DNA of 64,000 nucleotides from Ruminococcus sp. FC2018 (lineage in GTDB: Bacteria; Bacillota; Clostridia; Oscillospirales; Ruminococcaceae): the NCBI RefSeq assembly GCF_000621805.1, contig NZ_JHXH01000013.1:1-64000 (forward strand). Reading direction: 5' to 3'. Positions 1-64,000 of the stretch are shown one piece after another (position 1 is the first letter of the stretch; each line of letters starts with the position of its first letter). Position numbers and translations under genes: made by a program. The notes below the pieces were generated by a model. It worked only from the letters and a program-made list of their open reading frames with translations. It was not told where the DNA came from and did no database searches.

Positions 1-70
1 GTTCAAGCGGCGTAGGTAACCCTTTGACGACACTCGAATTGTCTTTCTTGTGGTAGTATTGGATCCTCAT
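1..70 (-). CDS. Start of an unidentified protein, cut by the window edge
   Basis: Only the first 23 codons are present (MRIQYYHKKDNSSVV...). The ATG is preceded at good spacing by an AAGGGGGT ribosome-binding site, and a clear promoter lies about 65 bases further upstream, so this is a real gene start. The visible residues are basic and polar with no recognisable motif. It follows the integrase in the same direction and is probably part of the same mobile element. I cannot name its function. Confidence 0.6.
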   Translation of the reverse strand, partial: MRIQYYHKKDNSSVVKGLPTPLE

Positions 71-134
71 GAATACCCCCTTCGGTTTCAGGTTGAAGGT
101 TTATGTATCATGAGTGCCGTCAGGTCACGGCTTT

Positions 135-163
135 ATTCTATCATTCGGGGCATGATGTGTCAA
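135..163 (-). promoter_or_regulatory. Promoter of the left-edge gene
   Basis: On the minus strand there is TTGACA, a 17-base spacer and TAGAAT. The transcript would start near 128 and carry a small GCCGT/ACGGC hairpin (116-131) at its 5' end before the ATG at 70. Confidence 0.75.
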
Positions 164-183
164 TAGTTAACTGTACAATCTGT

Positions 184-203
184 TGGACAGCTACTAGGCT
201 GTC
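184..203 (-). terminator. Hairpin after the integrase gene
   Basis: Perfect 7-bp inverted repeat GGACAGC/GCTGTCC with a 6-base loop, about 27 bases beyond the integrase stop. No strong U-tract follows on the minus strand, so terminator function is uncertain. Confidence 0.35.
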
Positions 204-229
204 CGTTTCTCTGTTCTAACACTTTGTTA

Positions 230-1390
230 TCAATTCAGATGTTGACATTGCAGCTGATAAGAGTTAACATACAACACCACAGCGGCGGCAGGGTTCGTAT
301 AATATATTAAAACAAGATAAGCCTCCCGAAACCGACGTATATACCTATCGAGCGTGATTTTGACACTCGAATGTCCCAGCAACTCGCTGAGCGTTTTCAC
401 ATCAACTCCGCTCTTGACGCACTGCGTTGCAAATGTGTGACGCAGGGAGTGAAAGTTACGGTATGGCACGCCAATTCGCCTTAGAAATGACTTGTATTGC
501 TCGGTGTAAGTCCTCGGCTCATCCGGTCTTGAAGAACAACTCAGGAAATAGTTTTGGCTGTACTGATTGGCTTTCAGCCTTGCAATAGGCTCAAGCAGAA
601 AAGTCGGTATCGGCACATCTCGCAGTGAGCTTTTGCTTTTCGGAGTGTCAATAACAATCCCTGTTTTCTGCGCAGAATCGTCTTGATTTGCGATGCGAAA
701 CAACGTCTTTCGCACATGAATAAGCTGTTCCGCCATGTCGATATCTTCCCAAATGAGTGCACAAAGCTCGCCTATTCGCAGACCTGTAAACAGCGTCAGC
801 ACAATGCCAAGTTCAGTGCTATTGCACAGATCTGCACAGTTTCTTACCCTGCGGACCTCAAATTCGCTGAAGACTGATATTTCAGTGGATTGTGATTTCG
901 GCAGCGAAATGTGCTTTGCAGCATTGGACAAACCGTACTCCAGTTCACCATATTCAAGCACCGAGCGAAGCAGTATCATTACCGACTGCATCGTAGTCGA
1001 AGACAGTCCTAATCCTTTCTTTCCGCCGTTTGTGAGCATTTCATCAACAAATCGGTTGAGCATAAAAGAGTTGAGTTTGTCCACTCGAAATGAGCCGAAA
1101 CGCTCACGCAGATAGTTGTTGTACAAGGTCAGGTAGTTGACAAATGTCGACCGCTTGACCTTGTTTTTGCGGCTTAAATGCCACACCGTGAACAACTCGT
1201 CAACAGTCATCGGCTTGCTGACGGGCAGCAAATCATACTGAGCAAGCTTGAGTTTTTCGGAGCAATCGGCGTAAGAATGAGCGTATACGGATTTGTAAAC
1301 CGCCTTGCCAAGCTCGTTTCTGCCCGAAATGTAACGCCTTTCCCAGCGCCCGTCGCTGCGTTTGTGAATATTATCTCCTCGTCTGGACAT
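230..1390 (-). CDS. Tyrosine recombinase / integrase
   Basis: Site-specific recombinase of the phage-integrase family, which cuts and rejoins DNA through a tyrosine to insert or excise an element. The 386-residue protein has an N-terminal AP2-like arm region, a SAM-like core-binding domain, and a C-terminal catalytic domain. The catalytic set is visible: Arg in TGLRIGEL, Lys near TPKSKSSLRD, HSLRH, His in LLGHSS and Tyr in LDRYI. I chose the ATG of MSRRGDN because AGGAGGT sits 6 bases before it; the frame continues upstream but without a site. After the catalytic Tyr the usual short tail is replaced by about 35 hydrophobic residues unlike the family, suggesting a rearranged or frameshifted 3' end. 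It marks an integrated element that probably extends left of the window; no attachment site could be recognised. Confidence 0.9.
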   Translation of the reverse strand: MSRRGDNIHKRSDGRWERRYISGRNELGKAVYKSVYAHSYADCSEKLKLAQYDLLPVSKPMTVDELFTVWHLSRKNKVKRSTFVNYLTLYNNYLRERFGSFRVDKLNSFMLNRFVDEMLTNGGKKGLGLSSTTMQSVMILLRSVLEYGELEYGLSNAAKHISLPKSQSTEISVFSEFEVRRVRNCADLCNSTELGIVLTLFTGLRIGELCALIWEDIDMAEQLIHVRKTLFRIANQDDSAQKTGIVIDTPKSKSSLRDVPIPTFLLEPIARLKANQYSQNYFLSCSSRPDEPRTYTEQYKSFLRRIGVPYRNFHSLRHTFATQCVKSGVDVKTLSELLGHSSVKITLDRYIRRFREAYLVLIYYTNPAAAVVLYVNSYQLQCQHLN

Positions 1391-1540
1391 AGAATTACCT
1401 CCTGAAAACTGATAATTCAAGTATACCGCAGCGACCACGCTTTCGACCATATTCACACGGATGTCGGCAAGAAAACCGCAGAATCACGGGACTTGCTCAT
1501 GTCATTGCAAATATCTATTTAGGCATTTTAACGAACGAAA

Positions 1541-1583
1541 GTGCATTATGCACAATGCGATTTGTACATTTTAGTCAAAATGT
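1541..1583. promoter_or_regulatory. Two palindromes upstream of the HEPN operon promoter
   Basis: GTGCAT-T-ATGCAC (1541-1553) and ACATTTT-agtc-AAAATGT (1566-1583) are both perfect inverted repeats. The second ends four bases before the -35 box, so it is a plausible operator for a regulator encoded on the element. Nothing else is visible in the 300-base gap between integrase and HEPN gene apart from the promoter. Confidence 0.4.
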
Positions 1584-1586
1584 CGG

Positions 1587-1615
1587 TTGAAAAATATGTC
1601 GTAAAATGATATAAT
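1587..1615 (+). promoter_or_regulatory. Promoter of the HEPN-LRR operon
   Basis: TTGAAA, 17-base spacer, TATAAT: near-consensus sigma-A promoter. It would start transcription about 70 bases before the HEPN-protein ATG and is the only promoter seen for the two genes that follow. Confidence 0.8.
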
Positions 1616-1691
1616 ATGTGATGTAATAGTTATTTTGTTTTTTGCCTTGAACGAACAAAGTAACCGATCAACTTACGGAAGGATGATCACC

Positions 1692-2309
1692 ATGGCTACA
1701 GTAATCCAAAACACCGAGACCTCTAAGGACAAGTACACAACCTACCGTGAACTGACCGGCAGGCACAAGCTCGCTATGAAACACGGTTTCTTCTTTGAGG
1801 CACTGCTGATAGACTACGCTGTGCTCGAAGACAGGCTTGCGGCTTTCCTTTGGGCGGCGGGCGCCCTCAATGACATTGACCGTTTTGGTCTTGGCAACAA
1901 GCGTAACAAAACACAGCTTTTCGAGCTTTATTCGGCTTACACCGGCAAGGACAAGCTTGCTAATCTGAAAAACATCTCGGCGAAAATTGATATGGTTCTT
2001 GCCATGATCAGTTTTGCCGAAACCGAGTATGACGGTGACGACCGCTATCTGACCGCTCTGCACAAGGGCTTGCAGAAGCTCGATCTTGAAAGTCTGAAAG
2101 CTGACCTGGCAGAACTACACAGTTGGCGGGAATACCGCAACGAGGTCATTCACGGAGCGATGACAAAGAATATTTACAGCTTGTATGAGGAGCTTGAGGA
2201 CAAAGCGGCGCTCGGGCTTGCTTATGCGAGGACGATCGATAAGGAATCACAGAAACTTAAACGGCAGAAGCATATTCGCAGATCGGTGAATATGCCGTCG
2301 AAGAAATAG
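1692..2309 (+). CDS. Putative HEPN-domain protein (unrecognised family)
   Basis: A 205-residue, mostly alpha-helical cytosolic protein that I do not recognise by name. Near the C-terminal end of the helical region it carries R149-N-E-V-I-H154, matching the R-X4-H signature of HEPN domains. In that superfamily the Arg and His form a metal-independent RNase active site in many toxins and antiphage effectors. The first half (FFFEALLIDYAVLEDRLAAF) also resembles the first helix of HEPN-like proteins. The ATG was chosen because GGAAGG lies 9 bases before it; in-frame upstream ATGs lack a site. It is followed after 15 bases by the large LRR protein in one operon. RNase activity is inference; a structural, inactive HEPN is also possible. 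Confidence 0.55.
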   Translation: MATVIQNTETSKDKYTTYRELTGRHKLAMKHGFFFEALLIDYAVLEDRLAAFLWAAGALNDIDRFGLGNKRNKTQLFELYSAYTGKDKLANLKNISAKIDMVLAMISFAETEYDGDDRYLTALHKGLQKLDLESLKADLAELHSWREYRNEVIHGAMTKNIYSLYEELEDKAALGLAYARTIDKESQKLKRQKHIRRSVNMPSKK

Positions 2310-2324
2310 GAGGAAGAATAGATT

Positions 2325-5123
2325 ATGGCATTTGAAATTGAAAACGGAGTATTGAAAAAATGTATACTTGAGAATGGGGAAACTGAGGTAATAATACCTG
2401 AAGGAGTTACAGAGGTTTATTATAGTGCATTTAAAGATTGCAAAGGTATACAAACATTATCTTTACCTGGAGCATTTAATAATATTTCTTCGGTTTTAAG
2501 TATTATTGGTACAATCGAGGCGGTTAATGTTTCAGCAAACAATCCTAACTATGCTTCAATTGACGGCGTATTGTACACAAAAGATACAAAAACATTGCTA
2601 TACTATCCTGCAAACAAACCTGATGAAGTGTTTATTGTTCCTCACGATGTAGAATACATTTCTCAGCATGCGTTTCGCAACACGACCCATCTTCAAAAGC
2701 TAGTTTTGCACGATAAAATCGATTATTATCAAGGAACTGAGAATCTAGGGCTTTGGGGCAGGAAAATCTATGAACCATTTTTATGTTGTTTCAGCATCAA
2801 GGAAATAGAAGGTTTACCTGATTTCATGATTAATAAATGCAGAAAGATGATTCAAAGTGCATATCCCGAATTCTATGCTGATATCATTTTGAACGGCAAA
2901 GCGAGCGAGCGAAAAGAAAAGATAACTGGATATAACTCTGAAGTTAGGGATGGTGGAGCCGACGCGATAGCAGAATCAGTGCTGAGTTTACTTGCAGCCA
3001 TGAAGTATACCAAAAAGCACCTAACCAATGTAACTGAGTTTTTTGATAAATACAGAAATAGCATTTCGGCAAAATGTTTTTACGAGTTCTACAAAAAGCT
3101 TCTTGATAAAAAAGCTTATGATTGTATTGGTGTTATTCCTATGGCTAACATTATTGCGGCAAAAGAGGCTTCAGGTGATCCTGATGTAATCTTGATAAAA
3201 GAATTGGCGGGCGAAAATGAAAAGCCATCAAAATCAAATAGTCAAAATATAATGCAGTTCTGCAAAATAGTCGATGGCGTATTAAAGGATTTTTCAGTCA
3301 ACTCAGGGCTTACTGAAGTAATACTGCCTGATAGTATTATTAAACTATATGATGTATTTCGCACATTAAATGAACGACCGGTTTACTCTGGAATAAAAAA
3401 GATTGTTATTCCCAAGAATGTTGATAATATTCACGGTCTTGATGGTTTAGTTGATCTTGAAATAATCGAAGTTGATCCTGAAAACAAAAAATATATATCG
3501 GTAAACGGACTCCTGTTTGAAAAGAAACGAGAGGGACTTACTCTTATTGCTGTGCCGAGGGGATTGAAGGAACTCGTTATTCCAAAATCTTGTGAAATAA
3601 TTGGATGTATTTATCCAGGGCTTGACAGCTTTGATAAGATTAGTATTGAAGAAGGCAGCGAATTCTTTGAATACACCGATGGATACCTTATTCAAAAGTC
3701 TAAAAGCAATGATTGCGATCTTTCAGCTGAGCTTATTTATTTTGACTCCACAATATCAGAGGTCGTTGTTCCGGATAATGTAACAAGCGTTTCTTTTTCA
3801 AGGTGTTCTGATAGAGCAAAAAGAATTACAAGCATAACCATGCCAGATTCGGTAACTCAGATTTCAAATACTCTTGCCGGCAACACTTTACTCAAAAAAG
3901 TAAAACTATCAGCTGGAATCAAATCATTAGGTAGCAATTATTCATTTAAATCACCATTTCAAGAGTGTACTGCACTTGAAAAAATTGATATTCCGGAAGG
4001 TGTTGAGATTATCGGAGCAGGATGTTTTAAAGATTGTACCGCATTGGTAAATGTTTCCTTGCCATCCACGCTTACAGATATTTACAGTGAAGCATTCGCA
4101 AACTGTTCTTCATTGAAACAAATAAGCATACCTGCTAATGTCAAGGTTGCTGATGATGCATTCACAGGCAGCGGACTTGAAGATAATGATTTTGTAGACG
4201 GCATTAAATACTGTGGGGATGTACCTGTTGAATTTGATTCTTCTGCTAAGATTTTCAGATTTAAATCTGGAGTTGTAAAAATACCTGATGATTTCTTTAA
4301 TTATAGCAATAATCAATCTTTTCATAAGGATACAGAGTATGAAACAGTTTACATTTCAGATACTGTAACTGAACTGGATGCTTCTCAGTTTTCTCCGTTC
4401 AAAGAAATCATAGTTGATGAAAACAACCCAAATTACAAAACAATTGACGGAGTTTTGTTCAACAAGGAAATGACGACCTTGTTAAGATTCCCAATTTATA
4501 AGGAATGTGATGAATACAGAGTTCCTAACACTGTAAAAACCATCAATCACGCTGCTTTTGAATGGTGCACTAAAATCAAAAAAGTTATTATTCCTGAGGG
4601 AGTTACTCAGATTGGGCAATCGGCATTTGCATTAACTGATAATCTAGCTGAAATCGTTGTTCCTTATACAGCTACAGATATTGGTCAAGTAGCTTTTGTT
4701 ACAGAATATAATGCAAAAGATCATCACCATGATGTTAAGCTCATATTCTGCAAAGATGATATTCTTATTCCAATGAGACTAAAACGCAACTGGGATTTAT
4801 TTACTGAAGAACAGAACTTGGATTGGTTTATCAGATATCCAGGTAGCCATAAATCTTCGTTTGCAAAGCTTAAAGATGCAATTTATAAAAGAGCTGCCGC
4901 AGAGCTTATGTACTTTGTATATGATGAAAAAAGTGAATCAGAAGAATTTGTAAAGAACAACGCCGATAAAATCATTAAAGACGCAATAGAGATAGGCAGT
5001 ACGGGAATAATAAGAGAAATGCTCAAGCATGGACTAGTTGATGATTCGAAGATTAGTGGATATATAAAAAAAGCTTCAAGTCTTGGTAACAATGTGATTT
5101 GTGAAATGCTAAAAAATGGTTAG
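2325..5123 (+). CDS. BspA-like leucine-rich-repeat protein with helical and ankyrin-like segments
   Basis: A 932-residue protein with no signal peptide or membrane segment, so probably cytosolic. Many BspA/TpLRR-type repeats are visible (for example IPEGVTEVYYSAFKDC and IPEGVEIIGAGCFKDC). They fall in blocks at about 10-150, 315-620 and 640-800. The opening module (NGVLK...TEVIIPEGV) recurs near residue 315 (DGVLK...TEVILPDSI). Between the blocks (about 170-310) is a helical, charged insertion. The last 80 residues (for example GSTGIIREMLKHGLVDDS) look like degenerate ankyrin-type helices. AGGAGGA precedes the ATG. The gene is clearly AT-richer than the chromosome around it, a sign of transfer. 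Most BspA-like proteins are secreted adhesins; a cytosolic one paired with a HEPN protein suggests a sensor or scaffold, but this is inference. Confidence 0.8.
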   Translation: MAFEIENGVLKKCILENGETEVIIPEGVTEVYYSAFKDCKGIQTLSLPGAFNNISSVLSIIGTIEAVNVSANNPNYASIDGVLYTKDTKTLLYYPANKPDEVFIVPHDVEYISQHAFRNTTHLQKLVLHDKIDYYQGTENLGLWGRKIYEPFLCCFSIKEIEGLPDFMINKCRKMIQSAYPEFYADIILNGKASERKEKITGYNSEVRDGGADAIAESVLSLLAAMKYTKKHLTNVTEFFDKYRNSISAKCFYEFYKKLLDKKAYDCIGVIPMANIIAAKEASGDPDVILIKELAGENEKPSKSNSQNIMQFCKIVDGVLKDFSVNSGLTEVILPDSIIKLYDVFRTLNERPVYSGIKKIVIPKNVDNIHGLDGLVDLEIIEVDPENKKYISVNGLLFEKKREGLTLIAVPRGLKELVIPKSCEIIGCIYPGLDSFDKISIEEGSEFFEYTDGYLIQKSKSNDCDLSAELIYFDSTISEVVVPDNVTSVSFSRCSDRAKRITSITMPDSVTQISNTLAGNTLLKKVKLSAGIKSLGSNYSFKSPFQECTALEKIDIPEGVEIIGAGCFKDCTALVNVSLPSTLTDIYSEAFANCSSLKQISIPANVKVADDAFTGSGLEDNDFVDGIKYCGDVPVEFDSSAKIFRFKSGVVKIPDDFFNYSNNQSFHKDTEYETVYISDTVTELDASQFSPFKEIIVDENNPNYKTIDGVLFNKEMTTLLRFPIYKECDEYRVPNTVKTINHAAFEWCTKIKKVIIPEGVTQIGQSAFALTDNLAEIVVPYTATDIGQVAFVTEYNAKDHHHDVKLIFCKDDILIPMRLKRNWDLFTEEQNLDWFIRYPGSHKSSFAKLKDAIYKRAAAELMYFVYDEKSESEEFVKNNADKIIKDAIEIGSTGIIREMLKHGLVDDSKISGYIKKASSLGNNVICEMLKNG

Positions 5124-5260
5124 CAAAGATTTTATAACTCAACTTGAATAAGGGCATGATAACAAAGAATAATACCGCCAAGTTCAAAATCGCCGATGAA
5201 TCAAACTATTAGCTCAATGTAATGAACGGATAATAGAACACCAAATTAAAACTAACCAAT

Positions 5261-5303
5261 AAAGCCGATGTCTACTGATTTCAGTAAGCACCGGCTTTGT
5301 TCG
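5261..5303 (+). terminator. Terminator of the HEPN-LRR operon
   Basis: AAAGCCG...CGGCTTT stem extended inside by CTACTGA/TCAGTAAG, followed by TTTGTTCGT. It lies about 140 bases past the LRR stop. The rest of the 270-base gap to glyQS shows only the inverted repeat listed next. Confidence 0.65.
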
Positions 5304-5353
5304 TCCTATTCGGTTTTGGGTTTAACTACCCTAAGGGTATCATAGGAGTTTGA

Positions 5354-5381
5354 GGGAAACCCTTCTCCAAAAGGGTTTCCC
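5354..5381 (-). terminator. Inverted repeat downstream of glyQS
   Basis: Perfect 11-bp arms GGGAAACCCTT/AAGGGTTTCCC with a 6-base loop, 12 bases beyond the glyQS stop. It is well placed as a terminator although the following run is not U-rich. It also sits at the boundary between accessory and core DNA. Confidence 0.5.
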
Positions 5382-5392
5382 ACAATGGTTTA

Positions 5393-6778
5393 TCAGAACT
5401 CTATTTTCTTTTCGATATATGCAGCGAGGTCATCTATCTTTATGCGCTCCTGCTGCATGGTATCTCTGTCACGAACGGTAACGCAGCCGTCCTGTACAGA
5501 CTCAAAGTCATAGGTCACGCAAAGGGGAGTACCGATCTCGTCCTGTCTTCTGTAACGCTTACCGATAGAGCCTGCCTCGTCGTAGTCAACGCTGAACTTT
5601 TTAGCCAGCATATCGTAAACCTCACCTGCCTGCTGGGAGAGCTTCTTTGAAAGTGGCAGCACGCAAGCCTTGAACGGAGCAAGTGCAGGGTGGAAGCGCA
5701 TAACCGTTCTCACATCGGGCTTGTCCTCGGTGCCGATATTCTCCTCGTCGTAAGCTTCCACCAGAACGGTCAGGAACAGTCTTTCAACGCCAAGAGACGG
5801 CTCGATAACATATGGAACGTATCTTTCGTTTGTCTCCGGGTCAAAGTAATCCAGAGTTTTTCCGCTGGTGTTGATATGCTGGGTAAGGTCGTAGTCGGTT
5901 CTGTCGGCAACGCCCCACAGCTCGCCCCAGCCGAATGGGAACAGGTACTCAAAGTCGGTAGTCGCCTTGGAGTAGAAGCAAAGCTCCTCTGCGGAATGGT
6001 CACGCAGACGCAGGTTCTCCTCTTTGATGTTCAGGCTAAGCAGGAAGTTTTTGCAGAAGCTTCTCCAGTACTCGAACCACTCAAGGTCTGTGCCCGGCTT
6101 GCAGAAGAACTCAAGCTCCATCTGCTCGAACTCACGCACACGGAAGATGAAGTTACCGGGAGTTATCTCGTTTCTGAAGGATTTACCCACCTGAGCAACG
6201 CCGAAGGGGATCTTTCTTCTGGTAGTTCTCTGGATATTTGCAAAGTTCACGAAAATACCCTGTGCAGTTTCAGGACGCAGGTAAAGCTCTGCCTTGGAGT
6301 CCTCGGTAACGCCCTGGAATGTCTTGAACATAAGGTTGAACTGGCGGATGTCGGTAAAGTTGTGCTTTCCGCAGCTTGGGCATGGGATATTCTTATCTCT
6401 GATGTAGTCCATCATCTGCTCGTTTGACCAGCCGGCAACGTTTGTGCCGTCAAAGTCCTCAATGAGGTTATCGGCTCTGTGTCTTGTCTTACACTCCTTA
6501 CAGTCCATAAGGGGGTCGGAGAAGCCGCCCAGGTGACCGGAAGCCACCCATGTCTGGGGGTTCATAAGGATAGCGGAGTCAAGACCTACGTTGTACTTAT
6601 TCTCCTGGATAAACTTCTTTCTCCAGGCATTTTTGATGTTGGTTTTAAGCTCAACGCCAAGCGGACCGTAGTCCCAGGTGTTAGCCAGACCGCCGTAGAT
6701 CTCACTGCCGGGGTAAACGAAGCCTCTGCCCTTGCAAAGTGCAACGATCTTGTCCATTGTCTTTTCGGAATTGTTCAT
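5393..6778 (-). CDS. glyQS: Glycyl-tRNA synthetase (single-chain, class II)
   Basis: Charges tRNA-Gly with glycine in the cytosol. The 461 residues match the homodimeric alpha2 type, not the bacterial alpha2beta2 type. Class II motifs are visible: N-terminal [12 protein letters not shown], motif 2 region around [20 protein letters not shown], and a C-terminal anticodon-binding domain beginning near [22 protein letters not shown] lies in front of the ATG. It is downstream of proA in the same direction with a 58-base gap that is too short to hold a T-box leader, so glycine-tRNA control of this gene is not evident. Confidence 0.96.
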
Positions 6779-6836
6779 TTTTCATTCTCCTTACAATATA
6801 GTGATTGCTTGATCAAAAAGCATATTGTCAACAAAG

Positions 6837-8090
6837 TTATTCTCTTATCTGTCCGTCGCCTGTAACGAGATACTTGGTGGTGGTCATCTCGGTGAGCCCC
6901 ATAGGTCCTCTTGCGTGGAGCTTCTGGGTGGAAATGCCTATCTCTGCGCCAAGACCGAACATATCCCCGTCGGTGAACCTTGTGGAGCAGTTCACATAAA
7001 CCGCCGCTGCGTCAACACGCTTCTGGAACTCGGTGGCTGCAAACAGGCTTTCTGTGACGATGCACTCGGAATGACCTGTGGAAAATCTCTCGATATGCTC
7101 CAGTGCCTGGGCAAAGTCGTCCACGACTCTTATTGCGATGATATAATCCAGGAACTCGGTGGCATAGTCGTCCTCGTCGGCAGGAGTAACATTCTCCTTG
7201 CCAAGGATATAGGCGGTCATCTCGTCCCCTCGTATCTCAACGTTGTGCTCGTCAAGACGGGCTTTGAGCATAGGCAGGAACTTCTCCGCAACGCTCTTGT
7301 GTACCAGGCAGGTCTCCACAGCGTTGCACACGCTCGGTCTTGAAGTCTTGCCGTTGTCAACTATATCCACAGCCATTTTAAGGTCGGCGGACTGGTCAAC
7401 GTAAACGTGGCAGTTGCCTGTGCCTGTTTCAATAACAGGTACAGTTGCGTTCTGCACCACGGTCTTTATCAGCCTTGCGCCGCCACGGGGGATAAGCAGG
7501 TCGATGTAGTCGTTTGCCCGCATCATATCCACCGCAAGCTCTCTGTCGGTGTTGCTTACAAGCTGGATAATGTCTGCGTCCAGACCTGCACAGCTCACAG
7601 CCTTGCGCATAAGCTCAACCAGTATCATATTGGAGTTTATAGCTTCCTTGCCGCCTCTGAGAATACAGCAGTTTCCGCTTTTAAGGCACAAGATCGCCGC
7701 ATCCACGGTAACGTTTGGTCTTGCCTCGTAGATAATTCCGATAACGCCCATGGGCACACGGACCTTACGGATGTTCATACCGTTTGGTCTTACCGAGCCT
7801 GAGACCACCTCGCCGATAGGGTCGCTGAGAGAAACCAGCTTTTCGCACGCCTGAGCCATGCCTTCGATACGGTCCTCGGACAGAGCCAGTCTGTCGATAA
7901 GGGATTCGCTCATTTTTCTTGCCCGGGCATTCTGAATGTCAATGTTGTTGGCTTCGATTATCTCTGTCTTGCAGCGGCGCAGCACGTAAGCTATCTCCAT
8001 AAGAGCGTCGTTTTTCTCCATGGTGGAAGCTGTTGCGATCCTGTTTTTGCAAGCCTTTGCTTTGCGCCCGAGATCCTGAATATAGCCCAT
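6837..8090 (-). CDS. proA: Gamma-glutamyl phosphate reductase
   Basis: Second step of proline synthesis: NADPH-dependent reduction of glutamyl-5-phosphate to glutamate semialdehyde. The 417 residues are full length for the family. The aldehyde-dehydrogenase fold is evident from GVIGIIYEARPNVT, LRGGKEAINSN, LLIPRGGARLI and the catalytic Cys region SVCNAVETCLVH. The C-terminal block LGAEIGISTQKLHARGPMGL is the usual ProA ending. It follows proB by 62 bases in the same direction, forming a proBA operon. Confidence 0.97.
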   Translation of the reverse strand: MGYIQDLGRKAKACKNRIATASTMEKNDALMEIAYVLRRCKTEIIEANNIDIQNARARKMSESLIDRLALSEDRIEGMAQACEKLVSLSDPIGEVVSGSVRPNGMNIRKVRVPMGVIGIIYEARPNVTVDAAILCLKSGNCCILRGGKEAINSNMILVELMRKAVSCAGLDADIIQLVSNTDRELAVDMMRANDYIDLLIPRGGARLIKTVVQNATVPVIETGTGNCHVYVDQSADLKMAVDIVDNGKTSRPSVCNAVETCLVHKSVAEKFLPMLKARLDEHNVEIRGDEMTAYILGKENVTPADEDDYATEFLDYIIAIRVVDDFAQALEHIERFSTGHSECIVTESLFAATEFQKRVDAAAVYVNCSTRFTDGDMFGLGAEIGISTQKLHARGPMGLTEMTTTKYLVTGDGQIRE

Positions 8091-8152
8091 AGATCTTCCT
8101 CCTGTCTGTTTTCAGCATTGTGATGCCGTATGGTTTTTCAAATACCTCTGTG

Positions 8153-8953
8153 TCACGCCTGAGTGGTTGCCGCCTGGAAAATTGTTCCCACAGGCTTATT
8201 TTCAAACACACCGTAAAGGTTGTCGGGGTGTCTGCCGTTTATTATCACAAGGTCTATCCCTGCATCGTTTGCGATCTTTGCGGCCTTTATCTTTGTTGCC
8301 ATTCCACCGGAGCCGAATGCGGAGCCTGCGCCCCCTGCCGAGGCGACAATATCCTCGGTTATCTCTTCCACCACGGGGATAAGCAGTGCATCATCGTTCT
8401 TTTTCGGGTCCTTGTCAAAAAGTCCGTCGATGTCGGACATTATTATGAGAAGCTCCGCCCCGGAGATTACTGCAACATTTGCCGCCAGGGAATCGTTCTC
8501 GCCCATTTCAAGCTCCAGCTCGTCGATAGCCACCGTGTCGTTTTCGTTGACAATGGGGATAACGTTGCTTTGTATAAGCCTCGTAAGGGCATTTTGCACG
8601 TTGCGCTTCCTGTCCTCCATAAGCACGAACTTTGTAAGCAGCAGCTGAGCCACGGTAAGACCGTACTCCCCGAACAGCTTGTCATACATATACATCAGCT
8701 CACACTGCCCCACAGCGGCGCAAGCCTGTTTTGAGGGGGTGTCCTTGGGCTTTTCGGCAAGTCCCAGCTTGCCTGCGCCAAGACCTACCGCACCGCTTGA
8801 AACAAGGATTATCTCCTTGCCCTCGTTCTGCAGATCGGCAAGTATCTTGACCAGCTTTTCCACACGCCGTATATTCAGCCTTCCTGTTTTGTGGTGGGTA
8901 AGGGTGGAAGTACCTATCTTCACCACAACTCTTTTCTTTTTACTCAGATCCAT
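8153..8953 (-). CDS. proB: Glutamate 5-kinase, short form without PUA domain
   Basis: First step of proline synthesis: ATP-dependent phosphorylation of glutamate, normally feedback-inhibited by proline. The amino-acid-kinase fold is clear from RVVVKIGTSTLT, ILVSSGAVGLGAGKLGL, NENDTVAIDELELEMGENDS, MSDIDGLFDKDPKKN and GSGGMATKIKAAKIA. The protein ends after about 266 residues and so lacks the C-terminal PUA domain of the 367-residue E. coli enzyme; short forms are known. I prefer the ATG with GGTG six bases ahead; a GTG three codons upstream is an alternative. Confidence 0.95.
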   Translation of the reverse strand: MDLSKKKRVVVKIGTSTLTHHKTGRLNIRRVEKLVKILADLQNEGKEIILVSSGAVGLGAGKLGLAEKPKDTPSKQACAAVGQCELMYMYDKLFGEYGLTVAQLLLTKFVLMEDRKRNVQNALTRLIQSNVIPIVNENDTVAIDELELEMGENDSLAANVAVISGAELLIIMSDIDGLFDKDPKKNDDALLIPVVEEITEDIVASAGGAGSAFGSGGMATKIKAAKIANDAGIDLVIINGRHPDNLYGVFENKPVGTIFQAATTQA

Positions 8954-9058
8954 ATTTTTCACCGACTGTTCTTTTTTCTTTTTGTTCCTGTGATAAATCG
9001 GAATTTGTATTAGCAGTGCTATGCCAAACTCCCATCGTCAAGCCGCAAGCAGCTTGAG

Positions 9059-9320
9059 GAAAACCGGTTTAAAGCTTTTCAAAGGGGCACGCCCTCTCTT
9101 GCAGGGCGTCCCCTCTTCCAAAACAGTCCACCGGACTGCTTTGGAATTCACCCCTTGCGGAGCGCACGCTGTATGGAGATTTCGCTGACTGCGGTCAGCG
9201 ACGAAGGCTCTGCCCTCGACCCGCCAGCCTTTTTTACGAGAAAGAAGGCTCCGAGAATGGCTTTGCCATTCTCTTGGGAGTAACCGTGGTAACGGTTACT
9301 CTGGGATCGAAAAACCTGTT
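9059..9320 (-). repeat. Hairpin-array repeat, copy 1
   Basis: A non-coding block made of successive short inverted repeats, matched by copy 2 near 43.1-43.4 kb in the same orientation. Stems: GGGG.ACGCCC/GGGCGT.CCC (9084-9113); CAGTCC/GGACTG inside CCAAA/TTTGG (9119-9144); CGCTGAC/GTCAGCG (9184-9201); GAGAATGGC/GCCATTCTC (9253-9273); GAGTAACCGT/ACGGTTACTC (9278-9301). A conserved single-stranded linker, ACGAGAAAGAAGGC, follows a T-run. It fills the 400-base gap upstream of proB, where no gene is visible. Strand is nominal: both copies lie between minus-strand genes. Confidence 0.8.
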
Positions 9321-9363
9321 TTGTCCTTGGCAGGTCCATATTGTCTTGTGTGACTTCCCCCGG

Positions 9364-10317
9364 TTATCCATTTACAACATTCTGCGGGTTTCCATTGATA
9401 TAACACTTTATGTTTTGTGCGACTGTTGAAAGCAGCCTTTCCCTTGTCTGCTTGGGTGCCCATGCAATATGCGGCGTTATAGTGCAGTTTTTGCAGCCCC
9501 TGAGCGCACAGCTCTCCTGCATAGGTTCAGCCGTCAGCACATCTATCCCAGCCCCTGCGATACGTCCGCAGTTAAGGGCATCGGCAAGGTCCTTTTCGTT
9601 GACTATTGCCCCCCTTGCGGTGTTCACAAGGTAGACGGACTTTTTCATTTTTGCGATAGTGTCTTTGTTTATAAGCTCCCTGGTCTGCTCCGTAAGAGGG
9701 CAGTGCAGGGTTATTACGTCCGATTGTTCAAGCAGCTCGTCAAGTGAGCAAGCCTGTGCGTTTTCGTCCACCCTTGCGGGAGTTCTTGTGCAGGCAAGCA
9801 CCTTCATGCCGAAGGCTTTTGCGATCACAGCAACTTTCTTTCCGATGTCCCCGTAGCCGATAATGCCCAGGGTCATGCCCTCAAGCTCAAAGGTGGGTAT
9901 GCCGAAATAGGAAAACAGCTTGTAGTTTACCCATGCTCCGTCGTCAACGGCATCGGAATACTCTCTTATCTTGTTGAAGTGGTTGAGGATAAGGGCAAAT
10001 GTGTGCTGTGCCACGGAGTTTGTGGAATATGCCGGCACGTTGCAAACTACTGCGCCGTGGCGGGTGGCAGCGTCTGTGTCAACGTTGTTGTAGCCTGTTG
10101 CAAATAGCCCCACATATTTAAGGTTGGGGCACTTTGAAAACACCTCTTCGGTGATGAGGCATTTGTTGCATATGACCCCGTCGGCATCGCCTATCTTGTC
10201 GGCTATCTCCTCGTTGGGAGTGAAGCCGTAAACGGTGCAGTCACCAAGGCTTGTTATACAGTCAAGGGAAACATCGTTTCGGGAGACCGTTTCGGAGTCA
10301 AGTATCACTATCTTCAT
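9364..10317 (-). CDS. D-isomer-specific 2-hydroxyacid dehydrogenase (glycerate dehydrogenase-like)
   Basis: NAD-dependent interconversion of a 2-oxoacid and a D-2-hydroxyacid. Most similar in pattern to hydroxypyruvate/glycerate dehydrogenases, but the substrate cannot be fixed by eye. The Rossmann motif is GIIGYGDIGKKVA, the conserved Arg is in LVNTARGAIVNE, the Glu in DVLTAEPM, and the catalytic His in ITPHIAWAP; 317 residues is the normal length. I chose the ATG of MKIVILD, which has GAGGA seven bases ahead and overlaps the end of the upstream membrane-protein gene by 20 bases, so the two are translationally coupled. The frame is open further upstream but that part duplicates the neighbour in another frame. 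Confidence 0.9.
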   Translation of the reverse strand: MKIVILDSETVSRNDVSLDCITSLGDCTVYGFTPNEEIADKIGDADGVICNKCLITEEVFSKCPNLKYVGLFATGYNNVDTDAATRHGAVVCNVPAYSTNSVAQHTFALILNHFNKIREYSDAVDDGAWVNYKLFSYFGIPTFELEGMTLGIIGYGDIGKKVAVIAKAFGMKVLACTRTPARVDENAQACSLDELLEQSDVITLHCPLTEQTRELINKDTIAKMKKSVYLVNTARGAIVNEKDLADALNCGRIAGAGIDVLTAEPMQESCALRGCKNCTITPHIAWAPKQTRERLLSTVAQNIKCYINGNPQNVVNG

Positions 10318-10711
10318 TTTCTTCGTCCTCTTTGTCCTCTCCGGTACGGTCAGGATCTGCCGTGTCGTCAGCCTCAACCCTTTCCGGGACAGATATCTCC
10401 TGTGCTGTCTTTGCCTGCTGCGCCTTTTCAGCCTTCAGCTTTCTGCTGTGCAGCACCGAAAGGGTTATGGCAGTGCCCAGCAAAAGGACTTCCATCACCG
10501 CAAGGACAACAACCATTGTGCTGTTGGGGAAAAACTGCATCAGCAGAGTTGCGTCCACACCGGCGGCAATAAATATGTAATGTATGGATTTTTTGCGGTA
10601 CACCTCAAGTGCATACACCGCAGTTGCGATAATGCAGAACAGAAGGTGCGCCGTAAAGGGCAGAGGAACATAGATATTCTGCAGCCCTGTATTAGCTAAG
10701 ATCTCAGTCAT
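10298..10711 (-). CDS. Small membrane protein with acidic tail, unknown function
   Basis: 137 residues when started at MTEILANTG. About three transmembrane helices are visible (FTAHLLFCIIATAVYAL, SIHYIFIAAGVDATLLMQFF, MVVVLAVMEVLLLGTAITL), followed by a basic/Ala coiled stretch and a very acidic end (DKEDEENEDSD). A TTG 45 bases upstream is in frame, but it lies about 6 bases from the expected transcript start and has no room for a ribosome site. The ATG chosen overlaps the stop of a 10-codon leader ORF (ATGA). The gene is co-transcribed with the dehydrogenase that follows. I recognise no family. Confidence 0.6.
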   Translation of the reverse strand: MTEILANTGLQNIYVPLPFTAHLLFCIIATAVYALEVYRKKSIHYIFIAAGVDATLLMQFFPNSTMVVVLAVMEVLLLGTAITLSVLHSRKLKAEKAQQAKTAQEISVPERVEADDTADPDRTGEDKEDEENEDSDT

Positions 10712-10740
10712 AGGTGTGGTGATGCCCGTAAAAAAGGCAT
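10708..10740 (-). CDS. Ten-codon leader peptide (MPFLRASPHL)
   Basis: A tiny ORF with the best ribosome site in the area: AAAGGAGG five bases before its ATG. Its TGA overlaps the ATG of the membrane-protein gene, the classic layout for translational coupling. It begins about 22 bases after the predicted transcript start. Its sequence shows no run of one amino acid that would point to classic attenuation. Function is inferred from layout only. Confidence 0.45.
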   Translation of the reverse strand: MPFLRASPHL

Positions 10741-10768
10741 ATCCTCCTTTTATCAAATCTATCTAATA

Positions 10769-10797
10769 ATTATACCACGGTTTTATCCTTTTTTCAA
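10769..10797 (-). promoter_or_regulatory. Promoter of the membrane protein-dehydrogenase operon
   Basis: TTGAAA, 17-base spacer, TATAAT on the minus strand. Transcription would begin near 10762, which rules out the upstream in-frame TTG as the start of the membrane protein. Confidence 0.8.
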
Positions 10798-10835
10798 TAC
10801 CCGCAGGCAAATTTTCAACTATCTTGCCAAAACTG

Positions 10836-10864
10836 TTGAAAAGGAGGTGAAAGTGTGGTATACT
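10836..10864 (+). promoter_or_regulatory. Promoter of the DegV gene
   Basis: TTGAAA, 17-base spacer, TATACT, about 40 bases before the DegV start codon. Confidence 0.8.
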
Positions 10865-10907
10865 CACAGTTGAAAGATGTTTAAAAATACCAAAGGGAGT
10901 GCGTTTT

Positions 10908-11759
10908 ATGATAAGGATCTTTTCGGACAGCACCTGCGATCTGTCGGATGAGCTGCTGAGGCGTTACGGGATAACTTTGCTGCCACTTTATATTATTCTC
11001 GGGGAGAAACAGTACAAGGACAGGGTGAATATCACCCCACAGGACATTTTCAACTGGTCCGACCGACACAAGACTACCCCCAAGACCTCGGCGGCGTCCC
11101 TTGAGGACATAACCGAAAAAATAAAGCCCGTACTGGACAGGGGAGATGAGATCATTGTGTTCTCTATCTCACTTGAAATGTCCAACATGGGCAACGTTAT
11201 ACGTCTGGCGGCGCAGTCCCTTGAAGCTGAGGACAGGGTGCATTATATCGACTCACGTAACCTGTCCACAGGCATTGGTCACCTTGTTGTGGAAGCGGCT
11301 GTTATGGCGCAGCAGGGTATGAGTGCAGATGAGATCGTAAGGCGGATAAACGAGCTTATTCCCAGAGTGCGGGCAAGCTTTGTGGTGGATACCCTTACAT
11401 ATCTGCACAGAGGGGGTCGCTGCGGCGGACTTGCAGCCCTTGCAGGCAGCGTTTTGAAGCTGCACCCAAAGATACACGTTAAGGACGGCGTTATGGGAGC
11501 AGGGAAAAAGTACCGTGGCAGGTACAGCGATATAATAGTGAACTATGCAAAGGACATGGAGCAACAGCTGCTGAAAGCAAAGCCCGACAGGGTGTTTGTT
11601 ACACATTCCACCTGCGATAAGGAAGTGACCGCAAAGGTGTGCAGCTATCTTCAAGGGCTGGGGCACTTCAAAGAGGTGCTTGAGACCGAAGCAGGGGGCG
11701 TTGTATCCAGCCATTGCGGACCGGGCACTCTGGGAGTGCTGTACATTGAGGGAGAATAA
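10908..11759 (+). CDS. DegV family fatty-acid-binding protein
   Basis: DegV/FakB-type proteins bind a fatty acid and present it to a FakA kinase for incorporation into phospholipid; no FakA is in this window. The 283 residues have the expected length and motifs: IFSDSTCDLSDELLRRYGI at the N-terminus, KTSAASLEDI, the phosphate-binding region SISLEMSNM, and TLTYLHRGGRCGGLAAL; the end GPGTLGVLYIEG is typical. AAGGGAG lies eight bases before the ATG; a GTG three codons earlier overlaps the ribosome site and is unlikely. Single-gene unit with its own promoter and terminator. Confidence 0.93.
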   Translation: MIRIFSDSTCDLSDELLRRYGITLLPLYIILGEKQYKDRVNITPQDIFNWSDRHKTTPKTSAASLEDITEKIKPVLDRGDEIIVFSISLEMSNMGNVIRLAAQSLEAEDRVHYIDSRNLSTGIGHLVVEAAVMAQQGMSADEIVRRINELIPRVRASFVVDTLTYLHRGGRCGGLAALAGSVLKLHPKIHVKDGVMGAGKKYRGRYSDIIVNYAKDMEQQLLKAKPDRVFVTHSTCDKEVTAKVCSYLQGLGHFKEVLETEAGGVVSSHCGPGTLGVLYIEGE

Positions 11760-11826
11760 GGGATAAATATATCTGCGCTGCGGACTCCGACTCTAACGGA
11801 GAAACCCGGCTCAAAGCTGTTCACAG

Positions 11827-11861
11827 GGGCACGCCTTCTCTTGCAGGGCGTGTCTTTTTTT
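11827..11861 (+). terminator. Terminator of the DegV gene
   Basis: GGCACGCC/GGGCGTGTC stem followed by seven T residues. The 50 bases ending here match the first hairpin module of the hairpin-array repeat (shared loop TCTCTTGCA), so this is either a truncated repeat or the terminator from which that repeat module derives. Confidence 0.85.
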
Positions 11862-11901
11862 GTTTAGTTCAGTCACCTTGCATGGCAGCTGGAGAAAATC
11901 A

Positions 11902-13494
11902 TTAAGAGTTTTCGCACGGTGCCATTGTTGACATTATCTGCAATGCCACTCGCAGACCGTCAACGGCGGCGGACATAATGCCTCCTGCGTAGCCTGCTCC
12001 TTCGCCGCAGGGGTAGAGGTTATCCACTCCCGGGGCGGTCAGACTTTCGTTCCTTGTAATTCGCACAGGTGAGCTGGTGCGTGTTTCGGGGGCGGTAAGA
12101 ACGGCATTTTCGTCGCCAAAGCAAGCCATTTTCCTTGAAAACTGCTCCAGCCCCAGCTTCATCATTCGTGAGACGCTCTCGGGGTAAAGCTTTGATATGT
12201 CACAGGCAACGATACCTCGGCTGTAAGTGGGCACAATGTTTGTGTCAAGGTCGGGCTTGCCGCTTAAAAAGCCCCGGACGGTGGTGGCGGGAGCCTTGTA
12301 GCTGCCTGTGGCACGAAATGCCGCCTGCTCAATGCTTTTTGCAAATACGACCCCGTCAAGAGGGTCGTTTCCGAAGTCCTGTGGAGTTACGCCCACAACA
12401 AGAGCTGCGTTGGCGTTTTCTCCGTCACGGGCAAACTCGCTCATTCCGTTGGTGACCACGCCGCCCCTTTCCGAAGCCGCAGGCACCACCGTTCCCCCGG
12501 GGCACATACAGAACGTGTAAACGCCCCGCCCGTTTTCACGGAAGCTGAGCTGGTATTCTCCCCTGGGGAGCACATCGCTGCCTGCAAGGTCGCCGTAAAG
12601 ACTTTTTTCCACGTCCTTTTGCAGGTGCTCTATCCTTGCCCCCACAGAAAAAGCCTTGGGCTGCATGAATATCCCTTTTCGTGCAAGCATCTCAAAGGTA
12701 TCTCTTGCGCTGTGTCCAAGAGCAAGCACAAGGGCGGCGGTCTGTTCGGTTGATCTTGTGGTGGTAATGCGTTGTGCTTTTGCATTTGCAATGGTGATGT
12801 CCTCCAGCCTTTCGCAGAAGCGGATCTCTCCTCCCAGGCTTATGATACGCTCTCTGATATTTTTCACCACCAGGCGTAGCTTGTCGGTGCCTATGTGGGG
12901 CTTTGCCCTGGTGCATATTTCCTCAGGCGCACCAAGCTGTACAAGCTTTTCAAGGACATAGCGGCAAAGGGGATCGTTTATCCTTGTGGTGAGCTTTCCG
13001 TCGGAGAAAGTACCTGCGCCGCCTTCGCCGAACTGAACGTTGGACTGCTCATCAAGCTCTCCCCCTGTCCAGAAGCTTTTGACTGTCTTTGTTCGCTGCT
13101 CCACTCTTTCGCCCCGCTCGATCACCAGCGGTTTGTAGCCTTGCTCGGCAAGGGCAAGGGCGCAGAACATTCCCGCAGGTCCGAAGCCGGTGATGACCAC
13201 TCTGCCCTGTACTTTATTGGTGGATATAACAGGCTTGAGTTCGCTTGCCGCCACAGGTGAAAAGTCCTTGTTCCTGCGGCAGAGGGAGCGTTCCAGCTTT
13301 TCGTCGTCAAGGCATACATAGACCGAGTAGACATAGTGTATCTCCTTGCGTTTTCTTGCGTCCAGAGAGACCTTGTGTATACTGCTTTGAGCCACCTTGT
13401 CCCTGTGGCTGCCAAGACGCTGCAAGGCACGCCGGAGCACTTTATCCTCTGTTTCGTCCAAGGCAGCGTTAATGCTGTTTATGATAAAAGGCAC
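11902..13494 (-). CDS. Uncharacterised FAD-dependent dehydrogenase (COG2509-like)
   Basis: 530-residue flavoprotein. After an N-terminal 100-residue domain comes the FAD-binding GxGxxG motif (VVITGFGPAGMFCALALAEQG), then QFGEGGAGTFSDGKL and the C-terminal FAD site LYPCGEGAGYAGGIMSAAVDG. This pattern fits the large uncharacterised FAD-dependent dehydrogenase family related to HI0933-like flavoproteins. The physiological substrate is unknown. The start is GTG with AAGGAGG seven bases ahead. Terminators separate it from neighbours on both sides, so it is probably transcribed alone or weakly from cdaR. Confidence 0.85.
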   Translation of the reverse strand: MPFIINSINAALDETEDKVLRRALQRLGSHRDKVAQSSIHKVSLDARKRKEIHYVYSVYVCLDDEKLERSLCRRNKDFSPVAASELKPVISTNKVQGRVVITGFGPAGMFCALALAEQGYKPLVIERGERVEQRTKTVKSFWTGGELDEQSNVQFGEGGAGTFSDGKLTTRINDPLCRYVLEKLVQLGAPEEICTRAKPHIGTDKLRLVVKNIRERIISLGGEIRFCERLEDITIANAKAQRITTTRSTEQTAALVLALGHSARDTFEMLARKGIFMQPKAFSVGARIEHLQKDVEKSLYGDLAGSDVLPRGEYQLSFRENGRGVYTFCMCPGGTVVPAASERGGVVTNGMSEFARDGENANAALVVGVTPQDFGNDPLDGVVFAKSIEQAAFRATGSYKAPATTVRGFLSGKPDLDTNIVPTYSRGIVACDISKLYPESVSRMMKLGLEQFSRKMACFGDENAVLTAPETRTSSPVRITRNESLTAPGVDNLYPCGEGAGYAGGIMSAAVDGLRVALQIMSTMAPCENS

Positions 13495-13514
13495 TTGCTT
13501 TCCTCCTTCACAAG

Positions 13515-13545
13515 AAAGACCCGGGCAGGGTTTTGCCGGGTCTTT
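13515..13545 (-). terminator. Terminator after cdaR
   Basis: 10-bp arms AAAGACCCGG/CCGGGTCTTT read on the minus strand, followed by CTTGT. It lies between the cdaR stop and the start of the FAD dehydrogenase. Confidence 0.75.
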
Positions 13546-13570
13546 CGGATCTTTGATGTTATTATTCTGT

Positions 13571-14875
13571 TTAATCTGACGACGGGTCGGAAACCACCAG
13601 CTGGATCTCGTTTGTACCGAAGCACCAGCACTTATTATGTCCTGTGACCTTTATGGTAGCCACCTTTGAATAGGAGCCGTTGTTGGTGGTACCCGCCAGA
13701 TCCACCGTTGCCACAAGATCGCTTTCGTTCAGATTTCCCACTTCGTTTTCCGGTCCTATTACCGTGACCGCAGGCAGGGAAACTGTCTCAATGGAAACAT
13801 TCTTTCCGCTTGGCTTGTTCTTTGTTTCTATCTTGCTGACCTTGTAGATCGCCGTAGTGTAACCTGTGGACGCAACTGTTACAGTTACCTTGCTCTCTCC
13901 GCTGAGTATGACCTCGCCCTCGGAGAGTGGTATATCAAAGGTCTCCTGTTTTCCAAGGCTCATCTGTGACAGAGGCATTGTGCCCAGGGTGACTGTTTCC
14001 GTTGCGTTTTCGTTCAGCTTCGGTGTAAGGATAGTTACCTCGTTGAGTGAGTAGGTTATAGGCATAGCCGAAACGTCAAAGCCGTCCGGTGCCCCTGCGA
14101 CATCCACCTTGAATCTCAGCGTCTTTTTCTTATATACGATAAAGTTTACATTGAACGTCTGGTTCTCGTCACGGGTTATAGCCGAGTCGTTTATACCGTT
14201 TCCGTCCTTGTCGTAAAGAACTATCTCGTCCGCCTTGATGTTGGTATCCTCGGTGAGCTTGGCGGTCTTATTCACCTTAGCTGTCACCTTGGCTATGTTC
14301 TCAAGATTGTTCTCCGGTCCCGTAAGGGTTATGACCTCGGGATTTACCGTAGAGTCTTTAAGGGTGAATCCCTCTGCTGCGGTCACGTTGGGAGCCTCAG
14401 CTTCAAGGGTGAACTGTTTTTCGGTAATGCGGTCAAAGTCCACCGTTACCTTGCTTGGCGACACCGAAACTATGGTGCAGCTGTCTGACGCATGGGATGA
14501 TTTAACGTCTATGTCCAGGTCGTACTGTCCTTCCTTTGTGACCTTGCTCACATCCACCGTGGCAACAAGGTCAGAGGAGGTGTAGTTTCCTATAACATAG
14601 TTCATTCCTTTTATCTCCACATCCACGGTAATGGATTTGAAGTTAAGAGCAGAAAGTCCTTTTTCCTTAGCTATCGTACCCTCAAGAGAAAGTGTTAACG
14701 GGACATTGCTTATGGACTTGTTAACGGTGGGATACTGGGTTATGGACAAAACGAACCACACCAGCACCGCCGCAACAGCAGCCACGACTCTCAGCGGAAA
14801 GTCTATGCCGTGACCCTTTTTCACCGGCTTTTGCTTTTGTTTTCTCTCGGGCAGCTCGCCGTTTACTTTTTCCAT
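13571..14875 (-). CDS. cdaR: CdaR regulator with YbbR-like repeats
   Basis: Membrane-anchored extracytoplasmic partner that modulates the diadenylate cyclase CdaA. The 434-residue protein has a short basic N-terminus (ERKQKQKPVKKG), one transmembrane helix (VVAAVAAVLVWFVLSIT) and then several YbbR repeats of about 80 residues rich in beta strands (VPLTLSLEG, FTLEAEAPN and similar). The start codon overlaps the end of cdaA by 13 bases, so the two are translationally coupled. The usual third partner, glmM, is not here. Confidence 0.92.
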   Translation of the reverse strand: MEKVNGELPERKQKQKPVKKGHGIDFPLRVVAAVAAVLVWFVLSITQYPTVNKSISNVPLTLSLEGTIAKEKGLSALNFKSITVDVEIKGMNYVIGNYTSSDLVATVDVSKVTKEGQYDLDIDVKSSHASDSCTIVSVSPSKVTVDFDRITEKQFTLEAEAPNVTAAEGFTLKDSTVNPEVITLTGPENNLENIAKVTAKVNKTAKLTEDTNIKADEIVLYDKDGNGINDSAITRDENQTFNVNFIVYKKKTLRFKVDVAGAPDGFDVSAMPITYSLNEVTILTPKLNENATETVTLGTMPLSQMSLGKQETFDIPLSEGEVILSGESKVTVTVASTGYTTAIYKVSKIETKNKPSGKNVSIETVSLPAVTVIGPENEVGNLNESDLVATVDLAGTTNNGSYSKVATIKVTGHNKCWCFGTNEIQLVVSDPSSD

Positions 14876-15741
14876 TTTGAGATCACCCTCCCCGCAAGAG
14901 AATTTTCCTTAGTGGAATCAGCATTCTTGTCCGGAAGCAGTCTGTTATAAAGCAGCCTCTTCAGCGTATCTTCAACATAGCCCCTTGTAAGCTCTCCGTT
15001 TTCCGCAACCGATATAGTTCCCGTTTCCTCGGATACAACGATAACGATAGCGTCCGAGTTCTCGCTCATACCTATTGCAGCACGGTGACGTGAGCCAAGC
15101 TGTTTGTTTATCAGCTCTTCCTTTTCCGGCTTGGGCAGGAAACAGCCTGCGGCAAGGATCTTGCCGTTGCGGATTATTACTGCTCCGTCATGCAAAGGCG
15201 TGTTGGGCACAAATATGTTCCCCAGCACCGCTGCGGAAGGAACACAGTCAAGGCGTGTACCGGTAGCTATCTGTTCGCCCAGCTTGGTCTTTCGCTCAAA
15301 GATGATAAGTGCACCTGTCTTTGTGCTTGCAAGCTTTACTGATGCGTCGCACACTGCCCTTATGGCAGCACGTATCTTGTCGCTCTCCACTTCGGTATCG
15401 CCGGCTTTGAATGAAGCAAGGTCTGCGATCTTTGAACGGCCCACCCTTTCAAGCATTCGCCGAAGCTCCGGCTGGAACAGAATGATTATTGCAAGGAAGC
15501 CCCACTGGAAGCATATCTTCAGCAGGAACTTTATGGTCTGAAGGTTGAGCACCACCGCAATTATGTAGCTTCCCACCAGCAAAAGGATACCCTTTGCCAG
15601 CTGCAAAGCCCTTGTCTCACGGATAAGGCGCATGATATGATAAAAGAGGTAGGACAGTATCAGTATGTCGATAATATCGTTGATGCCCATGCTTTTGAAA
15701 ACGCCCCATGCGGAGTTTATGTAGGACTTGATGGTCTCCAT
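14863..15741 (-). CDS. cdaA: Diadenylate cyclase CdaA
   Basis: Makes c-di-AMP from two ATP at the membrane; the product controls K+ uptake and osmolyte balance in firmicutes. 292 residues: an amphipathic start, three transmembrane helices (about residues 20-105), then the DAC domain with the catalytic motifs LHDGAVI and LGSRHRAAIGMSE. GTGAGGTGA precedes the ATG. It is the first gene of the unit with cdaR. Confidence 0.96.
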   Translation of the reverse strand: METIKSYINSAWGVFKSMGINDIIDILILSYLFYHIMRLIRETRALQLAKGILLLVGSYIIAVVLNLQTIKFLLKICFQWGFLAIIILFQPELRRMLERVGRSKIADLASFKAGDTEVESDKIRAAIRAVCDASVKLASTKTGALIIFERKTKLGEQIATGTRLDCVPSAAVLGNIFVPNTPLHDGAVIIRNGKILAAGCFLPKPEKEELINKQLGSRHRAAIGMSENSDAIVIVVSEETGTISVAENGELTRGYVEDTLKRLLYNRLLPDKNADSTKENSLAGRVISKWKK

Positions 15742-15860
15742 ACCGACTGTTCACCTCACTTTCTTGAAATTTACGGAACAATATATTACAAAACGGTTAC
15801 AAACCCATATATTATCCAGACTTTACCAAAAACAAGCAGTTTATTTTGTATACACCCAAT

Positions 15861-15889
15861 ATTATAGCATATACTTTTTAAAAGTACAA
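15861..15889 (-). promoter_or_regulatory. Promoter of cdaA-cdaR
   Basis: TTGTAC, 17-base spacer, TATAAT on the minus strand, giving a leader of about 110 bases before cdaA. I see no recognisable riboswitch in that leader. Confidence 0.7.
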
Positions 15890-15967
15890 TAGTTTTCCCT
15901 CAAATTTTTTACAGATTGTAATAAAATTTACGCCGTTTTCACAGTTTCCGGAAGGCGTGGTCTGTGA

Positions 15968-15996
15968 TTGACAAAAGGGAAGTTGTGTGATATGCT
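15968..15996 (+). promoter_or_regulatory. Promoter of the Mrp gene
   Basis: TTGACA, 17-base spacer, TATGCT, about 35 bases before the ATG. Confidence 0.7.
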
Positions 15997-16030
15997 TATA
16001 TGGATATATTTTGAAACGGAGTGATCAATA

Positions 16031-16870
16031 ATGAGCGAAGACTGCACACATAACTGTGAGAGCTGTTCAAGCAACTGCGGACAGAGGACTGCGCCGCAGG
16101 ATATGCACGTAGACCCCCACGATCTGTCCCAGATAAAGAAGGTCATAGGCGTTGTAAGCGGAAAGGGCGGCGTAGGAAAGTCCCTTGTTACCGCAATGAG
16201 TGCGGTGCTTTCAAGCAAAAAGGGATATAAGACAGCCATACTGGACGCAGACATCACAGGTCCCTCGATACCTAAGATGTTTGGTATACACCAAAGGGCA
16301 CAGCAAAACGAGGACGGACTTTTGCCGGTGAACACAAAGGGCGGCATTGAGGTGATGAGCCTTAATCTGCTTACGGAGAACGAAACGGATCCTGTTATCT
16401 GGAGAGGTCCCGTTATCGCAGGAGTGGTGACCCAGTTCTGGACGGACGTTATCTGGGGAGACGTTGACTTTATGTTTGTGGATATGCCTCCGGGAACGGG
16501 AGATGTTCCGCTTACGGTTTTTCAGTCCATAAGGATCGACGGGATAATCGTAGTCACCTCGCCCCAGGATCTTGTGTCGATGATCGTTGAAAAGGCGATG
16601 AACATGGCAAAGATGATGAATATACCTATTCTTGGTCTGGTGGAGAATTACAGCTATGTTGAGTGTCCCGACTGCGGAAAGAAGATAAATATCTTCGGCG
16701 AGAGCAGGATCGAGGAGATAGCTGCCGCAAAGGGACTGAAGGTCCTTGGCAAGATACCCATGAAGCAGACTGTGGCGCAAAAATGCGACAAGGGCGAGAT
16801 AGAGGACTGCAAGGGCTGCCACATACAGGCTGTGGGGGAGCTGCTTGACGAAATGGCAAAGCAGAGCTGA
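16031..16870 (+). CDS. mrp: Mrp/NBP35-type iron-sulfur carrier ATPase
   Basis: P-loop ATPase that carries and transfers Fe-S clusters to target apoproteins. Features of the 279-residue protein: deviant Walker A GKGGVGKS near residue 46, FVDMPPGTGD, and the conserved cluster motif VECPDC. The N-terminus has a ferredoxin-like cysteine set (CTHNCESCSSNC), as in Nbp35, which many bacterial Mrp proteins lack. Independent promoter; followed by guaA with a terminator between. Confidence 0.92.
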   Translation: MSEDCTHNCESCSSNCGQRTAPQDMHVDPHDLSQIKKVIGVVSGKGGVGKSLVTAMSAVLSSKKGYKTAILDADITGPSIPKMFGIHQRAQQNEDGLLPVNTKGGIEVMSLNLLTENETDPVIWRGPVIAGVVTQFWTDVIWGDVDFMFVDMPPGTGDVPLTVFQSIRIDGIIVVTSPQDLVSMIVEKAMNMAKMMNIPILGLVENYSYVECPDCGKKINIFGESRIEEIAAAKGLKVLGKIPMKQTVAQKCDKGEIEDCKGCHIQAVGELLDEMAKQS

Positions 16871-16919
16871 AACAGCAGCGGAACTCACCGACAATAGATT
16901 TTTGTTAATAAAATCTTTC

Positions 16920-16947
16920 TTGCAGTGAAAAAAATATGTGCTATAAT
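16920..16947 (+). promoter_or_regulatory. Promoter of guaA
   Basis: TTGCAG, 16-base spacer, TATAAT. Its expected start point falls inside the left arm of the terminator hairpin that follows directly. Confidence 0.7.
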
Positions 16948-16979
16948 ATATCAGCATCTTAATGGTGCTGATATTTTTT
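16948..16979 (+). terminator. Terminator hairpin overlapping the guaA transcription start
   Basis: ATATCAGCA/TGCTGATAT, 9-bp stem, followed by six T residues. It would stop transcripts coming from mrp. Transcripts started at the guaA promoter begin within the left arm and so probably cannot form the full stem. Confidence 0.75.
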
Positions 16980-16997
16980 GTGTAAAGGAAAGTTATT

Positions 16998-18539
16998 ATG
17001 GATCACGAATTTGTGCTTATTCTTGATTTCGGCGGACAGTATAACCAGCTTATCGCAAGGCGTGTGCGTGAGTGCAATGTCTATTGCGAGGTCAAGCCAT
17101 ACAACAAGATCACTCTTGACGAGATAAGATCACTCTCGCCAAAGGGCATTATCTTTACCGGCGGACCGCAGAGCGTCTACGGCGACGGCGCACCTACCGT
17201 TGACAAGGGCATTTTCGAGCTTGGAGTGCCTGTTCTGGGCATCTGCTACGGCTCTCAGCTTATGGCGCACGTCCTTGGGGGCAGGGTACAGACCTGCGAG
17301 TCCAGCGAGTACGGTAAGACCGAAACGGAGTTTGACACCGACTGTGAGCTGTTCAGAATAGACGGCTTGGGCGAAAAAAATACGGTATGGATGAGCCACA
17401 CCGACTACATAAGCGATATTCCCCGGGGATTTAAGATAACCGCACATACAGCCCATTGCCCCGTTGCGGCTATGGAGAACGCCGAGAAAAAGCTGTATGC
17501 CGTGCAGTTCCACCCCGAGGTGAACCACACCGTTCACGGCACGGACATGATATATAACTTTGTGCGCAATATATGCCAATGCAGCGGCGACTGGACAATG
17601 GGGAACTACGCACAGACCGCTATAAAGCAGCTGCGTGAAAAAATAGGCAGCGGCAAGGTGCTGCTGGCACTGTCCGGGGGAGTGGATTCCTCTGTTGCGG
17701 CTGCGCTGCTTTCAAAGGCTGTGGGCAGCCAGCTCACCTGTATCTTTGTTGACCACGGATTTATGCGCAAAAACGAGGGCGACGAGGTAGAGGCTGCGTT
17801 CAGGGACTGGGACATCAACTTTATCCGTGTAAACGCTAAGGCGCAGTTCATGGACAAGCTTCGTGGTGTCAGCGAGCCGGAAACAAAGCGCAAAATAATC
17901 GGCGAGGAGTTTATAAGAGTCTTTGAGCGGCAGGCTAAGAAGATAGGTGCAGTGGATTATCTTGCACAGGGCACTATCTATCCTGACGTTATCGAGTCCG
18001 GAAGCGGTGATGCGGCAGTCATCAAGTCCCACCACAACGTGGGCGGACTTCCCGACTATGTGGATTTCAAGGAGATAATCGAGCCGCTGAGAATGCTTTT
18101 CAAGGACGAGGTAAGAAAGCTGGGCACAGAGCTGGGACTTTCGGATACTCTTGTCTGGAGACAGCCTTTCCCCGGTCCGGGACTTGCCATAAGGATAATT
18201 GGCGAGATAACCGATGAGGGACTTGAGGTGCTCCAGGACGCAGACCTTATCTTCCGTGAGGAGATAGCAAAAGCGGGTTTTGACCGCAGCATAAACCAGT
18301 ATTTTGCCGTGCTGACAAATATGCGCTCGGTGGGCGTTATGGGCGATTTCAGGACCTATGATTACACCCTTGCCCTGCGTGCGGTGACAACCACCGACTT
18401 TATGACCGCAGAGTTTGCACGCATACCATACGAGGTGCTTGAGGTTTGTGCAAGCCGTATCGTCAACGAGGTGAAAAACATCAACCGGGTAGTTTACGAC
18501 ATAACCACCAAGCCCCCTGCAACTATCGAATGGGAATAA
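16998..18539 (+). CDS. guaA: GMP synthase (glutamine-hydrolysing)
   Basis: Converts XMP to GMP using glutamine. 513 residues in two parts: an N-terminal class I amidotransferase (nucleophile Cys in VLGICYGSQ, His/Glu in [10 protein letters not shown]) and an ATP pyrophosphatase domain with the loop [14 protein letters not shown], then the dimerisation domain ending in [17 protein letters not shown] lies eight bases before the ATG. The leader is only about 45 bases, too short for a purine riboswitch. Confidence 0.97.
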
Positions 18540-18565
18540 GCTGTGTGATAACAAATAAAAAAATC

Positions 18566-18597
18566 GGCTCACCGCATTGACTGTGGTGAGCCTTTAA
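18566..18597. terminator. Bidirectional terminator between guaA and hsp20
   Basis: GGCTCACC/GGTGAGCC 8-bp stem with TTTAATATT on one side and an A-run (AAAAAAAT) on the other, between convergent genes. Confidence 0.8.
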
Positions 18598-18622
18598 TAT
18601 TGCAAGGGGTGGGAATATGAGC

Positions 18623-19042
18623 TTACTTGATCTCAAGCCTCTTTGTTTCGGGCTGGCGTGCCTCTTTCTTTGGCATTGCAAGATAGAGTATGCCGTTTTT
18701 GTACTCTGCCTCGATCTTGTCTGCATCAATGGCGGAGATGTCAAAGCTTCTCTGATAAGAGCCATAGGTACGCTCTCTGTAAACATACTTGCTGTTTTCC
18801 TTGTCCTGTTTCTCCTCGTTGTGCTGAGCGGAAAGGGTCAGCGTGTTACCGGTAATGTCAAGGCTGATGTCCTCTTTTTCAAATCCCGGCAGCTCTGCTT
18901 CCATAACATACTTGTCTCCCTCGTCACGAAGGTCGGTCTTGAAGCCCTTTAAGGCTGTGCCGGTAAAAAAGTCGTTCTCAAAGTCATGAAAAGCGTTGAA
19001 AAGATCAAAGCTCTTTCTCTCAAAAGGTGTAAGTGCAAACAT
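18623..19042 (-). CDS. hsp20: Small heat-shock protein, Hsp20/alpha-crystallin family
   Basis: ATP-independent holdase that binds unfolding proteins. 139 residues with a short N-terminal arm (FERKSFDLFNAFHDFEND), the alpha-crystallin domain (TDLRDEGDKYVMEAELPGF through YKNGILYLAMPKKE, with the usual GxLxx-type block as NGILYLA) and a basic C-terminal extension. AGGAGG is seven bases from the ATG. Two overlapping CIRCE operators lie about 205-255 bases upstream, pointing to HrcA control. Confidence 0.95.
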   Translation of the reverse strand: MFALTPFERKSFDLFNAFHDFENDFFTGTALKGFKTDLRDEGDKYVMEAELPGFEKEDISLDITGNTLTLSAQHNEEKQDKENSKYVYRERTYGSYQRSFDISAIDADKIEAEYKNGILYLAMPKKEARQPETKRLEIK

Positions 19043-19245
19043 AGTGATTCCTCCTTGTGTATCTGTTGAATTTCCTTACTGCGAGACATTCGGTACTGCG
19101 GATGTCCGTTACTATCTTATGCGCTGTATGCGGCGCTATGCATTTGTGTTTCGTTCCATCGGTATCATTTCCTTTCGTTCACTGACTATAAGATACTGCC
19201 CATTTGTGTTGGTTTTGTGATAAAGCGGTGACGCAATGCTGAAAA

Positions 19246-19272
19246 TTAGCACTCTTGGAGGTAGAGTGCTAA
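19246..19272. promoter_or_regulatory. CIRCE operator 1 (perfect consensus)
   Basis: TTAGCACTC, 9 bases, GAGTGCTAA: exact CIRCE consensus, the binding site of the heat-shock repressor HrcA. It is located between the divergent hsp20 and LTA-synthase-like genes. The roughly 200 bases between it and hsp20 contain no clear promoter that I can see. Confidence 0.92.
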
Positions 19273-19295
19273 CACTCGGACAAAAAGAGTGCTAA
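19269..19295. promoter_or_regulatory. CIRCE operator 2 (overlapping, imperfect)
   Basis: CTAACACTC, 9 bases, GAGTGCTAA. The left half matches 7 of 9 consensus positions and the right half is perfect. It overlaps the first operator by four bases, giving a tandem arrangement. Confidence 0.75.
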
Positions 19296-19364
19296 ATTGC
19301 TTTACAAATAATTGCAGAATAATCAGGAAATTTTGTGTAACAACGTGAAATTGCCCATTTTTGC

Positions 19365-19393
19365 TTGCAATTTTAACAAAGCTGTGGTATGAT
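19365..19393 (+). promoter_or_regulatory. Promoter of the LTA-synthase-like gene
   Basis: TTGCAA, 17-base spacer, TATGAT, about 45 bases before the chosen ATG. It lies 70 bases from the CIRCE pair, so a heat-shock effect on this gene is possible but less likely. Confidence 0.7.
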
Positions 19394-19438
19394 ATTTGTG
19401 TATTTTGCAAAAGTGTAGGAAGAAAGGAGAGCTTGCTG

Positions 19439-21628
19439 ATGAGTGACGTTAAGGAGCTGGAAAAAGAGCTTGACGACGGCATAGAAGAAGCTGAGCAGCA
19501 GGAAAAGCAGGAAGCTGCCGAAAAGGAAGTCACGACAGCCGAACAAGCGGCGGCAGACGCTGACGAGAAGACAGACGGAGAAAGCGAAGAAGAAAAAGAG
19601 CAGGAAAAAAACCGCAATATTTTTTCAAGACTGATAACACCCACCCACAAGGGCAGAGGCTACGCATTTACAGTGTATTCTCTGTTGACGATATATTTTT
19701 TGTGGGGCGTTATATGTTTGCTCAAATACGGCTATGAGCGTGAGGATTATTCATGGCTCAGGTGGTGTGCTATCCCGGCAGGAGTGCTCACTCTGCTGGC
19801 AGGGATACAGACCTTCCGTGTTATACGTGCCTCAAGGAAGAACAAGGAAAAGAACTTCGGTTCCCCTGTGAACAGGTTTGTGCTGGCGCTTATCTTTTCC
19901 TTTAACTCAATGCTCATGCCCGACCTTATAATGGGCTCCCCCCCGGTGAAAAGAAATATCCTTTATACCCTGCTGGGACTCAGCCTTTGTATGTGTCTTT
20001 ATCTTATGGGTGCGGCGATGTTCAAAAACCCAAAGGTCTGGTTCGGCATCATTAACGGATTTTTTGCGTTCTACGGGTTTATGCAGTACTACATATTCCT
20101 GTTCAGAGGTGCGCCCATACAGTTTTCCGACCTTTTCAACATTGAATCCGCAAAGGAAGCCAGCGACCTTTATGAGTTCACATTTGCCCTTATGCCGGTG
20201 TATGCAATAATAAATGTGGCTCTGATGATAATAATATTCATAAAGGTCAAGCTTACGCCCGTAACGGCAAAGCAGAGGATAATGTCTGCGGCAGGCTCGG
20301 TGCTTTGCGCACTTGCGCTGGTGTTTGTGGGAAAAATAGGATACGATATCGGTATCAAGAACAGATATATCATAATGAATTTTTCCGGCAACGAGAACAA
20401 GCTCACCTATTCCAACGTGGGATATGACCTTATGTTCTATTTTGACGGTATGTACAACCATGTATACGAGCCTGAGGACTACTCAAAAGACAAGGCTCAG
20501 GAGATACTGGGACAGTACAAGGAGGAAAAAGCCGAAAAGAGCAAAAAGCCTATTATTATCGGCATAATGAACGAGTCCTTTGCCGACTTCAAGCATATCG
20601 GCGATTTAAAAACGGACAAGGACTATATGCCCTGCTACAACGCTCTGAAAAAAGAATCGGTCTACGGCTATGTGACCGTTTCGGCATACGGCGGATATTC
20701 CTGTAACTCGGAATATGAGTTCCTTTCGGGCAATACAATGGGATTTCTCCCTGCAGGAAGCGCAGCCTTTACCCAGTACATCAACGGCAATCAGGAAAGC
20801 CTTGTGTCATATCTCAACTCACAGAATTATCACACCATGGCTGTGACGCCGTGCAGACCGGGACTGTGGAACCTTGAAAACGTGTATAAGTATCTGCAGT
20901 TTGACGATGCGGTGTATAAGGCACATCTGAAATACTTTGGCACTTCAACCACCATCAACGCCAATATTTCCGACCTTACCACATTCAACTGTGTGAAGAA
21001 AGCGGTTGAGGAAAACAAGGACAAGGATGATTCTCTCTTTATCTGGACCACCACCATGCAGAACCACGGAGATTACACCCCACAAAACAGAAAGACCACC
21101 CCTTACAACATAAAGATAGAGGGCATCGACAATGACGAGGCAAGTATATACCTTGACTCTATCTATCTTTCCGACAGGTACTTCGGCGAGCTGGTGGATT
21201 ATTTCAGAGATTACGATCGTGAGGTTGTCATCGTTATGTTCGGCGACCATTTCCCTCACATAATGTCCTTTACCGAGAAGCTTTACGGACAGGATGTGTC
21301 CACCCTTTCCACACAGGACTTCTCCCGTCTGCACCAGACTCCGTTCATAATCTGGAGCAACAAGGGAACACAGTCAAAGGAGATAAAGCAGATAAGCCTC
21401 AACTATCTTTCCAACGAGGTGATGAAGGTAGCGGGTCTGCCCCTGTCATCCTATCAGCAGGAGCTTGAAAAGGTAAGACAGAAGCTGCCTGTTATAAGCT
21501 CCTTCGGATTTATGAATTCCGACGAAAAGTGGTTTGAGATAAGCGAAAAGGACGATAAGACCAAGGATATAAGAAACGAATACAACATCGTGGAATATTA
21601 CCGTATGTTCGGTAACGAGAAAAAGTAG
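19439..21628 (+). CDS. LTA synthase-family membrane sulfatase-fold enzyme
   Basis: Member of the LtaS/MdoB group, which transfers phosphoglycerol units onto cell-surface glycolipids or polymers outside the membrane. 729 residues: a very acidic 60-residue cytoplasmic head, five or so transmembrane helices (about 75-300), then an extracellular alkaline-phosphatase-like domain with metal-ligand motifs NESFAD and MFGDHFPH. At the nucleophile position the family usually has Thr (GGxTxxxEF); here it reads GGYSCNSEYEF, so Ser is the likely nucleophile. AAGGAG is nine bases from the ATG; an in-frame TTG further upstream overlaps the promoter. The exact acceptor is unknown. dus and gtrA follow with almost no spacing. 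Confidence 0.88.
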   Translation: MSDVKELEKELDDGIEEAEQQEKQEAAEKEVTTAEQAAADADEKTDGESEEEKEQEKNRNIFSRLITPTHKGRGYAFTVYSLLTIYFLWGVICLLKYGYEREDYSWLRWCAIPAGVLTLLAGIQTFRVIRASRKNKEKNFGSPVNRFVLALIFSFNSMLMPDLIMGSPPVKRNILYTLLGLSLCMCLYLMGAAMFKNPKVWFGIINGFFAFYGFMQYYIFLFRGAPIQFSDLFNIESAKEASDLYEFTFALMPVYAIINVALMIIIFIKVKLTPVTAKQRIMSAAGSVLCALALVFVGKIGYDIGIKNRYIIMNFSGNENKLTYSNVGYDLMFYFDGMYNHVYEPEDYSKDKAQEILGQYKEEKAEKSKKPIIIGIMNESFADFKHIGDLKTDKDYMPCYNALKKESVYGYVTVSAYGGYSCNSEYEFLSGNTMGFLPAGSAAFTQYINGNQESLVSYLNSQNYHTMAVTPCRPGLWNLENVYKYLQFDDAVYKAHLKYFGTSTTINANISDLTTFNCVKKAVEENKDKDDSLFIWTTTMQNHGDYTPQNRKTTPYNIKIEGIDNDEASIYLDSIYLSDRYFGELVDYFRDYDREVVIVMFGDHFPHIMSFTEKLYGQDVSTLSTQDFSRLHQTPFIIWSNKGTQSKEIKQISLNYLSNEVMKVAGLPLSSYQQELEKVRQKLPVISSFGFMNSDEKWFEISEKDDKTKDIRNEYNIVEYYRMFGNEKK

Positions 21629-21629
21629 T

Positions 21630-22616
21630 ATGCAATATATAAACATCGGCAGCGTGCGAATTGAAAAGACAGCTGCCCTTGCCCCCATGGCATCGGTGGC
21701 AGACAAGTCATACCGCCTTATGTGCAAAGCCTACGGCGCAAGCTATCTTGTAAGCGAGATGATATCTTCAAAGGGGCTTTGCTTTGGTGACAAAAAGACC
21801 GCAAGGCTTTGCGAGATAGAGCCTTTGGAAAGACCCTATGCCCTGCAGCTTTTCGGAGAGGACCCGTACTACATGGGCAAGGCGGCGGATATGCTCAATA
21901 GGTTTGAGCCGGACATTATCGACATAAACATGGGCTGCCCCGTCCCCAAGATAGTTTCAAACGGCAGCGGCAGTGCACTTATGAAAGACCCCGACAGGGC
22001 TTTTGCCATAGCGGCAGAGGTGGTAAAAAATGCTTGCTGTCCTGTGACGGTAAAGTTCCGTGCAGGGTGGGACGAGCAGAGCAAAAACGCTGTGGAGTTC
22101 GCAAAAATGCTGGAGCAGGCAGGGGTTGCGGCAATAGCCTGTCACGGCAGGACGAGGACGCAGTTTTACTCGGGCAAAGCCGACTGGGACACAATAAAGG
22201 CTGTGAAAGAGGCGGTAAGCATACCTGTTATCGGCAACGGCGATGTTACCGACGGCAAAAGCGCAAAAGCTATGTATGACTACACAGGCTGCGACCTTGT
22301 GATGATAGGCAGGGGTTCTTACGGCAGACCGTGGGTATTTGAGCAGGTGAGCAAGTACCTTGAAAGCGGTGAGACAGTGCCGGAGCCGGACCTTGAGACA
22401 CGGCTTGCGGTGATGAAAAAGCACTGCGGGATGATATGCAGATACAAGGGTGAAAAACAGGGCATGAAAGAAGCCCGAAAGAATGTTCAGTGGTACTTAA
22501 AGGGTCTGCGGGGCTCGGCAAAGTTAAGAGCAAGGTGCGGCGAGCTTGTGGAGCTTAAAGACCTTGACAGATTTGCACAGATGATAAGAACGGAGAGTGA
22601 AAATATCGGTGGATGA
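21630..22616 (+). CDS. dusB: tRNA-dihydrouridine synthase
   Basis: FMN-dependent reduction of uridines in the tRNA D-loop. The 328-residue TIM-barrel protein shows the family motifs APMASVADKSYRLMCKAYGA, DINMGCPVPKIVSNGSGSAL with the catalytic Cys region, and GRTRTQFYSGKADW; it is closest to the DusB group. The ATG follows the preceding stop by one base without a good ribosome site of its own, so it depends on translational coupling. Confidence 0.93.
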   Translation: MQYINIGSVRIEKTAALAPMASVADKSYRLMCKAYGASYLVSEMISSKGLCFGDKKTARLCEIEPLERPYALQLFGEDPYYMGKAADMLNRFEPDIIDINMGCPVPKIVSNGSGSALMKDPDRAFAIAAEVVKNACCPVTVKFRAGWDEQSKNAVEFAKMLEQAGVAAIACHGRTRTQFYSGKADWDTIKAVKEAVSIPVIGNGDVTDGKSAKAMYDYTGCDLVMIGRGSYGRPWVFEQVSKYLESGETVPEPDLETRLAVMKKHCGMICRYKGEKQGMKEARKNVQWYLKGLRGSAKLRARCGELVELKDLDRFAQMIRTESENIGG

Positions 22617-23115
22617 GAAACAGCAGCGCCAGCCGGATATATTTGACAAGCTGGTGCACTTAAAGATATTCCGCTGGTTTGAGCCGTTTTTCCAAAAGAA
22701 CAGAGAGGTGCTGATGTACCTGTTCTTCGGCGTGATGACCACGGTGGTAAGCTTTGTAACGGCAGGTATAGCAAAGTATCTGCTGGAGCTTGCAGGGCTG
22801 GGGAAGGATCCTGTTTCCGTTCTCAGCACGCTTATATCCTGGGTGTGTGCGGTGACATTTGCGTATGTTACAAACCGGATCTGGGTGTTTGACTCAAAGG
22901 TGAGCGGCGCAAAGGGGATACTTGAGGAAATGGCGTCCTTCTACGGCGGCAGGCTTTTCACGCTGCTCGTGGAAATGGGAATGATGTGGCTTGGATACTC
23001 GGTAATGGGTATAAACTACTGGGTGACAAAGATAGCTGCCAACGTAGTGGTGCTGATACTCAATTATGTGATAAGTAAGCTGTTTGTTTTCAAAAAAAAG
23101 AAAACCGAGGGATAA
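22609..23115 (+). CDS. GtrA family membrane protein
   Basis: Small polytopic protein of the GtrA/DPMS group; members help move polyprenol-linked sugars across the membrane for cell-wall or O-antigen glycosylation. Four transmembrane helices are visible (VLMYLFFGVMTTVVSFVTAG, VLSTLISWVCAVTFAYVTN, a third near LLVEMGMMWLGYSVMG, and IAANVVVLILNYVISKLFVF), with NRIWVF and FVFKKKK typical of the family. The GTG chosen has GGAGAG 11 bases ahead and overlaps dus; a GTG four codons earlier is possible. Coupling to the LTA-synthase-like gene suggests a role in decorating surface polymers. Confidence 0.88.
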   Translation: MDEKQQRQPDIFDKLVHLKIFRWFEPFFQKNREVLMYLFFGVMTTVVSFVTAGIAKYLLELAGLGKDPVSVLSTLISWVCAVTFAYVTNRIWVFDSKVSGAKGILEEMASFYGGRLFTLLVEMGMMWLGYSVMGINYWVTKIAANVVVLILNYVISKLFVFKKKKTEG

Positions 23116-23120
23116 AAAAG

Positions 23121-23291
23121 ATAAAAAGAAAAAACCGTCACACCTCGTTTCCCTCGGTGCAACGATTTTTCCTTTATCGAGGTGACGGGACGTTGAACGT
23201 GGTTTCAAGTCTGCGTTTCGATAAAAAGAAAAAACCGTCACACCTCGTTTTCCTCGGTGGAACGATTTTTCCTTTATCGAGGTGACGGGAC
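23121..23291. repeat. Tandem 100-bp duplication including a tRNA-Pro 3' fragment
   Basis: Bases 23121-23191 recur exactly 100 bases later at 23221-23291 with two mismatches. The repeated piece holds the sequence downstream of tRNA-Pro (an RNA terminator with a run GGTTTTTTCTTTTT on the minus strand) and the last part of the tRNA acceptor/T arm. The left copy then degenerates, with only fragments such as TTGAAC and TCTGCGT still recognisable. It looks like a remnant of insertion at the tRNA 3' end or of a local duplication. Confidence 0.85.
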
Positions 23292-23350
23292 TTGAACCCA
23301 CGACCTCTGCGTCCCGAACGCAGCGCTCTACCAAACTGAGCCACACCTCG
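23277..23350 (-). tRNA. tRNA-Pro (anticodon CGG)
   Basis: The cloverleaf reads on the minus strand: acceptor CGAGGTG/CACCTCG (7 bp), D arm with CTCAGTTTGGTAGAGC, anticodon stem CTGCG/CGCAG with loop TTCGGGA (anticodon CGG, decoding CCG), and T arm GTGGGTTCAAGTCCCG. The discriminator base is A, and CCA is not encoded. No neighbouring tRNAs are seen. Confidence 0.95.
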
Positions 23351-23453
23351 TTAAGCTTTCCAGCCTATATATTATACTGCATTTTCCTTCGTTTGTCAAC
23401 TGCACAAAGGCAAAATTTCATTTTGTATCAATATGCCCTGTTTTGCGGAAATA

Positions 23454-23482
23454 TTGACAAACCTTTTAAAATAGTGTATGAT
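23454..23482 (+). promoter_or_regulatory. Promoter of the polysaccharide kinase operon
   Basis: TTGACA, 17-base spacer, TATGAT, about 30-40 bases before the ATG. Confidence 0.85.
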
Positions 23483-23521
23483 AGTATGGTAAATGTAAAA
23501 AACAATGAAAGGACGTAGATC

Positions 23522-25054
23522 ATGGACGAAAAAGAAAAGGAAATATCCATTGCGGATATATTCTCACTGCTTTTATCGAAAATATGGTTCATTCTGATAG
23601 TTACTGTTCTGGGGCTGATAGTGGCGTTTTGCGTTTCCAAATTCGTTATGCCCGTAAAATACAGCTCCTCGGTCTCAATGTATGTTAAGAGCAACGCCAA
23701 CAGGAACGAGCAGCAAAACGTTAATCTTAACGAGATCAATGCTTCAAAATCCCTGGTTGAAACATATATCGTTGTGCTCAAAAACACGTCCGTTGTCAAG
23801 GAAGTAAGCAACGAGCTTGTGGGCAATGTTGATGACGAAAAGCTGAAGAAGTGCTTTTCTATCACAAGTGAAGGTACCATAGATCCAAAATCCATAGTCA
23901 GCTGCATTGCAATGGCATCGGTGAACAATACCGAGGTGCTTCAGCTGACAGCGACCACAAAGGATCCTGAGGTATCTGCTGCACTTTGCAACGCTTATTC
24001 AAAGGTAGCCCCCTCGGTACTCGTAAGAGTTGTGGGCGCAGGCTCTGTGGAAACTATCGGCAGTGCAGAGGCTAACTATTCTCCGGTTTCGCCAAAAACA
24101 AAGAGGAACTGCCTTATCGGTGCCGCAGCAGGTCTTTTCCTTGCGGTGGTAGTGGTTATCCTTGCAGATCTGCTTGACAATACTGTCAAGAGCGCAGATG
24201 ACCTTAACCATAAAACAGAGATGGCTGTTATCGGTGAGATCGACCAGTTCGGAAACACCAAGCTCAAGAAGGGCGAGGCTTCAACCAATGCCAAGCGATA
24301 TACCATACTTGATCCGGATACGCCTTTCTATGTAAATGAAGCATACAAAGCCATGAGAACAAACCTTACCTTTGCTCTTGCGGCAAGCTCTTCAAAGAGC
24401 AGAAACGTATTTGCAGTAGCAAGCGCAAACCCCAGTGAGGGTAAATCCACCACCGCTGCCAATATCGCCATATCCCTGGCGCAGATGGACTGCAAGGTGC
24501 TGCTGGTGGACGCAGACCTGAGAAAGCCTGTTCAGCACAGGATATTCAAGGTAAATAACAAGAGCGGTCTTACCAATGTTCTGGTACAGATGGATATATT
24601 TGAGAATTGCGTCAAGAGAGATGTAATACCAAACCTTGACCTGCTCACCACGGGAACAAAGCCGCCCAACCCTTCCGAGCTGCTTGCATCCGATTATACC
24701 GCAGACGTTCTGGGCGCAATGTCAAAGCTTTATGACTACGTTATAATCGACACGCCGCCTGTAAACGTTGTCAGCGATTCAATGGTAATAAGCAGATCTA
24801 TCGCAGGCATACTGCTGGTGCTCAAATACGGTTCGACAACCTTTGAGGACGTAAAGGAAGCTTTGAGAAGATCTGAGCTTTCCAACACCAATATTGTCGG
24901 CTGCGTTCTCAACGGCATAAAGAGAAGCGGCGGAGTTCATGACTATAAATATAAATACAAATACAAGTCATATTACTCCTACGGCTACGGAAACAACAGA
25001 CGTTCCGGCAAGTCCGGCAGCAGCGCTCAGGCGCCAATAACAGATAAGGATTAA
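23522..25054 (+). CDS. Chain-length regulator / BY-kinase fusion for exopolysaccharide
   Basis: Bacterial tyrosine autokinase that sets length and export of capsule or exopolysaccharide. 510 residues: Wzz domain with two transmembrane helices (about 20-42 and 195-215, the second followed by ILADLLDNTVKSADDL), then a cytosolic kinase with Walker A ASANPSEGKSTTAANIA, A' VLLVDADLRKP and Walker B YDYVIIDTPP. The C-terminal tail is a tyrosine cluster (YKYKYKYKSYYSYGYG), the autophosphorylation region. Both modules are joined in one chain, whereas many firmicutes split them. The phosphatase gene follows after 29 bases; no glycosyltransferase genes are nearby. Confidence 0.94.
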   Translation: MDEKEKEISIADIFSLLLSKIWFILIVTVLGLIVAFCVSKFVMPVKYSSSVSMYVKSNANRNEQQNVNLNEINASKSLVETYIVVLKNTSVVKEVSNELVGNVDDEKLKKCFSITSEGTIDPKSIVSCIAMASVNNTEVLQLTATTKDPEVSAALCNAYSKVAPSVLVRVVGAGSVETIGSAEANYSPVSPKTKRNCLIGAAAGLFLAVVVVILADLLDNTVKSADDLNHKTEMAVIGEIDQFGNTKLKKGEASTNAKRYTILDPDTPFYVNEAYKAMRTNLTFALAASSSKSRNVFAVASANPSEGKSTTAANIAISLAQMDCKVLLVDADLRKPVQHRIFKVNNKSGLTNVLVQMDIFENCVKRDVIPNLDLLTTGTKPPNPSELLASDYTADVLGAMSKLYDYVIIDTPPVNVVSDSMVISRSIAGILLVLKYGSTTFEDVKEALRRSELSNTNIVGCVLNGIKRSGGVHDYKYKYKYKSYYSYGYGNNRRSGKSGSSAQAPITDKD

Positions 25055-25083
25055 TGTTTTAAAGGACACAAGGAGAAACAAAA

Positions 25084-25770
25084 TTGCTTACAGATCATCA
25101 CAGCCATATCATTCCGGGGATTGATGACGGTGCAAAAAGCGTCGAGATGTCCATGGAGATGATAGGATGTCTCAAAAAACAAGGGGTGCAGCGCATCGTT
25201 GCCACACCGCACTTTTACGCTCACCGTGAAAACGGGGTGCAGGAGTATATGGAAAAAAGACAGCAGGCTTTTGAAAGGCTTATGGCTTCGGCTCCGGCGG
25301 TGGATAACATCATTCTTGGAGCAGAGGTGGCTATCGAGCGGGGAATATCCGAGCTTGATGGCATCGAAAAGCTGGCGTTTCAGGGTACAGATTTGATCCT
25401 GCTGGAGTTCCCCTACACAGGTTTTCACGACTGGATGATAGAGGAGATAGAGAACATTACATATAACTTTCATCTTACACCGATCATCGCACACCTTCAC
25501 AGATATACCGAGGATTTCACCAAAGCTCAGATGGAAGCTGCGCTTTCCTTAAACGCCGTTATCCAGTTCAACAACGAGGTCTTTGAGACCTGGGGCGGCA
25601 AACGCTTTCTTAAAAAGGTGATAGAATCCGACCACCGCTGCATTTTCGGAAGCGACACCCATAACATGGGTTCCAGAAAGCCGAACTTTGACCTTCTGCT
25701 GAAAAAGGCAAAGCCACAGTGGGTGCAGGAGTCGGATACGCTGCTGGATCGGGAAAAGATACATATTTGA
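25084..25770 (+). CDS. CpsB/CapC-type protein-tyrosine phosphatase (PHP fold)
   Basis: Metal-dependent phosphatase that removes phosphate from the partner BY-kinase. The 228 residues have the PHP metal motifs LTDHHSHIIPGIDDG, VATPHFY, AEVAIE, IIAHLHRY and FGSDTHN. The start is TTG with AAGGAG eight bases ahead. It sits directly behind the kinase, the usual pairing, and a strong terminator follows. Confidence 0.94.
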   Translation: MLTDHHSHIIPGIDDGAKSVEMSMEMIGCLKKQGVQRIVATPHFYAHRENGVQEYMEKRQQAFERLMASAPAVDNIILGAEVAIERGISELDGIEKLAFQGTDLILLEFPYTGFHDWMIEEIENITYNFHLTPIIAHLHRYTEDFTKAQMEAALSLNAVIQFNNEVFETWGGKRFLKKVIESDHRCIFGSDTHNMGSRKPNFDLLLKKAKPQWVQESDTLLDREKIHI

Positions 25771-25773
25771 TAA

Positions 25774-25806
25774 CAAAAGACGGAAAACAGCTTTCCGTCT
25801 TTTTTG
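25774..25806 (+). terminator. Terminator of the kinase-phosphatase operon
   Basis: AAAAGACGGAAA/TTTCCGTCTTTTTT, 11-12 bp stem with a short loop and T-run. Confidence 0.92.
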
Positions 25807-25807
25807 C

Positions 25808-25836
25808 TTGCAATTTCAGGTATTATATGATATTAT
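25808..25836 (+). promoter_or_regulatory. Promoter of the CorC-like transporter gene
   Basis: TTGCAA, 17-base spacer, TATTAT, immediately after the preceding terminator. Confidence 0.7.
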
Positions 25837-25887
25837 ATTTTCGTGAAATATAACAGATGTGTCTATCAAGGAGACCGGATATTTTAT

Positions 25888-27132
25888 ATGGATATATTTT
25901 TTATAGTTGTACTTTTGCTTATATCGGCGATCTGCTCCGCAACGGAGACAGCCTTTTCCGCCTGCAACAGGATAAGGCTCAAAAAGCTTGCCGACGAGGG
26001 CAACAAAAGCGCAAAAAACGCCATGTATATCTGCGATAATTTCGACAAGGCTCTAACCGCCATTCTTATCGGAAACAACGTGGTGAATATACTTTCCTCT
26101 GCACTTGCAACGGTGCTTTTCACAAGATATCTTGGCAGCCGCAGCGTGGGTGTGGCAACGCTGGTGATGACCGTGCTGGTGCTTATCTTCGGTGAGATAC
26201 TTCCCAAAAGCCTTGCCAAGGAAAATGCGGAGTCCTTTGCAAGAGCTATGGCTGCGCCTTTGCGTGTGTTTATGTTTATCATCACGCCTCTTATATGGAT
26301 CTTTACAGGGCTGACAAAGCTTGGATCAAAGCTGGGCGGAGGCAAAAAACAACAGCCCCCGTCAATGACCGAGGACGAGCTTAAATATATGATAGGTGAG
26401 ATAGAGGACGAGGGTGTGCTTGAACAGCAGGAGTCCGACCTGGTGCGTTCGGCATTGGAGTTTGACGAGATAACCATTGACAAGATACTTGTCCCCAGGG
26501 TGAGCGTTGAGGGCATCGAGCTTTCCGACAGCCTTGACAGGGTGAAGGAGCTTTTTATATCCTCAAAATACAGCCGTCTGCCTGTCTATGAAAAGGACCT
26601 TGACCACATTGTGGGTGTGGTACACCAGGCGGATTTCTTTGAAATGTATCTGGGGAAAAAGAAAAAAAACGTTGCCGATATTATGAAAAAGCCCATTTAT
26701 ATCACCGAGACGATCCGAATTTCCGAGGCTCTGCGTGCAATGCAGAAGGAAAAGGTGCATATGGCTGTGGTCATCGACCAGTACGGAGGCACTGAGGGTA
26801 TCTGCACCCTTGAGGATATAATCGAGGAGCTTGTGGGAGAGATCTACGATGAGAGCGACGGAGAGGACACCAGCTTTGTGAAGCTGCGTGACGGCAGGGT
26901 GGAAATATCCCCCGACCTTTCGGTAACGGATTTTCTGGAACGAATGGAGCTGGAGGAGGACACTATCCAGACGGACATGAATTCTATGGGCGGCTGGATA
27001 ATGGATATGCTGGACAGGATCCCCCGGGACGGAGAGAGTATCCTTTGCCCGCCTTTTGAGATAACCGTGAAAATGGAGGATGAGCAGAAGATATCCCGCA
27101 TAACCGTAAAGCTTCAGAAACAGGAGGCGTAA
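25888..27132 (+). CDS. HlyC/CorC (CNNM) family transporter
   Basis: Membrane protein of the DUF21-CBS-CorC_HlyC type; family members such as MpfA/YhdP are implicated in Mg2+ efflux. 414 residues: N-terminal DUF21 with about four helices (IFFIVVLLLISAICSATETA, VNILSSALATVLF and others, with the typical FGEILPKSLAKENAE), a CBS pair (about 200-320, with VPRVSVEGIE and AVVIDQYGGTEGICTLEDI) and the C-terminal CorC_HlyC domain. The ATG has AAGGAG about 14 bases away, rather far; no better start is visible. The ion channel gene follows three bases after its stop. Confidence 0.92.
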   Translation: MDIFFIVVLLLISAICSATETAFSACNRIRLKKLADEGNKSAKNAMYICDNFDKALTAILIGNNVVNILSSALATVLFTRYLGSRSVGVATLVMTVLVLIFGEILPKSLAKENAESFARAMAAPLRVFMFIITPLIWIFTGLTKLGSKLGGGKKQQPPSMTEDELKYMIGEIEDEGVLEQQESDLVRSALEFDEITIDKILVPRVSVEGIELSDSLDRVKELFISSKYSRLPVYEKDLDHIVGVVHQADFFEMYLGKKKKNVADIMKKPIYITETIRISEALRAMQKEKVHMAVVIDQYGGTEGICTLEDIIEELVGEIYDESDGEDTSFVKLRDGRVEISPDLSVTDFLERMELEEDTIQTDMNSMGGWIMDMLDRIPRDGESILCPPFEITVKMEDEQKISRITVKLQKQEA

Positions 27133-27135
27133 GCT

Positions 27136-28101
27136 TTGAGAAAGCGAATTTTTGAGATAATGCAGATAAGCAAAAAGGACGATGCACCCAGCATGGCGTT
27201 TGATATAGTGCTGGTAATGGTGATCTTCACCAACATTATTGCCATGTTTTTGCAGACCTTTTCGTCCCTGTCCGAGTACCACTACGCCTGCAAGGTGGTG
27301 GAGTATGTAACGGTGGGCTTTTTCTGCGTTGAATACTTTTTGAGGATACTTACCGCGGATTTTCTTTATCCCGAAAAAAGCAAGCCCCTTGCCGTGGTGA
27401 GATTTTTGTTTTCCTTTGACGGTATCGTTGACCTGCTTACTATCATACCGGCGTTTTTCCTTACAGGATTTGTGGTGTTCAGACTTCTGAGAGTGGTAAG
27501 GATATTCCACCTTTTCAGAATAAATAACCAGTACGATTCTTTCAATGTCATAAAGAACGTTCTCACCACAAAGAAAAACCAGATAATCTCATCGGTGTTT
27601 ATTATCCTTATTCTCATGCTGGCATCTTCCCTGGGAATGTACAGCGTTGAGCATGAGGCTCAGCCGGAGGTTTTTGAAAACGCCTTTTCCGGCATCTGGT
27701 GGAGCGTTTCGGCTTTGCTCACCGTGGGATACGGCGACACCTACCCGATAACGGTCATAGGTCAGCTTATGGCGATAATCACAGCTTTTCTTGGTGTGGG
27801 AGTGGTCGCTATCCCCACAGGTATCATAAGCGCAGGCTTTGTTGAACAGTACCAGAAGGACCAGCACGCCGACGAAAAACAGATAGACATAGACAAGCTG
27901 GGAGAGATAATGATCGACCCGGGCAGCGGACTTGCGGGAAAGACCGTGGGGGAGCTGAAAATGGAGTATGATGTAAGCGTTTATATCATAATCCGAAGCG
28001 AGCTGACTGTGCTTGCCACGGACAATACGACCTTTGAAAACGGGGATATTATCATCATAAACTCCGACAGACTGGTGAAAAAGAAAAATAAGGGAAAATA
28101 A
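27136..28101 (+). CDS. Voltage-gated-type potassium channel with RCK_C-like tail
   Basis: Six-helix K+ channel. The S4 region is RLLRVVRIFHLFRI and the selectivity filter is LTVGYGDTYP, the K+ signature. After S6 comes a coiled segment and a compact domain (LAGKTVGELKMEYDVSVYIII ... FENGDIIIINS) resembling the RCK/TrkA C-terminal ligand domain, without a full RCK_N. The 321-residue gene starts with TTG, GGAGG eight bases ahead. It is co-transcribed with the CorC-like transporter. Since c-di-AMP binds RCK_C domains in other firmicutes and cdaA is present nearby, control by c-di-AMP is possible but untested. Confidence 0.9.
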   Translation: MRKRIFEIMQISKKDDAPSMAFDIVLVMVIFTNIIAMFLQTFSSLSEYHYACKVVEYVTVGFFCVEYFLRILTADFLYPEKSKPLAVVRFLFSFDGIVDLLTIIPAFFLTGFVVFRLLRVVRIFHLFRINNQYDSFNVIKNVLTTKKNQIISSVFIILILMLASSLGMYSVEHEAQPEVFENAFSGIWWSVSALLTVGYGDTYPITVIGQLMAIITAFLGVGVVAIPTGIISAGFVEQYQKDQHADEKQIDIDKLGEIMIDPGSGLAGKTVGELKMEYDVSVYIIIRSELTVLATDNTTFENGDIIIINSDRLVKKKNKGK

Positions 28102-28136
28102 ATATACGCCAAAAACATAAAAATTTTTTGAGGTAC

Positions 28137-28165
28137 TTGAAAATATCGCTTTAAAGTGCTATAAT
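28137..28165 (+). promoter_or_regulatory. Promoter of ilvE
   Basis: TTGAAA, 17-base spacer, TATAAT, 40 bases before the ATG. Confidence 0.85.
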
Positions 28166-28204
28166 GTGATACAGATATTTTAAAATGAAAGAAGGATATA
28201 TCTT

Positions 28205-29275
28205 ATGATGGAAATCAAAATCGAAAAAACCACCTCGCCAAAGGCTAAGCCAACCGATGAGTCAAAGCTGGGATTCGGTCATATCTTCACAGACCATATG
28301 TTTGTGATGAACTATGACGAGGGCAAGGGCTGGAACAACCCGAGAATAATCCCTTACGGCGATTTCCCTATCTCCCCTGCGGCAATGTGCCTGCACTACG
28401 GTCAGGAGATCTTTGAGGGACTCAAGGCTTACAGGATCGCCGACGGCTCTATCCAGCTGTTCAGACCTCAGGAGAACTTCAAGAGACTGAACAACTCCGC
28501 AAAGAGAATGGTCATCCCTGAGGTTGACGAGGACTTTATGCTCTACGCACTCAAAAAACTGGTAAAGATGGAGGCTGACTGGGTACCCCACAGCGCAGGT
28601 ACATCACTTTACATAAGACCTTTCATTTTCGCAACCGACCCTTATGTAGGCGTTAAGCCCGCAGACCACTATCTGCTTATGATAATCCTTTCGCCATCGG
28701 GCGCATATTATTCCACAGGTCTGAACCCTGTTAAGATCTACGTTGAGAACCAGTATGTAAGAGCTGTAAGAGGCGGTACAGGATTTGCTAAGACTGCCGC
28801 AAACTACGCTATCTCGCTGGCAGGTCAGGCAGAGGCTCACGAGCAGGATTATGAGCAGGTTCTGTGGCTGGACGGCGTTGAGAGAAAGTACGTTGAGGAA
28901 GTCGGCTCGATGAACATCTTTTTTGTTATCGACGGTGAGGTCATCACTCCAGAGCTGACAGGTTCGGTTCTGCCGGGTATTACAAGAAAGTCCGCACTTG
29001 AAGTGTGCAAGAGCAAGGGCTACAAGGTAAGCGAAAGAAGAATATCCATTCAGGAGATCGCCGATGCTTACGACAACGGCAAGCTGGACGAGGTATTCGG
29101 CACAGGTACAGCGGCTGTTATCTCACCTGTTGGTCATCTCAAGTGGGGGGACAAGGTCATGACTATCAACAACAACGAGATAGGACCTGTTTCCCAGATG
29201 CTGTATGATACCATGACAGGTATCCAGTGGGGCACTATCCCTGACGACTTCGGCTGGATAGAGAAGATAGACTGA
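28205..29275 (+). CDS. ilvE: Branched-chain amino-acid aminotransferase
   Basis: PLP-dependent fold-type IV transaminase for the last step of Leu/Ile/Val synthesis and the first of their breakdown. 356 residues, the longer BCAT2-like form: [27 protein letters not shown]-type block ([18 protein letters not shown]), RPFIFATDP, Lys in [13 protein letters not shown], and [15 protein letters not shown]. Two adjacent ATGs; GAAGGA precedes. Single-gene unit. Confidence 0.95.
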
Positions 29276-29294
29276 TAGCTTTTCATAATAAATC

Positions 29295-29327
29295 AAACTC
29301 CCGTATCAGTGCGATGCGGGAGTTTTT
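29295..29327. terminator. Terminator between ilvE and the RluA gene
   Basis: AAACTCCCG/CGGGAGTTT 9-bp stem with TTTTTATG on the plus side, between convergent genes. Confidence 0.88.
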
Positions 29328-30183
29328 ATGTGTTCATTATTCTTTTCATATCCTCCGGCAGAGGGGAGTTTACGGTTATGCGTTCTCCGGTCACAGGGTG
29401 GGTGAAGCTCACCCTGCCGCAGTGCAGGGCTTGCCTTTGGATAAGCTCGCTTTTTTCTCCGTACATATCGTCCCCCACCAAAGCAGCACCAATGTGCGCC
29501 ATATGGCAGCGGATCTGGTGGGTCCTGCCCGTTTCGAGAATAAACCTGCAAAGGGTATAGTCCCCGTGCCTTTGCACAGTTGAAAACACCGTTGCGGCGA
29601 ACTGCCCGTCCTCACGTACACAGCGCTTTATAATGGAATCCTTTTCCCTTGCGATGGGAGCACATATACGCCCTCCGCTCAGCTTTGGTCCTTTGCATAT
29701 ACCATAATAGACCTTATCGCAGCTTCTTTGCAGGGCATTGGCGCAGAATCTGCTTTTTGCCACGACCACGCAGCCGCTGGTGTCTCTGTCAAGGCGGTTG
29801 ATGCAGCGGAATGTCACACCGGGACAATGGGCGGCAAAGAAGTTTGAAAGGGTATCTCCACGGTGCTTTATTGACTCGTGGCATGGCATCATAGGGGGCT
29901 TGTCAAAAACCGCCAGATGCTCGTCCTCAAAAAGCACCGAAACCTCCAGCTGTGGATTTGGCTGGGTGGCTCCAGACTGGCTCTCGTTGATTATTATAAC
30001 GTCACCGCTGTGTACCCTATCCACCGTGCGCAGAGGCTTATCACCGCATATAATACCGCCGTCGGTGCGTTTGAGCCGTGTGAGAGATTTTCTGGAAAAG
30101 CCCCTCTCACGCAGTACGTCACTCAGACGGCGGTCATTTTCGGCATTGCCGCAAATTATTTTTATTTCCGGTATTTCTGCCAC
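29326..30183 (-). CDS. RluA-family pseudouridine synthase
   Basis: Converts specific uridines in rRNA or tRNA to pseudouridine. The 285-residue protein has an S4-like N-terminal RNA-binding part (about 15-65), then the catalytic domain with INRLDRDTSGCVVVAKS, containing the family Asp; ETGRTHQIRCHMAHIG and the ending VSFTHPVTGERI are typical. Start is GTG and overlaps the upstream membrane-protein gene by 22 bases, implying coupled translation. The exact target uridine cannot be told. Confidence 0.93.
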   Translation of the reverse strand: MAEIPEIKIICGNAENDRRLSDVLRERGFSRKSLTRLKRTDGGIICGDKPLRTVDRVHSGDVIIINESQSGATQPNPQLEVSVLFEDEHLAVFDKPPMMPCHESIKHRGDTLSNFFAAHCPGVTFRCINRLDRDTSGCVVVAKSRFCANALQRSCDKVYYGICKGPKLSGGRICAPIAREKDSIIKRCVREDGQFAATVFSTVQRHGDYTLCRFILETGRTHQIRCHMAHIGAALVGDDMYGEKSELIQRQALHCGRVSFTHPVTGERITVNSPLPEDMKRIMNT

Positions 30184-30998
30184 CTTCTTATCATCGAGGG
30201 CATTTTGTCCTGCCAGTAGCTGCCCATTATCTCTTTTATCATTATGTTATACGAGGCTGCCCAGAAGGGGTACAAAAGGAAGAATGGATAGACCAACACC
30301 ACCAGGGGCAGGTATATTGCAAAGGACCGTATAAGGGAGAAATAATCCCCGTAGTGACCATCCATAAGCTTTGCGGAAAGGTCGCAGGCATCAAATATAT
30401 TGGTGCGTGGGTTAAGGGACATTATATACGGCGCAAGTGCCAGTGAGGCGCAGTATTTGATATACACCGCCAGCCAGATGATGGTGAAGCCGATGAAGAA
30501 CATGAACACGAAAAGTCCCCAGGAGGTAAGGCTCTGGGTGGTGTTTCTCATGCTCCAGCGGTATATCATGTAGCTTGAAAGCAAAAGGGGCATGAGCATT
30601 ACCAGCTTCATAAAGGTCAGCACCAGTGATGTGCGCAGGCTAAGGCGTATGAACTCGTTTGTGTGAGCGAATATATACTGACGGGTGAGGATATAGTCTC
30701 TGCCCATGCTTATGTCAAGGAACAATCTGCGGTTCACATGGCGCTGATAGGTGAGAAAGCATACTATGACTGCGATCTGCAAGCCCCACATCAGTGTGAC
30801 CCAGGGCATTTTGAAAACGTTTCTGATGTTATAATAATACCCCAGACCAAATTTGTTCAGCAGCAGATACAGCCCGAATTCCACCAGCAGTATCATACAG
30901 ACATTGGTGACCATATGAAGCGTAGCTGTCAGACTGCCGCCTATCTGCTTGTTAAGCTCTGTACGGGCGCTTTGTTTTATCTCTCTGACGTTAAGCAA
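30162..30998 (-). CDS. DUF975-like multi-pass membrane protein
   Basis: 278 residues with about five hydrophobic segments (for example MILLVEFGLYLLLNKFGLGY, LVLTFMKLVMLMPLLLSSYM, LFVFMFFIGFTIIWLAVYI, PLVVLVYPFFLLYPFWAAS). The opening LNVREIKQSARTEL resembles the DUF975 family start. Function unknown. TTG start with AAGGGGGT seven bases ahead. Confidence 0.65.
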   Translation of the reverse strand: MLNVREIKQSARTELNKQIGGSLTATLHMVTNVCMILLVEFGLYLLLNKFGLGYYYNIRNVFKMPWVTLMWGLQIAVIVCFLTYQRHVNRRLFLDISMGRDYILTRQYIFAHTNEFIRLSLRTSLVLTFMKLVMLMPLLLSSYMIYRWSMRNTTQSLTSWGLFVFMFFIGFTIIWLAVYIKYCASLALAPYIMSLNPRTNIFDACDLSAKLMDGHYGDYFSLIRSFAIYLPLVVLVYPFFLLYPFWAASYNIMIKEIMGSYWQDKMPSMIRRWQKYRK

Positions 30999-31069
30999 GT
31001 CTATACCCCCTTTTTTATCGGTATTTGCAGGACGCTGCCCGGCATTGAGCCGGCTTTTAAGCTCAGCTT

Positions 31070-31732
31070 TTAGTCTGCGTCACGGTCAATGTCGGCGAAG
31101 CTGTACGGCTGGACCTGCTCATGGGCAGGGTAGGTGCCAAGCACCTCGAAAGCCTCGCTGCGCTGCCACATGGATGCTGTGACAATTACCTCAAATCCCT
31201 CGCCGAAATCGCAGGAATAATCCATCGGGCTGCGTTTGGGCACGCCGAAACAGGACAGCATATTCATAATAATGCCGCCGTGGGTGACCACGCACACGTT
31301 TGTAAGTCCCTCATACATCATGTCGGAAATGATTATCTGCAAAGCCTTGTAGCAGCGGTTTACCACGCTCCTCAGGCTTTCGCCCCCCGGAGGCGGATTG
31401 TCAAGACCGCCCTTGATAAAAGCTTTGTACTCATCGGTATCCATAAGGTCAGATACTTTCTTGTTTTCAAAGTCGCCAAAGTCCATTTCCACCAGCTCGG
31501 GCAGCTCAACGGTGAGCCTGTTTGGCTGTAAAATGGAAACCGTCTGCTTGCACCGCTTCAAAGGAGAGGTGTACACCTTCTGAGCGGGGGGATATTCGTA
31601 TTTTTCCAGTTTATCGTAAAGAGCCTGAGCTCCTTCGCTGCTCAGCGGCAGGTCGGTTATACCGATGTATCTTCCGTCGGCATTTGCCTCGGTCATTCCG
31701 TGGCGTATAAAGGTAATGCGGTAGCCTTTCAT
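31070..31732 (-). CDS. Histidine phosphatase (phosphoglycerate mutase-like)
   Basis: Phosphomonoesterase of the RHG superfamily. 220 residues with the phosphohistidine motif ITFIRHGMTEANADGRY, the second Arg in TSPLKRCKQT, Glu in LVEMDFGDFENKKVSDL and the second His in VVTHGGIIM. Substrate unknown; CobC-type and broad phosphatases look alike. AAAGGAG is eight bases from the ATG. Divergent from the XRE regulator. Confidence 0.9.
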   Translation of the reverse strand: MKGYRITFIRHGMTEANADGRYIGITDLPLSSEGAQALYDKLEKYEYPPAQKVYTSPLKRCKQTVSILQPNRLTVELPELVEMDFGDFENKKVSDLMDTDEYKAFIKGGLDNPPPGGESLRSVVNRCYKALQIIISDMMYEGLTNVCVVTHGGIIMNMLSCFGVPKRSPMDYSCDFGEGFEVIVTASMWQRSEAFEVLGTYPAHEQVQPYSFADIDRDAD

Positions 31733-31761
31733 CTGATGTGCTCCTTTCAGGCGTCAGTCTA

Positions 31762-31790
31762 TTTACAAAAATGAATAATTGTGCTATAAT
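31762..31790 (+). promoter_or_regulatory. Promoter of the XRE regulator
   Basis: TTTACA, 17-base spacer, TATAAT, about 45 bases before the TTG start. Confidence 0.75.
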
Positions 31791-31835
31791 AATGGTGTAT
31801 GCTTTTAAGGTCAAAAAGGCAGGGAGGGGATAACC

Positions 31836-32468
31836 TTGTACAGTGGTCGCAGCATTGCGCAGGATAGGGAAAAAATGCTGGAAATAGGCGAAAAACTCGC
31901 CGCCGCAAGAAAAGCCGCAGGGCTTACGCAGTCCCGTGCAGCACAGGCTGCGGGCAGGACCCAGTCTTACCTTTCCGCTGTTGAACACGGAAAAAAAGCA
32001 TTTTCCGTGGGATTTATCCTTGACCTTATTGCACTTTACGGTGTCAGCTATGAAGCGATTTTCGGAGAAGCTGTCTCACACAGCAGTCTGACGCCGCAGA
32101 CCACCGGGGAAAGCGGTGCACAGCAGGCGCTTGACCTGCTTGATGAACTGGTGAGGAACTCCGGGTCGGAGCTGCTGGAAAAGGGTGTTGAGGATTATGT
32201 CAAGCTTTGTATATATGCAGTGCTCAGACAGCTGTACGAAGCAAATCCCCACAACACCTCAAAGGTGTTTTCCGCAGATGCACAGCAGGAGTTTGAAAGT
32301 GTTTTGAAGCTTATCAGCCGTATGCCCGGGCATACCCGCAGTATCCTTCAGGGCTGCCGCATAGACCGAAGCAGGCTTGAGCTTGCGGTGGAAAAGGGGC
32401 ATGAGCTTCGCAGCTTTATAAAAGAATGTGAAGAGCTTTTAGGCTGCTGCGAAGAGGATATAACCTGA
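31836..32468 (+). CDS. XRE-family transcriptional regulator
   Basis: 210 residues. The helix-turn-helix lies at about 15-75 (IGEKLAAARKAAGLTQSRAAQAAGRTQSYLSAVEHGKKAF); the rest is a helical domain with no recognisable ligand motif. Start is TTG with GGGAGGGG seven bases ahead. It stands alone upstream of the apbE-rnf genes, so it might act on them or on the divergent phosphatase; this is a guess from position. Confidence 0.85.
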   Translation: MYSGRSIAQDREKMLEIGEKLAAARKAAGLTQSRAAQAAGRTQSYLSAVEHGKKAFSVGFILDLIALYGVSYEAIFGEAVSHSSLTPQTTGESGAQQALDLLDELVRNSGSELLEKGVEDYVKLCIYAVLRQLYEANPHNTSKVFSADAQQEFESVLKLISRMPGHTRSILQGCRIDRSRLELAVEKGHELRSFIKECEELLGCCEEDIT

Positions 32469-32545
32469 CAGCCCAAAGCTTTACAGTTAGAGTATAGCAT
32501 ATTTTTCCCGTCTTTTCAAGAGGATATTTGCCACGGAGGTAGGGT

Positions 32546-33553
32546 ATGAGGATACGTAGAAAAACGGCAGGAGCAATAATGAGCATATGTCTTGCCTGCA
32601 TACTTACGGTGTCCTGCGCAGACAGTTCCTCCGTCAGGGGATATACGGAGAATACGGTTTTTGCCATGGATGCGTCCTGCACTGCCCGTGTATGGGGTGC
32701 AGAACCCGGGCAGGTCACCGATGAGATAAGGCGGCTTGACAAGGAGCTTGACTGCCACAAAAGCGATTCGGACCTTTCAAAGCTCAACAGCAGCGGACAG
32801 GGAGAGCTTTCAAAAGACCTGAAAGAATTTCTGGAAGCTTCGGCAGCGCTGACAAAGAGCTACCCTTCTGCGGATATGACCATAGGTGCGGTGACAAGGC
32901 TGTGGAATGTTACAGGGGAGTCGCCCACAGTTCCCTCTGACAGGGAGATAGAAACTGCGCTTGCCACCTGCGGCATTGAAAATATGCGCATAAGCGGCAA
33001 CAGCTGTACTCTTGAAAATGGATCGCAGATAGACCCCGGTGCTGCGGCAAAGGGATTTGCCCTTGACAAAGCCAGGGAAAAACTGGAGAATATGAAGGCA
33101 CAGTGCGCTGTGGTGACTATGGGTTCGTCCACGCTGCTTTATGGGAAAAAGCCTGACGGAAAGGACTTTTCCGTGGCGGTGAGGGACCCTGACCAAAGCG
33201 GGAGCCATGCGCTGAAGTTCACCTGCGGCGAATGTTTCGTGTCCACATCAGGGGGCTATGAAAGGTTCTTTGAAGCAGGGGGAAAAAGATATATACATAT
33301 CTTTGACAAGACCACAGGAAAGCCTGTGCAGAGCGATCTGACAAGCGTTACGGTGATCTGCAAAAACGGCTTGATGTCCGATCAGCTCTCTACCGCCATT
33401 TTCATAGACGGCAAGGCAAAGCTTAAAGAATATATGCAGACTCCGCAGATAGATGTTATCGCCATAGACCAAAAGGGTAACATTTATGCCTCTGACGGCA
33501 TAAAAGATAAAATAACCATTGAAAATAAAAACTGCTCTTTCGGGCAGCTGTAA
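32546..33553 (+). CDS. apbE: FAD:protein FMN transferase ApbE (lipoprotein)
   Basis: Attaches FMN covalently to Thr residues of partner proteins, here most likely RnfD and RnfG. 335 residues: a lipoprotein signal with the lipobox end LTVSC near residue 24, then the ApbE domain (FAMDASCTARVWG, IDPGAAAKGFALDKA, VTMGSSTLLYG, FVSTSGGYERFF, and TSVTVICKNGLMSDQLSTAIF). The ATG has GGAGG six bases ahead. It is the first gene of the rnf operon. Confidence 0.94.
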   Translation: MRIRRKTAGAIMSICLACILTVSCADSSSVRGYTENTVFAMDASCTARVWGAEPGQVTDEIRRLDKELDCHKSDSDLSKLNSSGQGELSKDLKEFLEASAALTKSYPSADMTIGAVTRLWNVTGESPTVPSDREIETALATCGIENMRISGNSCTLENGSQIDPGAAAKGFALDKAREKLENMKAQCAVVTMGSSTLLYGKKPDGKDFSVAVRDPDQSGSHALKFTCGECFVSTSGGYERFFEAGGKRYIHIFDKTTGKPVQSDLTSVTVICKNGLMSDQLSTAIFIDGKAKLKEYMQTPQIDVIAIDQKGNIYASDGIKDKITIENKNCSFGQL

Positions 33554-33570
33554 AACGGGAAGGTCGGAAA

Positions 33571-34869
33571 ATGAATATAAAGGGTATGTTCCTTGACCAT
33601 AAAAAGAATACCGCCGGGGCTAAAACGGTTGAGCTGCCGCTGCCAAAGCAGGTGCGCATAGCCATGCAGCAGTGCGCCGGGGCAGCCTGTGATGTGCTTG
33701 TAAAGCCCGGGGATCAGGTGCTTGTGGGGCAGAAGATAGGCGACAGTGATAAGTATATGTCGGTGCCTGTCCACTCCTCGGTGTCGGGTAAGGTAACAGG
33801 CATAAGCGAGCTTTTGCAGGTAGGCGGAAGGACCTGTAAGTGCGTTGACATTGAAACGGACGGCACACAGACGCTGCTCGAGGGGATAAAGCCCCCTGTG
33901 ATAACAGACGCCGAAAGCTTTTGCAGGGCTGTGAGAGAATCGGGCTGCTGCGGGCTTGGGGGAGCAGGCTTTCCAACCCATGTAAAGCTGGGCTTTGACC
34001 GTGAGAAATACAATGTGGATACACTTATAATAAACGCTGCGGAGTGCGAGCCTTATCTTACAGGCGACCACCGCACCATGCTTGAGGATACAGACAGTAT
34101 TTTTGATGCCATAGCGGCAATAAAAAAATATCTGGGGATAAAAAATGTCCACATAGGCATAGAAAAAAACAAGCCCGATGCCATTGACGTTATGCGTGGC
34201 AACGCCGCCAAGTATGACAGCACGGTGAGGATAACTGCCCTTGAGACAAAGTATCCCCAGGGAGCGGAAAAGGTCATAGTTTATAACCTTACCGGAAAAA
34301 TTATCAGAGAGGGACAGATACCTGCGGACGTGGGAGTTGTTGTGCTGAACGTTTCCACCTGTGCGTTTATAGGAAAATATCTTCGCACGGGTATGCCCCT
34401 TGTGAGCAGGAGGCTGACTGTCAGCGGTGATGCGGTGGGCAACCCATGCAACGTAAATGTTCCCGTAGGCACCTGTTTTGAGGATGTTCTGTGGTATGCC
34501 GACTGCGACCCGGAAAAGATAGGTAAGGTCATTTCGGGAGGTCCTATGATGGGTACAGATCTGTTTGACCTTCAGGATCCTGTGTGCAAGACCTGCAGCG
34601 GGATACTTGCCATGAGGCAGGGGGGCGACAGACCCGGCGAGAGGGTGCAGACAGCCTGCATACGCTGCGGAAGGTGTATACGGGTGTGCCCGGTGGGGCT
34701 TATGCCTACGGTGCTTGAAAAAGCGTTTGATAAAAAGGACAGAAAAACATTGTCCAAAATGAAGGTGTCGCTGTGTATGAACTGCGGCAGCTGTTCATAT
34801 GTGTGTCCGGCGAAAAGAGACCTTGCCGAGAAAAACCAGCTTGCCAAGGCTTTGCTCAGGACAATGTGA
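33571..34869 (+). CDS. rnfC: Electron transport complex subunit RnfC
   Basis: Peripheral cytosolic subunit of the ferredoxin:NAD+ oxidoreductase that pumps Na+ or H+. The 432-residue protein binds NADH/FMN in the region with GLGGAGFPTHVKL and INAAECEPYLTGDHR, and has two 4Fe-4S motifs, CIRCGRCIRVCP and CMNCGSCSYVCP, near the C-terminus. GGAAGG precedes the ATG; it starts 17 bases after apbE. Confidence 0.96.
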   Translation: MNIKGMFLDHKKNTAGAKTVELPLPKQVRIAMQQCAGAACDVLVKPGDQVLVGQKIGDSDKYMSVPVHSSVSGKVTGISELLQVGGRTCKCVDIETDGTQTLLEGIKPPVITDAESFCRAVRESGCCGLGGAGFPTHVKLGFDREKYNVDTLIINAAECEPYLTGDHRTMLEDTDSIFDAIAAIKKYLGIKNVHIGIEKNKPDAIDVMRGNAAKYDSTVRITALETKYPQGAEKVIVYNLTGKIIREGQIPADVGVVVLNVSTCAFIGKYLRTGMPLVSRRLTVSGDAVGNPCNVNVPVGTCFEDVLWYADCDPEKIGKVISGGPMMGTDLFDLQDPVCKTCSGILAMRQGGDRPGERVQTACIRCGRCIRVCPVGLMPTVLEKAFDKKDRKTLSKMKVSLCMNCGSCSYVCPAKRDLAEKNQLAKALLRTM

Positions 34870-34881
34870 GGAGGGTAATTC

Positions 34882-35823
34882 TTGAAAGATCTAACGGTCA
34901 GTCCGTCACCCCATATACGCAGCAATGTGACCACGTCCAGGATAATGCTGCACGTTATGATAGCTCTTTTGCCTGCGCTGGTAATGTCGGCGGTGCTGTT
35001 CGGCGCCGAGGCATTGATACTTACGGGCGTTTGTATGCTGTCTGCGTTTGTATGGGAACGGCTGTGCAATATAGTCATGAAACGCCCCAACACCACAGGT
35101 GACCTTTCGGCACTTGTGACGGGAATGATACTTGCGTTCAATCTTCCCCCAAGTCTTCCTTACTGGATGGGGATAATAGGTACATTTGCCGCAATAGTTA
35201 TCACCAAGCAGATCTTCGGCGGACTTGGACAGAACTTTGCAAACCCTGCGATAGTGGGAAGAATAGTGCTTATGCTCTCCTTCACAGGGGAGATGACCAG
35301 CTGGTCAAAGCCCCTTGTGGTTCCCGACGCAGTCACCTCTGCGACTCCTCTTGTGGCAAGCTCGGGACAGTATTCATACCTTGACCTTTTCCTTGGTTTT
35401 CATACCGGATGTCTGGGGGAGGTATGCGCCGCTGCGCTTATAGCAGGAGGCTTGTATCTGGTGGTAATGAGGGTGATAGTGCCGCATATACCCCTTGCAT
35501 ACGTGGGAACGGTATTTGTTTTCTCCTGGATAGCAGGCAGGGACCCTGTTTATCAGATCCTTTCCGGCGGTCTGCTGCTGGGAGCGATATTTATGGCGAC
35601 GGATTATGTCACCAGCCCTGTTTCAAACAGCGGAAAGGTCATCTTCGGCATTGGCTGCGGTGTCCTCACCTGCGTTATAAGATTTTATGCCAACTACCCC
35701 GAGGGCGTATCCTTTGCCATATTGCTTATGAATATAGTTACTCCGTATATAGACTTGCTTACACGCCGCAGACCCTTCGGTACGGCACCGGTGAAAAAGG
35801 AGGCGGCGGAGAATGAAAAGTAA
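34882..35823 (+). CDS. rnfD: Electron transport complex subunit RnfD
   Basis: Membrane subunit carrying covalent FMN. 313 residues with eight or more hydrophobic helices. The flavinylation motif DAVTSAT (Dxx[ST][GS]AT) lies near residue 150, matching what ApbE recognises. NFANPAIVGRIVLM and FMATDYVTSPVS are family hallmarks. Start is TTG with AGGAGGG seven bases ahead. Confidence 0.95.
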   Translation: MKDLTVSPSPHIRSNVTTSRIMLHVMIALLPALVMSAVLFGAEALILTGVCMLSAFVWERLCNIVMKRPNTTGDLSALVTGMILAFNLPPSLPYWMGIIGTFAAIVITKQIFGGLGQNFANPAIVGRIVLMLSFTGEMTSWSKPLVVPDAVTSATPLVASSGQYSYLDLFLGFHTGCLGEVCAAALIAGGLYLVVMRVIVPHIPLAYVGTVFVFSWIAGRDPVYQILSGGLLLGAIFMATDYVTSPVSNSGKVIFGIGCGVLTCVIRFYANYPEGVSFAILLMNIVTPYIDLLTRRRPFGTAPVKKEAAENEK

Positions 35824-36370
35824 AGTTATGCCCCCGCTGGTCCTGACGCTGATATGCGCTGTTGTATGCGCACTTGTGGTGCTTGCCCACGAAATGACCT
35901 ATGTTGACAATACAGGCGTGCTCACCAAGGAGATGAAAGAGGGCTGCACCCAAATTTTCGGACAGGGAGAATATGAGATACTTACCCGGACCGAAAAAGG
36001 GGAAAAGGAAGCTGTGGATTTCGGCTTTGACCATGTCAACTCCATAATCGCCGACAGGAAGAACAATAACTGCCTTATCGAGCTTACCTGTGACGGATAC
36101 GCAAAAGGCGGGCTTCACCTTCTGGTGGGAATAGACAGCCGGGGAGAGATAAAAGGACTGCATTTTCTCTCTAACGGCGAGACCCCGGGACTGGGAGCGA
36201 ATGTTGCGAATAAGGATTACACCGATAAATTTACCGGCAAAAGCAAACACCAGCAGATAGATGATGTGGACAATCTTACAGCTGCCACATATTCCTCAAA
36301 GGGCTTGAAAAAAGCCTGCAAAGAGGCACTTGATATTTACAGCACACATAAGGAGGAGATATTTGCATGA
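35813..36370 (+). CDS. rnfG: Electron transport complex subunit RnfG
   Basis: 185 residues: one N-terminal transmembrane anchor (LVLTLICAVVCALVVLAHEMT) and an extracytoplasmic FMN-binding domain. The flavinylation motif is DNLTAAT followed by YSS; the more common SGAT is replaced by TAAT, which still fits the general pattern. AAGGAGG precedes the ATG, which overlaps rnfD by 11 bases. Confidence 0.94.
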   Translation: MKSKVMPPLVLTLICAVVCALVVLAHEMTYVDNTGVLTKEMKEGCTQIFGQGEYEILTRTEKGEKEAVDFGFDHVNSIIADRKNNNCLIELTCDGYAKGGLHLLVGIDSRGEIKGLHFLSNGETPGLGANVANKDYTDKFTGKSKHQQIDDVDNLTAATYSSKGLKKACKEALDIYSTHKEEIFA

Positions 36371-37035
36371 ACGGGGAAAGGACTGCCCTTTACGATCTTA
36401 CAAAGGGAATAATAAAGGAAAACCCCGTGCTGGTCACCATGCTTGGAATGTGCCCCACCCTTGCGGTGACGGTGCTGGCGGTGAACGGTATAGGTATGGG
36501 TCTTGCCACCACCTTTGTTCTGGTGTGCTCAAACCTTGTTATCTCCCTTCTTAAAAACGTTATACCCAAGGCTGTGCGCCTGCCCTGCTTTATAGTTATC
36601 ATAGCAGGCTTTGTGACATTCATAGACTTTATGATGAAGGGCTACCTGCCGGGGCTGCATTCGGCTCTGGGCGTATTTTTGCAGCTTATCACCGTAAACT
36701 GCATAATCCTTGGAAGGGCAGAGGCGTTTGCCAGCAGAAATAATGTGGGACGCTCCCTGCTTGACGGACTTGGAATGGGCATAGGCTTTACCCTTGCCCT
36801 TTTCGCCATGGGCTCTGTAAGAGAGATACTGGGACTTGGAAGCTGGATGGGTATGAAGATACCGTATCTGTGCGACAAGCCAATGACCATATTCATAATG
36901 CCGGCAGGAGGATTTTTCGTGCTTGGCTGTCTTATCGCACTGGTGAACAAGATAGCAAAGCGTAAGCCGCCAAAAGAGATATCCTGTGAGAACTGTCCCA
37001 ATGCGGCAGGCTGCTCCGGGCAGTGCAAGGCGTAA
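36367..37035 (+). CDS. rnfE: Electron transport complex subunit RnfE
   Basis: Six-helix membrane subunit, 222 residues, homologous to RnfA in inverted topology. Hallmarks: ENPVLVTMLGMCPTLAVT, NCIILGRAEAFASRN and GFTLALFAMGSVREILG. A Cys-rich cytosolic tail follows (ISCENCPNAAGCSGQCKA), which is longer than usual and might bind metal. Start overlaps rnfG by four bases. Confidence 0.95.
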   Translation: MNGERTALYDLTKGIIKENPVLVTMLGMCPTLAVTVLAVNGIGMGLATTFVLVCSNLVISLLKNVIPKAVRLPCFIVIIAGFVTFIDFMMKGYLPGLHSALGVFLQLITVNCIILGRAEAFASRNNVGRSLLDGLGMGIGFTLALFAMGSVREILGLGSWMGMKIPYLCDKPMTIFIMPAGGFFVLGCLIALVNKIAKRKPPKEISCENCPNAAGCSGQCKA

Positions 37036-37049
37036 GGGGGTAAGGACTG

Positions 37050-37619
37050 ATGACGTATATACTTATCCTTGTGGGCTGCGTTTTCGTGAACAATGTGGTC
37101 CTTTCGCAGTTTATGGGCATCTGTGCCTTTCTCGGCGTTTCAAAGCAGGTCAGGTCCTCTGCGGGAATGGGAGGAGCAGTCATCTTTGTAATGGTCTGCG
37201 CCACTGCGATAACCTATCCGCTGTATAAGCTTCTGGAGCACTTTGAAATGACCTATCTCAAAACGGTTGCGTTCATTCTGGTAATAGCCATGTTCGTGCA
37301 GCTGGTGGAGATAGTGATGAAAAAGAAGATGCACGCCCTTTACAAAGCCCTCGGTGTTTACCTTCCGCTGATAACCACCAACTGTGCGGTGCTGGGTGTT
37401 ACCCTTGGCAACATAAATAATGATTATACATTCTTACAATCCCTTACCAACGCTTTTGGTACAGGTCTGGCATTTACCCTTGCTCTTTTGCTGTTCAGCG
37501 GCGTGCGCTCAAGGATAGAGGACAACGACTTCCCCCAGGCTTTCAAGGGAGTGCCCGCAACCCTTATCGCCGCAGCGATCGTGTCGGTGAGCTTTATGGG
37601 CTTTGCAGGTATGATGTAA
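37050..37619 (+). CDS. rnfA: Electron transport complex subunit RnfA
   Basis: Six-helix membrane subunit of 189 residues which, with RnfE, holds the intramembrane Fe-S cluster. Hallmarks: NNVVLSQFMGICAFLGVSKQ and LITTNCAVLGVTL, each with a conserved cysteine. AAGGGGG and TAAGGA precede the ATG. Confidence 0.96.
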   Translation: MTYILILVGCVFVNNVVLSQFMGICAFLGVSKQVRSSAGMGGAVIFVMVCATAITYPLYKLLEHFEMTYLKTVAFILVIAMFVQLVEIVMKKKMHALYKALGVYLPLITTNCAVLGVTLGNINNDYTFLQSLTNAFGTGLAFTLALLLFSGVRSRIEDNDFPQAFKGVPATLIAAAIVSVSFMGFAGMM

Positions 37620-37652
37620 AGGAAAACCTATTGAAAAGGAGACAATTTCCCT

Positions 37653-38441
37653 ATGAATTTACTTATCGCTGTGGGAATATTTGCCCTTATCGGTCTTGTG
37701 GCAGGGATACTTCTGACAGTGGCTTCAAAGGTCTTTGAGGTCAGGGTGGACGAGAGGATAGAAAAGATAAACTATGCCCTGCCCCAGGTCAACTGCGGCT
37801 CCTGCGGTTTTTCAGGCTGTTCGGATTATGCCGAGGCTATCGTTTCAAAGGGCGCAAAGTGCGATATGTGCCGTCCGGGCGGAGAAAAGACCGCAAAGGA
37901 GATAGCGAAGATAATGGGTGTTGAGGTAACTGTCAGCGAGCCGGAGGTGGCGTTTGTGCGCTGCCACGGGGACTGCCATATAACACCTCATAAATACCTG
38001 TTCGGCGGAGTCCAGAGCTGTGCTGCCTGCAACAGATTTTACAGCGGCAGCAAGACCTGCACCAGCGGTTGTCTGGGTTATGGCGACTGTGCCCACGTCT
38101 GTCCACGGGGGGCAATATCCATAATCGACAGGATTGCCAAGGTGGATAAGTCAAAGTGTATCGGCTGCGGACTGTGCGTTGATGCCTGTCCCAACGATCT
38201 TATAGTGGTAAGAAGGATATCCCAGAGCGTTGATGTCACCTGTTCCTCAAAGGACAGCGCAAGGGTGACAAAGTCCCTTTGCGAGGGAGGCTGCGTGGGG
38301 TGCAAATTGTGTGAAAAGAACTGTGAAAAGGGAGCTATCCACATTGTTGCAAATCATGCGGTGATAGATTACGACAAGTGTGACAGCTGCGGAAAATGTG
38401 CTGATGTGTGCAAAATAGGCTCTGTGATGAGACTGGGGTGA
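37653..38441 (+). CDS. rnfB: Electron transport complex subunit RnfB
   Basis: Entry point for electrons from ferredoxin. 262 residues: N-terminal membrane anchor (about 1-25), the Fe-S domain NCGSCGFSGCSDYAEAI with CDMC, then four ferredoxin-type clusters in the C-terminal half (GCLGYGDCAHVCP, CIGCGLCVDACP, CVGCKLCEKNC and CDSCGKCADVC). AAAGGAGA is ten bases before the ATG. It closes the canonical C-D-G-E-A-B order. Confidence 0.96.
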   Translation: MNLLIAVGIFALIGLVAGILLTVASKVFEVRVDERIEKINYALPQVNCGSCGFSGCSDYAEAIVSKGAKCDMCRPGGEKTAKEIAKIMGVEVTVSEPEVAFVRCHGDCHITPHKYLFGGVQSCAACNRFYSGSKTCTSGCLGYGDCAHVCPRGAISIIDRIAKVDKSKCIGCGLCVDACPNDLIVVRRISQSVDVTCSSKDSARVTKSLCEGGCVGCKLCEKNCEKGAIHIVANHAVIDYDKCDSCGKCADVCKIGSVMRLG

Positions 38442-38466
38442 GGTCTTGACGGAGAGGGGGAGAAAA

Positions 38467-39468
38467 ATGAAAGTTATATCATCAGACTGGCGTGAAGAGG
38501 CTTTGCAGCTGCCGCTTGCAGACCTGAAAACAATTTACGAAAGCAAAAAAAGAATGAGGAAGCTGACCACCGGCGTATTCTTTGTTTTTATGATCGGCAT
38601 TATGCTTGTGTCCACGGTGGTATATCTTTTAAGAGATGTTTCCCTTCTTGCTGTCACCGGTTCGGTTGCGCTTTTTCTAACAGCGGCAGCCATCTCTTTT
38701 GCATCTTTGATATGGCGCTATGTTATTGCTTTTTCCACCAAGGAAAAAAAGGGCAGCAATATAGTTCTGATAATATCAGCACTTGAGCTTGTTATACAGG
38801 TGATACTATTCTGTTTTATACCCACCTGGATATACCTGGCTTTTTCGGTGGTAATATCTTTATATCTGATACTTATACGCCTCTACGTTATCCAGGTTGA
38901 CAAGGACATTGAGTTTCTCCGGTCGATGCCCACGTTTCCCTTCAACGAAAGAGTATCCTCCCAGATGTTCGAGGTGGCACATCAACAGCGCAAGATGCAG
39001 CTTATAGAAAGCGCAAAGGGGAACATATGCAGCGAAAATGCCGAGCAGGTTTTTGAAGTTCCCATCCCCGGGCAGCCCAGTTATGAAAAGGGTGACACTC
39101 CCGAGGATTACTTGCAGCGCACCAAGACCTACATAGACGGAAAGATGATAGTGACTTCCCTGACCGACGACGAGTTTGCAAGGCAGGACGATACTGATTA
39201 CCGTTTGTTGTACCGTGACATGGACAAAAATAAAAATGCCCCCGTCCCTGCTCCTCAGGAGCTGCCTGACGACGGGACGCTGCAGAATATGGACTATAAC
39301 GAAAGGCATCAGCCCAATGCAGATGAGATAGTTATTTCTCAGGACGTATTTGCCGAGGACTTTGAGCGGCTGGAGAGAAAGCCAAAGCAGCCCAAAGAAG
39401 AGGATATAAAGATGTCCGGTGATGTACAGCTTGAGGATTTTGACTTTTCGCACAGACAGGAGCAATAA
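38467..39468 (+). CDS. Membrane protein of unknown function at the end of the rnf operon
   Basis: 333 residues. Four hydrophobic segments in the first half (GVFFVFMIGIMLVSTVVYLL, LLAVTGSVALFLTAAAISFA, IVLIISALELVIQVILFCFI and LAFSVVISLYLILIRLYVI), then a long charged cytosolic tail with a proline/acidic stretch. The ATG has GGGGGAG five to six bases ahead and follows rnfB by 25 bases, before a shared terminator. I recognise no family. Confidence 0.7.
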   Translation: MKVISSDWREEALQLPLADLKTIYESKKRMRKLTTGVFFVFMIGIMLVSTVVYLLRDVSLLAVTGSVALFLTAAAISFASLIWRYVIAFSTKEKKGSNIVLIISALELVIQVILFCFIPTWIYLAFSVVISLYLILIRLYVIQVDKDIEFLRSMPTFPFNERVSSQMFEVAHQQRKMQLIESAKGNICSENAEQVFEVPIPGQPSYEKGDTPEDYLQRTKTYIDGKMIVTSLTDDEFARQDDTDYRLLYRDMDKNKNAPVPAPQELPDDGTLQNMDYNERHQPNADEIVISQDVFAEDFERLERKPKQPKEEDIKMSGDVQLEDFDFSHRQEQ

Positions 39469-39497
39469 AAAAAGACCGCTTGATTGCGGTCTTTTTT
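39467..39497. terminator. Bidirectional terminator between the rnf operon and glnN
   Basis: AAAAAAGACCGC/GCGGTCTTTTTT with a 6-base loop, serving the convergent rnf operon and glnN. Confidence 0.93.
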
Positions 39498-39498
39498 G

Positions 39499-41586
39499 TT
39501 ATTTCACATAGAACAGAAGTGCGCCGTAGGTGGGGTATGGCCAGTACTTTTCGCCCACCAGGGACTCTATCTCGTCTGCCGGTGCACGAAGCTCGTTCAT
39601 AGCCGGGATAACGATATCACGGTAGAAGTTAGCCTGCTCCTTGACGTCGGTAAAGCCCATTGCAGCATAGTGCGCATTTTCAAGCTCGCCCAGATTCTTG
39701 TACATCTTTGCCGAGAGCTCGGACAGACGCTTGACCATGTCCGTTTCAAAGCTTACGTCCGCACCGCAGGTCTTTGCCAGCTCAGCTGTGCTTGCCAGCT
39801 CCTTTATGTAGGATGCCACAGCCGGAAGAATGTCCTTCTTAGCCATGTCTATCATGGTATTTGCCTCAATGGAAAGGGTCTTGCAGTATTCGTCAAGCAG
39901 TATCTCGACTCTGGAGTGCAGCTCCGTCTCGGTGTATACGCCGTACTTTTCAAACATCGCAATATTCTCCGGTGCCTCGAAGAAAGGAATAGCGTCCGGT
40001 GTGGTCCTCAGGTTAAGAAGACCTCTCTTTTCGGCTTCCTGACACCATTCGTCGGAGTAGCCGTTGCCGTTGAAGATTATGTTTGAATTTTCCTTTATTG
40101 TCTTTTTGATAAGGTCGTCCAGAGCGTCCTGGAAGTTGTCTGCCTTTTCAAGCACCTCGGCAAACTCATCAAACGCCTCCGCAACGATAGTGTTTATCAC
40201 CGTGTTCGGTCCGCCAACCGAGAGCCTTGAACCGGGCATTCTGAACTCGAACTTATTTCCTGTGAAAGCGAAAGGAGATGTTCTGTTTCTGTCGGTGGTG
40301 TCCTTTGTGAAGTGGGGAAGAACGTCAACGCCTATCTCCATTTCAACACGCTTGCCCTCGTATTTTGTTCCCTCAACGATAGAGCGCAGTATATCGGTAA
40401 GCTCGTCGCCCAGGAATATGGAGATTATTGCCGGAGGAGCCTCGCTGGCACCCAGTCTGTGGTCGTTTCCTGCGGTTGCAACACAGGCACGCAGAATGTC
40501 CTGATGCTTGTTGACAGCCTTGATTATCGCCGCAAGCACCAGCAGGAACTGTGCGTTCTCGGCAGGTGTCTTTCCGGGATTGAGCAGGTTGACTCCCGTG
40601 TTGGTGGAAAGGGACCAGTTGCAGTGTTTGCCCGAACCGTTTATTCCCTCAAATGGCTTTTCGTGAAGCAGGCACTTGAAGTTGTGCTTTCTTGCGGTAC
40701 GCTTCATTATCTCCATTGTCAGCTGGTTATGGTCTGTGGCAATGTTCACGGTATTGTATATAGGAGCAAGCTCGTGCTGTGACGGGGCAGCCTCATTGTG
40801 CTTGGTTTTTGCGTAAATGCCCAGCCTCCACAGCTGCTCGTCAATGTCCTTCATGTATGCGGCAACTCTGGTTTTTATTGTGCCGAAGTAGTGGTCGTCA
40901 AGCTCCTGACCTTTTGGTGCAGGGGCACCGAAAAGAGTTCTTCCCGCAAAGATAAGGTCCTTTCTGTGGGAGTACATCTCTCTGTCGATAAGGAAGTATT
41001 CCTGCTCGGGACCTGCGTTGGCAATGACCCTTGTTGCGTCGGAACCGAACAGCCTGAGGATACGCAGGGTAGCTTTGTTTATAGCATCCACCGAGCGAAG
41101 CAGCGGGGTCTTCTTGTCAAGAGCCTCTCCGCCGTAGGAGCAGAAAGCTGTGGGTATGCAAAGGGTGCCCGCCTTGATAAAAGCGTAAGAGGTGGGGTCC
41201 CATGCGGTATAGCCTCTTGCCTCGAAGGTGCATCTGAGACCGCCGGAGGGGAAGCTTGAAGCGTCGGGTTCGCCTTTTATAAGCTCCTTTCCGGAGAACT
41301 CCATGATAACATGACCGTCATCGGCAGGGGTGATAAAGCTGTCGTGTTTTTCCGCAGTTATACCCGTCATAGGCTGGAACCAGTGTGTGAAGTGGGTACA
41401 GCCCTTTTCCACAGCCCAGTCCTTCATGGCGTTTGCAACCACGTTTGCCAGCTCGATATTCAGAGGCACGCCGTCCTCGATAGTCTTTTTAAGCTGTTTA
41501 TAGGTCACCTTCGGCAGCCTTTCCCTCATCACCGATTCGTTAAAAACGTCCGAACCGAAAATTCCGGGTACATTTGTCATGTCCAT
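39499..41586 (-). CDS. glnN: Glutamine synthetase type III
   Basis: ATP-dependent glutamine formation from glutamate and ammonia. 695 residues is the size of the dodecameric GSIII class, much larger than GSI. Visible blocks: [19 protein letters not shown], [26 protein letters not shown] stretch ([16 protein letters not shown]), [44 protein letters not shown] and [15 protein letters not shown]. Start is ATG with AAAGGAG ahead. Transcribed alone from a promoter that overlaps an inverted repeat. Confidence 0.96.
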
Positions 41587-41631
41587 GCATTTTTCTCCTT
41601 TCAGAGCTTTGACTATTACTTTTCATTATTG

Positions 41632-41660
41632 AGTATACTTTATTGAGCCCCTGTTTGCAA
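41632..41660 (-). promoter_or_regulatory. Promoter of glnN
   Basis: TTGCAA, 17-base spacer, TATACT on the minus strand. The -35 box is the loop of the inverted repeat that separates glnN from the upstream ATPase-hdeD genes. Confidence 0.7.
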
Positions 41661-41666
41661 GGGGCT
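41646..41666. terminator. Inverted repeat around the glnN -35 box
   Basis: AGCCCCT/AGGGGCT, 7-bp arms and a 7-base loop containing the -35 hexamer. A T-rich run follows on the plus strand only. It could be a terminator or an operator. Confidence 0.45.
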
Positions 41667-41746
41667 TTATTTATTTTCTTACTATCCTGCAAAAGCAGAG
41701 CTTTGCGCCGGAGTATTTTTGTTAAAAACAGACAACCGGCAGTGGG

Positions 41747-42364
41747 TCATATGTCTATAATGTCTGTTGAGTCGCTGTCGTCGTCTCTTAATGCAAGCTG
41801 GGTAGAATCCGAGTTCTGCGCCACCTTGTTGAGCCTGTGGGTTATCATTGCACAGTTCACCAGGTTTACAAGCCCTGACAACAAAAGACATATCCCCAGG
41901 ATAGTCATTGCAAAGCTGACCGACATCATTGGGTTGAGCACAAGAAGAATACCCAGACCAAGAGTTATCAGAGCAGGAACACCTGTTGTTTTCCAGTCGG
42001 GATAGCCTGCCTTGCGCATACGCAGTGTGCCCTGAAGATTGACTATGCCGTTTATGAGCATATACATTCCGAAGACGATAGCAACCACCTTTGCGATGAT
42101 GTCAGGCTGGATAAATACGAATATGCCTGCCGCACAAAGAAGAAGTCCGCCCACAAGCTTTGGACCCTGCTCGGAGAAACCGTTGGAGGAGCGTGTGAAA
42201 TATATAACCAGCATAACCGCACCGTAGCACACCAGCAGTGCAGCTATGATATAGCCGATAGTCTTGGTGAAAAATCCCGGGTCGGCAATAAGTGCCGCAC
42301 CCAGCACAGCGCAGAATATAGACAAAAACCAGAAGTTTTTGAAAACGCTTTTTACTGTTTGCAT
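41747..42364 (-). CDS. HdeD/DUF308 family membrane protein
   Basis: 205 residues with six hydrophobic helices in three paired repeats (FWFLSIFCAVLGAALIADPGF, LLCAAGIFVFIQPDII, LITLGLGILLVLNPMMSVSF), the DUF308 pattern of the HdeD group linked to acid or stress resistance in enterics; role here unknown. A short acidic tail is rich in Asp/Ser. AAAGAGG precedes the ATG; the gap to ntpD is 43 bases, so it may be read from the ATPase operon. Confidence 0.85.
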   Translation of the reverse strand: MQTVKSVFKNFWFLSIFCAVLGAALIADPGFFTKTIGYIIAALLVCYGAVMLVIYFTRSSNGFSEQGPKLVGGLLLCAAGIFVFIQPDIIAKVVAIVFGMYMLINGIVNLQGTLRMRKAGYPDWKTTGVPALITLGLGILLVLNPMMSVSFAMTILGICLLLSGLVNLVNCAMITHRLNKVAQNSDSTQLALRDDDSDSTDIIDI

Positions 42365-42407
42365 AGGCTTTACCTCTTTCCTGTTATTGTTTGCTGCAAA
42401 GTCTGTA

Positions 42408-43028
42408 TCAATCTTTTGCCTTCAGCCTTGTGGCTTTTATCACCTTCAGGCGTGAGAACTCCTCACGGTCCTTTTCCTCAAGGGAGTCGGTGATGTATTT
42501 TACGATGTTCTGATTTCTTGGGATTATAATGTTCTGCAAAGCATTTGCACGCCGCTGTGTTTTTCTTATGGCGACAGAGAGCCTGTATATCCCGTTTTCC
42601 ACCTCTGCAAGCACCGCCGTCATTTCCTTTACCTTTTCAAAAGCGATGTACGCCCTGTCAAGGGCAGAGGTGGTCCTTGAAAAACCGTAGTAGACCTTTT
42701 CAGGCTTTTTCTCCAGCTGCACCGCAGGCAGCTCCACCCCCATAACGCTTTGTGAGCTGATAGTCACACCGTTTTCGATGGGAACGGTGAGGGCAAAGGG
42801 TGTTACCACCCCCAGGGAGATATTTGCCTGCTGCAAAGCAAGATAAGCCTCAGAGTAGGTGCCCTCAATGGATGAACGCAGCATCTGTGCCTTGTCCACC
42901 AGCTTCATAAGCTCACGGATAAGGATATTACGTTTTCTGTCCAGAAGGTCGTAGCCCAGCGTAGCCAGCTGCAAAGCCTTTTTGGAAAGCATAAGATTAC
43001 CCTTGGTAGGGAACACCTGCTGTTCCAT
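42408..43028 (-). CDS. ntpD: V-type ATP synthase subunit D
   Basis: Long coiled-coil axle of the central stalk, which turns inside the A3B3 head. 206 residues with the family start PTKGNLMLSKKALQLATLG, helical hairpin halves at both ends, and a conserved ending (RRANALQNIIIPRNQNIVKYI). AAGGAC precedes the ATG. It is separated from ntpB by a 344-base gap filled by the hairpin-array repeat. Confidence 0.95.
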   Translation of the reverse strand: MEQQVFPTKGNLMLSKKALQLATLGYDLLDRKRNILIRELMKLVDKAQMLRSSIEGTYSEAYLALQQANISLGVVTPFALTVPIENGVTISSQSVMGVELPAVQLEKKPEKVYYGFSRTTSALDRAYIAFEKVKEMTAVLAEVENGIYRLSVAIRKTQRRANALQNIIIPRNQNIVKYITDSLEEKDREEFSRLKVIKATRLKAKD

Positions 43029-43081
43029 TGTGTCACCGTCCTTTTTATCTCTGAATTGATTGTCAAGCCCTTAGGGCTTGA

Positions 43082-43366
43082 GGGAAAAACATCAGGTCTT
43101 TTCATAAGGGCAGCCCTCTCTTGCAGGGCATGCCCTCTTTTAAAACAGTCCACCGGACTGTTTTCGAGCGAACAGCTTGCTGTTCGGTTGTTCACGTCTA
43201 TGCGGAGCGCCTGCGGCACGGGAGCGTTTCGCTGTCTGCGGACAGCGACAAGGGCGCTGCCCTTGACCCGCCACCTTTTTTTACGAGAAAGAAGGCAGAG
43301 AATGGCATAGCCATTCTCTAAAGTAACCGTGGTAACGGTTACTTTGGGACAGAAAAAACCTGTTAT
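43082..43366 (-). repeat. Hairpin-array repeat, copy 2, inside the V-ATPase operon
   Basis: Same order of stems as copy 1: GGGCA.../...TGCCC (43108-43135), AAAACAGTCC/GGACTGTTTT (43142-43164), CGCTGTC/GACAGCG (43230-43247), GAGAATGGC/GCCATTCTC (43298-43318), AAGTAACCGT/ACGGTTACTT (43321-43344). An extra hairpin CGAACAGC/GCTGTTCG (43169-43186) has no match in copy 1. Between ntpB and ntpD, so it would be in the operon mRNA. A further palindrome CAAGCCCTTAGGGCTTG (43062-43078) flanks it. No gene is visible in this gap. Confidence 0.8.
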
Positions 43367-43372
43367 TATTAG

Positions 43373-44770
43373 TTACTGAAACATAGCTTTAGCTTTATCA
43401 GGGTCGTAATACTTATCCAGATGCTCGTCGTCCACTCTGTCCAGCTCTGCCCTTGGGAGAGTAGACAGCAAAGCCCAGCCTAAGTCGAGAGTCTCCTCGA
43501 TGGACCTGTTTACATCAAAGCCCTGATTTATGAAATACTCCTCAAACAGCTTGCCGAAGTGCATATAAGCCTTGTCGCCCTGTGAAAGCTCCTCTTCGCC
43601 GATGACCGACGCCAGAGCTCTTGCGTCCTGCACCTTTGAGTAAGCCGCAAACAGCTGGTTTGCACACATTGAGTGGTCCTCACGGGTGTAGCCCTCACCG
43701 ATGCCGTCCTTCATAAGTCTTGAAAGGCTGGGCAGGACTGCCACCGCAGGGTAAGTTCCCGTCTGTTCCAGATGTCTGTCCATAACTATCTGTCCCTCGG
43801 TGATGTATCCCGTAAGGTCGGGGACAGGGTGGGTGATGTCGTCATTCGGCATCGTGAGAATAGGTATCTGCGTAACAGAACCCGTTGAGCCTTTGACGAT
43901 GCCGGCTCTTTCGTATATGGAAGCAAGGTCGGAATACAGATAGCCGGGATAGCCCTTTCTGCCCGGTATCTCGCCCTTTGAGGAGGAGAACTCACGGCAC
44001 GCCTCAGCGTAGGAGGTCATATCCGTAAGAATGACAAGTATGTGCATATTATGCTCAAATGCAAGATATTCCGCACAGGTCAGCGCACATCTCGGGGTAA
44101 GTATCCTTTCGATGATAGGGTCGTTTGAAAGGTTGATGAACATGGCAACTCTTTCAAGTGCGCCGGTTTCCTCAAAGCTTCTCTTGAAATAGTCCGCAAC
44201 GTCGTTTTTAACGCCCATTGCGCCGAAAACTATTCCAAAGCCCTGCCCATTGTCATCGGCTATCTTTGCCTGCCTTGCGATCTGTACCGCAAGCTTGTTG
44301 TGGGAAAGGCCCGAGCCTGAGAATATAGGTAGCTTCTGCCCTCTGATAAGGGTCATAAGCGCGTCAATGGAGGATATTCCCGTATTGATGTAGTTTCTGG
44401 GATATGTTCTTGAAACAGGGTTCAGAGGACTGCCGTTGATGTCCTTGAACTTTTCGGGGATAATGTCACCCAGCCCGTCGATAGGTCTGCCGGAGCCTGA
44501 GAAAATACGCCCCAGCATTTCCTTTGAAAGTCCAAGCTCCATTGGCTTGCCGCTGAATCTGGTGGTGGTGTTGGTAAGAGAAAGCCCCTTTGTGCCCTCA
44601 AAAACCTGAAGCACAGCTCTTTGCTGCTCGACCTCAACCACTCTTGCAAGGCGGCGTGTGCCGTCGGAAAGGCGGATCTGGGCGATCTCGTCAAAGGCAA
44701 CGTCCTTAACGTTGTCCAGTACCACCAGCGGTCCGTTTATCTCGGAAAGCCCCACATATTTCAGTTCCAA
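43373..44770 (-). CDS. ntpB: V-type ATP synthase subunit B
   Basis: Non-catalytic nucleotide-binding subunit of the A3B3 head. 465 residues; the P-loop is degenerate ([13 protein letters not shown]), as expected in B. Also [13 protein letters not shown] and [15 protein letters not shown]. Start is TTG with GGAGG nine bases ahead, overlapping the region of the ntpA stop. Confidence 0.96.
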
Positions 44771-44771
44771 C

Positions 44772-46529
44772 TTATGCCACCTCCGTCAGCCCTTCAAAGT
44801 CGGCTGTCATTGCCTTTTCGTATTCACCGAACATCTCCGGCTTGTCGTTTGGTATATCGTATTTCACCTTTATTATCTTGTCCGACCAGCCCAGGGAAAG
44901 AATGCTGTCGTATGGCGCAGATCCAGCAAGAGCATTCTTTGCCAGGCGGTAGAAGCTGCATATCAGCTTCATCATAAGATACTGCTTTTCAAGTGGCACA
45001 TAGGTGTCGTCCTTGTGGTATGCGTTTTGCTGCAAAAATCCCACACGGATTATCCTTGCGGTCTCAATGAGAAGCTTCTGGTCGTCGGGGAGCACGTCTG
45101 TGCCCATAAGCTTAACTATTTCCATAAGGGTGTTTTCCTCGACCAGTATGCTGGAGATCTCCTGGCGCACATTCATGAATTCGGGATCCACATTTTTCTT
45201 GTAAAACTCCTCAAGATCCCCCACGTATTCCGAATAGCTTGAGTTCCAGTTGATAGCGGGGTAGTGCCTTGCGTAAGCCAGGGACTTGTCCAGTGCCCAG
45301 AAGCAGCGTACAAAACGCTTTGTGTTCTGTGTAACAGGTTCGGAGAAGTCCGAGCCCTGCGGCGAGACCGCACCGATTATCGTTACCGAGCCTTCTGTGC
45401 CGTTTAAGTTCTCAACGTAGCCTGCACGCTCATAGAACTCCGAAATACGTGACGGAAGATAAGCGGGGAAGCCCTCCTCCGCAGGCATTTCCTCCAGTCG
45501 TCCCGATATCTCACGCAGAGCCTCTGCCCAGCGGGAGGTGGAGTCTGCCATAATAGCGATGTGGTAGCCCATGTCACGATAGTATTCCGCAAGGGTAATG
45601 CCTGTGTAGATAGAAGCCTCTCTTGCGGCAACAGGCATATTTGACGTGTTAGCAATAAGCACCGTTCTGTCTGTAAGGGGGCGCTGTGTGTGAGGGTCGA
45701 TAAGCTCCGAGAATTCCTCAAGGACCTGAGTCATCTCGTTTCCACGCTCGCCGCAGCCGATATAAACGATAATATCCGCATCGCACCACTTTGCCAGCTG
45801 GTGCTGAGTCATGGTCTTACCTGTGCCGAAGCCTCCCGGTATGGCCGCAGTTCCGCCCTTTGCAATCGGCAGCACCGTGTCGATTATCCTCTGTCCTGTT
45901 ATAAGGGGTCTTGTGCCTGGCAGTCTCTGACTGCATGGGCGGGGGGTCCTTATGGGCCATTTCTGGCAAAGGGTAAGCTCCTCCTCAGTGCCCTGGGGTG
46001 TTTTTATCTTTACCACCGTGTCGTTTACCGAGTAGTCTCCGTCGGGAGCGCACCAGATCACCTGACCACCCTTTGAAAGCGGAGAAAGCATACATCTGTG
46101 CTCGATAAGCTGTGTTTCCGGGCAGGTGCAGTATATATCCCCTGCATTCAGCGTGTCTCCCACGCTGACCTTTATGGTGCAGCTGTATTTTTTCTGTGTA
46201 TCTATCGCCGTAACGTTGGCACCGTCTGCGATAAATGCCCCCGATAGCTCCTCCAGCTTTTTCAGAGGTCTTTGGATGCCGTCAAAGATATTGTCAAGTA
46301 TTCCCGGACCCAGAGTTGCGCTCATGGGCGCACCGGTGCCCTCCACAGGCTCCCCGGGCATAAGTCCTGTTGTGCCCTCATAGACCTGTATGGTGGTAAA
46401 CTCGCCGGTGACCCGGATAACCTCGCCGATAAGCCGCTTGTTCCCCACATAGACCATTTCCTGCATGGAAAAGCTGCGAGCCTTTCTGACCTTTACAACA
46501 GGTCCGTTTATAGAAAAAATCTTGTCCAT
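44772..46529 (-). CDS. ntpA: V-type ATP synthase catalytic subunit A
   Basis: Catalytic subunit: 585 residues with the Walker [18 protein letters not shown], Walker-B region [19 protein letters not shown], the A-specific insert after residue 110 and [26 protein letters not shown] lies about 12 bases before the ATG. Follows ntpE by 18 bases. Confidence 0.97.
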
Positions 46530-46547
46530 AGCAAATAAACCCTTCCG

Positions 46548-47138
46548 TCAGATCTGTCCGAGCCCTGCGGACTTTGAAAAATTCTCCCGTTCCTGTTCAA
46601 GTGCCGAATCAAAGGTGCAGTCAAGGGCGATCTGGCTGTCCTTGAACACCACAAGCACTCCGCCCAAAGAGAAATCCGAAGTTTCCTCCGCCGTAAATGC
46701 AGTGCCCTTGCAAAGCTCTCTGCCCAGCTCTATGTCACGCTTGGTGAAATAAGCTGTTGCTTTTTTGTCCGGAGCCTGTGCGGCGCATTTGTCAAGCCTT
46801 GCTTTAAGCTCCTCAGGATATTTTTCGCTGTCGCAAAGCTCCAGCAGCTGTTTTCTGATGTTGTCAAACACCCTGTCTATCATTTCGCTGCGGTGAGTGA
46901 GCACATTTCGCTGCGCCTGTATCTTGCGGGAGGATATCTCACGGACCATGTCCGCCTGGTATTCTCTGTCTATCTGTTCAAGTTCACTGAGCATATCGCT
47001 GTGGGTCTTATCCTTGGCGTCCGCAAGACGCTGCTTTCTGTCCTGCTGAGCGTCCGAAACAATGTCATCAGCTTGCTTCTGCGCCTGAGAAAACACCGCC
47101 AGCTTAAACTTATTCAGCCTTTCACTTTCCTTTTTCAT
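46548..47138 (-). CDS. ntpE: V-type ATP synthase subunit E
   Basis: Peripheral-stalk subunit: 196 residues, a long N-terminal helix rich in Lys/Glu/Gln (about 1-100) and a C-terminal globular domain that binds subunit B (GGVLVVFKDSQIALDCTF). The ATG has AAGGA directly touching it; the strong AAGGAGG in front lies about 25 bases away, with a short GCCTC/GGGGC hairpin between, so its translation start is unusual. Confidence 0.9.
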   Translation of the reverse strand: MKKESERLNKFKLAVFSQAQKQADDIVSDAQQDRKQRLADAKDKTHSDMLSELEQIDREYQADMVREISSRKIQAQRNVLTHRSEMIDRVFDNIRKQLLELCDSEKYPEELKARLDKCAAQAPDKKATAYFTKRDIELGRELCKGTAFTAEETSDFSLGGVLVVFKDSQIALDCTFDSALEQERENFSKSAGLGQI

Positions 47139-47170
47139 TCCTTGTGCGCCCCGTGTACAGAGGCTCCTCC

Positions 47171-47323
47171 TTAAATGGTTTTTATGTTTGTAATGCGGGG
47201 GATACCGCCGGCTTTTTCCGGCGTTATCTCCAGCCGTTTTGAACGGTCAAGGGGGTAGTCGATCTCAAAAACATTCACCCTGCCTGCCTGTGAAGGGCGG
47301 TGATGGTTTTTTGAAAAAGCCAA
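47171..47323 (-). CDS. 50-residue ORF between ATPase subunits F and E
   Basis: A short frame of 50 codons begins with TTG 14 bases after the subunit F stop, with AAGGCGG ahead, and ends at a TAA that overlaps the AAGGAGG in front of ntpE. The latter half reads like a real protein (VNVFEIDYPLDRSKRLEIT, then PEKAGGIPRITNIKTI). A GTG at 47278 is the alternative start and gives 35 residues. I recognise no family; it could be a small ATPase accessory protein or a coupling peptide for ntpE. Confidence 0.55.
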   Translation of the reverse strand: MAFSKNHHRPSQAGRVNVFEIDYPLDRSKRLEITPEKAGGIPRITNIKTI

Positions 47324-47337
47324 AGTCTGCCGCCTTC

Positions 47338-47646
47338 TCAGAGCTTTATGCCTATTGCGTCAGACAGGTATCTTGAAATTGTGTCGGAAATTTTTGAGGT
47401 GGCGTGCCTGTCGGGAACCTCCACTATCAGAGGCTGCTTTCGGTTGAGCTTGTAGTCGTAAACTGTTTCACGCACCTGCTGAACAGCCTTTTCCGTCATA
47501 AGCACTATTCCCACATCTTCCATTTTCATGGCATCGTCAAGTGCGCCTTTTATCTCCTCGGGGGAGTGTACCACCACGCCCTCTATCCCTGCAAGGCGCA
47601 TACCCATCTGCGTGTCGATGTTGTCGCTTATAAGATAGAATTTCAT
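47338..47646 (-). CDS. ntpG: V-type ATP synthase subunit F
   Basis: Small central-stalk subunit (NtpG in Enterococcus nomenclature). 102 residues with the alpha/beta F-subunit fold: KFYLISDNIDTQMGMRLAGI, GIVLMTEKAVQQVRETV and PLIVEVPDRHATSKISDTI. Only a weak ribosome site (AGGGT) is visible. Confidence 0.93.
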   Translation of the reverse strand: MKFYLISDNIDTQMGMRLAGIEGVVVHSPEEIKGALDDAMKMEDVGIVLMTEKAVQQVRETVYDYKLNRKQPLIVEVPDRHATSKISDTISRYLSDAIGIKL

Positions 47647-47665
47647 TGCTTTTTACCCTGTGGGT

Positions 47666-48100
47666 CTACTGTTGAACACCGGAAATGATAAGGATAGCGA
47701 TAAGCAGTCCGTAAAGAGCGATACCTTCGCCCAGAACCACGAAGATAAGAGCCTTAACAAAAGCCTTCGGGTCCTCGGAAACTGCACCGATAGCCGCAGG
47801 AGCACCTGCCGCAACGGCGATGCCCGAGCCTATGCAGGCAAGACCAACTGCCAGAGCAGCTGCAAGGTATCCCAGTCCGTCGCCTGTGGTGAGAGCCACC
47901 GCAGCTCCCTCCTCGCTTGCTGCGCTTACCAGGTTTCCGATCGGCAGGATAAGAGCGATGAGCATAACTCCGCCGAAGGAGCAAAGATTTCCGATAAACG
48001 CCCTCTTGCAAGCCTTTCCTGTTTTCAGCTTCTTAGCCGTGAAAATAAAAGGAACGCACAGAAGTGCAACTGCGATAAGTGGTAAAAAGTAAATGATCAT
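47666..48100 (-). CDS. ntpK: V-type ATP synthase subunit K (membrane rotor)
   Basis: Proteolipid of the rotor ring. 144 residues and four hydrophobic helices; the last pair carries the ion-binding Glu in VVLGEGIALYGLL, while the first pair (FLPLIAVALLCVPFIFTAKK) has no acidic ion site, so one site per polypeptide is expected. Gly-rich helix GLACIGSGIAVAAGAPAAIGA packs the ring. Whether Na+ or H+ is carried cannot be decided safely by eye. GGAGG precedes the ATG. Confidence 0.94.
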   Translation of the reverse strand: MIIYFLPLIAVALLCVPFIFTAKKLKTGKACKRAFIGNLCSFGGVMLIALILPIGNLVSAASEEGAAVALTTGDGLGYLAAALAVGLACIGSGIAVAAGAPAAIGAVSEDPKAFVKALIFVVLGEGIALYGLLIAILIISGVQQ

Positions 48101-48127
48101 TTTTATATCCTCCAGATAAATTATTGT

Positions 48128-50083
48128 TTATTCTGTCTGCGCATTGAACTGTACTTTTACAGGTTCAAAGGGCACGCCGTCGCTTTCGTTGAAGCGGCTG
48201 AATATCTCGTAGAATTCCAGACGGATTATCTGTATCGCTACGATCATGCCCTCCATAGCCATTACAAAAGCGTTTCCGATAACCAGTATCACCGGCTGAG
48301 CCGCAGCCGATGCACCGTCCATAAGTGTCATTACCACAAGCATCATGCCTGCGTGGGAGAGTACGAAACCGCCCACTCTGAGAAACGACATAGTGTTTGA
48401 AATGTAGGAAAGCACGAACTCAAACATCTCAAAGAAGTTTTCCACGATAAACCCGCCGATGGTCATTTTTTCTTCCTCGTCAGCACTGAGTCTGAACTTT
48501 TTGTACTTGACCGCCAATGAGAAAGGCACACGGCAGAAAATACATATCAGCGGTATAACTATAAGGCAGATAACAAACGGGGGGGACATTATCTTCACGT
48601 CGAACATTATCGTTCCCACAAGCCCCACGGCAATGGAGCTGTAAAAGATAAGCCCGGCAATTCCGTTGCAGCCGAAGATCGCCTTTTCGTAATCTTTTTC
48701 CTTGAAGCCGATGTAAATGTTTATCAGCATGGATAAAACTATCAGTACCACGCCCACTGCCACGGCGGTCAGAAGGATAAAGCTTGTCTTTGAAAAGACC
48801 TTCAGAGGAAGGAAGCTTATTCCCAGTTGTTCGTACAGCGGATCCAGCAGGTCCTCAAATCCGAACACCGAACCGTATATGGTACCGAAGACCATGCTTG
48901 AAAGTCCGCATCGCACCATCATTCCTCCGGCATCCCTGTTCAGCTTTCTGCCGATTATAAGTCCCAGCAGCATTACCAGGAAGCCTTGCCCCAGGTCGCC
49001 GAACATTACTCCGAAAAGCAGCGTGTAGGTTATTGCAACGAAAGCGGTGGGGTTAAAGCCTCCGTAATTTGGCAGACCGTACATTTCCACCATCATGCCG
49101 AAGGGTCTTGTGAGCCAGCTGTTTTTAAGTATGGTGGGCGGTGTGCAGTTTGCGTCCGCATCAGGCGGCATATAAGCTGCGCTCACCGTTTCCAGTGTGC
49201 TCATAAGCTGGTTGAAGCGTTTTTTGTCCTTAATGGGAACAAAGCCTTTGATATAGAACTTTCCGCTTAAATATCCCACCTTTTTGCGAAGCTCGAATGT
49301 ACCGTAAAGATACTGAAGCTTTGAATATGCCGCAAGCATCTCGTCCTTGACCCGGATGGATATGCGGTTTATCTCCGCCTGAGCCTCGTCCGCCTTCTGC
49401 TGCTGCAAGGTCATGTCTGCCGAAAGTGTCTTTATGGCATTGTCCGCATCGCCCTTTACAAAATTGGGCAGATGAACACGCTCAAAGAACATGGAATGGA
49501 AAAGGTCGTCCACAAGAGCTTTGTCCTGCTCGGGGCAGAAGTACATTCCCCAGCAGTACAGGTCCTGTGTCTCAAAGGGAACGAAGAAGAAGTTTTCGTC
49601 GTAATAATCCAGCTTTGCCAGGTTGTCCGTAGGTATCCTGCCCACCCTGGAAGCAACATACTTGCAGGAGAAAATGTCCTCAAAGTTGATGTTCATGCCC
49701 TTGAGGTGGTGTATCTGCGTAACGGTCTCGTTTATCTGAGCCACCTTCTGCAGGGCATCCTTTTTCTTTTGGTTTGCCTCCTCAAAGCTTTCGCTTATTT
49801 CACGGGCACGCTGAGAAAATTCCTCCGGCGAGGCAGGTGAGTAAGCGCTGTAATCGGTTTCTTTAAGCTCGATACCAAGCTCCACAGCAAGCCGTTCAAA
49901 TGTTTTAAGAAGCGGCGCATAGCCGTTTTTTTCGTTCAAAAGGGTCAGACCGTTTGCCGCCGAAGCACTTGAAAAGGCAGGCTGTATGTGAAAGCAGCCG
50001 CTTTCGCAGCACTTTCCCAGGCATTGGTCAAGCTCGTTCATCTGCCCCACAAGGCTCACGAGCTCCATTTTTTCAATACCCAC
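48128..50083 (-). CDS. ntpI: V-type ATP synthase subunit I
   Basis: Stator membrane subunit (homologue of eukaryotic subunit a) that forms the ion half-channels. 651 residues: soluble N-terminal half and about seven helices after residue 330 (GVMFGDLGQGFLVMLLGLIIG, SNTMSFLRVGGFVLSHAGMM and others). The start is probably GTG with AAAGGAG ten bases ahead; an ATG five codons later is possible. Confidence 0.95.
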   Translation of the reverse strand: MGIEKMELVSLVGQMNELDQCLGKCCESGCFHIQPAFSSASAANGLTLLNEKNGYAPLLKTFERLAVELGIELKETDYSAYSPASPEEFSQRAREISESFEEANQKKKDALQKVAQINETVTQIHHLKGMNINFEDIFSCKYVASRVGRIPTDNLAKLDYYDENFFFVPFETQDLYCWGMYFCPEQDKALVDDLFHSMFFERVHLPNFVKGDADNAIKTLSADMTLQQQKADEAQAEINRISIRVKDEMLAAYSKLQYLYGTFELRKKVGYLSGKFYIKGFVPIKDKKRFNQLMSTLETVSAAYMPPDADANCTPPTILKNSWLTRPFGMMVEMYGLPNYGGFNPTAFVAITYTLLFGVMFGDLGQGFLVMLLGLIIGRKLNRDAGGMMVRCGLSSMVFGTIYGSVFGFEDLLDPLYEQLGISFLPLKVFSKTSFILLTAVAVGVVLIVLSMLINIYIGFKEKDYEKAIFGCNGIAGLIFYSSIAVGLVGTIMFDVKIMSPPFVICLIVIPLICIFCRVPFSLAVKYKKFRLSADEEEKMTIGGFIVENFFEMFEFVLSYISNTMSFLRVGGFVLSHAGMMLVVMTLMDGASAAAQPVILVIGNAFVMAMEGMIVAIQIIRLEFYEIFSRFNESDGVPFEPVKVQFNAQTE

Positions 50084-50109
50084 TTGAGCATTACTCCTTT
50101 CCCGGTCTG

Positions 50110-51141
50110 TCAGCAGACCAAAAGTTCGTTTTCTATATACACCGGGTCAACGCCGTAGCGTATCCCCTCGATAATGTGTGTGATGTTTGAAAGTTCAAAG
50201 TCGCAAAGCTGGGTGAAAGCGTAAAGCACCACCGGAGCATGGAAGCTGCGGTAGAGGGTGTGTTCCAGCCTTTTGTACTTGTTGCGCTGCATAACCACCT
50301 CTATTTTGGTGCCGTCGGCAAATTCCTGATGCGCCTCGTTGCGGCTCAGCCAGTCCAGCATCTGCTCCGGTGTGTCCAGCTCGTAATAGTTGTCAAGCTT
50401 TTTGCCCACGCCGGGAAGCTTTATCTGGTGGAGCTTTATCTGCTCCGGAGTAAAGCCGAAAAACGCCTTCATACGGTATGCATTTATCATGTTAAGGAAG
50501 TTTATCTCGTCCTTGAGCATTTTTATCATCTCGTCCTTTTCCTCGTCCGAGAATGACTTTTCTGCCTGATTGAGGATACGGGCATAGTAACTTGTCCGCA
50601 GCTGTCTTTCACATTCGGTATAATCCACCGTGCCGTCCTCGGCAAGGGCTACACGCACCAGCGGCTTGTAATACTTGGTGGTGCGCAAAAGCTTCACAAG
50701 CTCCGTAAAGCTTTCTGCACGGCTAAGCTCCAGCAGGTCAAGTCCGGAATAGTTTGTAATATATCCGGGGAGATAATCCAGATACGACCTGTCCAGCCCG
50801 GAATTTATGCTGTTGATAAGCATAAGCAGACAGTTTATCTCCGACTTGCTTATGAGAAAATCGAAGAAGGGCAGCTTGTCAAGCTGCTGAAATCTGCAAA
50901 GTCTGATGTAGGTGTCGAAGTTTTCCTTTTCCAGCAGTGTTTCAAGAAACCCACGGTGCACCGTCATCGGGTCGATGTCTTTAAGGGCGTCCCCGAAACG
51001 CCTGGTAGACGAAAGATATTCCGTTATCTCCGGGACGCTGCGCCGGGCAAGCATCTCACGGTAGTTTTCCTCCGTGAGCATCCTGCCGTGCAGGGCACGT
51101 ATTTTTGCCACTGTGGCATTTGACGACATGCTCTCAAGCAT
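50110..51141 (-). CDS. ntpC: V-type ATP synthase subunit C
   Basis: Socket between the central stalk and the rotor ring (subunit d type). 343 residues, all-alpha, with typical LHGRMLTEENYREML near the start and a C-terminal FELSNITHIIEGIRYGV. GGGAGGGA is six bases from the ATG. In this operon C precedes I, unlike the Enterococcus order in which C follows E. Confidence 0.92.
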   Translation of the reverse strand: MLESMSSNATVAKIRALHGRMLTEENYREMLARRSVPEITEYLSSTRRFGDALKDIDPMTVHRGFLETLLEKENFDTYIRLCRFQQLDKLPFFDFLISKSEINCLLMLINSINSGLDRSYLDYLPGYITNYSGLDLLELSRAESFTELVKLLRTTKYYKPLVRVALAEDGTVDYTECERQLRTSYYARILNQAEKSFSDEEKDEMIKMLKDEINFLNMINAYRMKAFFGFTPEQIKLHQIKLPGVGKKLDNYYELDTPEQMLDWLSRNEAHQEFADGTKIEVVMQRNKYKRLEHTLYRSFHAPVVLYAFTQLCDFELSNITHIIEGIRYGVDPVYIENELLVC

Positions 51142-51171
51142 ACTGGTCCCTCCCTTTGAAGCGCCTGGCTG

Positions 51172-51483
51172 TCATTTATCGGAAAACACCCTTTCCACAA
51201 TGGCTTTTTCCCATTTTCTGTGCTTAGCGGAATAAAGCTCGTCGATCCCGGCGATCCTGTCCTTTTCGCTTTTTTCGATCTTAGCGATCTGTGCCTTGGT
51301 CTGTGTTTTGCATCTTTCAAGGGTCTTTGCCCTGTAAGTTTCCACCTTTTCCGATGACTCACGTTCAAAACCTGCAATTTCGTCATTGGTGAGCTGTTCA
51401 AGTTCCGCCTTTTTCTCGTTGGCTTTGATTATTTTTGCATCCGCCAGCTTGTCTGTCTGTATGATTTCAGAGATTATATCCAC
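51172..51483 (-). CDS. ntpF: V-type ATPase peripheral-stalk subunit G/H
   Basis: First gene of the operon. 103 residues forming a continuous charged coiled coil (IKANEKKAELEQLTNDEI, KTLERCKTQTKAQIAKIEK), as in the E/G(H) stalk subunits. GTG start with GGAAGTGAG ahead. NtpF is the Enterococcus name; assignment rests on length, composition and position. Confidence 0.85.
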   Translation of the reverse strand: MDIISEIIQTDKLADAKIIKANEKKAELEQLTNDEIAGFERESSEKVETYRAKTLERCKTQTKAQIAKIEKSEKDRIAGIDELYSAKHRKWEKAIVERVFSDK

Positions 51484-51524
51484 ATTCTCACTTCCGTTTC
51501 GTACAAAAATAAAATCTAATTTTC

Positions 51525-51553
51525 ATTTTACACCTTTTTAATAATTATAACAA
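51525..51553 (-). promoter_or_regulatory. Promoter of the V-ATPase operon
   Basis: TTGTTA, 17-base spacer, TAAAAT on the minus strand, about 40 bases before the first start codon. The 344-base divergent gap it shares with the ACT gene shows no gene and no further clear structure. Confidence 0.6.
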
Positions 51554-51752
51554 GGGCTAATTTGTTAACGAAATCATATTTGTAACTAATTCATTATTGA
51601 AAAGGGGAAACTATGTTAACAAGCTCTTTTCGGGCACAATCTGTTGAAGCGAAGAACTTGCCCGGGCACAACATCTTGTGGTGGTGTGCAAAACGCACAT
51701 ACAAAGGAGTTTCAAAGGGGGGATTTTCTCTTTATGCAAAGCAGGATCGCCC

Positions 51753-51781
51753 TTGACAAATCTATCAAAAAGTGGTATATT
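51753..51781 (+). promoter_or_regulatory. Promoter of the ACT protein-hom operon
   Basis: TTGACA, 17-base spacer, TATATT, followed by a 40-base leader. Confidence 0.85.
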
Positions 51782-51827
51782 CGTACTTACCGCAAGTACA
51801 TCTGTTCGCAGGAGGTGGACTGAAAAA

Positions 51828-52274
51828 ATGTCTGCAAAAGAGGACAAGCTTGTAATAGTAAGCTCCGGAGTGCTCCCGGAGATAATCCTCAAAGTGCTTA
51901 CCGCAAAGGGAATGAGGGCAAGGGGCGAGGCTGCAACGTCGGCTGAAGCGTGCAGAGCCGTGGGCATTTCACGAAGTGCGTATTACAAGTATAAGGACTG
52001 TGTTTTCAACTATGAGGAACAGCTCACAAACAATATTTTGTCTGTCTATCTTATCCTGCGGGATGAAAAAGGCGTGTTAAGCTCCATTATCTCCAAGCTT
52101 TATGAGCTGAACACAAACATTCTAACCATAAACCAGAACATACCCGTTGACTCCGTAGCCACGGTCACCGTTTCGGTACGCTTTGACCATGAGCTTGTGT
52201 CCGCACAGCAGTTAAAGACCGAGCTGGGCAGGGTAAAAGGCGTGGTGGATGTCAAGCTTATATCCGGAGAATGA
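51828..52274 (+). CDS. ACT-domain protein (PheB-like)
   Basis: 148 residues. An N-terminal helix-turn-helix-like part (SAEACRAVGISRSAYYKYKD) precedes an ACT domain (LRDEKGVLSSIISKLYELN) that normally binds an amino acid. This is the COG4492 family often found directly before hom, as here with 35 bases between, so a role in aspartate-family control is likely but unproven. GGAGG is 10-12 bases before the ATG. Confidence 0.9.
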   Translation: MSAKEDKLVIVSSGVLPEIILKVLTAKGMRARGEAATSAEACRAVGISRSAYYKYKDCVFNYEEQLTNNILSVYLILRDEKGVLSSIISKLYELNTNILTINQNIPVDSVATVTVSVRFDHELVSAQQLKTELGRVKGVVDVKLISGE

Positions 52275-52309
52275 AGCATAGCAGAGATAGAGAGGAAAGG
52301 TAAAATCAT

Positions 52310-53551
52310 ATGAGTAAGGTCGCAATAATAGGATACGGAACGGTAGGCTCGGGAACGGTAGAGCTTTTTATGAAAAACCGTGAGTCTATCTCCCGGAAGG
52401 TGGGAAAGGACTGTGACATCAAGTATATACTTGATCTGAGGGATTTCCCCGATTCTCCCTTTGCGGATCGGATGATAAAGGATTTTGATACGATACTCAA
52501 CGACGACGAGGTCACCGTTGTAGCCGAGGTAGTGGGGGGAACCACGTTTGCCTACGACTACACAAAAAGGCTGCTGGAAAAGGGAAAGAGCGTTGTCACA
52601 TCAAATAAGGCTCTTGTTGCCGCAAAGGGAGCGGAGCTTATAAAGCTGGCGAAGGAGCATAAGTGCAACTATCTTTTTGAAGCCAGCGTAGGCGGAGGAA
52701 TACCTATCCTCAGACCTATAAACAAGTGCCTTGCAGGCAACGAGATACTCAGCATCTCCGGCATACTCAACGGCACAACCAACTTTATACTTTCCAAAAT
52801 GATAAAAGAGCAGATGTCATTTGATGATGCCCTTAAAATGGCGCAGGAGCTTGGCTATGCCGAGGCTGACCCAACGGCTGACGTTGAGGGCGAGGACGCT
52901 TGCAGAAAGATATGCATACTTGGCTCTCTGGCATACGGAAAGCATATCTACCCTGAAATGGTGCATTGCTCGGGCATAACGAGAATAACCCTTGACGATG
53001 TGGAATATGCGGATAATGCAGGCTATGTTATAAAGCTCATCGGCTCTGTGAAAAAGCTGGAGGACGGAAAGCTGAAAGCTATCGTCTGCCCAAGGTTCGT
53101 GCCAAAGACAAACCTCCTTGCCAGCGTGGACGACGTGTACAATGCCATAAGCGTTGTGGGCGACGGCGTGGGCAATGTAATGTTCTACGGACAGGGCGCA
53201 GGAAAGCTGCCTACCGCATCGGCTGTTGTGGGGGATATAATCGACTGCCTCAAGCACCCCCGGACTGTTCTTGCAGTCAACTGGGAGGACAGCGAGGATA
53301 AGAGCTTTGTGGTCCCCTATAAGCAGACAAATACCTCTGTTTATGTAAGGATACAGGCTGACAATGCAGAGGCACTCAAAGGCTCGCTGAGCGAAATGTT
53401 CGGAAAGCTGATGTATATCGAAAGAGCAGGCAGACCTGAAAACGAGATAGCGTTCATAACGCCCACGATGAAGGAAGCGGATATCGACGATAATCTGACC
53501 ATTCTTTCCCATACCGCTCAGATAAAGAGCAAGATAAGAATTTATCAGTAA
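52310..53551 (+). CDS. hom: Homoserine dehydrogenase
   Basis: NAD(P)H-dependent reduction of aspartate semialdehyde to homoserine, towards Thr and Met. 413 residues: Rossmann motif IIGYGTVGSGTVEL, catalytic domain with EASVGGGIPILRPI, LNGTTNFILSKM and GYAEADPTADVEGEDA, and a C-terminal ACT domain (TSVYVRIQADNAEALKGSL) for feedback by threonine. Second gene of the unit. Confidence 0.96.
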   Translation: MSKVAIIGYGTVGSGTVELFMKNRESISRKVGKDCDIKYILDLRDFPDSPFADRMIKDFDTILNDDEVTVVAEVVGGTTFAYDYTKRLLEKGKSVVTSNKALVAAKGAELIKLAKEHKCNYLFEASVGGGIPILRPINKCLAGNEILSISGILNGTTNFILSKMIKEQMSFDDALKMAQELGYAEADPTADVEGEDACRKICILGSLAYGKHIYPEMVHCSGITRITLDDVEYADNAGYVIKLIGSVKKLEDGKLKAIVCPRFVPKTNLLASVDDVYNAISVVGDGVGNVMFYGQGAGKLPTASAVVGDIIDCLKHPRTVLAVNWEDSEDKSFVVPYKQTNTSVYVRIQADNAEALKGSLSEMFGKLMYIERAGRPENEIAFITPTMKEADIDDNLTILSHTAQIKSKIRIYQ

Positions 53552-53560
53552 ATAATAAAG

Positions 53561-53593
53561 ATCTCCTCCGGAAAAACCGGGGGAGATTTATTG
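53561..53593 (+). terminator. Terminator of hom
   Basis: ATCTCCtCCGG/CCGGgGGAGAT stem with a five-base loop and TTTATTG. Confidence 0.85.
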
Positions 53594-53691
53594 TTTATGC
53601 AAGTTTAACAAAATACCCGCCTTTGGATTTGTGACATTTCACAAGCGAAAAAGTGCGAAAATGCGCAGAAAAGTTATTTGCAAAAAAACTG

Positions 53692-53720
53692 TTGCAAAAA
53701 AAACAGCTATGTGTTATACT
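53692..53720 (+). promoter_or_regulatory. Promoter of the sensor-GGDEF gene
   Basis: TTGCAA, 17-base spacer, TATACT. A second TTGCAA lies 12 bases upstream, in an A-rich stretch. Confidence 0.75.
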
Positions 53721-53797
53721 GTTGATGTTAATATTGTTTGAATAACCCAGCCGTTTGTATCGGCTTTTGTCACATACTCCGGGAAAGGAGAATAAAA

Positions 53798-56074
53798 ATG
53801 AGCAAACGTTTTACCGTAGGACTTGTTATAGCTAATATCGCCTTTGACCAGTTCAGCAAAGAAATAGCCAAAGGTGCCATGGCTGCCGCAGAGCAGATGG
53901 ATGTGAATCTTGCTATAATCCCTATGAAGTATATTGGCAGAGATGTTGCGCCGGAAAGTGCCGACGAAAAGTATGATTATATGTTCAATACTCTGCTTAA
54001 CCATGTATCCAACCGCAGCCTTGATTATATAATCATAACCACAGGCGAGATAGCTTATTCCATGACCAAACAGGATATGCAGAGCCTTATGAAAAGCATC
54101 GGCAAAACACCTGTGCTTTCCATTGCTGCCGAGGTGGAGGGCTACGAGAGCCTTATCTTTGACAATACGACCGGTGTTAAGGAAGCTGTAAGGTATCTTA
54201 TAAAATCCGGAAGAAAGCATATCGGACTTATGAAGGGCGAGCCTTATAACTACGACTGCATCGAGCGTAATGCGGCGTATAAGGAAGCCATTGAAGAGGG
54301 CGGATTGGAGTACAACGAGAAGCTTACCATATACAACGATATGTCCTCCTTCTGCCATGAGCAGGTGGAAAAGCTCCTTGCGGACAACCCGGAAATGGAC
54401 GCTATCGTCTGCTGCAACGATACCACCGCAGCCACCGTTTATGAGGTCCTTGAAAGGCATAATATCACCGTAGGCGACCAGATCGCAGTGGTGGGCTTTG
54501 ACGACCTGCCTATCGCTCAGCAGCTCAACCCGCCCCTTGCATCTGTAAGCGCAGATGCGGAAGGGCTTGCCTATTCCGCCGTTGCCAGAGCGGTGGACTA
54601 CCTTAACGGGAACACCGACTTTGTGGAGCATGAAAGAGTAGCTACCAAGTTCGTTCTGAGAGAATCCTGTTTCCGTAAGGCGGAGTATCCCGATTACAGC
54701 GGTATTTTTGACCTCAGCAGCCGGGAATGTGCCCGGGAGATAATGAAGATAGCCTACGACGATCTTGCTTCGGAGGACAGATATAAAAAGACGCTTAAAG
54801 CCTGCGAGCGGTTCCTGGATATGGCAGACAATGTGTTTCTCACCCGGCAGGGGGATAAGAACAAAAAGAGCGTTGACGACTTCATCGTTCTTATCAACAG
54901 GCTTTTCAGAGGCAGAGAGGGCTTTTATGCTTTCAATATAAATAAGTTCCTTGCAGTGGTGGATACGGGTATGAAGTATCTGGTGCAGCGGCTCCCCGAC
55001 AGGCTCAGCGACATAATCACTGTCTTTACCCACCTGAACCAGATGATAGCTTACAGCATAGAGCTGCACCGCACCTATGACAACAACCGCAGTTTCGATG
55101 TAAGCCACAGATCAAATATCATCACCCGTGACGTTCTTATGTTCGCCACCGAGGATATGGAAAATGCCTGCGGCTCAATGCTTCGCCAGCTCCATTTGCT
55201 CAACATAAAGACCGGGTATCTCTATCTTCTGGAGAAGCCTATTGTCTGCAACAGCAGAAACGACCTGCCTGATGTGCTCAGCTGGAACCTTGAAGCGTAC
55301 AACGAGGACCGCCGTGTGTTTATCGTCCCCCGCAACAGACAGGAAATACGGGCGAGGGATCTTTTCAGACATGAGTATCTGCCCTCTGACAGACGCTGGA
55401 CCATGCTTGTCACCGTGCTTTATTCCAACAACGTGCAGTATGGACTGGCAATGTTTGAAATGCCATACGACTATTTCAACTATCTTGAGTATCTCACATA
55501 TCAGCTAAGCGCAGCGGTGAAGATACAGGAGCTTATCAAAACACAGAACGAGACCCTTATCCAGCTCAATAAAATAAATATTGCACTGCATAATATGTCC
55601 AGCCTTGACCAGCTTACAGGTACCCTTAACCGCAGAGGCTTTTACAGCGAGGCTTCAAAGCAGTTTGAGCAGATGACCGATCGGCTCATTGTGGTGTTTG
55701 TTGACCTGGACGGGCTGAAGATGATAAACGATAACTTCGGACACTCCGAAGGCGATATCGCTATAAAAGCCGTTGCCGACTGCCTGCGTGAGGTCATCGG
55801 CGATGTGGGCATAGTGGGCAGAGTAGGCGGCGACGAGTTCGTTGCAATGATGCCGTCGGTGTTTGATAATATGACCCAATACGTCAAATCCAAGTGCAGC
55901 GAGGTCATGGACCAGCTTAACGAAAGGCTGAAAAGACCGTATAAAATAGCCATGTCAATGGGTATCTTCGAGTGCAAGGCAAGTGAATACAAGAGCATTG
56001 CCGAGATAATCGACAAGGCAGACTATCTGCTGTATGTCCAGAAGCGTGAGAAGAAAAAGCTGATAGACGGATAA
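53798..56074 (+). CDS. LacI-type periplasmic-binding domain fused to a GGDEF diguanylate cyclase
   Basis: 758 residues. Residues about 5-290 match a sugar-binding, LacI/peripla_BP_3 fold (FTVGLVIANIAFDQFSKEIAKG, IVCCNDTTAATVYEVL, VVGFDDLPIAQQLNPPLASV) but with neither the DNA-binding helix nor a signal peptide, so the sensor is cytosolic. A long helical/GAF-like middle follows, then a coiled linker and a C-terminal GGDEF domain with RVGGDEF at 675-681; the neighbouring metal Asp is in VFVDLDGLKMINDNFGH. The R-x-x-D inhibition site is absent. It should make c-di-GMP in response to an unknown cytoplasmic ligand. GAAAGGAG is eight bases from the ATG. Confidence 0.9.
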   Translation: MSKRFTVGLVIANIAFDQFSKEIAKGAMAAAEQMDVNLAIIPMKYIGRDVAPESADEKYDYMFNTLLNHVSNRSLDYIIITTGEIAYSMTKQDMQSLMKSIGKTPVLSIAAEVEGYESLIFDNTTGVKEAVRYLIKSGRKHIGLMKGEPYNYDCIERNAAYKEAIEEGGLEYNEKLTIYNDMSSFCHEQVEKLLADNPEMDAIVCCNDTTAATVYEVLERHNITVGDQIAVVGFDDLPIAQQLNPPLASVSADAEGLAYSAVARAVDYLNGNTDFVEHERVATKFVLRESCFRKAEYPDYSGIFDLSSRECAREIMKIAYDDLASEDRYKKTLKACERFLDMADNVFLTRQGDKNKKSVDDFIVLINRLFRGREGFYAFNINKFLAVVDTGMKYLVQRLPDRLSDIITVFTHLNQMIAYSIELHRTYDNNRSFDVSHRSNIITRDVLMFATEDMENACGSMLRQLHLLNIKTGYLYLLEKPIVCNSRNDLPDVLSWNLEAYNEDRRVFIVPRNRQEIRARDLFRHEYLPSDRRWTMLVTVLYSNNVQYGLAMFEMPYDYFNYLEYLTYQLSAAVKIQELIKTQNETLIQLNKINIALHNMSSLDQLTGTLNRRGFYSEASKQFEQMTDRLIVVFVDLDGLKMINDNFGHSEGDIAIKAVADCLREVIGDVGIVGRVGGDEFVAMMPSVFDNMTQYVKSKCSEVMDQLNERLKRPYKIAMSMGIFECKASEYKSIAEIIDKADYLLYVQKREKKKLIDG

Positions 56075-56080
56075 AAAATC

Positions 56081-56115
56081 GGGAGAGAGCTTTTAAAGAA
56101 GCTTTCTCCCTTTTT
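56081..56115 (+). terminator. Terminator of the sensor-GGDEF gene
   Basis: GGGAGAgAGCTT/AAGCTtTCTCCC stem with TTTTTG. It may also serve the convergent HAD gene. Confidence 0.85.
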
Positions 56116-56135
56116 GTTGCTGTGCGGATATCGAA

Positions 56136-56780
56136 TTATAGCTCCGTAAAGCTTTCAAAGCATCTGTGGGCAGCGGAAATTATCTTTTCACGGTCTGCTG
56201 TGTAAAGAGGATTTAGCCTTGCAAAAACCGTAAAGCCGCCTGCTTTTGCTCCGTTGACTCCCTCGATTATGTCCTCAAATACTGCGCAGTCTTTCCGGGA
56301 AAGACCAAGACCCTTTGCGGCAAAAAGATAGATGTCCGGATAACCCTTTCCCCTTTCCACCTGTTCGGTGGTGGCAAAAAAGTCAAAGCAGTCAAATATC
56401 CCGTGACGCTTCAGAACAGGCTCAAAAAGCTCCCTTGAAGAAGCCGTGGCAAGTGCCAGCTTTACTCCCCGTGAGTGGAGCTTTCTTACAAATTCCGGTG
56501 CGCCCTTTACAGCTTCTATGTCGTTGGCGTAGTGCCATATCGCCATATCACGCCATTCGTTTCGTATCTCCTCAAGGCTCTCCTTCAGCCCGAAACGCTC
56601 CTTGGTGTAAATTGCAGCCTGGCGGAAATCCATTGCGGATACCGCCTTGGTGTAGTCGGCAGGCACTTCAAACCCACGCTTGCCAAGAAAGTCTATGTCT
56701 ATCTGTGACCATACCCAGTGGGAATCCACAAGGGTCCCGTCAAGGTCAAAAATGACCCCTTTGAAATGTGTAATGTCCAT
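56136..56780 (-). CDS. HAD-family phosphatase (beta-phosphoglucomutase-like)
   Basis: 214 residues; the nucleophile motif is VIFDLDGTLVDSHWVW, motif II KLALATASSRELFEPVL, and motif III KDCAVFEDIIEGVNGAKAGG. An all-alpha cap lies between about 15 and 80. The substrate is probably a sugar phosphate but cannot be fixed. Confidence 0.9.
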   Translation of the reverse strand: MDITHFKGVIFDLDGTLVDSHWVWSQIDIDFLGKRGFEVPADYTKAVSAMDFRQAAIYTKERFGLKESLEEIRNEWRDMAIWHYANDIEAVKGAPEFVRKLHSRGVKLALATASSRELFEPVLKRHGIFDCFDFFATTEQVERGKGYPDIYLFAAKGLGLSRKDCAVFEDIIEGVNGAKAGGFTVFARLNPLYTADREKIISAAHRCFESFTEL

Positions 56781-56800
56781 AATTCTCCTTGATGTTGTTT

Positions 56801-57184
56801 TTATTCAAACCAGGGGTAGCTGACGGTGGTCATACCTCCCTTAACGGTCATGCTGAGATAGTAGGTCTCTATGCCGTTTATAAACGGACCGCCCTGCAAA
56901 AGTACCTCGTTGGAAAGGCTGCCGGTGGAGGTGCAGGCAAAGACGGTGTATGTATCGTCACTCAGGTCAAGCACCTTCTGTTCGCCGCTTTTTATCCGCA
57001 CTCCGTTTGCCTCAAGCACCCTGACATCTATCCTGTCCACCGGCTGTCCCATGATATCGTGGGAGGTGATGTCGCCCAAAAGTCCAAACTGGTTCATAAA
57101 CATCTGCTTTGAGCCGGGGATTATCCAAAAGGGCATCAGCGCAGAGGAAAGCTTTTTCTTTCGTGTAACGATTATCCTTTTCAT
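56801..57184 (-). CDS. Unknown protein coupled to a C-GCAxxG-C-C protein
   Basis: 127 residues, beta-rich, starting with a basic segment (KRIIVTRKKKLSSALMPFW) and lacking a signal peptide. The start overlaps the stop of the upstream redox gene by four bases (coupled translation). I do not recognise a family. Confidence 0.7.
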   Translation of the reverse strand: MKRIIVTRKKKLSSALMPFWIIPGSKQMFMNQFGLLGDITSHDIMGQPVDRIDVRVLEANGVRIKSGEQKVLDLSDDTYTVFACTSTGSLSNEVLLQGGPFINGIETYYLSMTVKGGMTTVSYPWFE

Positions 57185-57651
57185 TCCTGCACCTCCACAA
57201 ATTCACCCAGCAGCCCTGCGGAAAGCTCCACAAGCTCTCTGCACGGGCGTTTTTTGTAATACTCGCCGTTTCTCTGCGCAGGCTGTGGTGTGCTTGCCCC
57301 GGGCAGCCCCAGCAGCTCCCTGCACACTATGCTGTCAAAGCCGTTCTCCTCTTTGAACCGGGCAGCAAACGCCTGGATAAGCTTGTACATCTCACCCTTT
57401 GCCTGCTGGTCCGAGCCGTCGGTATATCCGAATTTTAAGCCCAGTATCATAACCGCACCGGACACCGAGCCGCATACCTCACGCAGCCTGCCCATACCGC
57501 CGCCGAAGCCGCAGGAGATGCGCATGGCTGTTTGCATATCAAGTCCCACATCTTCTGCCCATGCGGCAACTACCGCCTGTGAGCAGTTGTATCCTTTCAT
57601 AAAGTATTCCCCCGCAAGGCGTGCCTTGTTTTCATTGTACTTTTTCACCAT
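57181..57651 (-). CDS. C-GCAxxG-C-C family redox protein
   Basis: 156 residues. Conserved cysteine pattern of this family: FMKGYNCSQAV, SCGFGGGMGRLREVCGSVSG and a late VCREL. Members are small cytosolic proteins thought to bind metal or act in redox reactions, but their function is unknown. The predicted transcript start near 57680 excludes a longer N-terminus; GGGAGG lies five bases from the chosen ATG (an ATG one codon earlier and a GTG one codon later are alternatives). Divergent from reverse rubrerythrin. Confidence 0.88.
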   Translation of the reverse strand: MVKKYNENKARLAGEYFMKGYNCSQAVVAAWAEDVGLDMQTAMRISCGFGGGMGRLREVCGSVSGAVMILGLKFGYTDGSDQQAKGEMYKLIQAFAARFKEENGFDSIVCRELLGLPGASTPQPAQRNGEYYKKRPCRELVELSAGLLGEFVEVQE

Positions 57652-57685
57652 CATGTCCTCCCGTTTTGCCATTTCCGTTTTATAC

Positions 57686-57714
57686 AGTATATCATAACTT
57701 CCCCTGCTTTTCAA
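57686..57714 (-). promoter_or_regulatory. Promoter of the C-GCAxxG-C-C gene
   Basis: TTGAAA, 17-base spacer, TATACT on the minus strand. Confidence 0.8.
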
Positions 57715-57727
57715 GGAAATTTCCTTG
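57712..57727. promoter_or_regulatory. Perfect 16-bp palindrome at the -35 of the redox gene
   Basis: CAAGGAAA/TTTCCTTG overlaps the -35 hexamer of the C-GCAxxG-C-C promoter: an operator candidate. Confidence 0.5.
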
Positions 57728-57729
57728 TG

Positions 57730-57746
57730 TTGTGTAAATTATACAA
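57730..57746. promoter_or_regulatory. Rex/PerR-like imperfect palindrome
   Basis: TTGTGTAA-A-TTATACAA with one mismatch, between the divergent redox and rubrerythrin promoters. It recalls Rex (TTGTGAA...TTCACAA) or PerR (TTATAAT...ATTATAA) sites but matches neither exactly. Confidence 0.4.
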
Positions 57747-57798
57747 ATTTGGTGTAGTATTTTCTGCTTTATTGTGTCTGCCATTTGTTCAAACACTG

Positions 57799-57827
57799 TT
57801 GACAAAAAGGTGAAATTCAAGTATAAT
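57799..57827 (+). promoter_or_regulatory. Promoter of reverse rubrerythrin
   Basis: TTGACA, 17-base spacer, TATAAT: full consensus, in line with high expression. Confidence 0.9.
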
Positions 57828-57885
57828 ATTCTTGTGCAAAAAGACAGGTTTTTTCACACAAAACAGCTATGGGAGGTAAATAATT

Positions 57886-58431
57886 ATGTCAAAATTCGTA
57901 TGTTCGGTATGTGGTTACATCTATGAAGGCGAGCAGCCGCCGGAGAAGTGCCCACAGTGCGGCGTTCCGGGATCAAAGTTCAACAAGGTAGAGGACGAGA
58001 AGATAATGTGGGCTGACGAGCACAAGCTCGGCTCTGCACAGGGACTTGACGAGGAGATCGTTCAGGGTCTGAGAGATAATTTCAATGGCGAGTGCTCCGA
58101 GGTGGGTATGTATCTTGCAATGGCAAGAGTAGCTTACAGAGAGGGCTACCCCGAGGTTGGAATGTACTATGAAAAGGCTGCCTTTGAGGAGGCTGAGCAC
58201 GCTGCTAAGTTTGCAGAGCTGCTGGGCGAGGTAGTTACACCGTCCACAAAGAAGAACCTTGAGCTGAGATATATGGCTGAGAACGGCGCTTGCGAGGGCA
58301 AGATGAAGATCGCTAAAAAGGCTAAGGAGCTTGGCTACGACGCTATCCATGACACAGTTCACGAGATGGCTAAGGACGAGGCAAGACACGGCTGCGCTTT
58401 CAAGGGTCTGCTGGACAGATATTTCAAATAA
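57886..58431 (+). CDS. Reverse rubrerythrin
   Basis: Non-haem diiron peroxidase that detoxifies H2O2 in anaerobes. 181 residues with the domains in reverse order: N-terminal rubredoxin ([10 protein letters not shown]...[11 protein letters not shown]), then a ferritin-like four-helix bundle with ExxH ligands ([50 protein letters not shown]). GGGAGG precedes the ATG. Confidence 0.95.
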
Positions 58432-58450
58432 CAGATCGGTAAGGTTGTTT

Positions 58451-58484
58451 GGGGGACAGTCCTTTTGGATAAGGGTTGTCCCCC
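58451..58484 (+). terminator. Hairpin after reverse rubrerythrin
   Basis: GGGGGACA/TGTCCCCC, 8-bp stem, 20 bases past the stop; no T-run follows, so an attenuator or mRNA-stabilising role is as likely as termination. Confidence 0.4.
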
Positions 58485-58557
58485 GAGCTATATGGTTTTG
58501 GCGGCTGATAAAGTCAGCTTTGGCTTTATGAAAATATGATTTCAGGGGAGGATAAAC

Positions 58558-60279
58558 ATGGGCAGCAAGGGCATAAGCATTCTTTTTCCCGATGGTAATG
58601 CGAAATTTACCCGGATGACGGACAGCGCATTTCACGACCTGGGACTTGACAGCATCTGCAAGGAGCTGACAAGCGATGCAAAGGAGCGCAAATACATCAC
58701 CGGGGTAATTTCAAATATGACCGCAGATGCCGATACCGCACGTTTCAGACAGGAGGTTTTTGCGGATATCCTCGATCTTTCGCAGCTGCGTAAAAAGATA
58801 ACAGAGTTGTTTGAAAGACTTGAATTTATGAAAAGCTTTGGTTCGCTGGCAAAAAAAACAGAGGAAAAGCTGGGGATATGGTATCTGCTGCACCGGCTCG
58901 ACGAGCTGGATGACTACATAAAATGCGTTGAGGCGATGAGGGAGTGTCTGAGTGATGAGAGGATAAGATCACGGGGACTTATCCGTTTTCGTGAGCATAT
59001 CAACGGCATTTACGAGGATTCCTGCTTTGCCCAGATGCGAAAGGATATAAGCGAGCTTAAGCTCAAGGCATCCGAGATTCGCAGCGTGACCATCGGCGTG
59101 AATGTCAATGACCGCTTTGAAGCAACGAGCATGGGGCTTATCTCGGTCAACAGCAAGCCGTTTAAAAAATCGGGTATAGTCAGCAATTTTGCTGATGCGC
59201 TGTCATCAAAAGGCGGCATAAAAGACGACAATGAATGGAACGGCGAGATGCGCTATCACGAGATTGACCGTTCGCAAAGCGGCACACCCGGGGCGATCTT
59301 TCAAAAGGGTATGGGCTTTCTTGCAATGCAGACAACGGGAGCATTTGTTGACGCAAAGGTGCGCCAGACTATCGTGAATATGCCTGATGACGACGGGATG
59401 AACAACTCCACTTTCTATTTTGAAAAGGTGATGAACAAGATGCTTGACACGCTGGTAAAGCGGTTGAGCGACACGCTTTCAAAGTACGTTGATGTTGCGG
59501 TGATAAACATTTCACGGCTTATTCCGGAGTTCACATACTACATCAGATTTGCAGAGTTTATCGAAAAATACAGTGAGGCAGGGTTTGCTTTCTGTCCGGC
59601 AAAGGCTGTAAGCGGCAGCGAGTGCTCAATGAATGCCCGGAGCTTTTACAATCTGCGCCTTGCGCTGTCGGTGGAAAATGCCGGGGATATCGTTTTCAAT
59701 GACCTGAAATTTGACAGCGAGCACACTGTGTACATTCTGACGGGTGCCAACCGGGGAGGAAAGACCACTGTGACCCAGGCGGTGGGCTTGCTTTTTGCTC
59801 TGGCACAGGGCGGTATCAATGTGGCAGCCAAGTCGTTTGAATATGTGCCTGTGGACTGTATTTACACACATTTTCCTGCGGACGAGGACAAGACTATCGA
59901 CCTTGGAAGGCTGGGTGAGGAGTGCGTGCGTTTCAAGCAGCTCTATGCAGACTGTACAGCGGACAGCTTGCTGCTTTTAAACGAGTCGTTCTCGACGACG
60001 TCTTTTGAAGAGGGATATTTTATCGCTCGTGACTCTGTGCGTGCAATTCTCAAAAAGCGGGTCCGCACGATCTACAACACGCATATGCACAAGCTCGCTG
60101 CTGATGTTGAGGAGATGAATGAGCAGACCGGCGGCGCAAAAGCCTCGTCGCTGGTTGTGAAAAGTGACGGCGGCAAACGCTCGTTCAAGGTGGAGGTCGC
60201 TGCGCCTGAGGGTATGTCGTACGCAAGAGATATTGCGCAGAAGTATGGCGTAACCTACGAAATGCTGACGAGCGGGTAA
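58558..60279 (+). CDS. MutS-like ABC-fold ATPase with altered Walker B
   Basis: 573 residues: core helical domain (about 1-370) and a C-terminal MutS ATPase with Walker A LTGANRGGKTTVTQAVG, then LGEECVRFKQLYAD and LLLLNESFSTTSFEEG. In MutS the Walker B is LLDE; here it is LLNE, with Asn replacing the metal-contacting Asp. No mismatch-recognition or Smr domain. GGGGAGG lies before the ATG. Similar stand-alone proteins are annotated as mismatch-repair-like but their job is unknown. Confidence 0.85.
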   Translation: MGSKGISILFPDGNAKFTRMTDSAFHDLGLDSICKELTSDAKERKYITGVISNMTADADTARFRQEVFADILDLSQLRKKITELFERLEFMKSFGSLAKKTEEKLGIWYLLHRLDELDDYIKCVEAMRECLSDERIRSRGLIRFREHINGIYEDSCFAQMRKDISELKLKASEIRSVTIGVNVNDRFEATSMGLISVNSKPFKKSGIVSNFADALSSKGGIKDDNEWNGEMRYHEIDRSQSGTPGAIFQKGMGFLAMQTTGAFVDAKVRQTIVNMPDDDGMNNSTFYFEKVMNKMLDTLVKRLSDTLSKYVDVAVINISRLIPEFTYYIRFAEFIEKYSEAGFAFCPAKAVSGSECSMNARSFYNLRLALSVENAGDIVFNDLKFDSEHTVYILTGANRGGKTTVTQAVGLLFALAQGGINVAAKSFEYVPVDCIYTHFPADEDKTIDLGRLGEECVRFKQLYADCTADSLLLLNESFSTTSFEEGYFIARDSVRAILKKRVRTIYNTHMHKLAADVEEMNEQTGGAKASSLVVKSDGGKRSFKVEVAAPEGMSYARDIAQKYGVTYEMLTSG

Positions 60280-60337
60280 GCGATATGAGGAGATATGCTT
60301 TTCAATAAACACCCACTTAAAACATATCCGATATATA

Positions 60338-60380
60338 ATAAAAATACCCAGGAACGTATGATCGCTCTTGGGTATTTTTG
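60338..60380. terminator. Bidirectional terminator
   Basis: AAAAATACCCA/TGGGTATTTTT arms with a bulged, GC-containing inner stem, between the convergent MutS-like and antiporter genes. Confidence 0.9.
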
Positions 60381-60382
60381 TT

Positions 60383-61363
60383 TTAGTTTGAAAGTATCAG
60401 GAACGCTGCGTAGCAGCCCAGTATCGACAGACCGCACAGCCGGTAAAACAGCTTCAGCCCTGCGTTTTCGGCATCCTTTTTGCCTTTTTTCATCAGCAGT
60501 ACAGCTCCCACTGCCGCTGTGGAAACAAGCCCGAAGATGTTGAGATATGAGCTTGACTTGTCGTTGGAGATATACACCGAGCCGCCTCTGTAAAGGAAAT
60601 CCGCAATAGAAATAATGCAGAAGTTGAACACTCCGCTGCCCATTACGTTTCCTGCGCAGGCGTTGAAATTGCCTTTACGGATAAGTGCAATAGAAGATGT
60701 AAGCTCAGGCAGCGAGGTGGCTACGCCCAGGAACAGCGCACCGCCCACCGTCTTGCCCAGGTTGAACTCCTCGGTAAGGTGGTCTGTGGCAATGGTAATG
60801 AAAATCGACGCTGTTACCAGCAGCACTGCCATTATGATAAATCTGATGATTATCTGTTTCAAAGTCAGGTCGCTTGTGTCCTCGCCCTCGCTCTCGGCGC
60901 TGTCGCCTGCCATGAACTTGATAGAGCAGGCGTAAAGCACCAGCAGGATTATGGAGTAAACGCTTATCCCTGCGAACTCAAAGTCCTTTTTGAACACCAC
61001 CGGGAGCGTCATTATCGCAAACATAATAAAAGTTATAACAGTGGTCTTGAAGTGGCTGTTTCCGATAGTCGATTTGCAAAGGCTCTTTGCGGCGATAAGT
61101 GCTGCACCGCCGAAGATGCACATATTGAACAGGTTGCTGCCCAGGATATTACCTATTACAAGGTCGGGCTGCTTAACGAAAAGCACCGCCGAGATAGAGG
61201 TGAAAAGCTCCGGCAGACTGGTGACTGCGGCAAGGATAACACCGCCTATAAAAGCGCCCGACAGGTCGGTTTTCTTGTCGATAAGGTCAACATAATTTGC
61301 CAGCTTGATCGAGAAAAATACCACGCATACTGCCAGCGCCGCATAAATACCTACCCACATCAT
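60383..61363 (-). CDS. Ca2+/cation antiporter (NCX/YrbG-like)
   Basis: 326 residues, about ten helices in two inverted halves. The alpha-repeat motifs are GAFIGGVILAAVTSLPELFTS and, in the second half, GALFLGVATSLPELTSSIAL. Between them lies an acidic loop (GDSAESEGEDTSD). Exchange of Ca2+ for Na+ or H+ is inferred from the family. AAAGGA precedes two adjacent ATGs. Confidence 0.9.
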   Translation of the reverse strand: MMWVGIYAALAVCVVFFSIKLANYVDLIDKKTDLSGAFIGGVILAAVTSLPELFTSISAVLFVKQPDLVIGNILGSNLFNMCIFGGAALIAAKSLCKSTIGNSHFKTTVITFIMFAIMTLPVVFKKDFEFAGISVYSIILLVLYACSIKFMAGDSAESEGEDTSDLTLKQIIIRFIIMAVLLVTASIFITIATDHLTEEFNLGKTVGGALFLGVATSLPELTSSIALIRKGNFNACAGNVMGSGVFNFCIISIADFLYRGGSVYISNDKSSSYLNIFGLVSTAAVGAVLLMKKGKKDAENAGLKLFYRLCGLSILGCYAAFLILSN

Positions 61364-61383
61364 ATCTGTTCATCTGTCCTTTC

Positions 61384-62598
61384 TTATTGATGATATGTAT
61401 TCAAAAAGTCCTTCATCTGCTCCATTGCGTAAGTCAGCTGATCGCAGTTTGGCAGGTATACGATGCGGAAGTGATCGGGCTGTTCCCAATGGAATCCGCC
61501 GCCGTGGGTGAGAAGTATCTTCTTCTCTTTGAGAAAATCAAGAACGAATTGTTCGTCGTCTTTCATGCCGAACTTTTCCTTGTCAAGTCTGGGGAAAATG
61601 TAAAATGCTGCACGGGGTCTTACAGCGGTAAGTCCGTCAATGCCGTCGATGAGCTTGCAGATAAGCTCTCTTTGCTCGTAAATACGTCCTCCCGGAAGGA
61701 GCATCTCGTCGGGCTTGTCAAAGTCTCTGAGAGCATATTCGATAACATACTGGCTCTGAACGTTTGAACAAAGGCGCATGGATGAAAGCATATTTATGCC
61801 TTCCATGTAGCCCTTTGCCCTGTTAAGATCACCGCTGATCACCATCCAGCCGGAGCGGAAGCCTGCGATCTTGTGGGACTTGGAAAGACCGTTGAAGGTA
61901 ATGCAGAAAAGATCCTGGGCAAGTGATGCAATGGAGGTGTGCTTTATGCCGTCCATACAAAGGCGGTCGTAGATCTCGTCGGCAAATATGATAAGCTCGT
62001 GCTCACGAGCCAGATCCACTATCTGCTGAAGTATCTCCATGGGATACACCGCACCTGTGGGGTTGTTGGGGTTGATGACCACAACAGCCTTGGTCTTGTC
62101 GGTTATCTTGGAGCGCATATCCTCGATGTCGGGGTACCAGTCCGATGCCTCGTCGCAGATGTAATGCACAGCGTTTCCTCCCGACAGCGTTACGGAGGCA
62201 GTCCACAGCGGATAGTCCGGCGCAGGCACCAGTACCTCGTCACCGTTGTCCAGAAGCGCTTGCATCGACATGGTTATAAGCTCGGAAACGCCGTTTCCGG
62301 TATAGATATTATCTATGCTCTGCGCCACAACTCCCTTGGTGGCATGGTAGGCTTTTATAGCCTCACGTGCTCTTGCTATGCCGTGGGAGTCGGAGTAGCC
62401 CTGAGCGTCACGCAGGTGGGCACTCATCTCATCGATAATATAATCGGGCGCATTGAAATCAAAGGGGGCGGGATTGCCGATGTTGAGCTTGATGATGCTT
62501 TCGCCCTGTGCGATCATTCGGTTAGCCTCGTCCATAACAGGACCTCTGATGTCGTAGCACACGTTGTTTAGCTTGGTGGATTTTGCGAATGTTCTCAT
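61384..62598 (-). CDS. alaA: Aminotransferase class I (alanine-transaminase AlaA-like)
   Basis: 404-residue fold-type I PLP enzyme, probably pyruvate/glutamate aminotransferase. Motifs: KLNIGNPAPFDFNAPDYI, VVINPNNPTGAVYPMEIL, IIFADEIYDRLCMDG and the PLP lysine in FNGLSKSHKIAGFRSGW, and the end HFRIVYLPNCDQL. I chose ATG with AGGGAAG eight bases ahead over a longer in-frame extension. Specificity is inferred. Confidence 0.9.
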   Translation of the reverse strand: MRTFAKSTKLNNVCYDIRGPVMDEANRMIAQGESIIKLNIGNPAPFDFNAPDYIIDEMSAHLRDAQGYSDSHGIARAREAIKAYHATKGVVAQSIDNIYTGNGVSELITMSMQALLDNGDEVLVPAPDYPLWTASVTLSGGNAVHYICDEASDWYPDIEDMRSKITDKTKAVVVINPNNPTGAVYPMEILQQIVDLAREHELIIFADEIYDRLCMDGIKHTSIASLAQDLFCITFNGLSKSHKIAGFRSGWMVISGDLNRAKGYMEGINMLSSMRLCSNVQSQYVIEYALRDFDKPDEMLLPGGRIYEQRELICKLIDGIDGLTAVRPRAAFYIFPRLDKEKFGMKDDEQFVLDFLKEKKILLTHGGGFHWEQPDHFRIVYLPNCDQLTYAMEQMKDFLNTYHQ

Positions 62599-62754
62599 GT
62601 TTACACTTCCCTGAATGAATAGTTTGCATTTATCCTGATACATTCTACCACACAGGTGGCGGACTGTCAACGGCATTTTTCACAAAGCACAGTCAAAAAA
62701 AACGCAAAAACTGCACTTTTTTTGGTAAAAGGCTTTATTTTTTATTTGAAATGT

Positions 62755-62777
62755 AGTATAATGATAATGGTATACTG
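62755..62777 (+). promoter_or_regulatory. Possible promoter region of zapA
   Basis: Two -10-like hexamers (TATAAT and TATACT) lie here within 25 bases, with a T-rich stretch upstream but no clear -35 at the right distance. The most that can be said is that transcription of zapA probably starts nearby. Confidence 0.35.
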
Positions 62778-62825
62778 TGTTTATATCTCAAAAAGCGGAA
62801 ATTATAAACGGAAGGAACGATAAGT

Positions 62826-63332
62826 ATGAAAAACGTAGTAAATGTTCAGCTTGCAGGAAGGGCTTATAACCTTAATTCCACCGAGCCGGAGGAATACACT
62901 CAGAAACTTGCAAGGGAACTCAACAGGCGTATTGCGGCAATAACCAACGCATCCCCAAGCCTTTCGGCACTTGACGGGGCATTGCTTTGCGCACTTGACT
63001 GTCTTGACGAGCTTACAAAGGCAAACAACAACATTGAGAATATAAGAAATCAGATAAAGGATTATGTAGACGATGCCGGTGAGGCAAGGATACAGGCGGA
63101 CGAGGCAAACAAGGAAGTAAGGGCGCTGCGTGCAAGGGTTGAGGCTTTGCAGGCAGAGCTGAAAAAGCGCACCACTGTCATAAGATATGACAACGAGAAG
63201 GTGGAAAGCGCAAAGGATATGCTTTCAAAAGAGATAGATGCGGCTATAAACAAGCCCCTGAATACAAACAGCATGGGTGCCCAGCAGTCTTTTTTTACCA
63301 CAGATCCGGGCAGCAGTGCTGACAGGAAATAA
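62826..63332 (+). CDS. zapA: Cell-division protein ZapA
   Basis: Cytosolic protein that bundles FtsZ. 168 residues: N-terminal ZapA domain (VNVQLAGRAYNLNSTEPEEY, with ELNRRI and LDGALLCALDCLDELTKA) then a coiled coil (about 70-125) and a disordered tail. GGAAGG lies about 12 bases from the ATG. The next gene starts inside its stop codon (TAATG). Confidence 0.92.
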   Translation: MKNVVNVQLAGRAYNLNSTEPEEYTQKLARELNRRIAAITNASPSLSALDGALLCALDCLDELTKANNNIENIRNQIKDYVDDAGEARIQADEANKEVRALRARVEALQAELKKRTTVIRYDNEKVESAKDMLSKEIDAAINKPLNTNSMGAQQSFFTTDPGSSADRK

Positions 63333-64000
63333 TGGCTGAGATACTTTCTCCCGCAGGTTCTCCTGAGGCTTTGCGTGCGGCTCTTCGCTGCGGATGCGAT
63401 GCGGTTTATCTTGGTGGACAAAGCTTTTCGGCAAGGGCAAATGCGGCGAACTTCTCCGATGAGGAGCTTGCACAGGCGGTAGAGCTGTGCCATATACGGG
63501 GCGTAAAGGTCTATCTTGCAATAAACACTCTTGTTTTTGACAGCCAGCTTCAGCAGTGCAAAAAAGCGGTGGAAACTGCGGCAAGGATAGGTGTTGACGG
63601 GCTAATAACCCAGGATCTGTGCCTTGTGGAGATAGTGAGAAAATGCTGTCCCCGTATGGAGATACACGCTTCCACACAGATGACCGTTCACACCAAAAAC
63701 GGTGTTGAGCAAGCAAAGGAGCTGGGGTTTTCACGCACCGTACTTTCAAGGGAACTGCCCGAGGGGATAATAGCCTCCCTTTCAAAGCTTGGGACGGAAA
63801 CGGAGATCTTTGTTCACGGTGCTTTGTGTATGTCTGTTTCGGGGCAGTGCTATATGAGTGCCCTTATCGGTTCACGAAGTGCGAACAGAGGGCTTTGCGC
63901 CCAGGCTTGCAGACTTGGCATCAGCGCAGTGAAGGGTGAACGGCGGTATGATCTGTCGCTGAAGGATATGTCGGTACTGGACGTTATGGACACCGTGCTG
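63332..64000 (+). CDS. U32-family peptidase (5' part only)
   Basis: 223 codons are present and the frame runs off the right end. It begins MAEILSPAGSPEALRAALRCG, as U32 proteins (YrrO/RlhA type) do. The family signature is complete: EIFVHGALCMSVSGQCYMS followed by CAQACR. Members are collagenase-like or act in RNA hydroxylation (RlhA/TrhP); which applies is not clear. It overlaps zapA by one base, the order zapA-U32 being common in firmicutes. Confidence 0.9.
   Translation, partial: MAEILSPAGSPEALRAALRCGCDAVYLGGQSFSARANAANFSDEELAQAVELCHIRGVKVYLAINTLVFDSQLQQCKKAVETAARIGVDGLITQDLCLVEIVRKCCPRMEIHASTQMTVHTKNGVEQAKELGFSRTVLSRELPEGIIASLSKLGTETEIFVHGALCMSVSGQCYMSALIGSRSANRGLCAQACRLGISAVKGERRYDLSLKDMSVLDVMDTVL

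Follow-up and report, generated by a model that had tools for sequence, protein, structure and literature searches.

A dispersed mosaic repeat of covarying hairpins in Ruminococcus and some of its relatives

The short mosaic palindromic repeat is a well-known kind of element. BOX of Streptococcus pneumoniae, as the excerpts of PMC3049150 describe it, is a short interspersed composite of modules, boxA-boxB(n)-boxC, with stem-loops predicted if it is transcribed. The Ruminococcus repeat analyzed here is alike in being a short interspersed composite; by description, however, it is made of six to eight different hairpin modules, and the shell of inverted ends found here is common to several cargo types. 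The repeats of the BOX paper (PMC3049150, as excerpted) are over-represented between convergent genes, which is only weakly so for the Ruminococcus repeat, and the word "compensatory" is absent from that paper's main text. BIME/REP elements are palindrome mosaics with copies in operon spacers too. Unlike REP elements with their RAYT, the Ruminococcus repeat shows no co-distribution with Y1 transposases, and its units are much longer. REP elements carry a GTAG signature. The terminal inverted repeats of MITEs, as defined in the excerpts of PMC3049150, have a counterpart (TAAATCAGAATTTA) in a shell-bearing subset of copies only; MITEs are described there as AT-rich, whereas the core of the Ruminococcus repeat is G+C-rich (0.58-0.60). 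The repeat is also unlike a MITE in that many copies lack the shell and no DDE_3 transposase lies above cut-off in the genus set. In rRNA hairpins altered by template switching (PMC8794818, as excerpted), double stem changes without visible intermediates and rare loop inversion resemble what we report; those hairpins were compared over phylogenies, whereas here a multi-copy repeat holds a stem in many versions (16 for the hairpin H4). What is distinctive here is the number of distinct covarying hairpins, the freedom of some stems beside loops that stay fixed, and how seldom wobble pairs occur.

The window, a stretch of 64,000 nucleotides of Ruminococcus sp. FC2018 (contig NZ_JHXH01000013.1, positions 1 to 64,000), had received a first-pass annotation that described two copies of a hairpin array with a common order of stems and a linker, and that placed the first at 9059-9320. 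Both copies were confirmed. The first is real, by DNA search and by covariance model, and has 8 other near-full copies in the genome; its span is 9038-9330 (+), so that the annotated start was about 20 nt short and the end is near 9330. The repeat is about 225 nt long and dispersed, with six hairpins in fixed order. The consensus on the + strand opens with H1 (TCAAGCC/GGCTTGA; the stem differs in other copies, e.g., ATCCGCC/GGCGGAT), a variable spacer, H2 (loop CTCTTGC) and H3, whose loop is ACC or close to it. The middle is formed by a linker that contains TTCACC and GCGGAGCGC, then a variable stretch, H4 with the loop TGCG, and H5, and the right part consists of the linker ACCCGC, H6 and the right end GAAAAACCTGT, followed by TATTATT in many copies. 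Both window copies carry two extra hairpins, H7 and H8, before the right end; this genome also has a second family of hairpin arrays, to which these two belong as well.

All features of copy 1 are given on the + strand. H1 (TCAAGC/GCTTGA, 9038-9057) lies outside the span first annotated. It is followed by H2 (loop CTCTTGC, 9084-9113), H3 (TTCCAAAACAGTCC/GGACTGCTTTGGAA, 93% complementary, 9116-9146), the conserved linker with its TTCACC and GCGGAGCGC (9147-9170), H4 (TCGCTGAC/GTCAGCGA, loop TGCG, 9182-9201), H5 (9202-9218), H6 (AGCCTTTTTT/AAAGAAGGCT, 90% complementary, 9226-9250), H7 (GAGAATGGC/GCCATTCTC, 9253-9273), H8 (GAGTAACCGT/ACGGTTACTC, 9278-9301) and the right-end motif GAAAAACCTGT (9309-9319). 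Imperfections in this copy are an A-C mismatch in H5, a one-base bulge in H2 and an unpaired position in H1. Left of the copy, at 8994-9007 (+), lies TAAATCGGAATTTG, a degenerate remnant with 2 differences from the inverted-end sequence TAAATCAGAATTTA; no right partner for it was seen.

Copy 2 (43063-43370, +) lies in the spacer that separates the genes of V-type ATPase subunits B and D and is antisense to both. H2 is at 43107-43136, H3 at 43142-43164, H4 (TCGCTGTC/GACAGCGA) at 43229-43248, H5 at 43249-43265, H7 at 43297-43319, H8 (AAAGTAACCGT/ACGGTTACTTT) at 43320-43345 and the right-end motif AAAAAACCTGTTATTATT at 43353-43370, all on the + strand; H6 is imperfect. An additional hairpin, CGAACAGC/GCTGTTCG, follows H3 at 43169-43186 (+) and is not in the orthologous copy of genome G004. 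The two stem changes quoted in the annotation are both present: CGCTGAC/GTCAGCG in copy 1 (9183-9189, 9194-9200) compared to CGCTGTC/GACAGCG in copy 2 (43230-43236, 43241-43247), and GAGTAACCGT/ACGGTTACTC (9278-9287, 9292-9301) compared to AAGTAACCGT/ACGGTTACTT (43321-43330, 43335-43344). Folding was not at chance level; its z-score was -6.78 for the + strand and -7.02 for the - strand.

Used as the query in a DNA search of the genome, 9059-9320 returned 20 matches, 9 near-full and 11 shorter. The 9 near-full copies rule out a single duplicated spacer, and the annotation was right that this is not simply such a spacer; it is a dispersed mosaic repeat. A covariance model (R1) built from 33 copies, neither window copy included, found both window copies with rough E-values of 5.5e-42 and 4.6e-27. 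The search of the genome and its relatives with such a model, as the annotation had proposed, finds many further copies: 11 matches in the genome itself (9 where fewer candidates were scored), and matches in 29 genomes, FC2018 among them, of the 61 in the relatives set, or 7 of 33 genera. Over the class, 12 of 245 genomes had matches, own included, 7 of the 12 with a best E-value above 1e-7 that may be chance or distant likeness. Matches in genomes such as G005, G017 and G022 were weak (E 1e-9 to 1e-3), and those that were read share mainly H5 and H6. By a scan for the exact core (at least 118 stretches), the named carriers are mostly uncultured rumen or gut Ruminococcus, plus R. flavefaciens XPD3002 and YL228. 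Exact cores were also seen at 3 places (L115, L143, L153) of a metagenome-assembled scaffold titled Alistipes sp. (JAMPAJ010000001.1), which points either to wrong labelling of the genome or to transfer from one phylum to another. Several metagenome-assembled contigs start or end within the repeat (L073, L080, L085, L105, L119 and others), so assembled copy numbers are likely underestimates. Two copies, L040 (G012:C46) and L025 (G006:C48), have a partial tandem duplication of the array within one copy.

Rfam 15 has no family for the repeat; two matches on 8980-9400 were both far below gathering score, and the sole match at gathering score within the window was a tRNA gene at 23277-23350 (-). 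No plasmid match was found, and a phage origin was set aside, the one partial match (79%, covering 36% of the query) being to a faecal phage record that lacks annotation. No exact match to the 29-base core was present in viral contigs. Among open-licence papers, no description of the repeat in Ruminococcus, Faecalibacterium, Firmicutes or Clostridia was found.

Copies for the covariation analysis were collected by sequence profile with a seed that required a paired H1, so pairing in H2-H6 was not favored; 93 of the 197 unique matches held the whole core. In alignment A1 (33 of the 37 representatives picked at an identity of 93%), 95.1% of 1644 cells were paired compared to 85.6% in shuffles, both sides had changed in 25 of 50 stem pairs compared to 12.9, and 147 cells were double-changed compared to 38.5. 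In 500 shuffles, none of the three observed values was attained. Relatedness alone can beat such shuffles without structure; a control that keeps relatedness, with partners slid 1-3 columns, gave 4-17 double-changed cells. RNAalifold, given no structure, predicted 44 pairs in the same five helices, 22 of them with double changes. Double changes were mostly from one Watson-Crick pair to another. Across copies, the loops of H2 and H4 and several linkers were more conserved than the variable stem positions. Non-compensatory stem changes in further copies were looked for. The divergent copies of A1 remained paired to the extent given above, and 92.7-98.5% of cells, by helix, were Watson-Crick among the 197 unique matches, although some uncompensated changes occur (in A1, 14 G-T, 39 A-C and 41 other cells among 1644). 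The annotation's claim of compensatory changes stands in these copies, far above the controls.

Wobble pairs were rare. Summed over helices in the 197 unique matches, there were 45 G-T and 97 A-C cells in the element's orientation; the p value of 1.5e-5 for this difference assumes independent cells, which these are not. A scan of H4 in 118 contexts, anchored on the loop and filtered at 5 of 8 positions paired, gave 940 Watson-Crick, 1 G-T, 2 A-C and 1 other among 944 cells; the H4 stem occurred there in 16 versions, 12 of them fully complementary. As a small control, 147 stem pairs of 7 tRNAs in the loci examined were 130 Watson-Crick, 17 G-T and 0 A-C. For copies between co-directional genes, G-U and A-C were equal on the transcribed strand, 32 to 32 (+ strand counts of 18 G-T and 28 A-C for antisense copies, 4 and 14 for sense copies). 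Constraint on the transcript alone should favor G-U, yet G-U was not above A-C. An A-C cell on one strand reads as G-T on the opposite one, so the constraint does not look plainly symmetric between strands. The A-C excess could reflect a mutational bias or a certain tolerance of wobble on the - strand; read on the - strand, wobble still amounted to only 39 of the 1644 cells in A1. The annotation had taken the double changes to imply selection on a folded RNA or DNA structure. That they alone point to selection on RNA is left unsupported by the rarity of G-U, the 32 to 32 balance and one inverted hairpin core, described next, which make the copying of one arm from the other at the DNA level a serious alternative.

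Copies at the same site in different species were compared in six pairs, two of which share one locus and genome, so that the six are not independent and represent few loci. Of the 333 stem pairs, 324 had not changed, 5 had double Watson-Crick changes and 4 differed on one side only (9 further cells were gapped); pairing is largely kept in these copies, which supports the annotation. Stem bases changed at 14 of 666 positions compared to 41 of 632 unpaired bases (Fisher p 9e-5), with part of the 41 coming from one H6 inversion and with a fast-changing stretch included in the unpaired part. Pairing thus seems to be retained, as well as rewritten, in orthologous copies. A whole-spacer RNAfold count (5 double Watson-Crick, 1 other double, 49 one-sided) was based on the pairs as folded, flanks included, instead of on the six hairpins, and took L037/L042 in place of L026/L042; the count over the hairpins superseded it. 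In L009, in the FC2018 genome, the H6 core exactly matches the reverse complement of the H6 core of the ortholog L060, a footprint of either template switching or inversion, and the pair L190/L195 has two double changes within H6. The excerpts of PMC8794818 attribute instant compensatory changes and loop inversions in rRNA hairpins to template switching, and the H6 inversion and the multiple double changes in one H6 match the footprints described there. Loop inversion, the clearest sign of template switching, was rejected as a general mark, with L009 H6 as the one real case and other "inverted" matches judged off target by eye; no inverted H2, H3 or H4 loop was found where the forward loop was recognized (153, 156 and 131 of 166 copies). 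Much of the coupling between arms may come from template switching at DNA hairpins. Such switching plausibly makes the double changes, while the slower stems and conserved loops point to selection too.

Copies were placed between open reading frames with the element masked, so that frames could not span it. The 124 copies so placed lay between co-directional genes (48 antisense, 27 sense), convergent genes (30) or divergent genes (19); for spacers without a copy, in loci of at least 7 kb, the numbers in these three arrangements were 183, 46 and 55. The antisense excess (p 0.02), convergent excess (p 0.07) and divergent deficit (p 0.40) have overstated significance, since copies are partly related. 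Long open frames flanked 19 of 135 copies on both sides, and some of these are known operon spacers. The V-type ATPase B-D spacer was compared in nine close genomes, its content assigned by eye: the repeat was antisense in FC2018 and G004 and sense in G010 and G009, second-family arrays were present in G008, G012 and G020, a different simple repeat in G016, and in G006 the spacer was 46 nt with no repeat. The B gene ended in FQ-stop in the four repeat-carrying genomes and in FGE-stop in the five close genomes without it (loci L189/L005, L190 and L191-L197), by either common descent or an effect of insertion. Opposite orientations were found at three orthologous spacers. The flipped copies were not each other's nearest relatives, which makes independent insertions likelier than an in-place flip; by a hand estimate (about 10 sampled copies per genome, about 10 genomes, an assumed 1500 spacers), about 3 shared spacers are expected by chance.

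Modules were gained, lost or exchanged between copies. The repeat was found both inside and outside the shell with inverted ends TAAATCAGAATTTA, and shell-less copies end near CCTGTTATTATT. A shorter pattern found 6 shell pairs, all flanked by T and A that may belong to the repeat ends rather than to a target duplication. In the FC2018 genome 11 shell pairs of 366-581 bp were inspected, from a pattern already containing the flanking T/A, and two hold this repeat. One of the 11 units, L257 (G000:C2:11863-12445, 581 bp), has the same inverted ends around a 191-codon open frame instead of an array, and a 174-aa part of the frame had no match in Pfam; the ten other shell units held no protein-sized frame. 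The second family of dispersed hairpin arrays was seen in the same genome at L010, L011 and L013-L020 and in shell units L253-L256 and L258-L261; many of its arrays have the same inverted ends, and its hairpins are by eye also double-changed, with one uncompensated case (L014). Array or shell sequence of differing content also lay upstream of one gene, putatively hydrolase-like by a motif, in five genomes (L301, L302, L304, L305, L307); the shell end adjoins the gene in at least three of the five, and two are cut by contig ends. In the genus set, Y1 transposases turned up in 8 of the 15 genomes with the element and in 8 of the 14 without it, a lack of co-distribution on which Y1/RAYT was rejected as the mobilizer, and DDE_3 (IS630-type) transposases reached cut-off in 0 of 29 genus-set genomes, with two weak matches below it; neither of these two transposase families yielded a mobilizer. 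An autonomous parent was sought by eye as paired inverted ends at 1-2 kb among the listed positions (FC2018 with at most 1 mismatch, five genomes exact), and none was seen. No clean empty site with a target duplication was obtained.

A truncated copy, made of the H1-H2 spacer and H2 and followed by a T7 tail, lies at 11801-11857 (+), downstream of the DegV-family gene at 10899-11759. It matched query positions 1-51 at 88% in the DNA search and coincided with a weak model match (11826-11904, E 0.001). It was the one terminator-like site in 11700-11920, compared to 0.2 expected by shuffle. The annotation had called it a truncated first module forming the DegV terminator; a terminator fits the sequence, but the hairpin is the second module, H2. 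No intrinsic terminator (G+C-rich stem then T run) was found in copy 1, and copy 2 had 1 terminator-like site compared to 0.6 expected. Judged by this pattern, full copies are poor intrinsic terminators, and their position inside an operon argues against full transcription stops. A lone H2 hairpin with a T tail could act as a terminator.

The repeat is multi-copy and a modular mosaic, with covarying stems, some strongly conserved loops and same-site copies across species. In Ruminococcus and some relatives, we think, it is probably a mosaic repeat of the BOX/BIME/MITE kind, dispersed and non-autonomous. Each copy is a string of six to eight near-perfect palindromes with partly conserved linkers, beside genes in either orientation. 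The arms would stay complementary through a DNA hairpin that lets one arm template the other during replication, and selection, for mobility of the family or for a fold in the spacer, would remove changes that break pairing. Between genes that are transcribed together, a copy should give the transcript a row of hairpins, which would modulate stability or read-through rather than stop transcription. BIME, ERIC and Correia elements are reported, in the background given by the excerpts of PMC3049150 and, for the effects of BIME and ERIC, also PMC2229807, to affect decay or read-through, and by likeness to them the hairpin row may do so here.

It is unlikely, in our judgment, that the repeat is instead a structured RNA under selection, in which stems covary since the transcript must fold and conserved loops bind protein or RNA. 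The strong covariation, the conserved H2 and H4 loops and linkers, the slower stems of orthologous copies and the copies within an operon spacer in several species would all suit such an RNA, as would the wobble excess on the - strand (the 97 A-C over 45 G-T), the strand that is oftener transcribed where copies lie between co-directional genes (48 antisense to 27 sense). However, G-U is rare and in transcribed orientation no higher than A-C, unlike in the seven tRNAs (17 to 0), copies occur in every gene arrangement, including 19 of 124 between divergent genes, and both orientations occur at the same spacer. Quite unlikely is an account of functionless palindromes whose arms agree only because they are constantly rewritten, by recombination among copies and by template switching. 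It is consistent with double changes that show hardly any wobble or mismatch intermediates, with the exactly inverted H6 core of one ortholog pair and with the compensatory changes and loop inversions of rRNA (PMC8794818, as excerpted), but neutral template switching alone would not slow stems relative to unpaired bases, which is what copies in place show. Conservation of the H2 and H4 loops and of several linkers, moreover, exceeds that of the variable stem positions, and the H2, H3 and H4 loops were not seen inverted where the forward loop was recognized.

That the array works as folded DNA, its conserved loops and linkers read by a replication- or transposition-linked factor in whichever direction transcription runs while its stems drift by arm-to-arm templating, seems to us improbable; if true, this would be a mobile family whose compensatory evolution stems from its own DNA folding. 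That the repeat is a terminator or attenuator cassette, spread for its ability to end transcription, is very improbable. The truncated copy at 11.8 kb with its T7 tail scores as terminator-like, and convergent spacers hold 30 of 124 copies compared to 46 of 284 spacers without a copy (p 0.07); against this, copy 1 has no terminator-like site, copy 2 has about as many as expected (one to 0.6), and copies sit inside the V-type ATPase operon.

Functional RNAs are usually proved by their covariation. Here, hundreds of model matches combine strong covariation with rare wobble pairs, and the direction of transcription does not show in them. The family can therefore serve to set DNA template switching against RNA selection as the source of covariation, in a repeat with no Rfam family that occupies operon spacers of gut and rumen Ruminococcus and some of their assembly contig ends.
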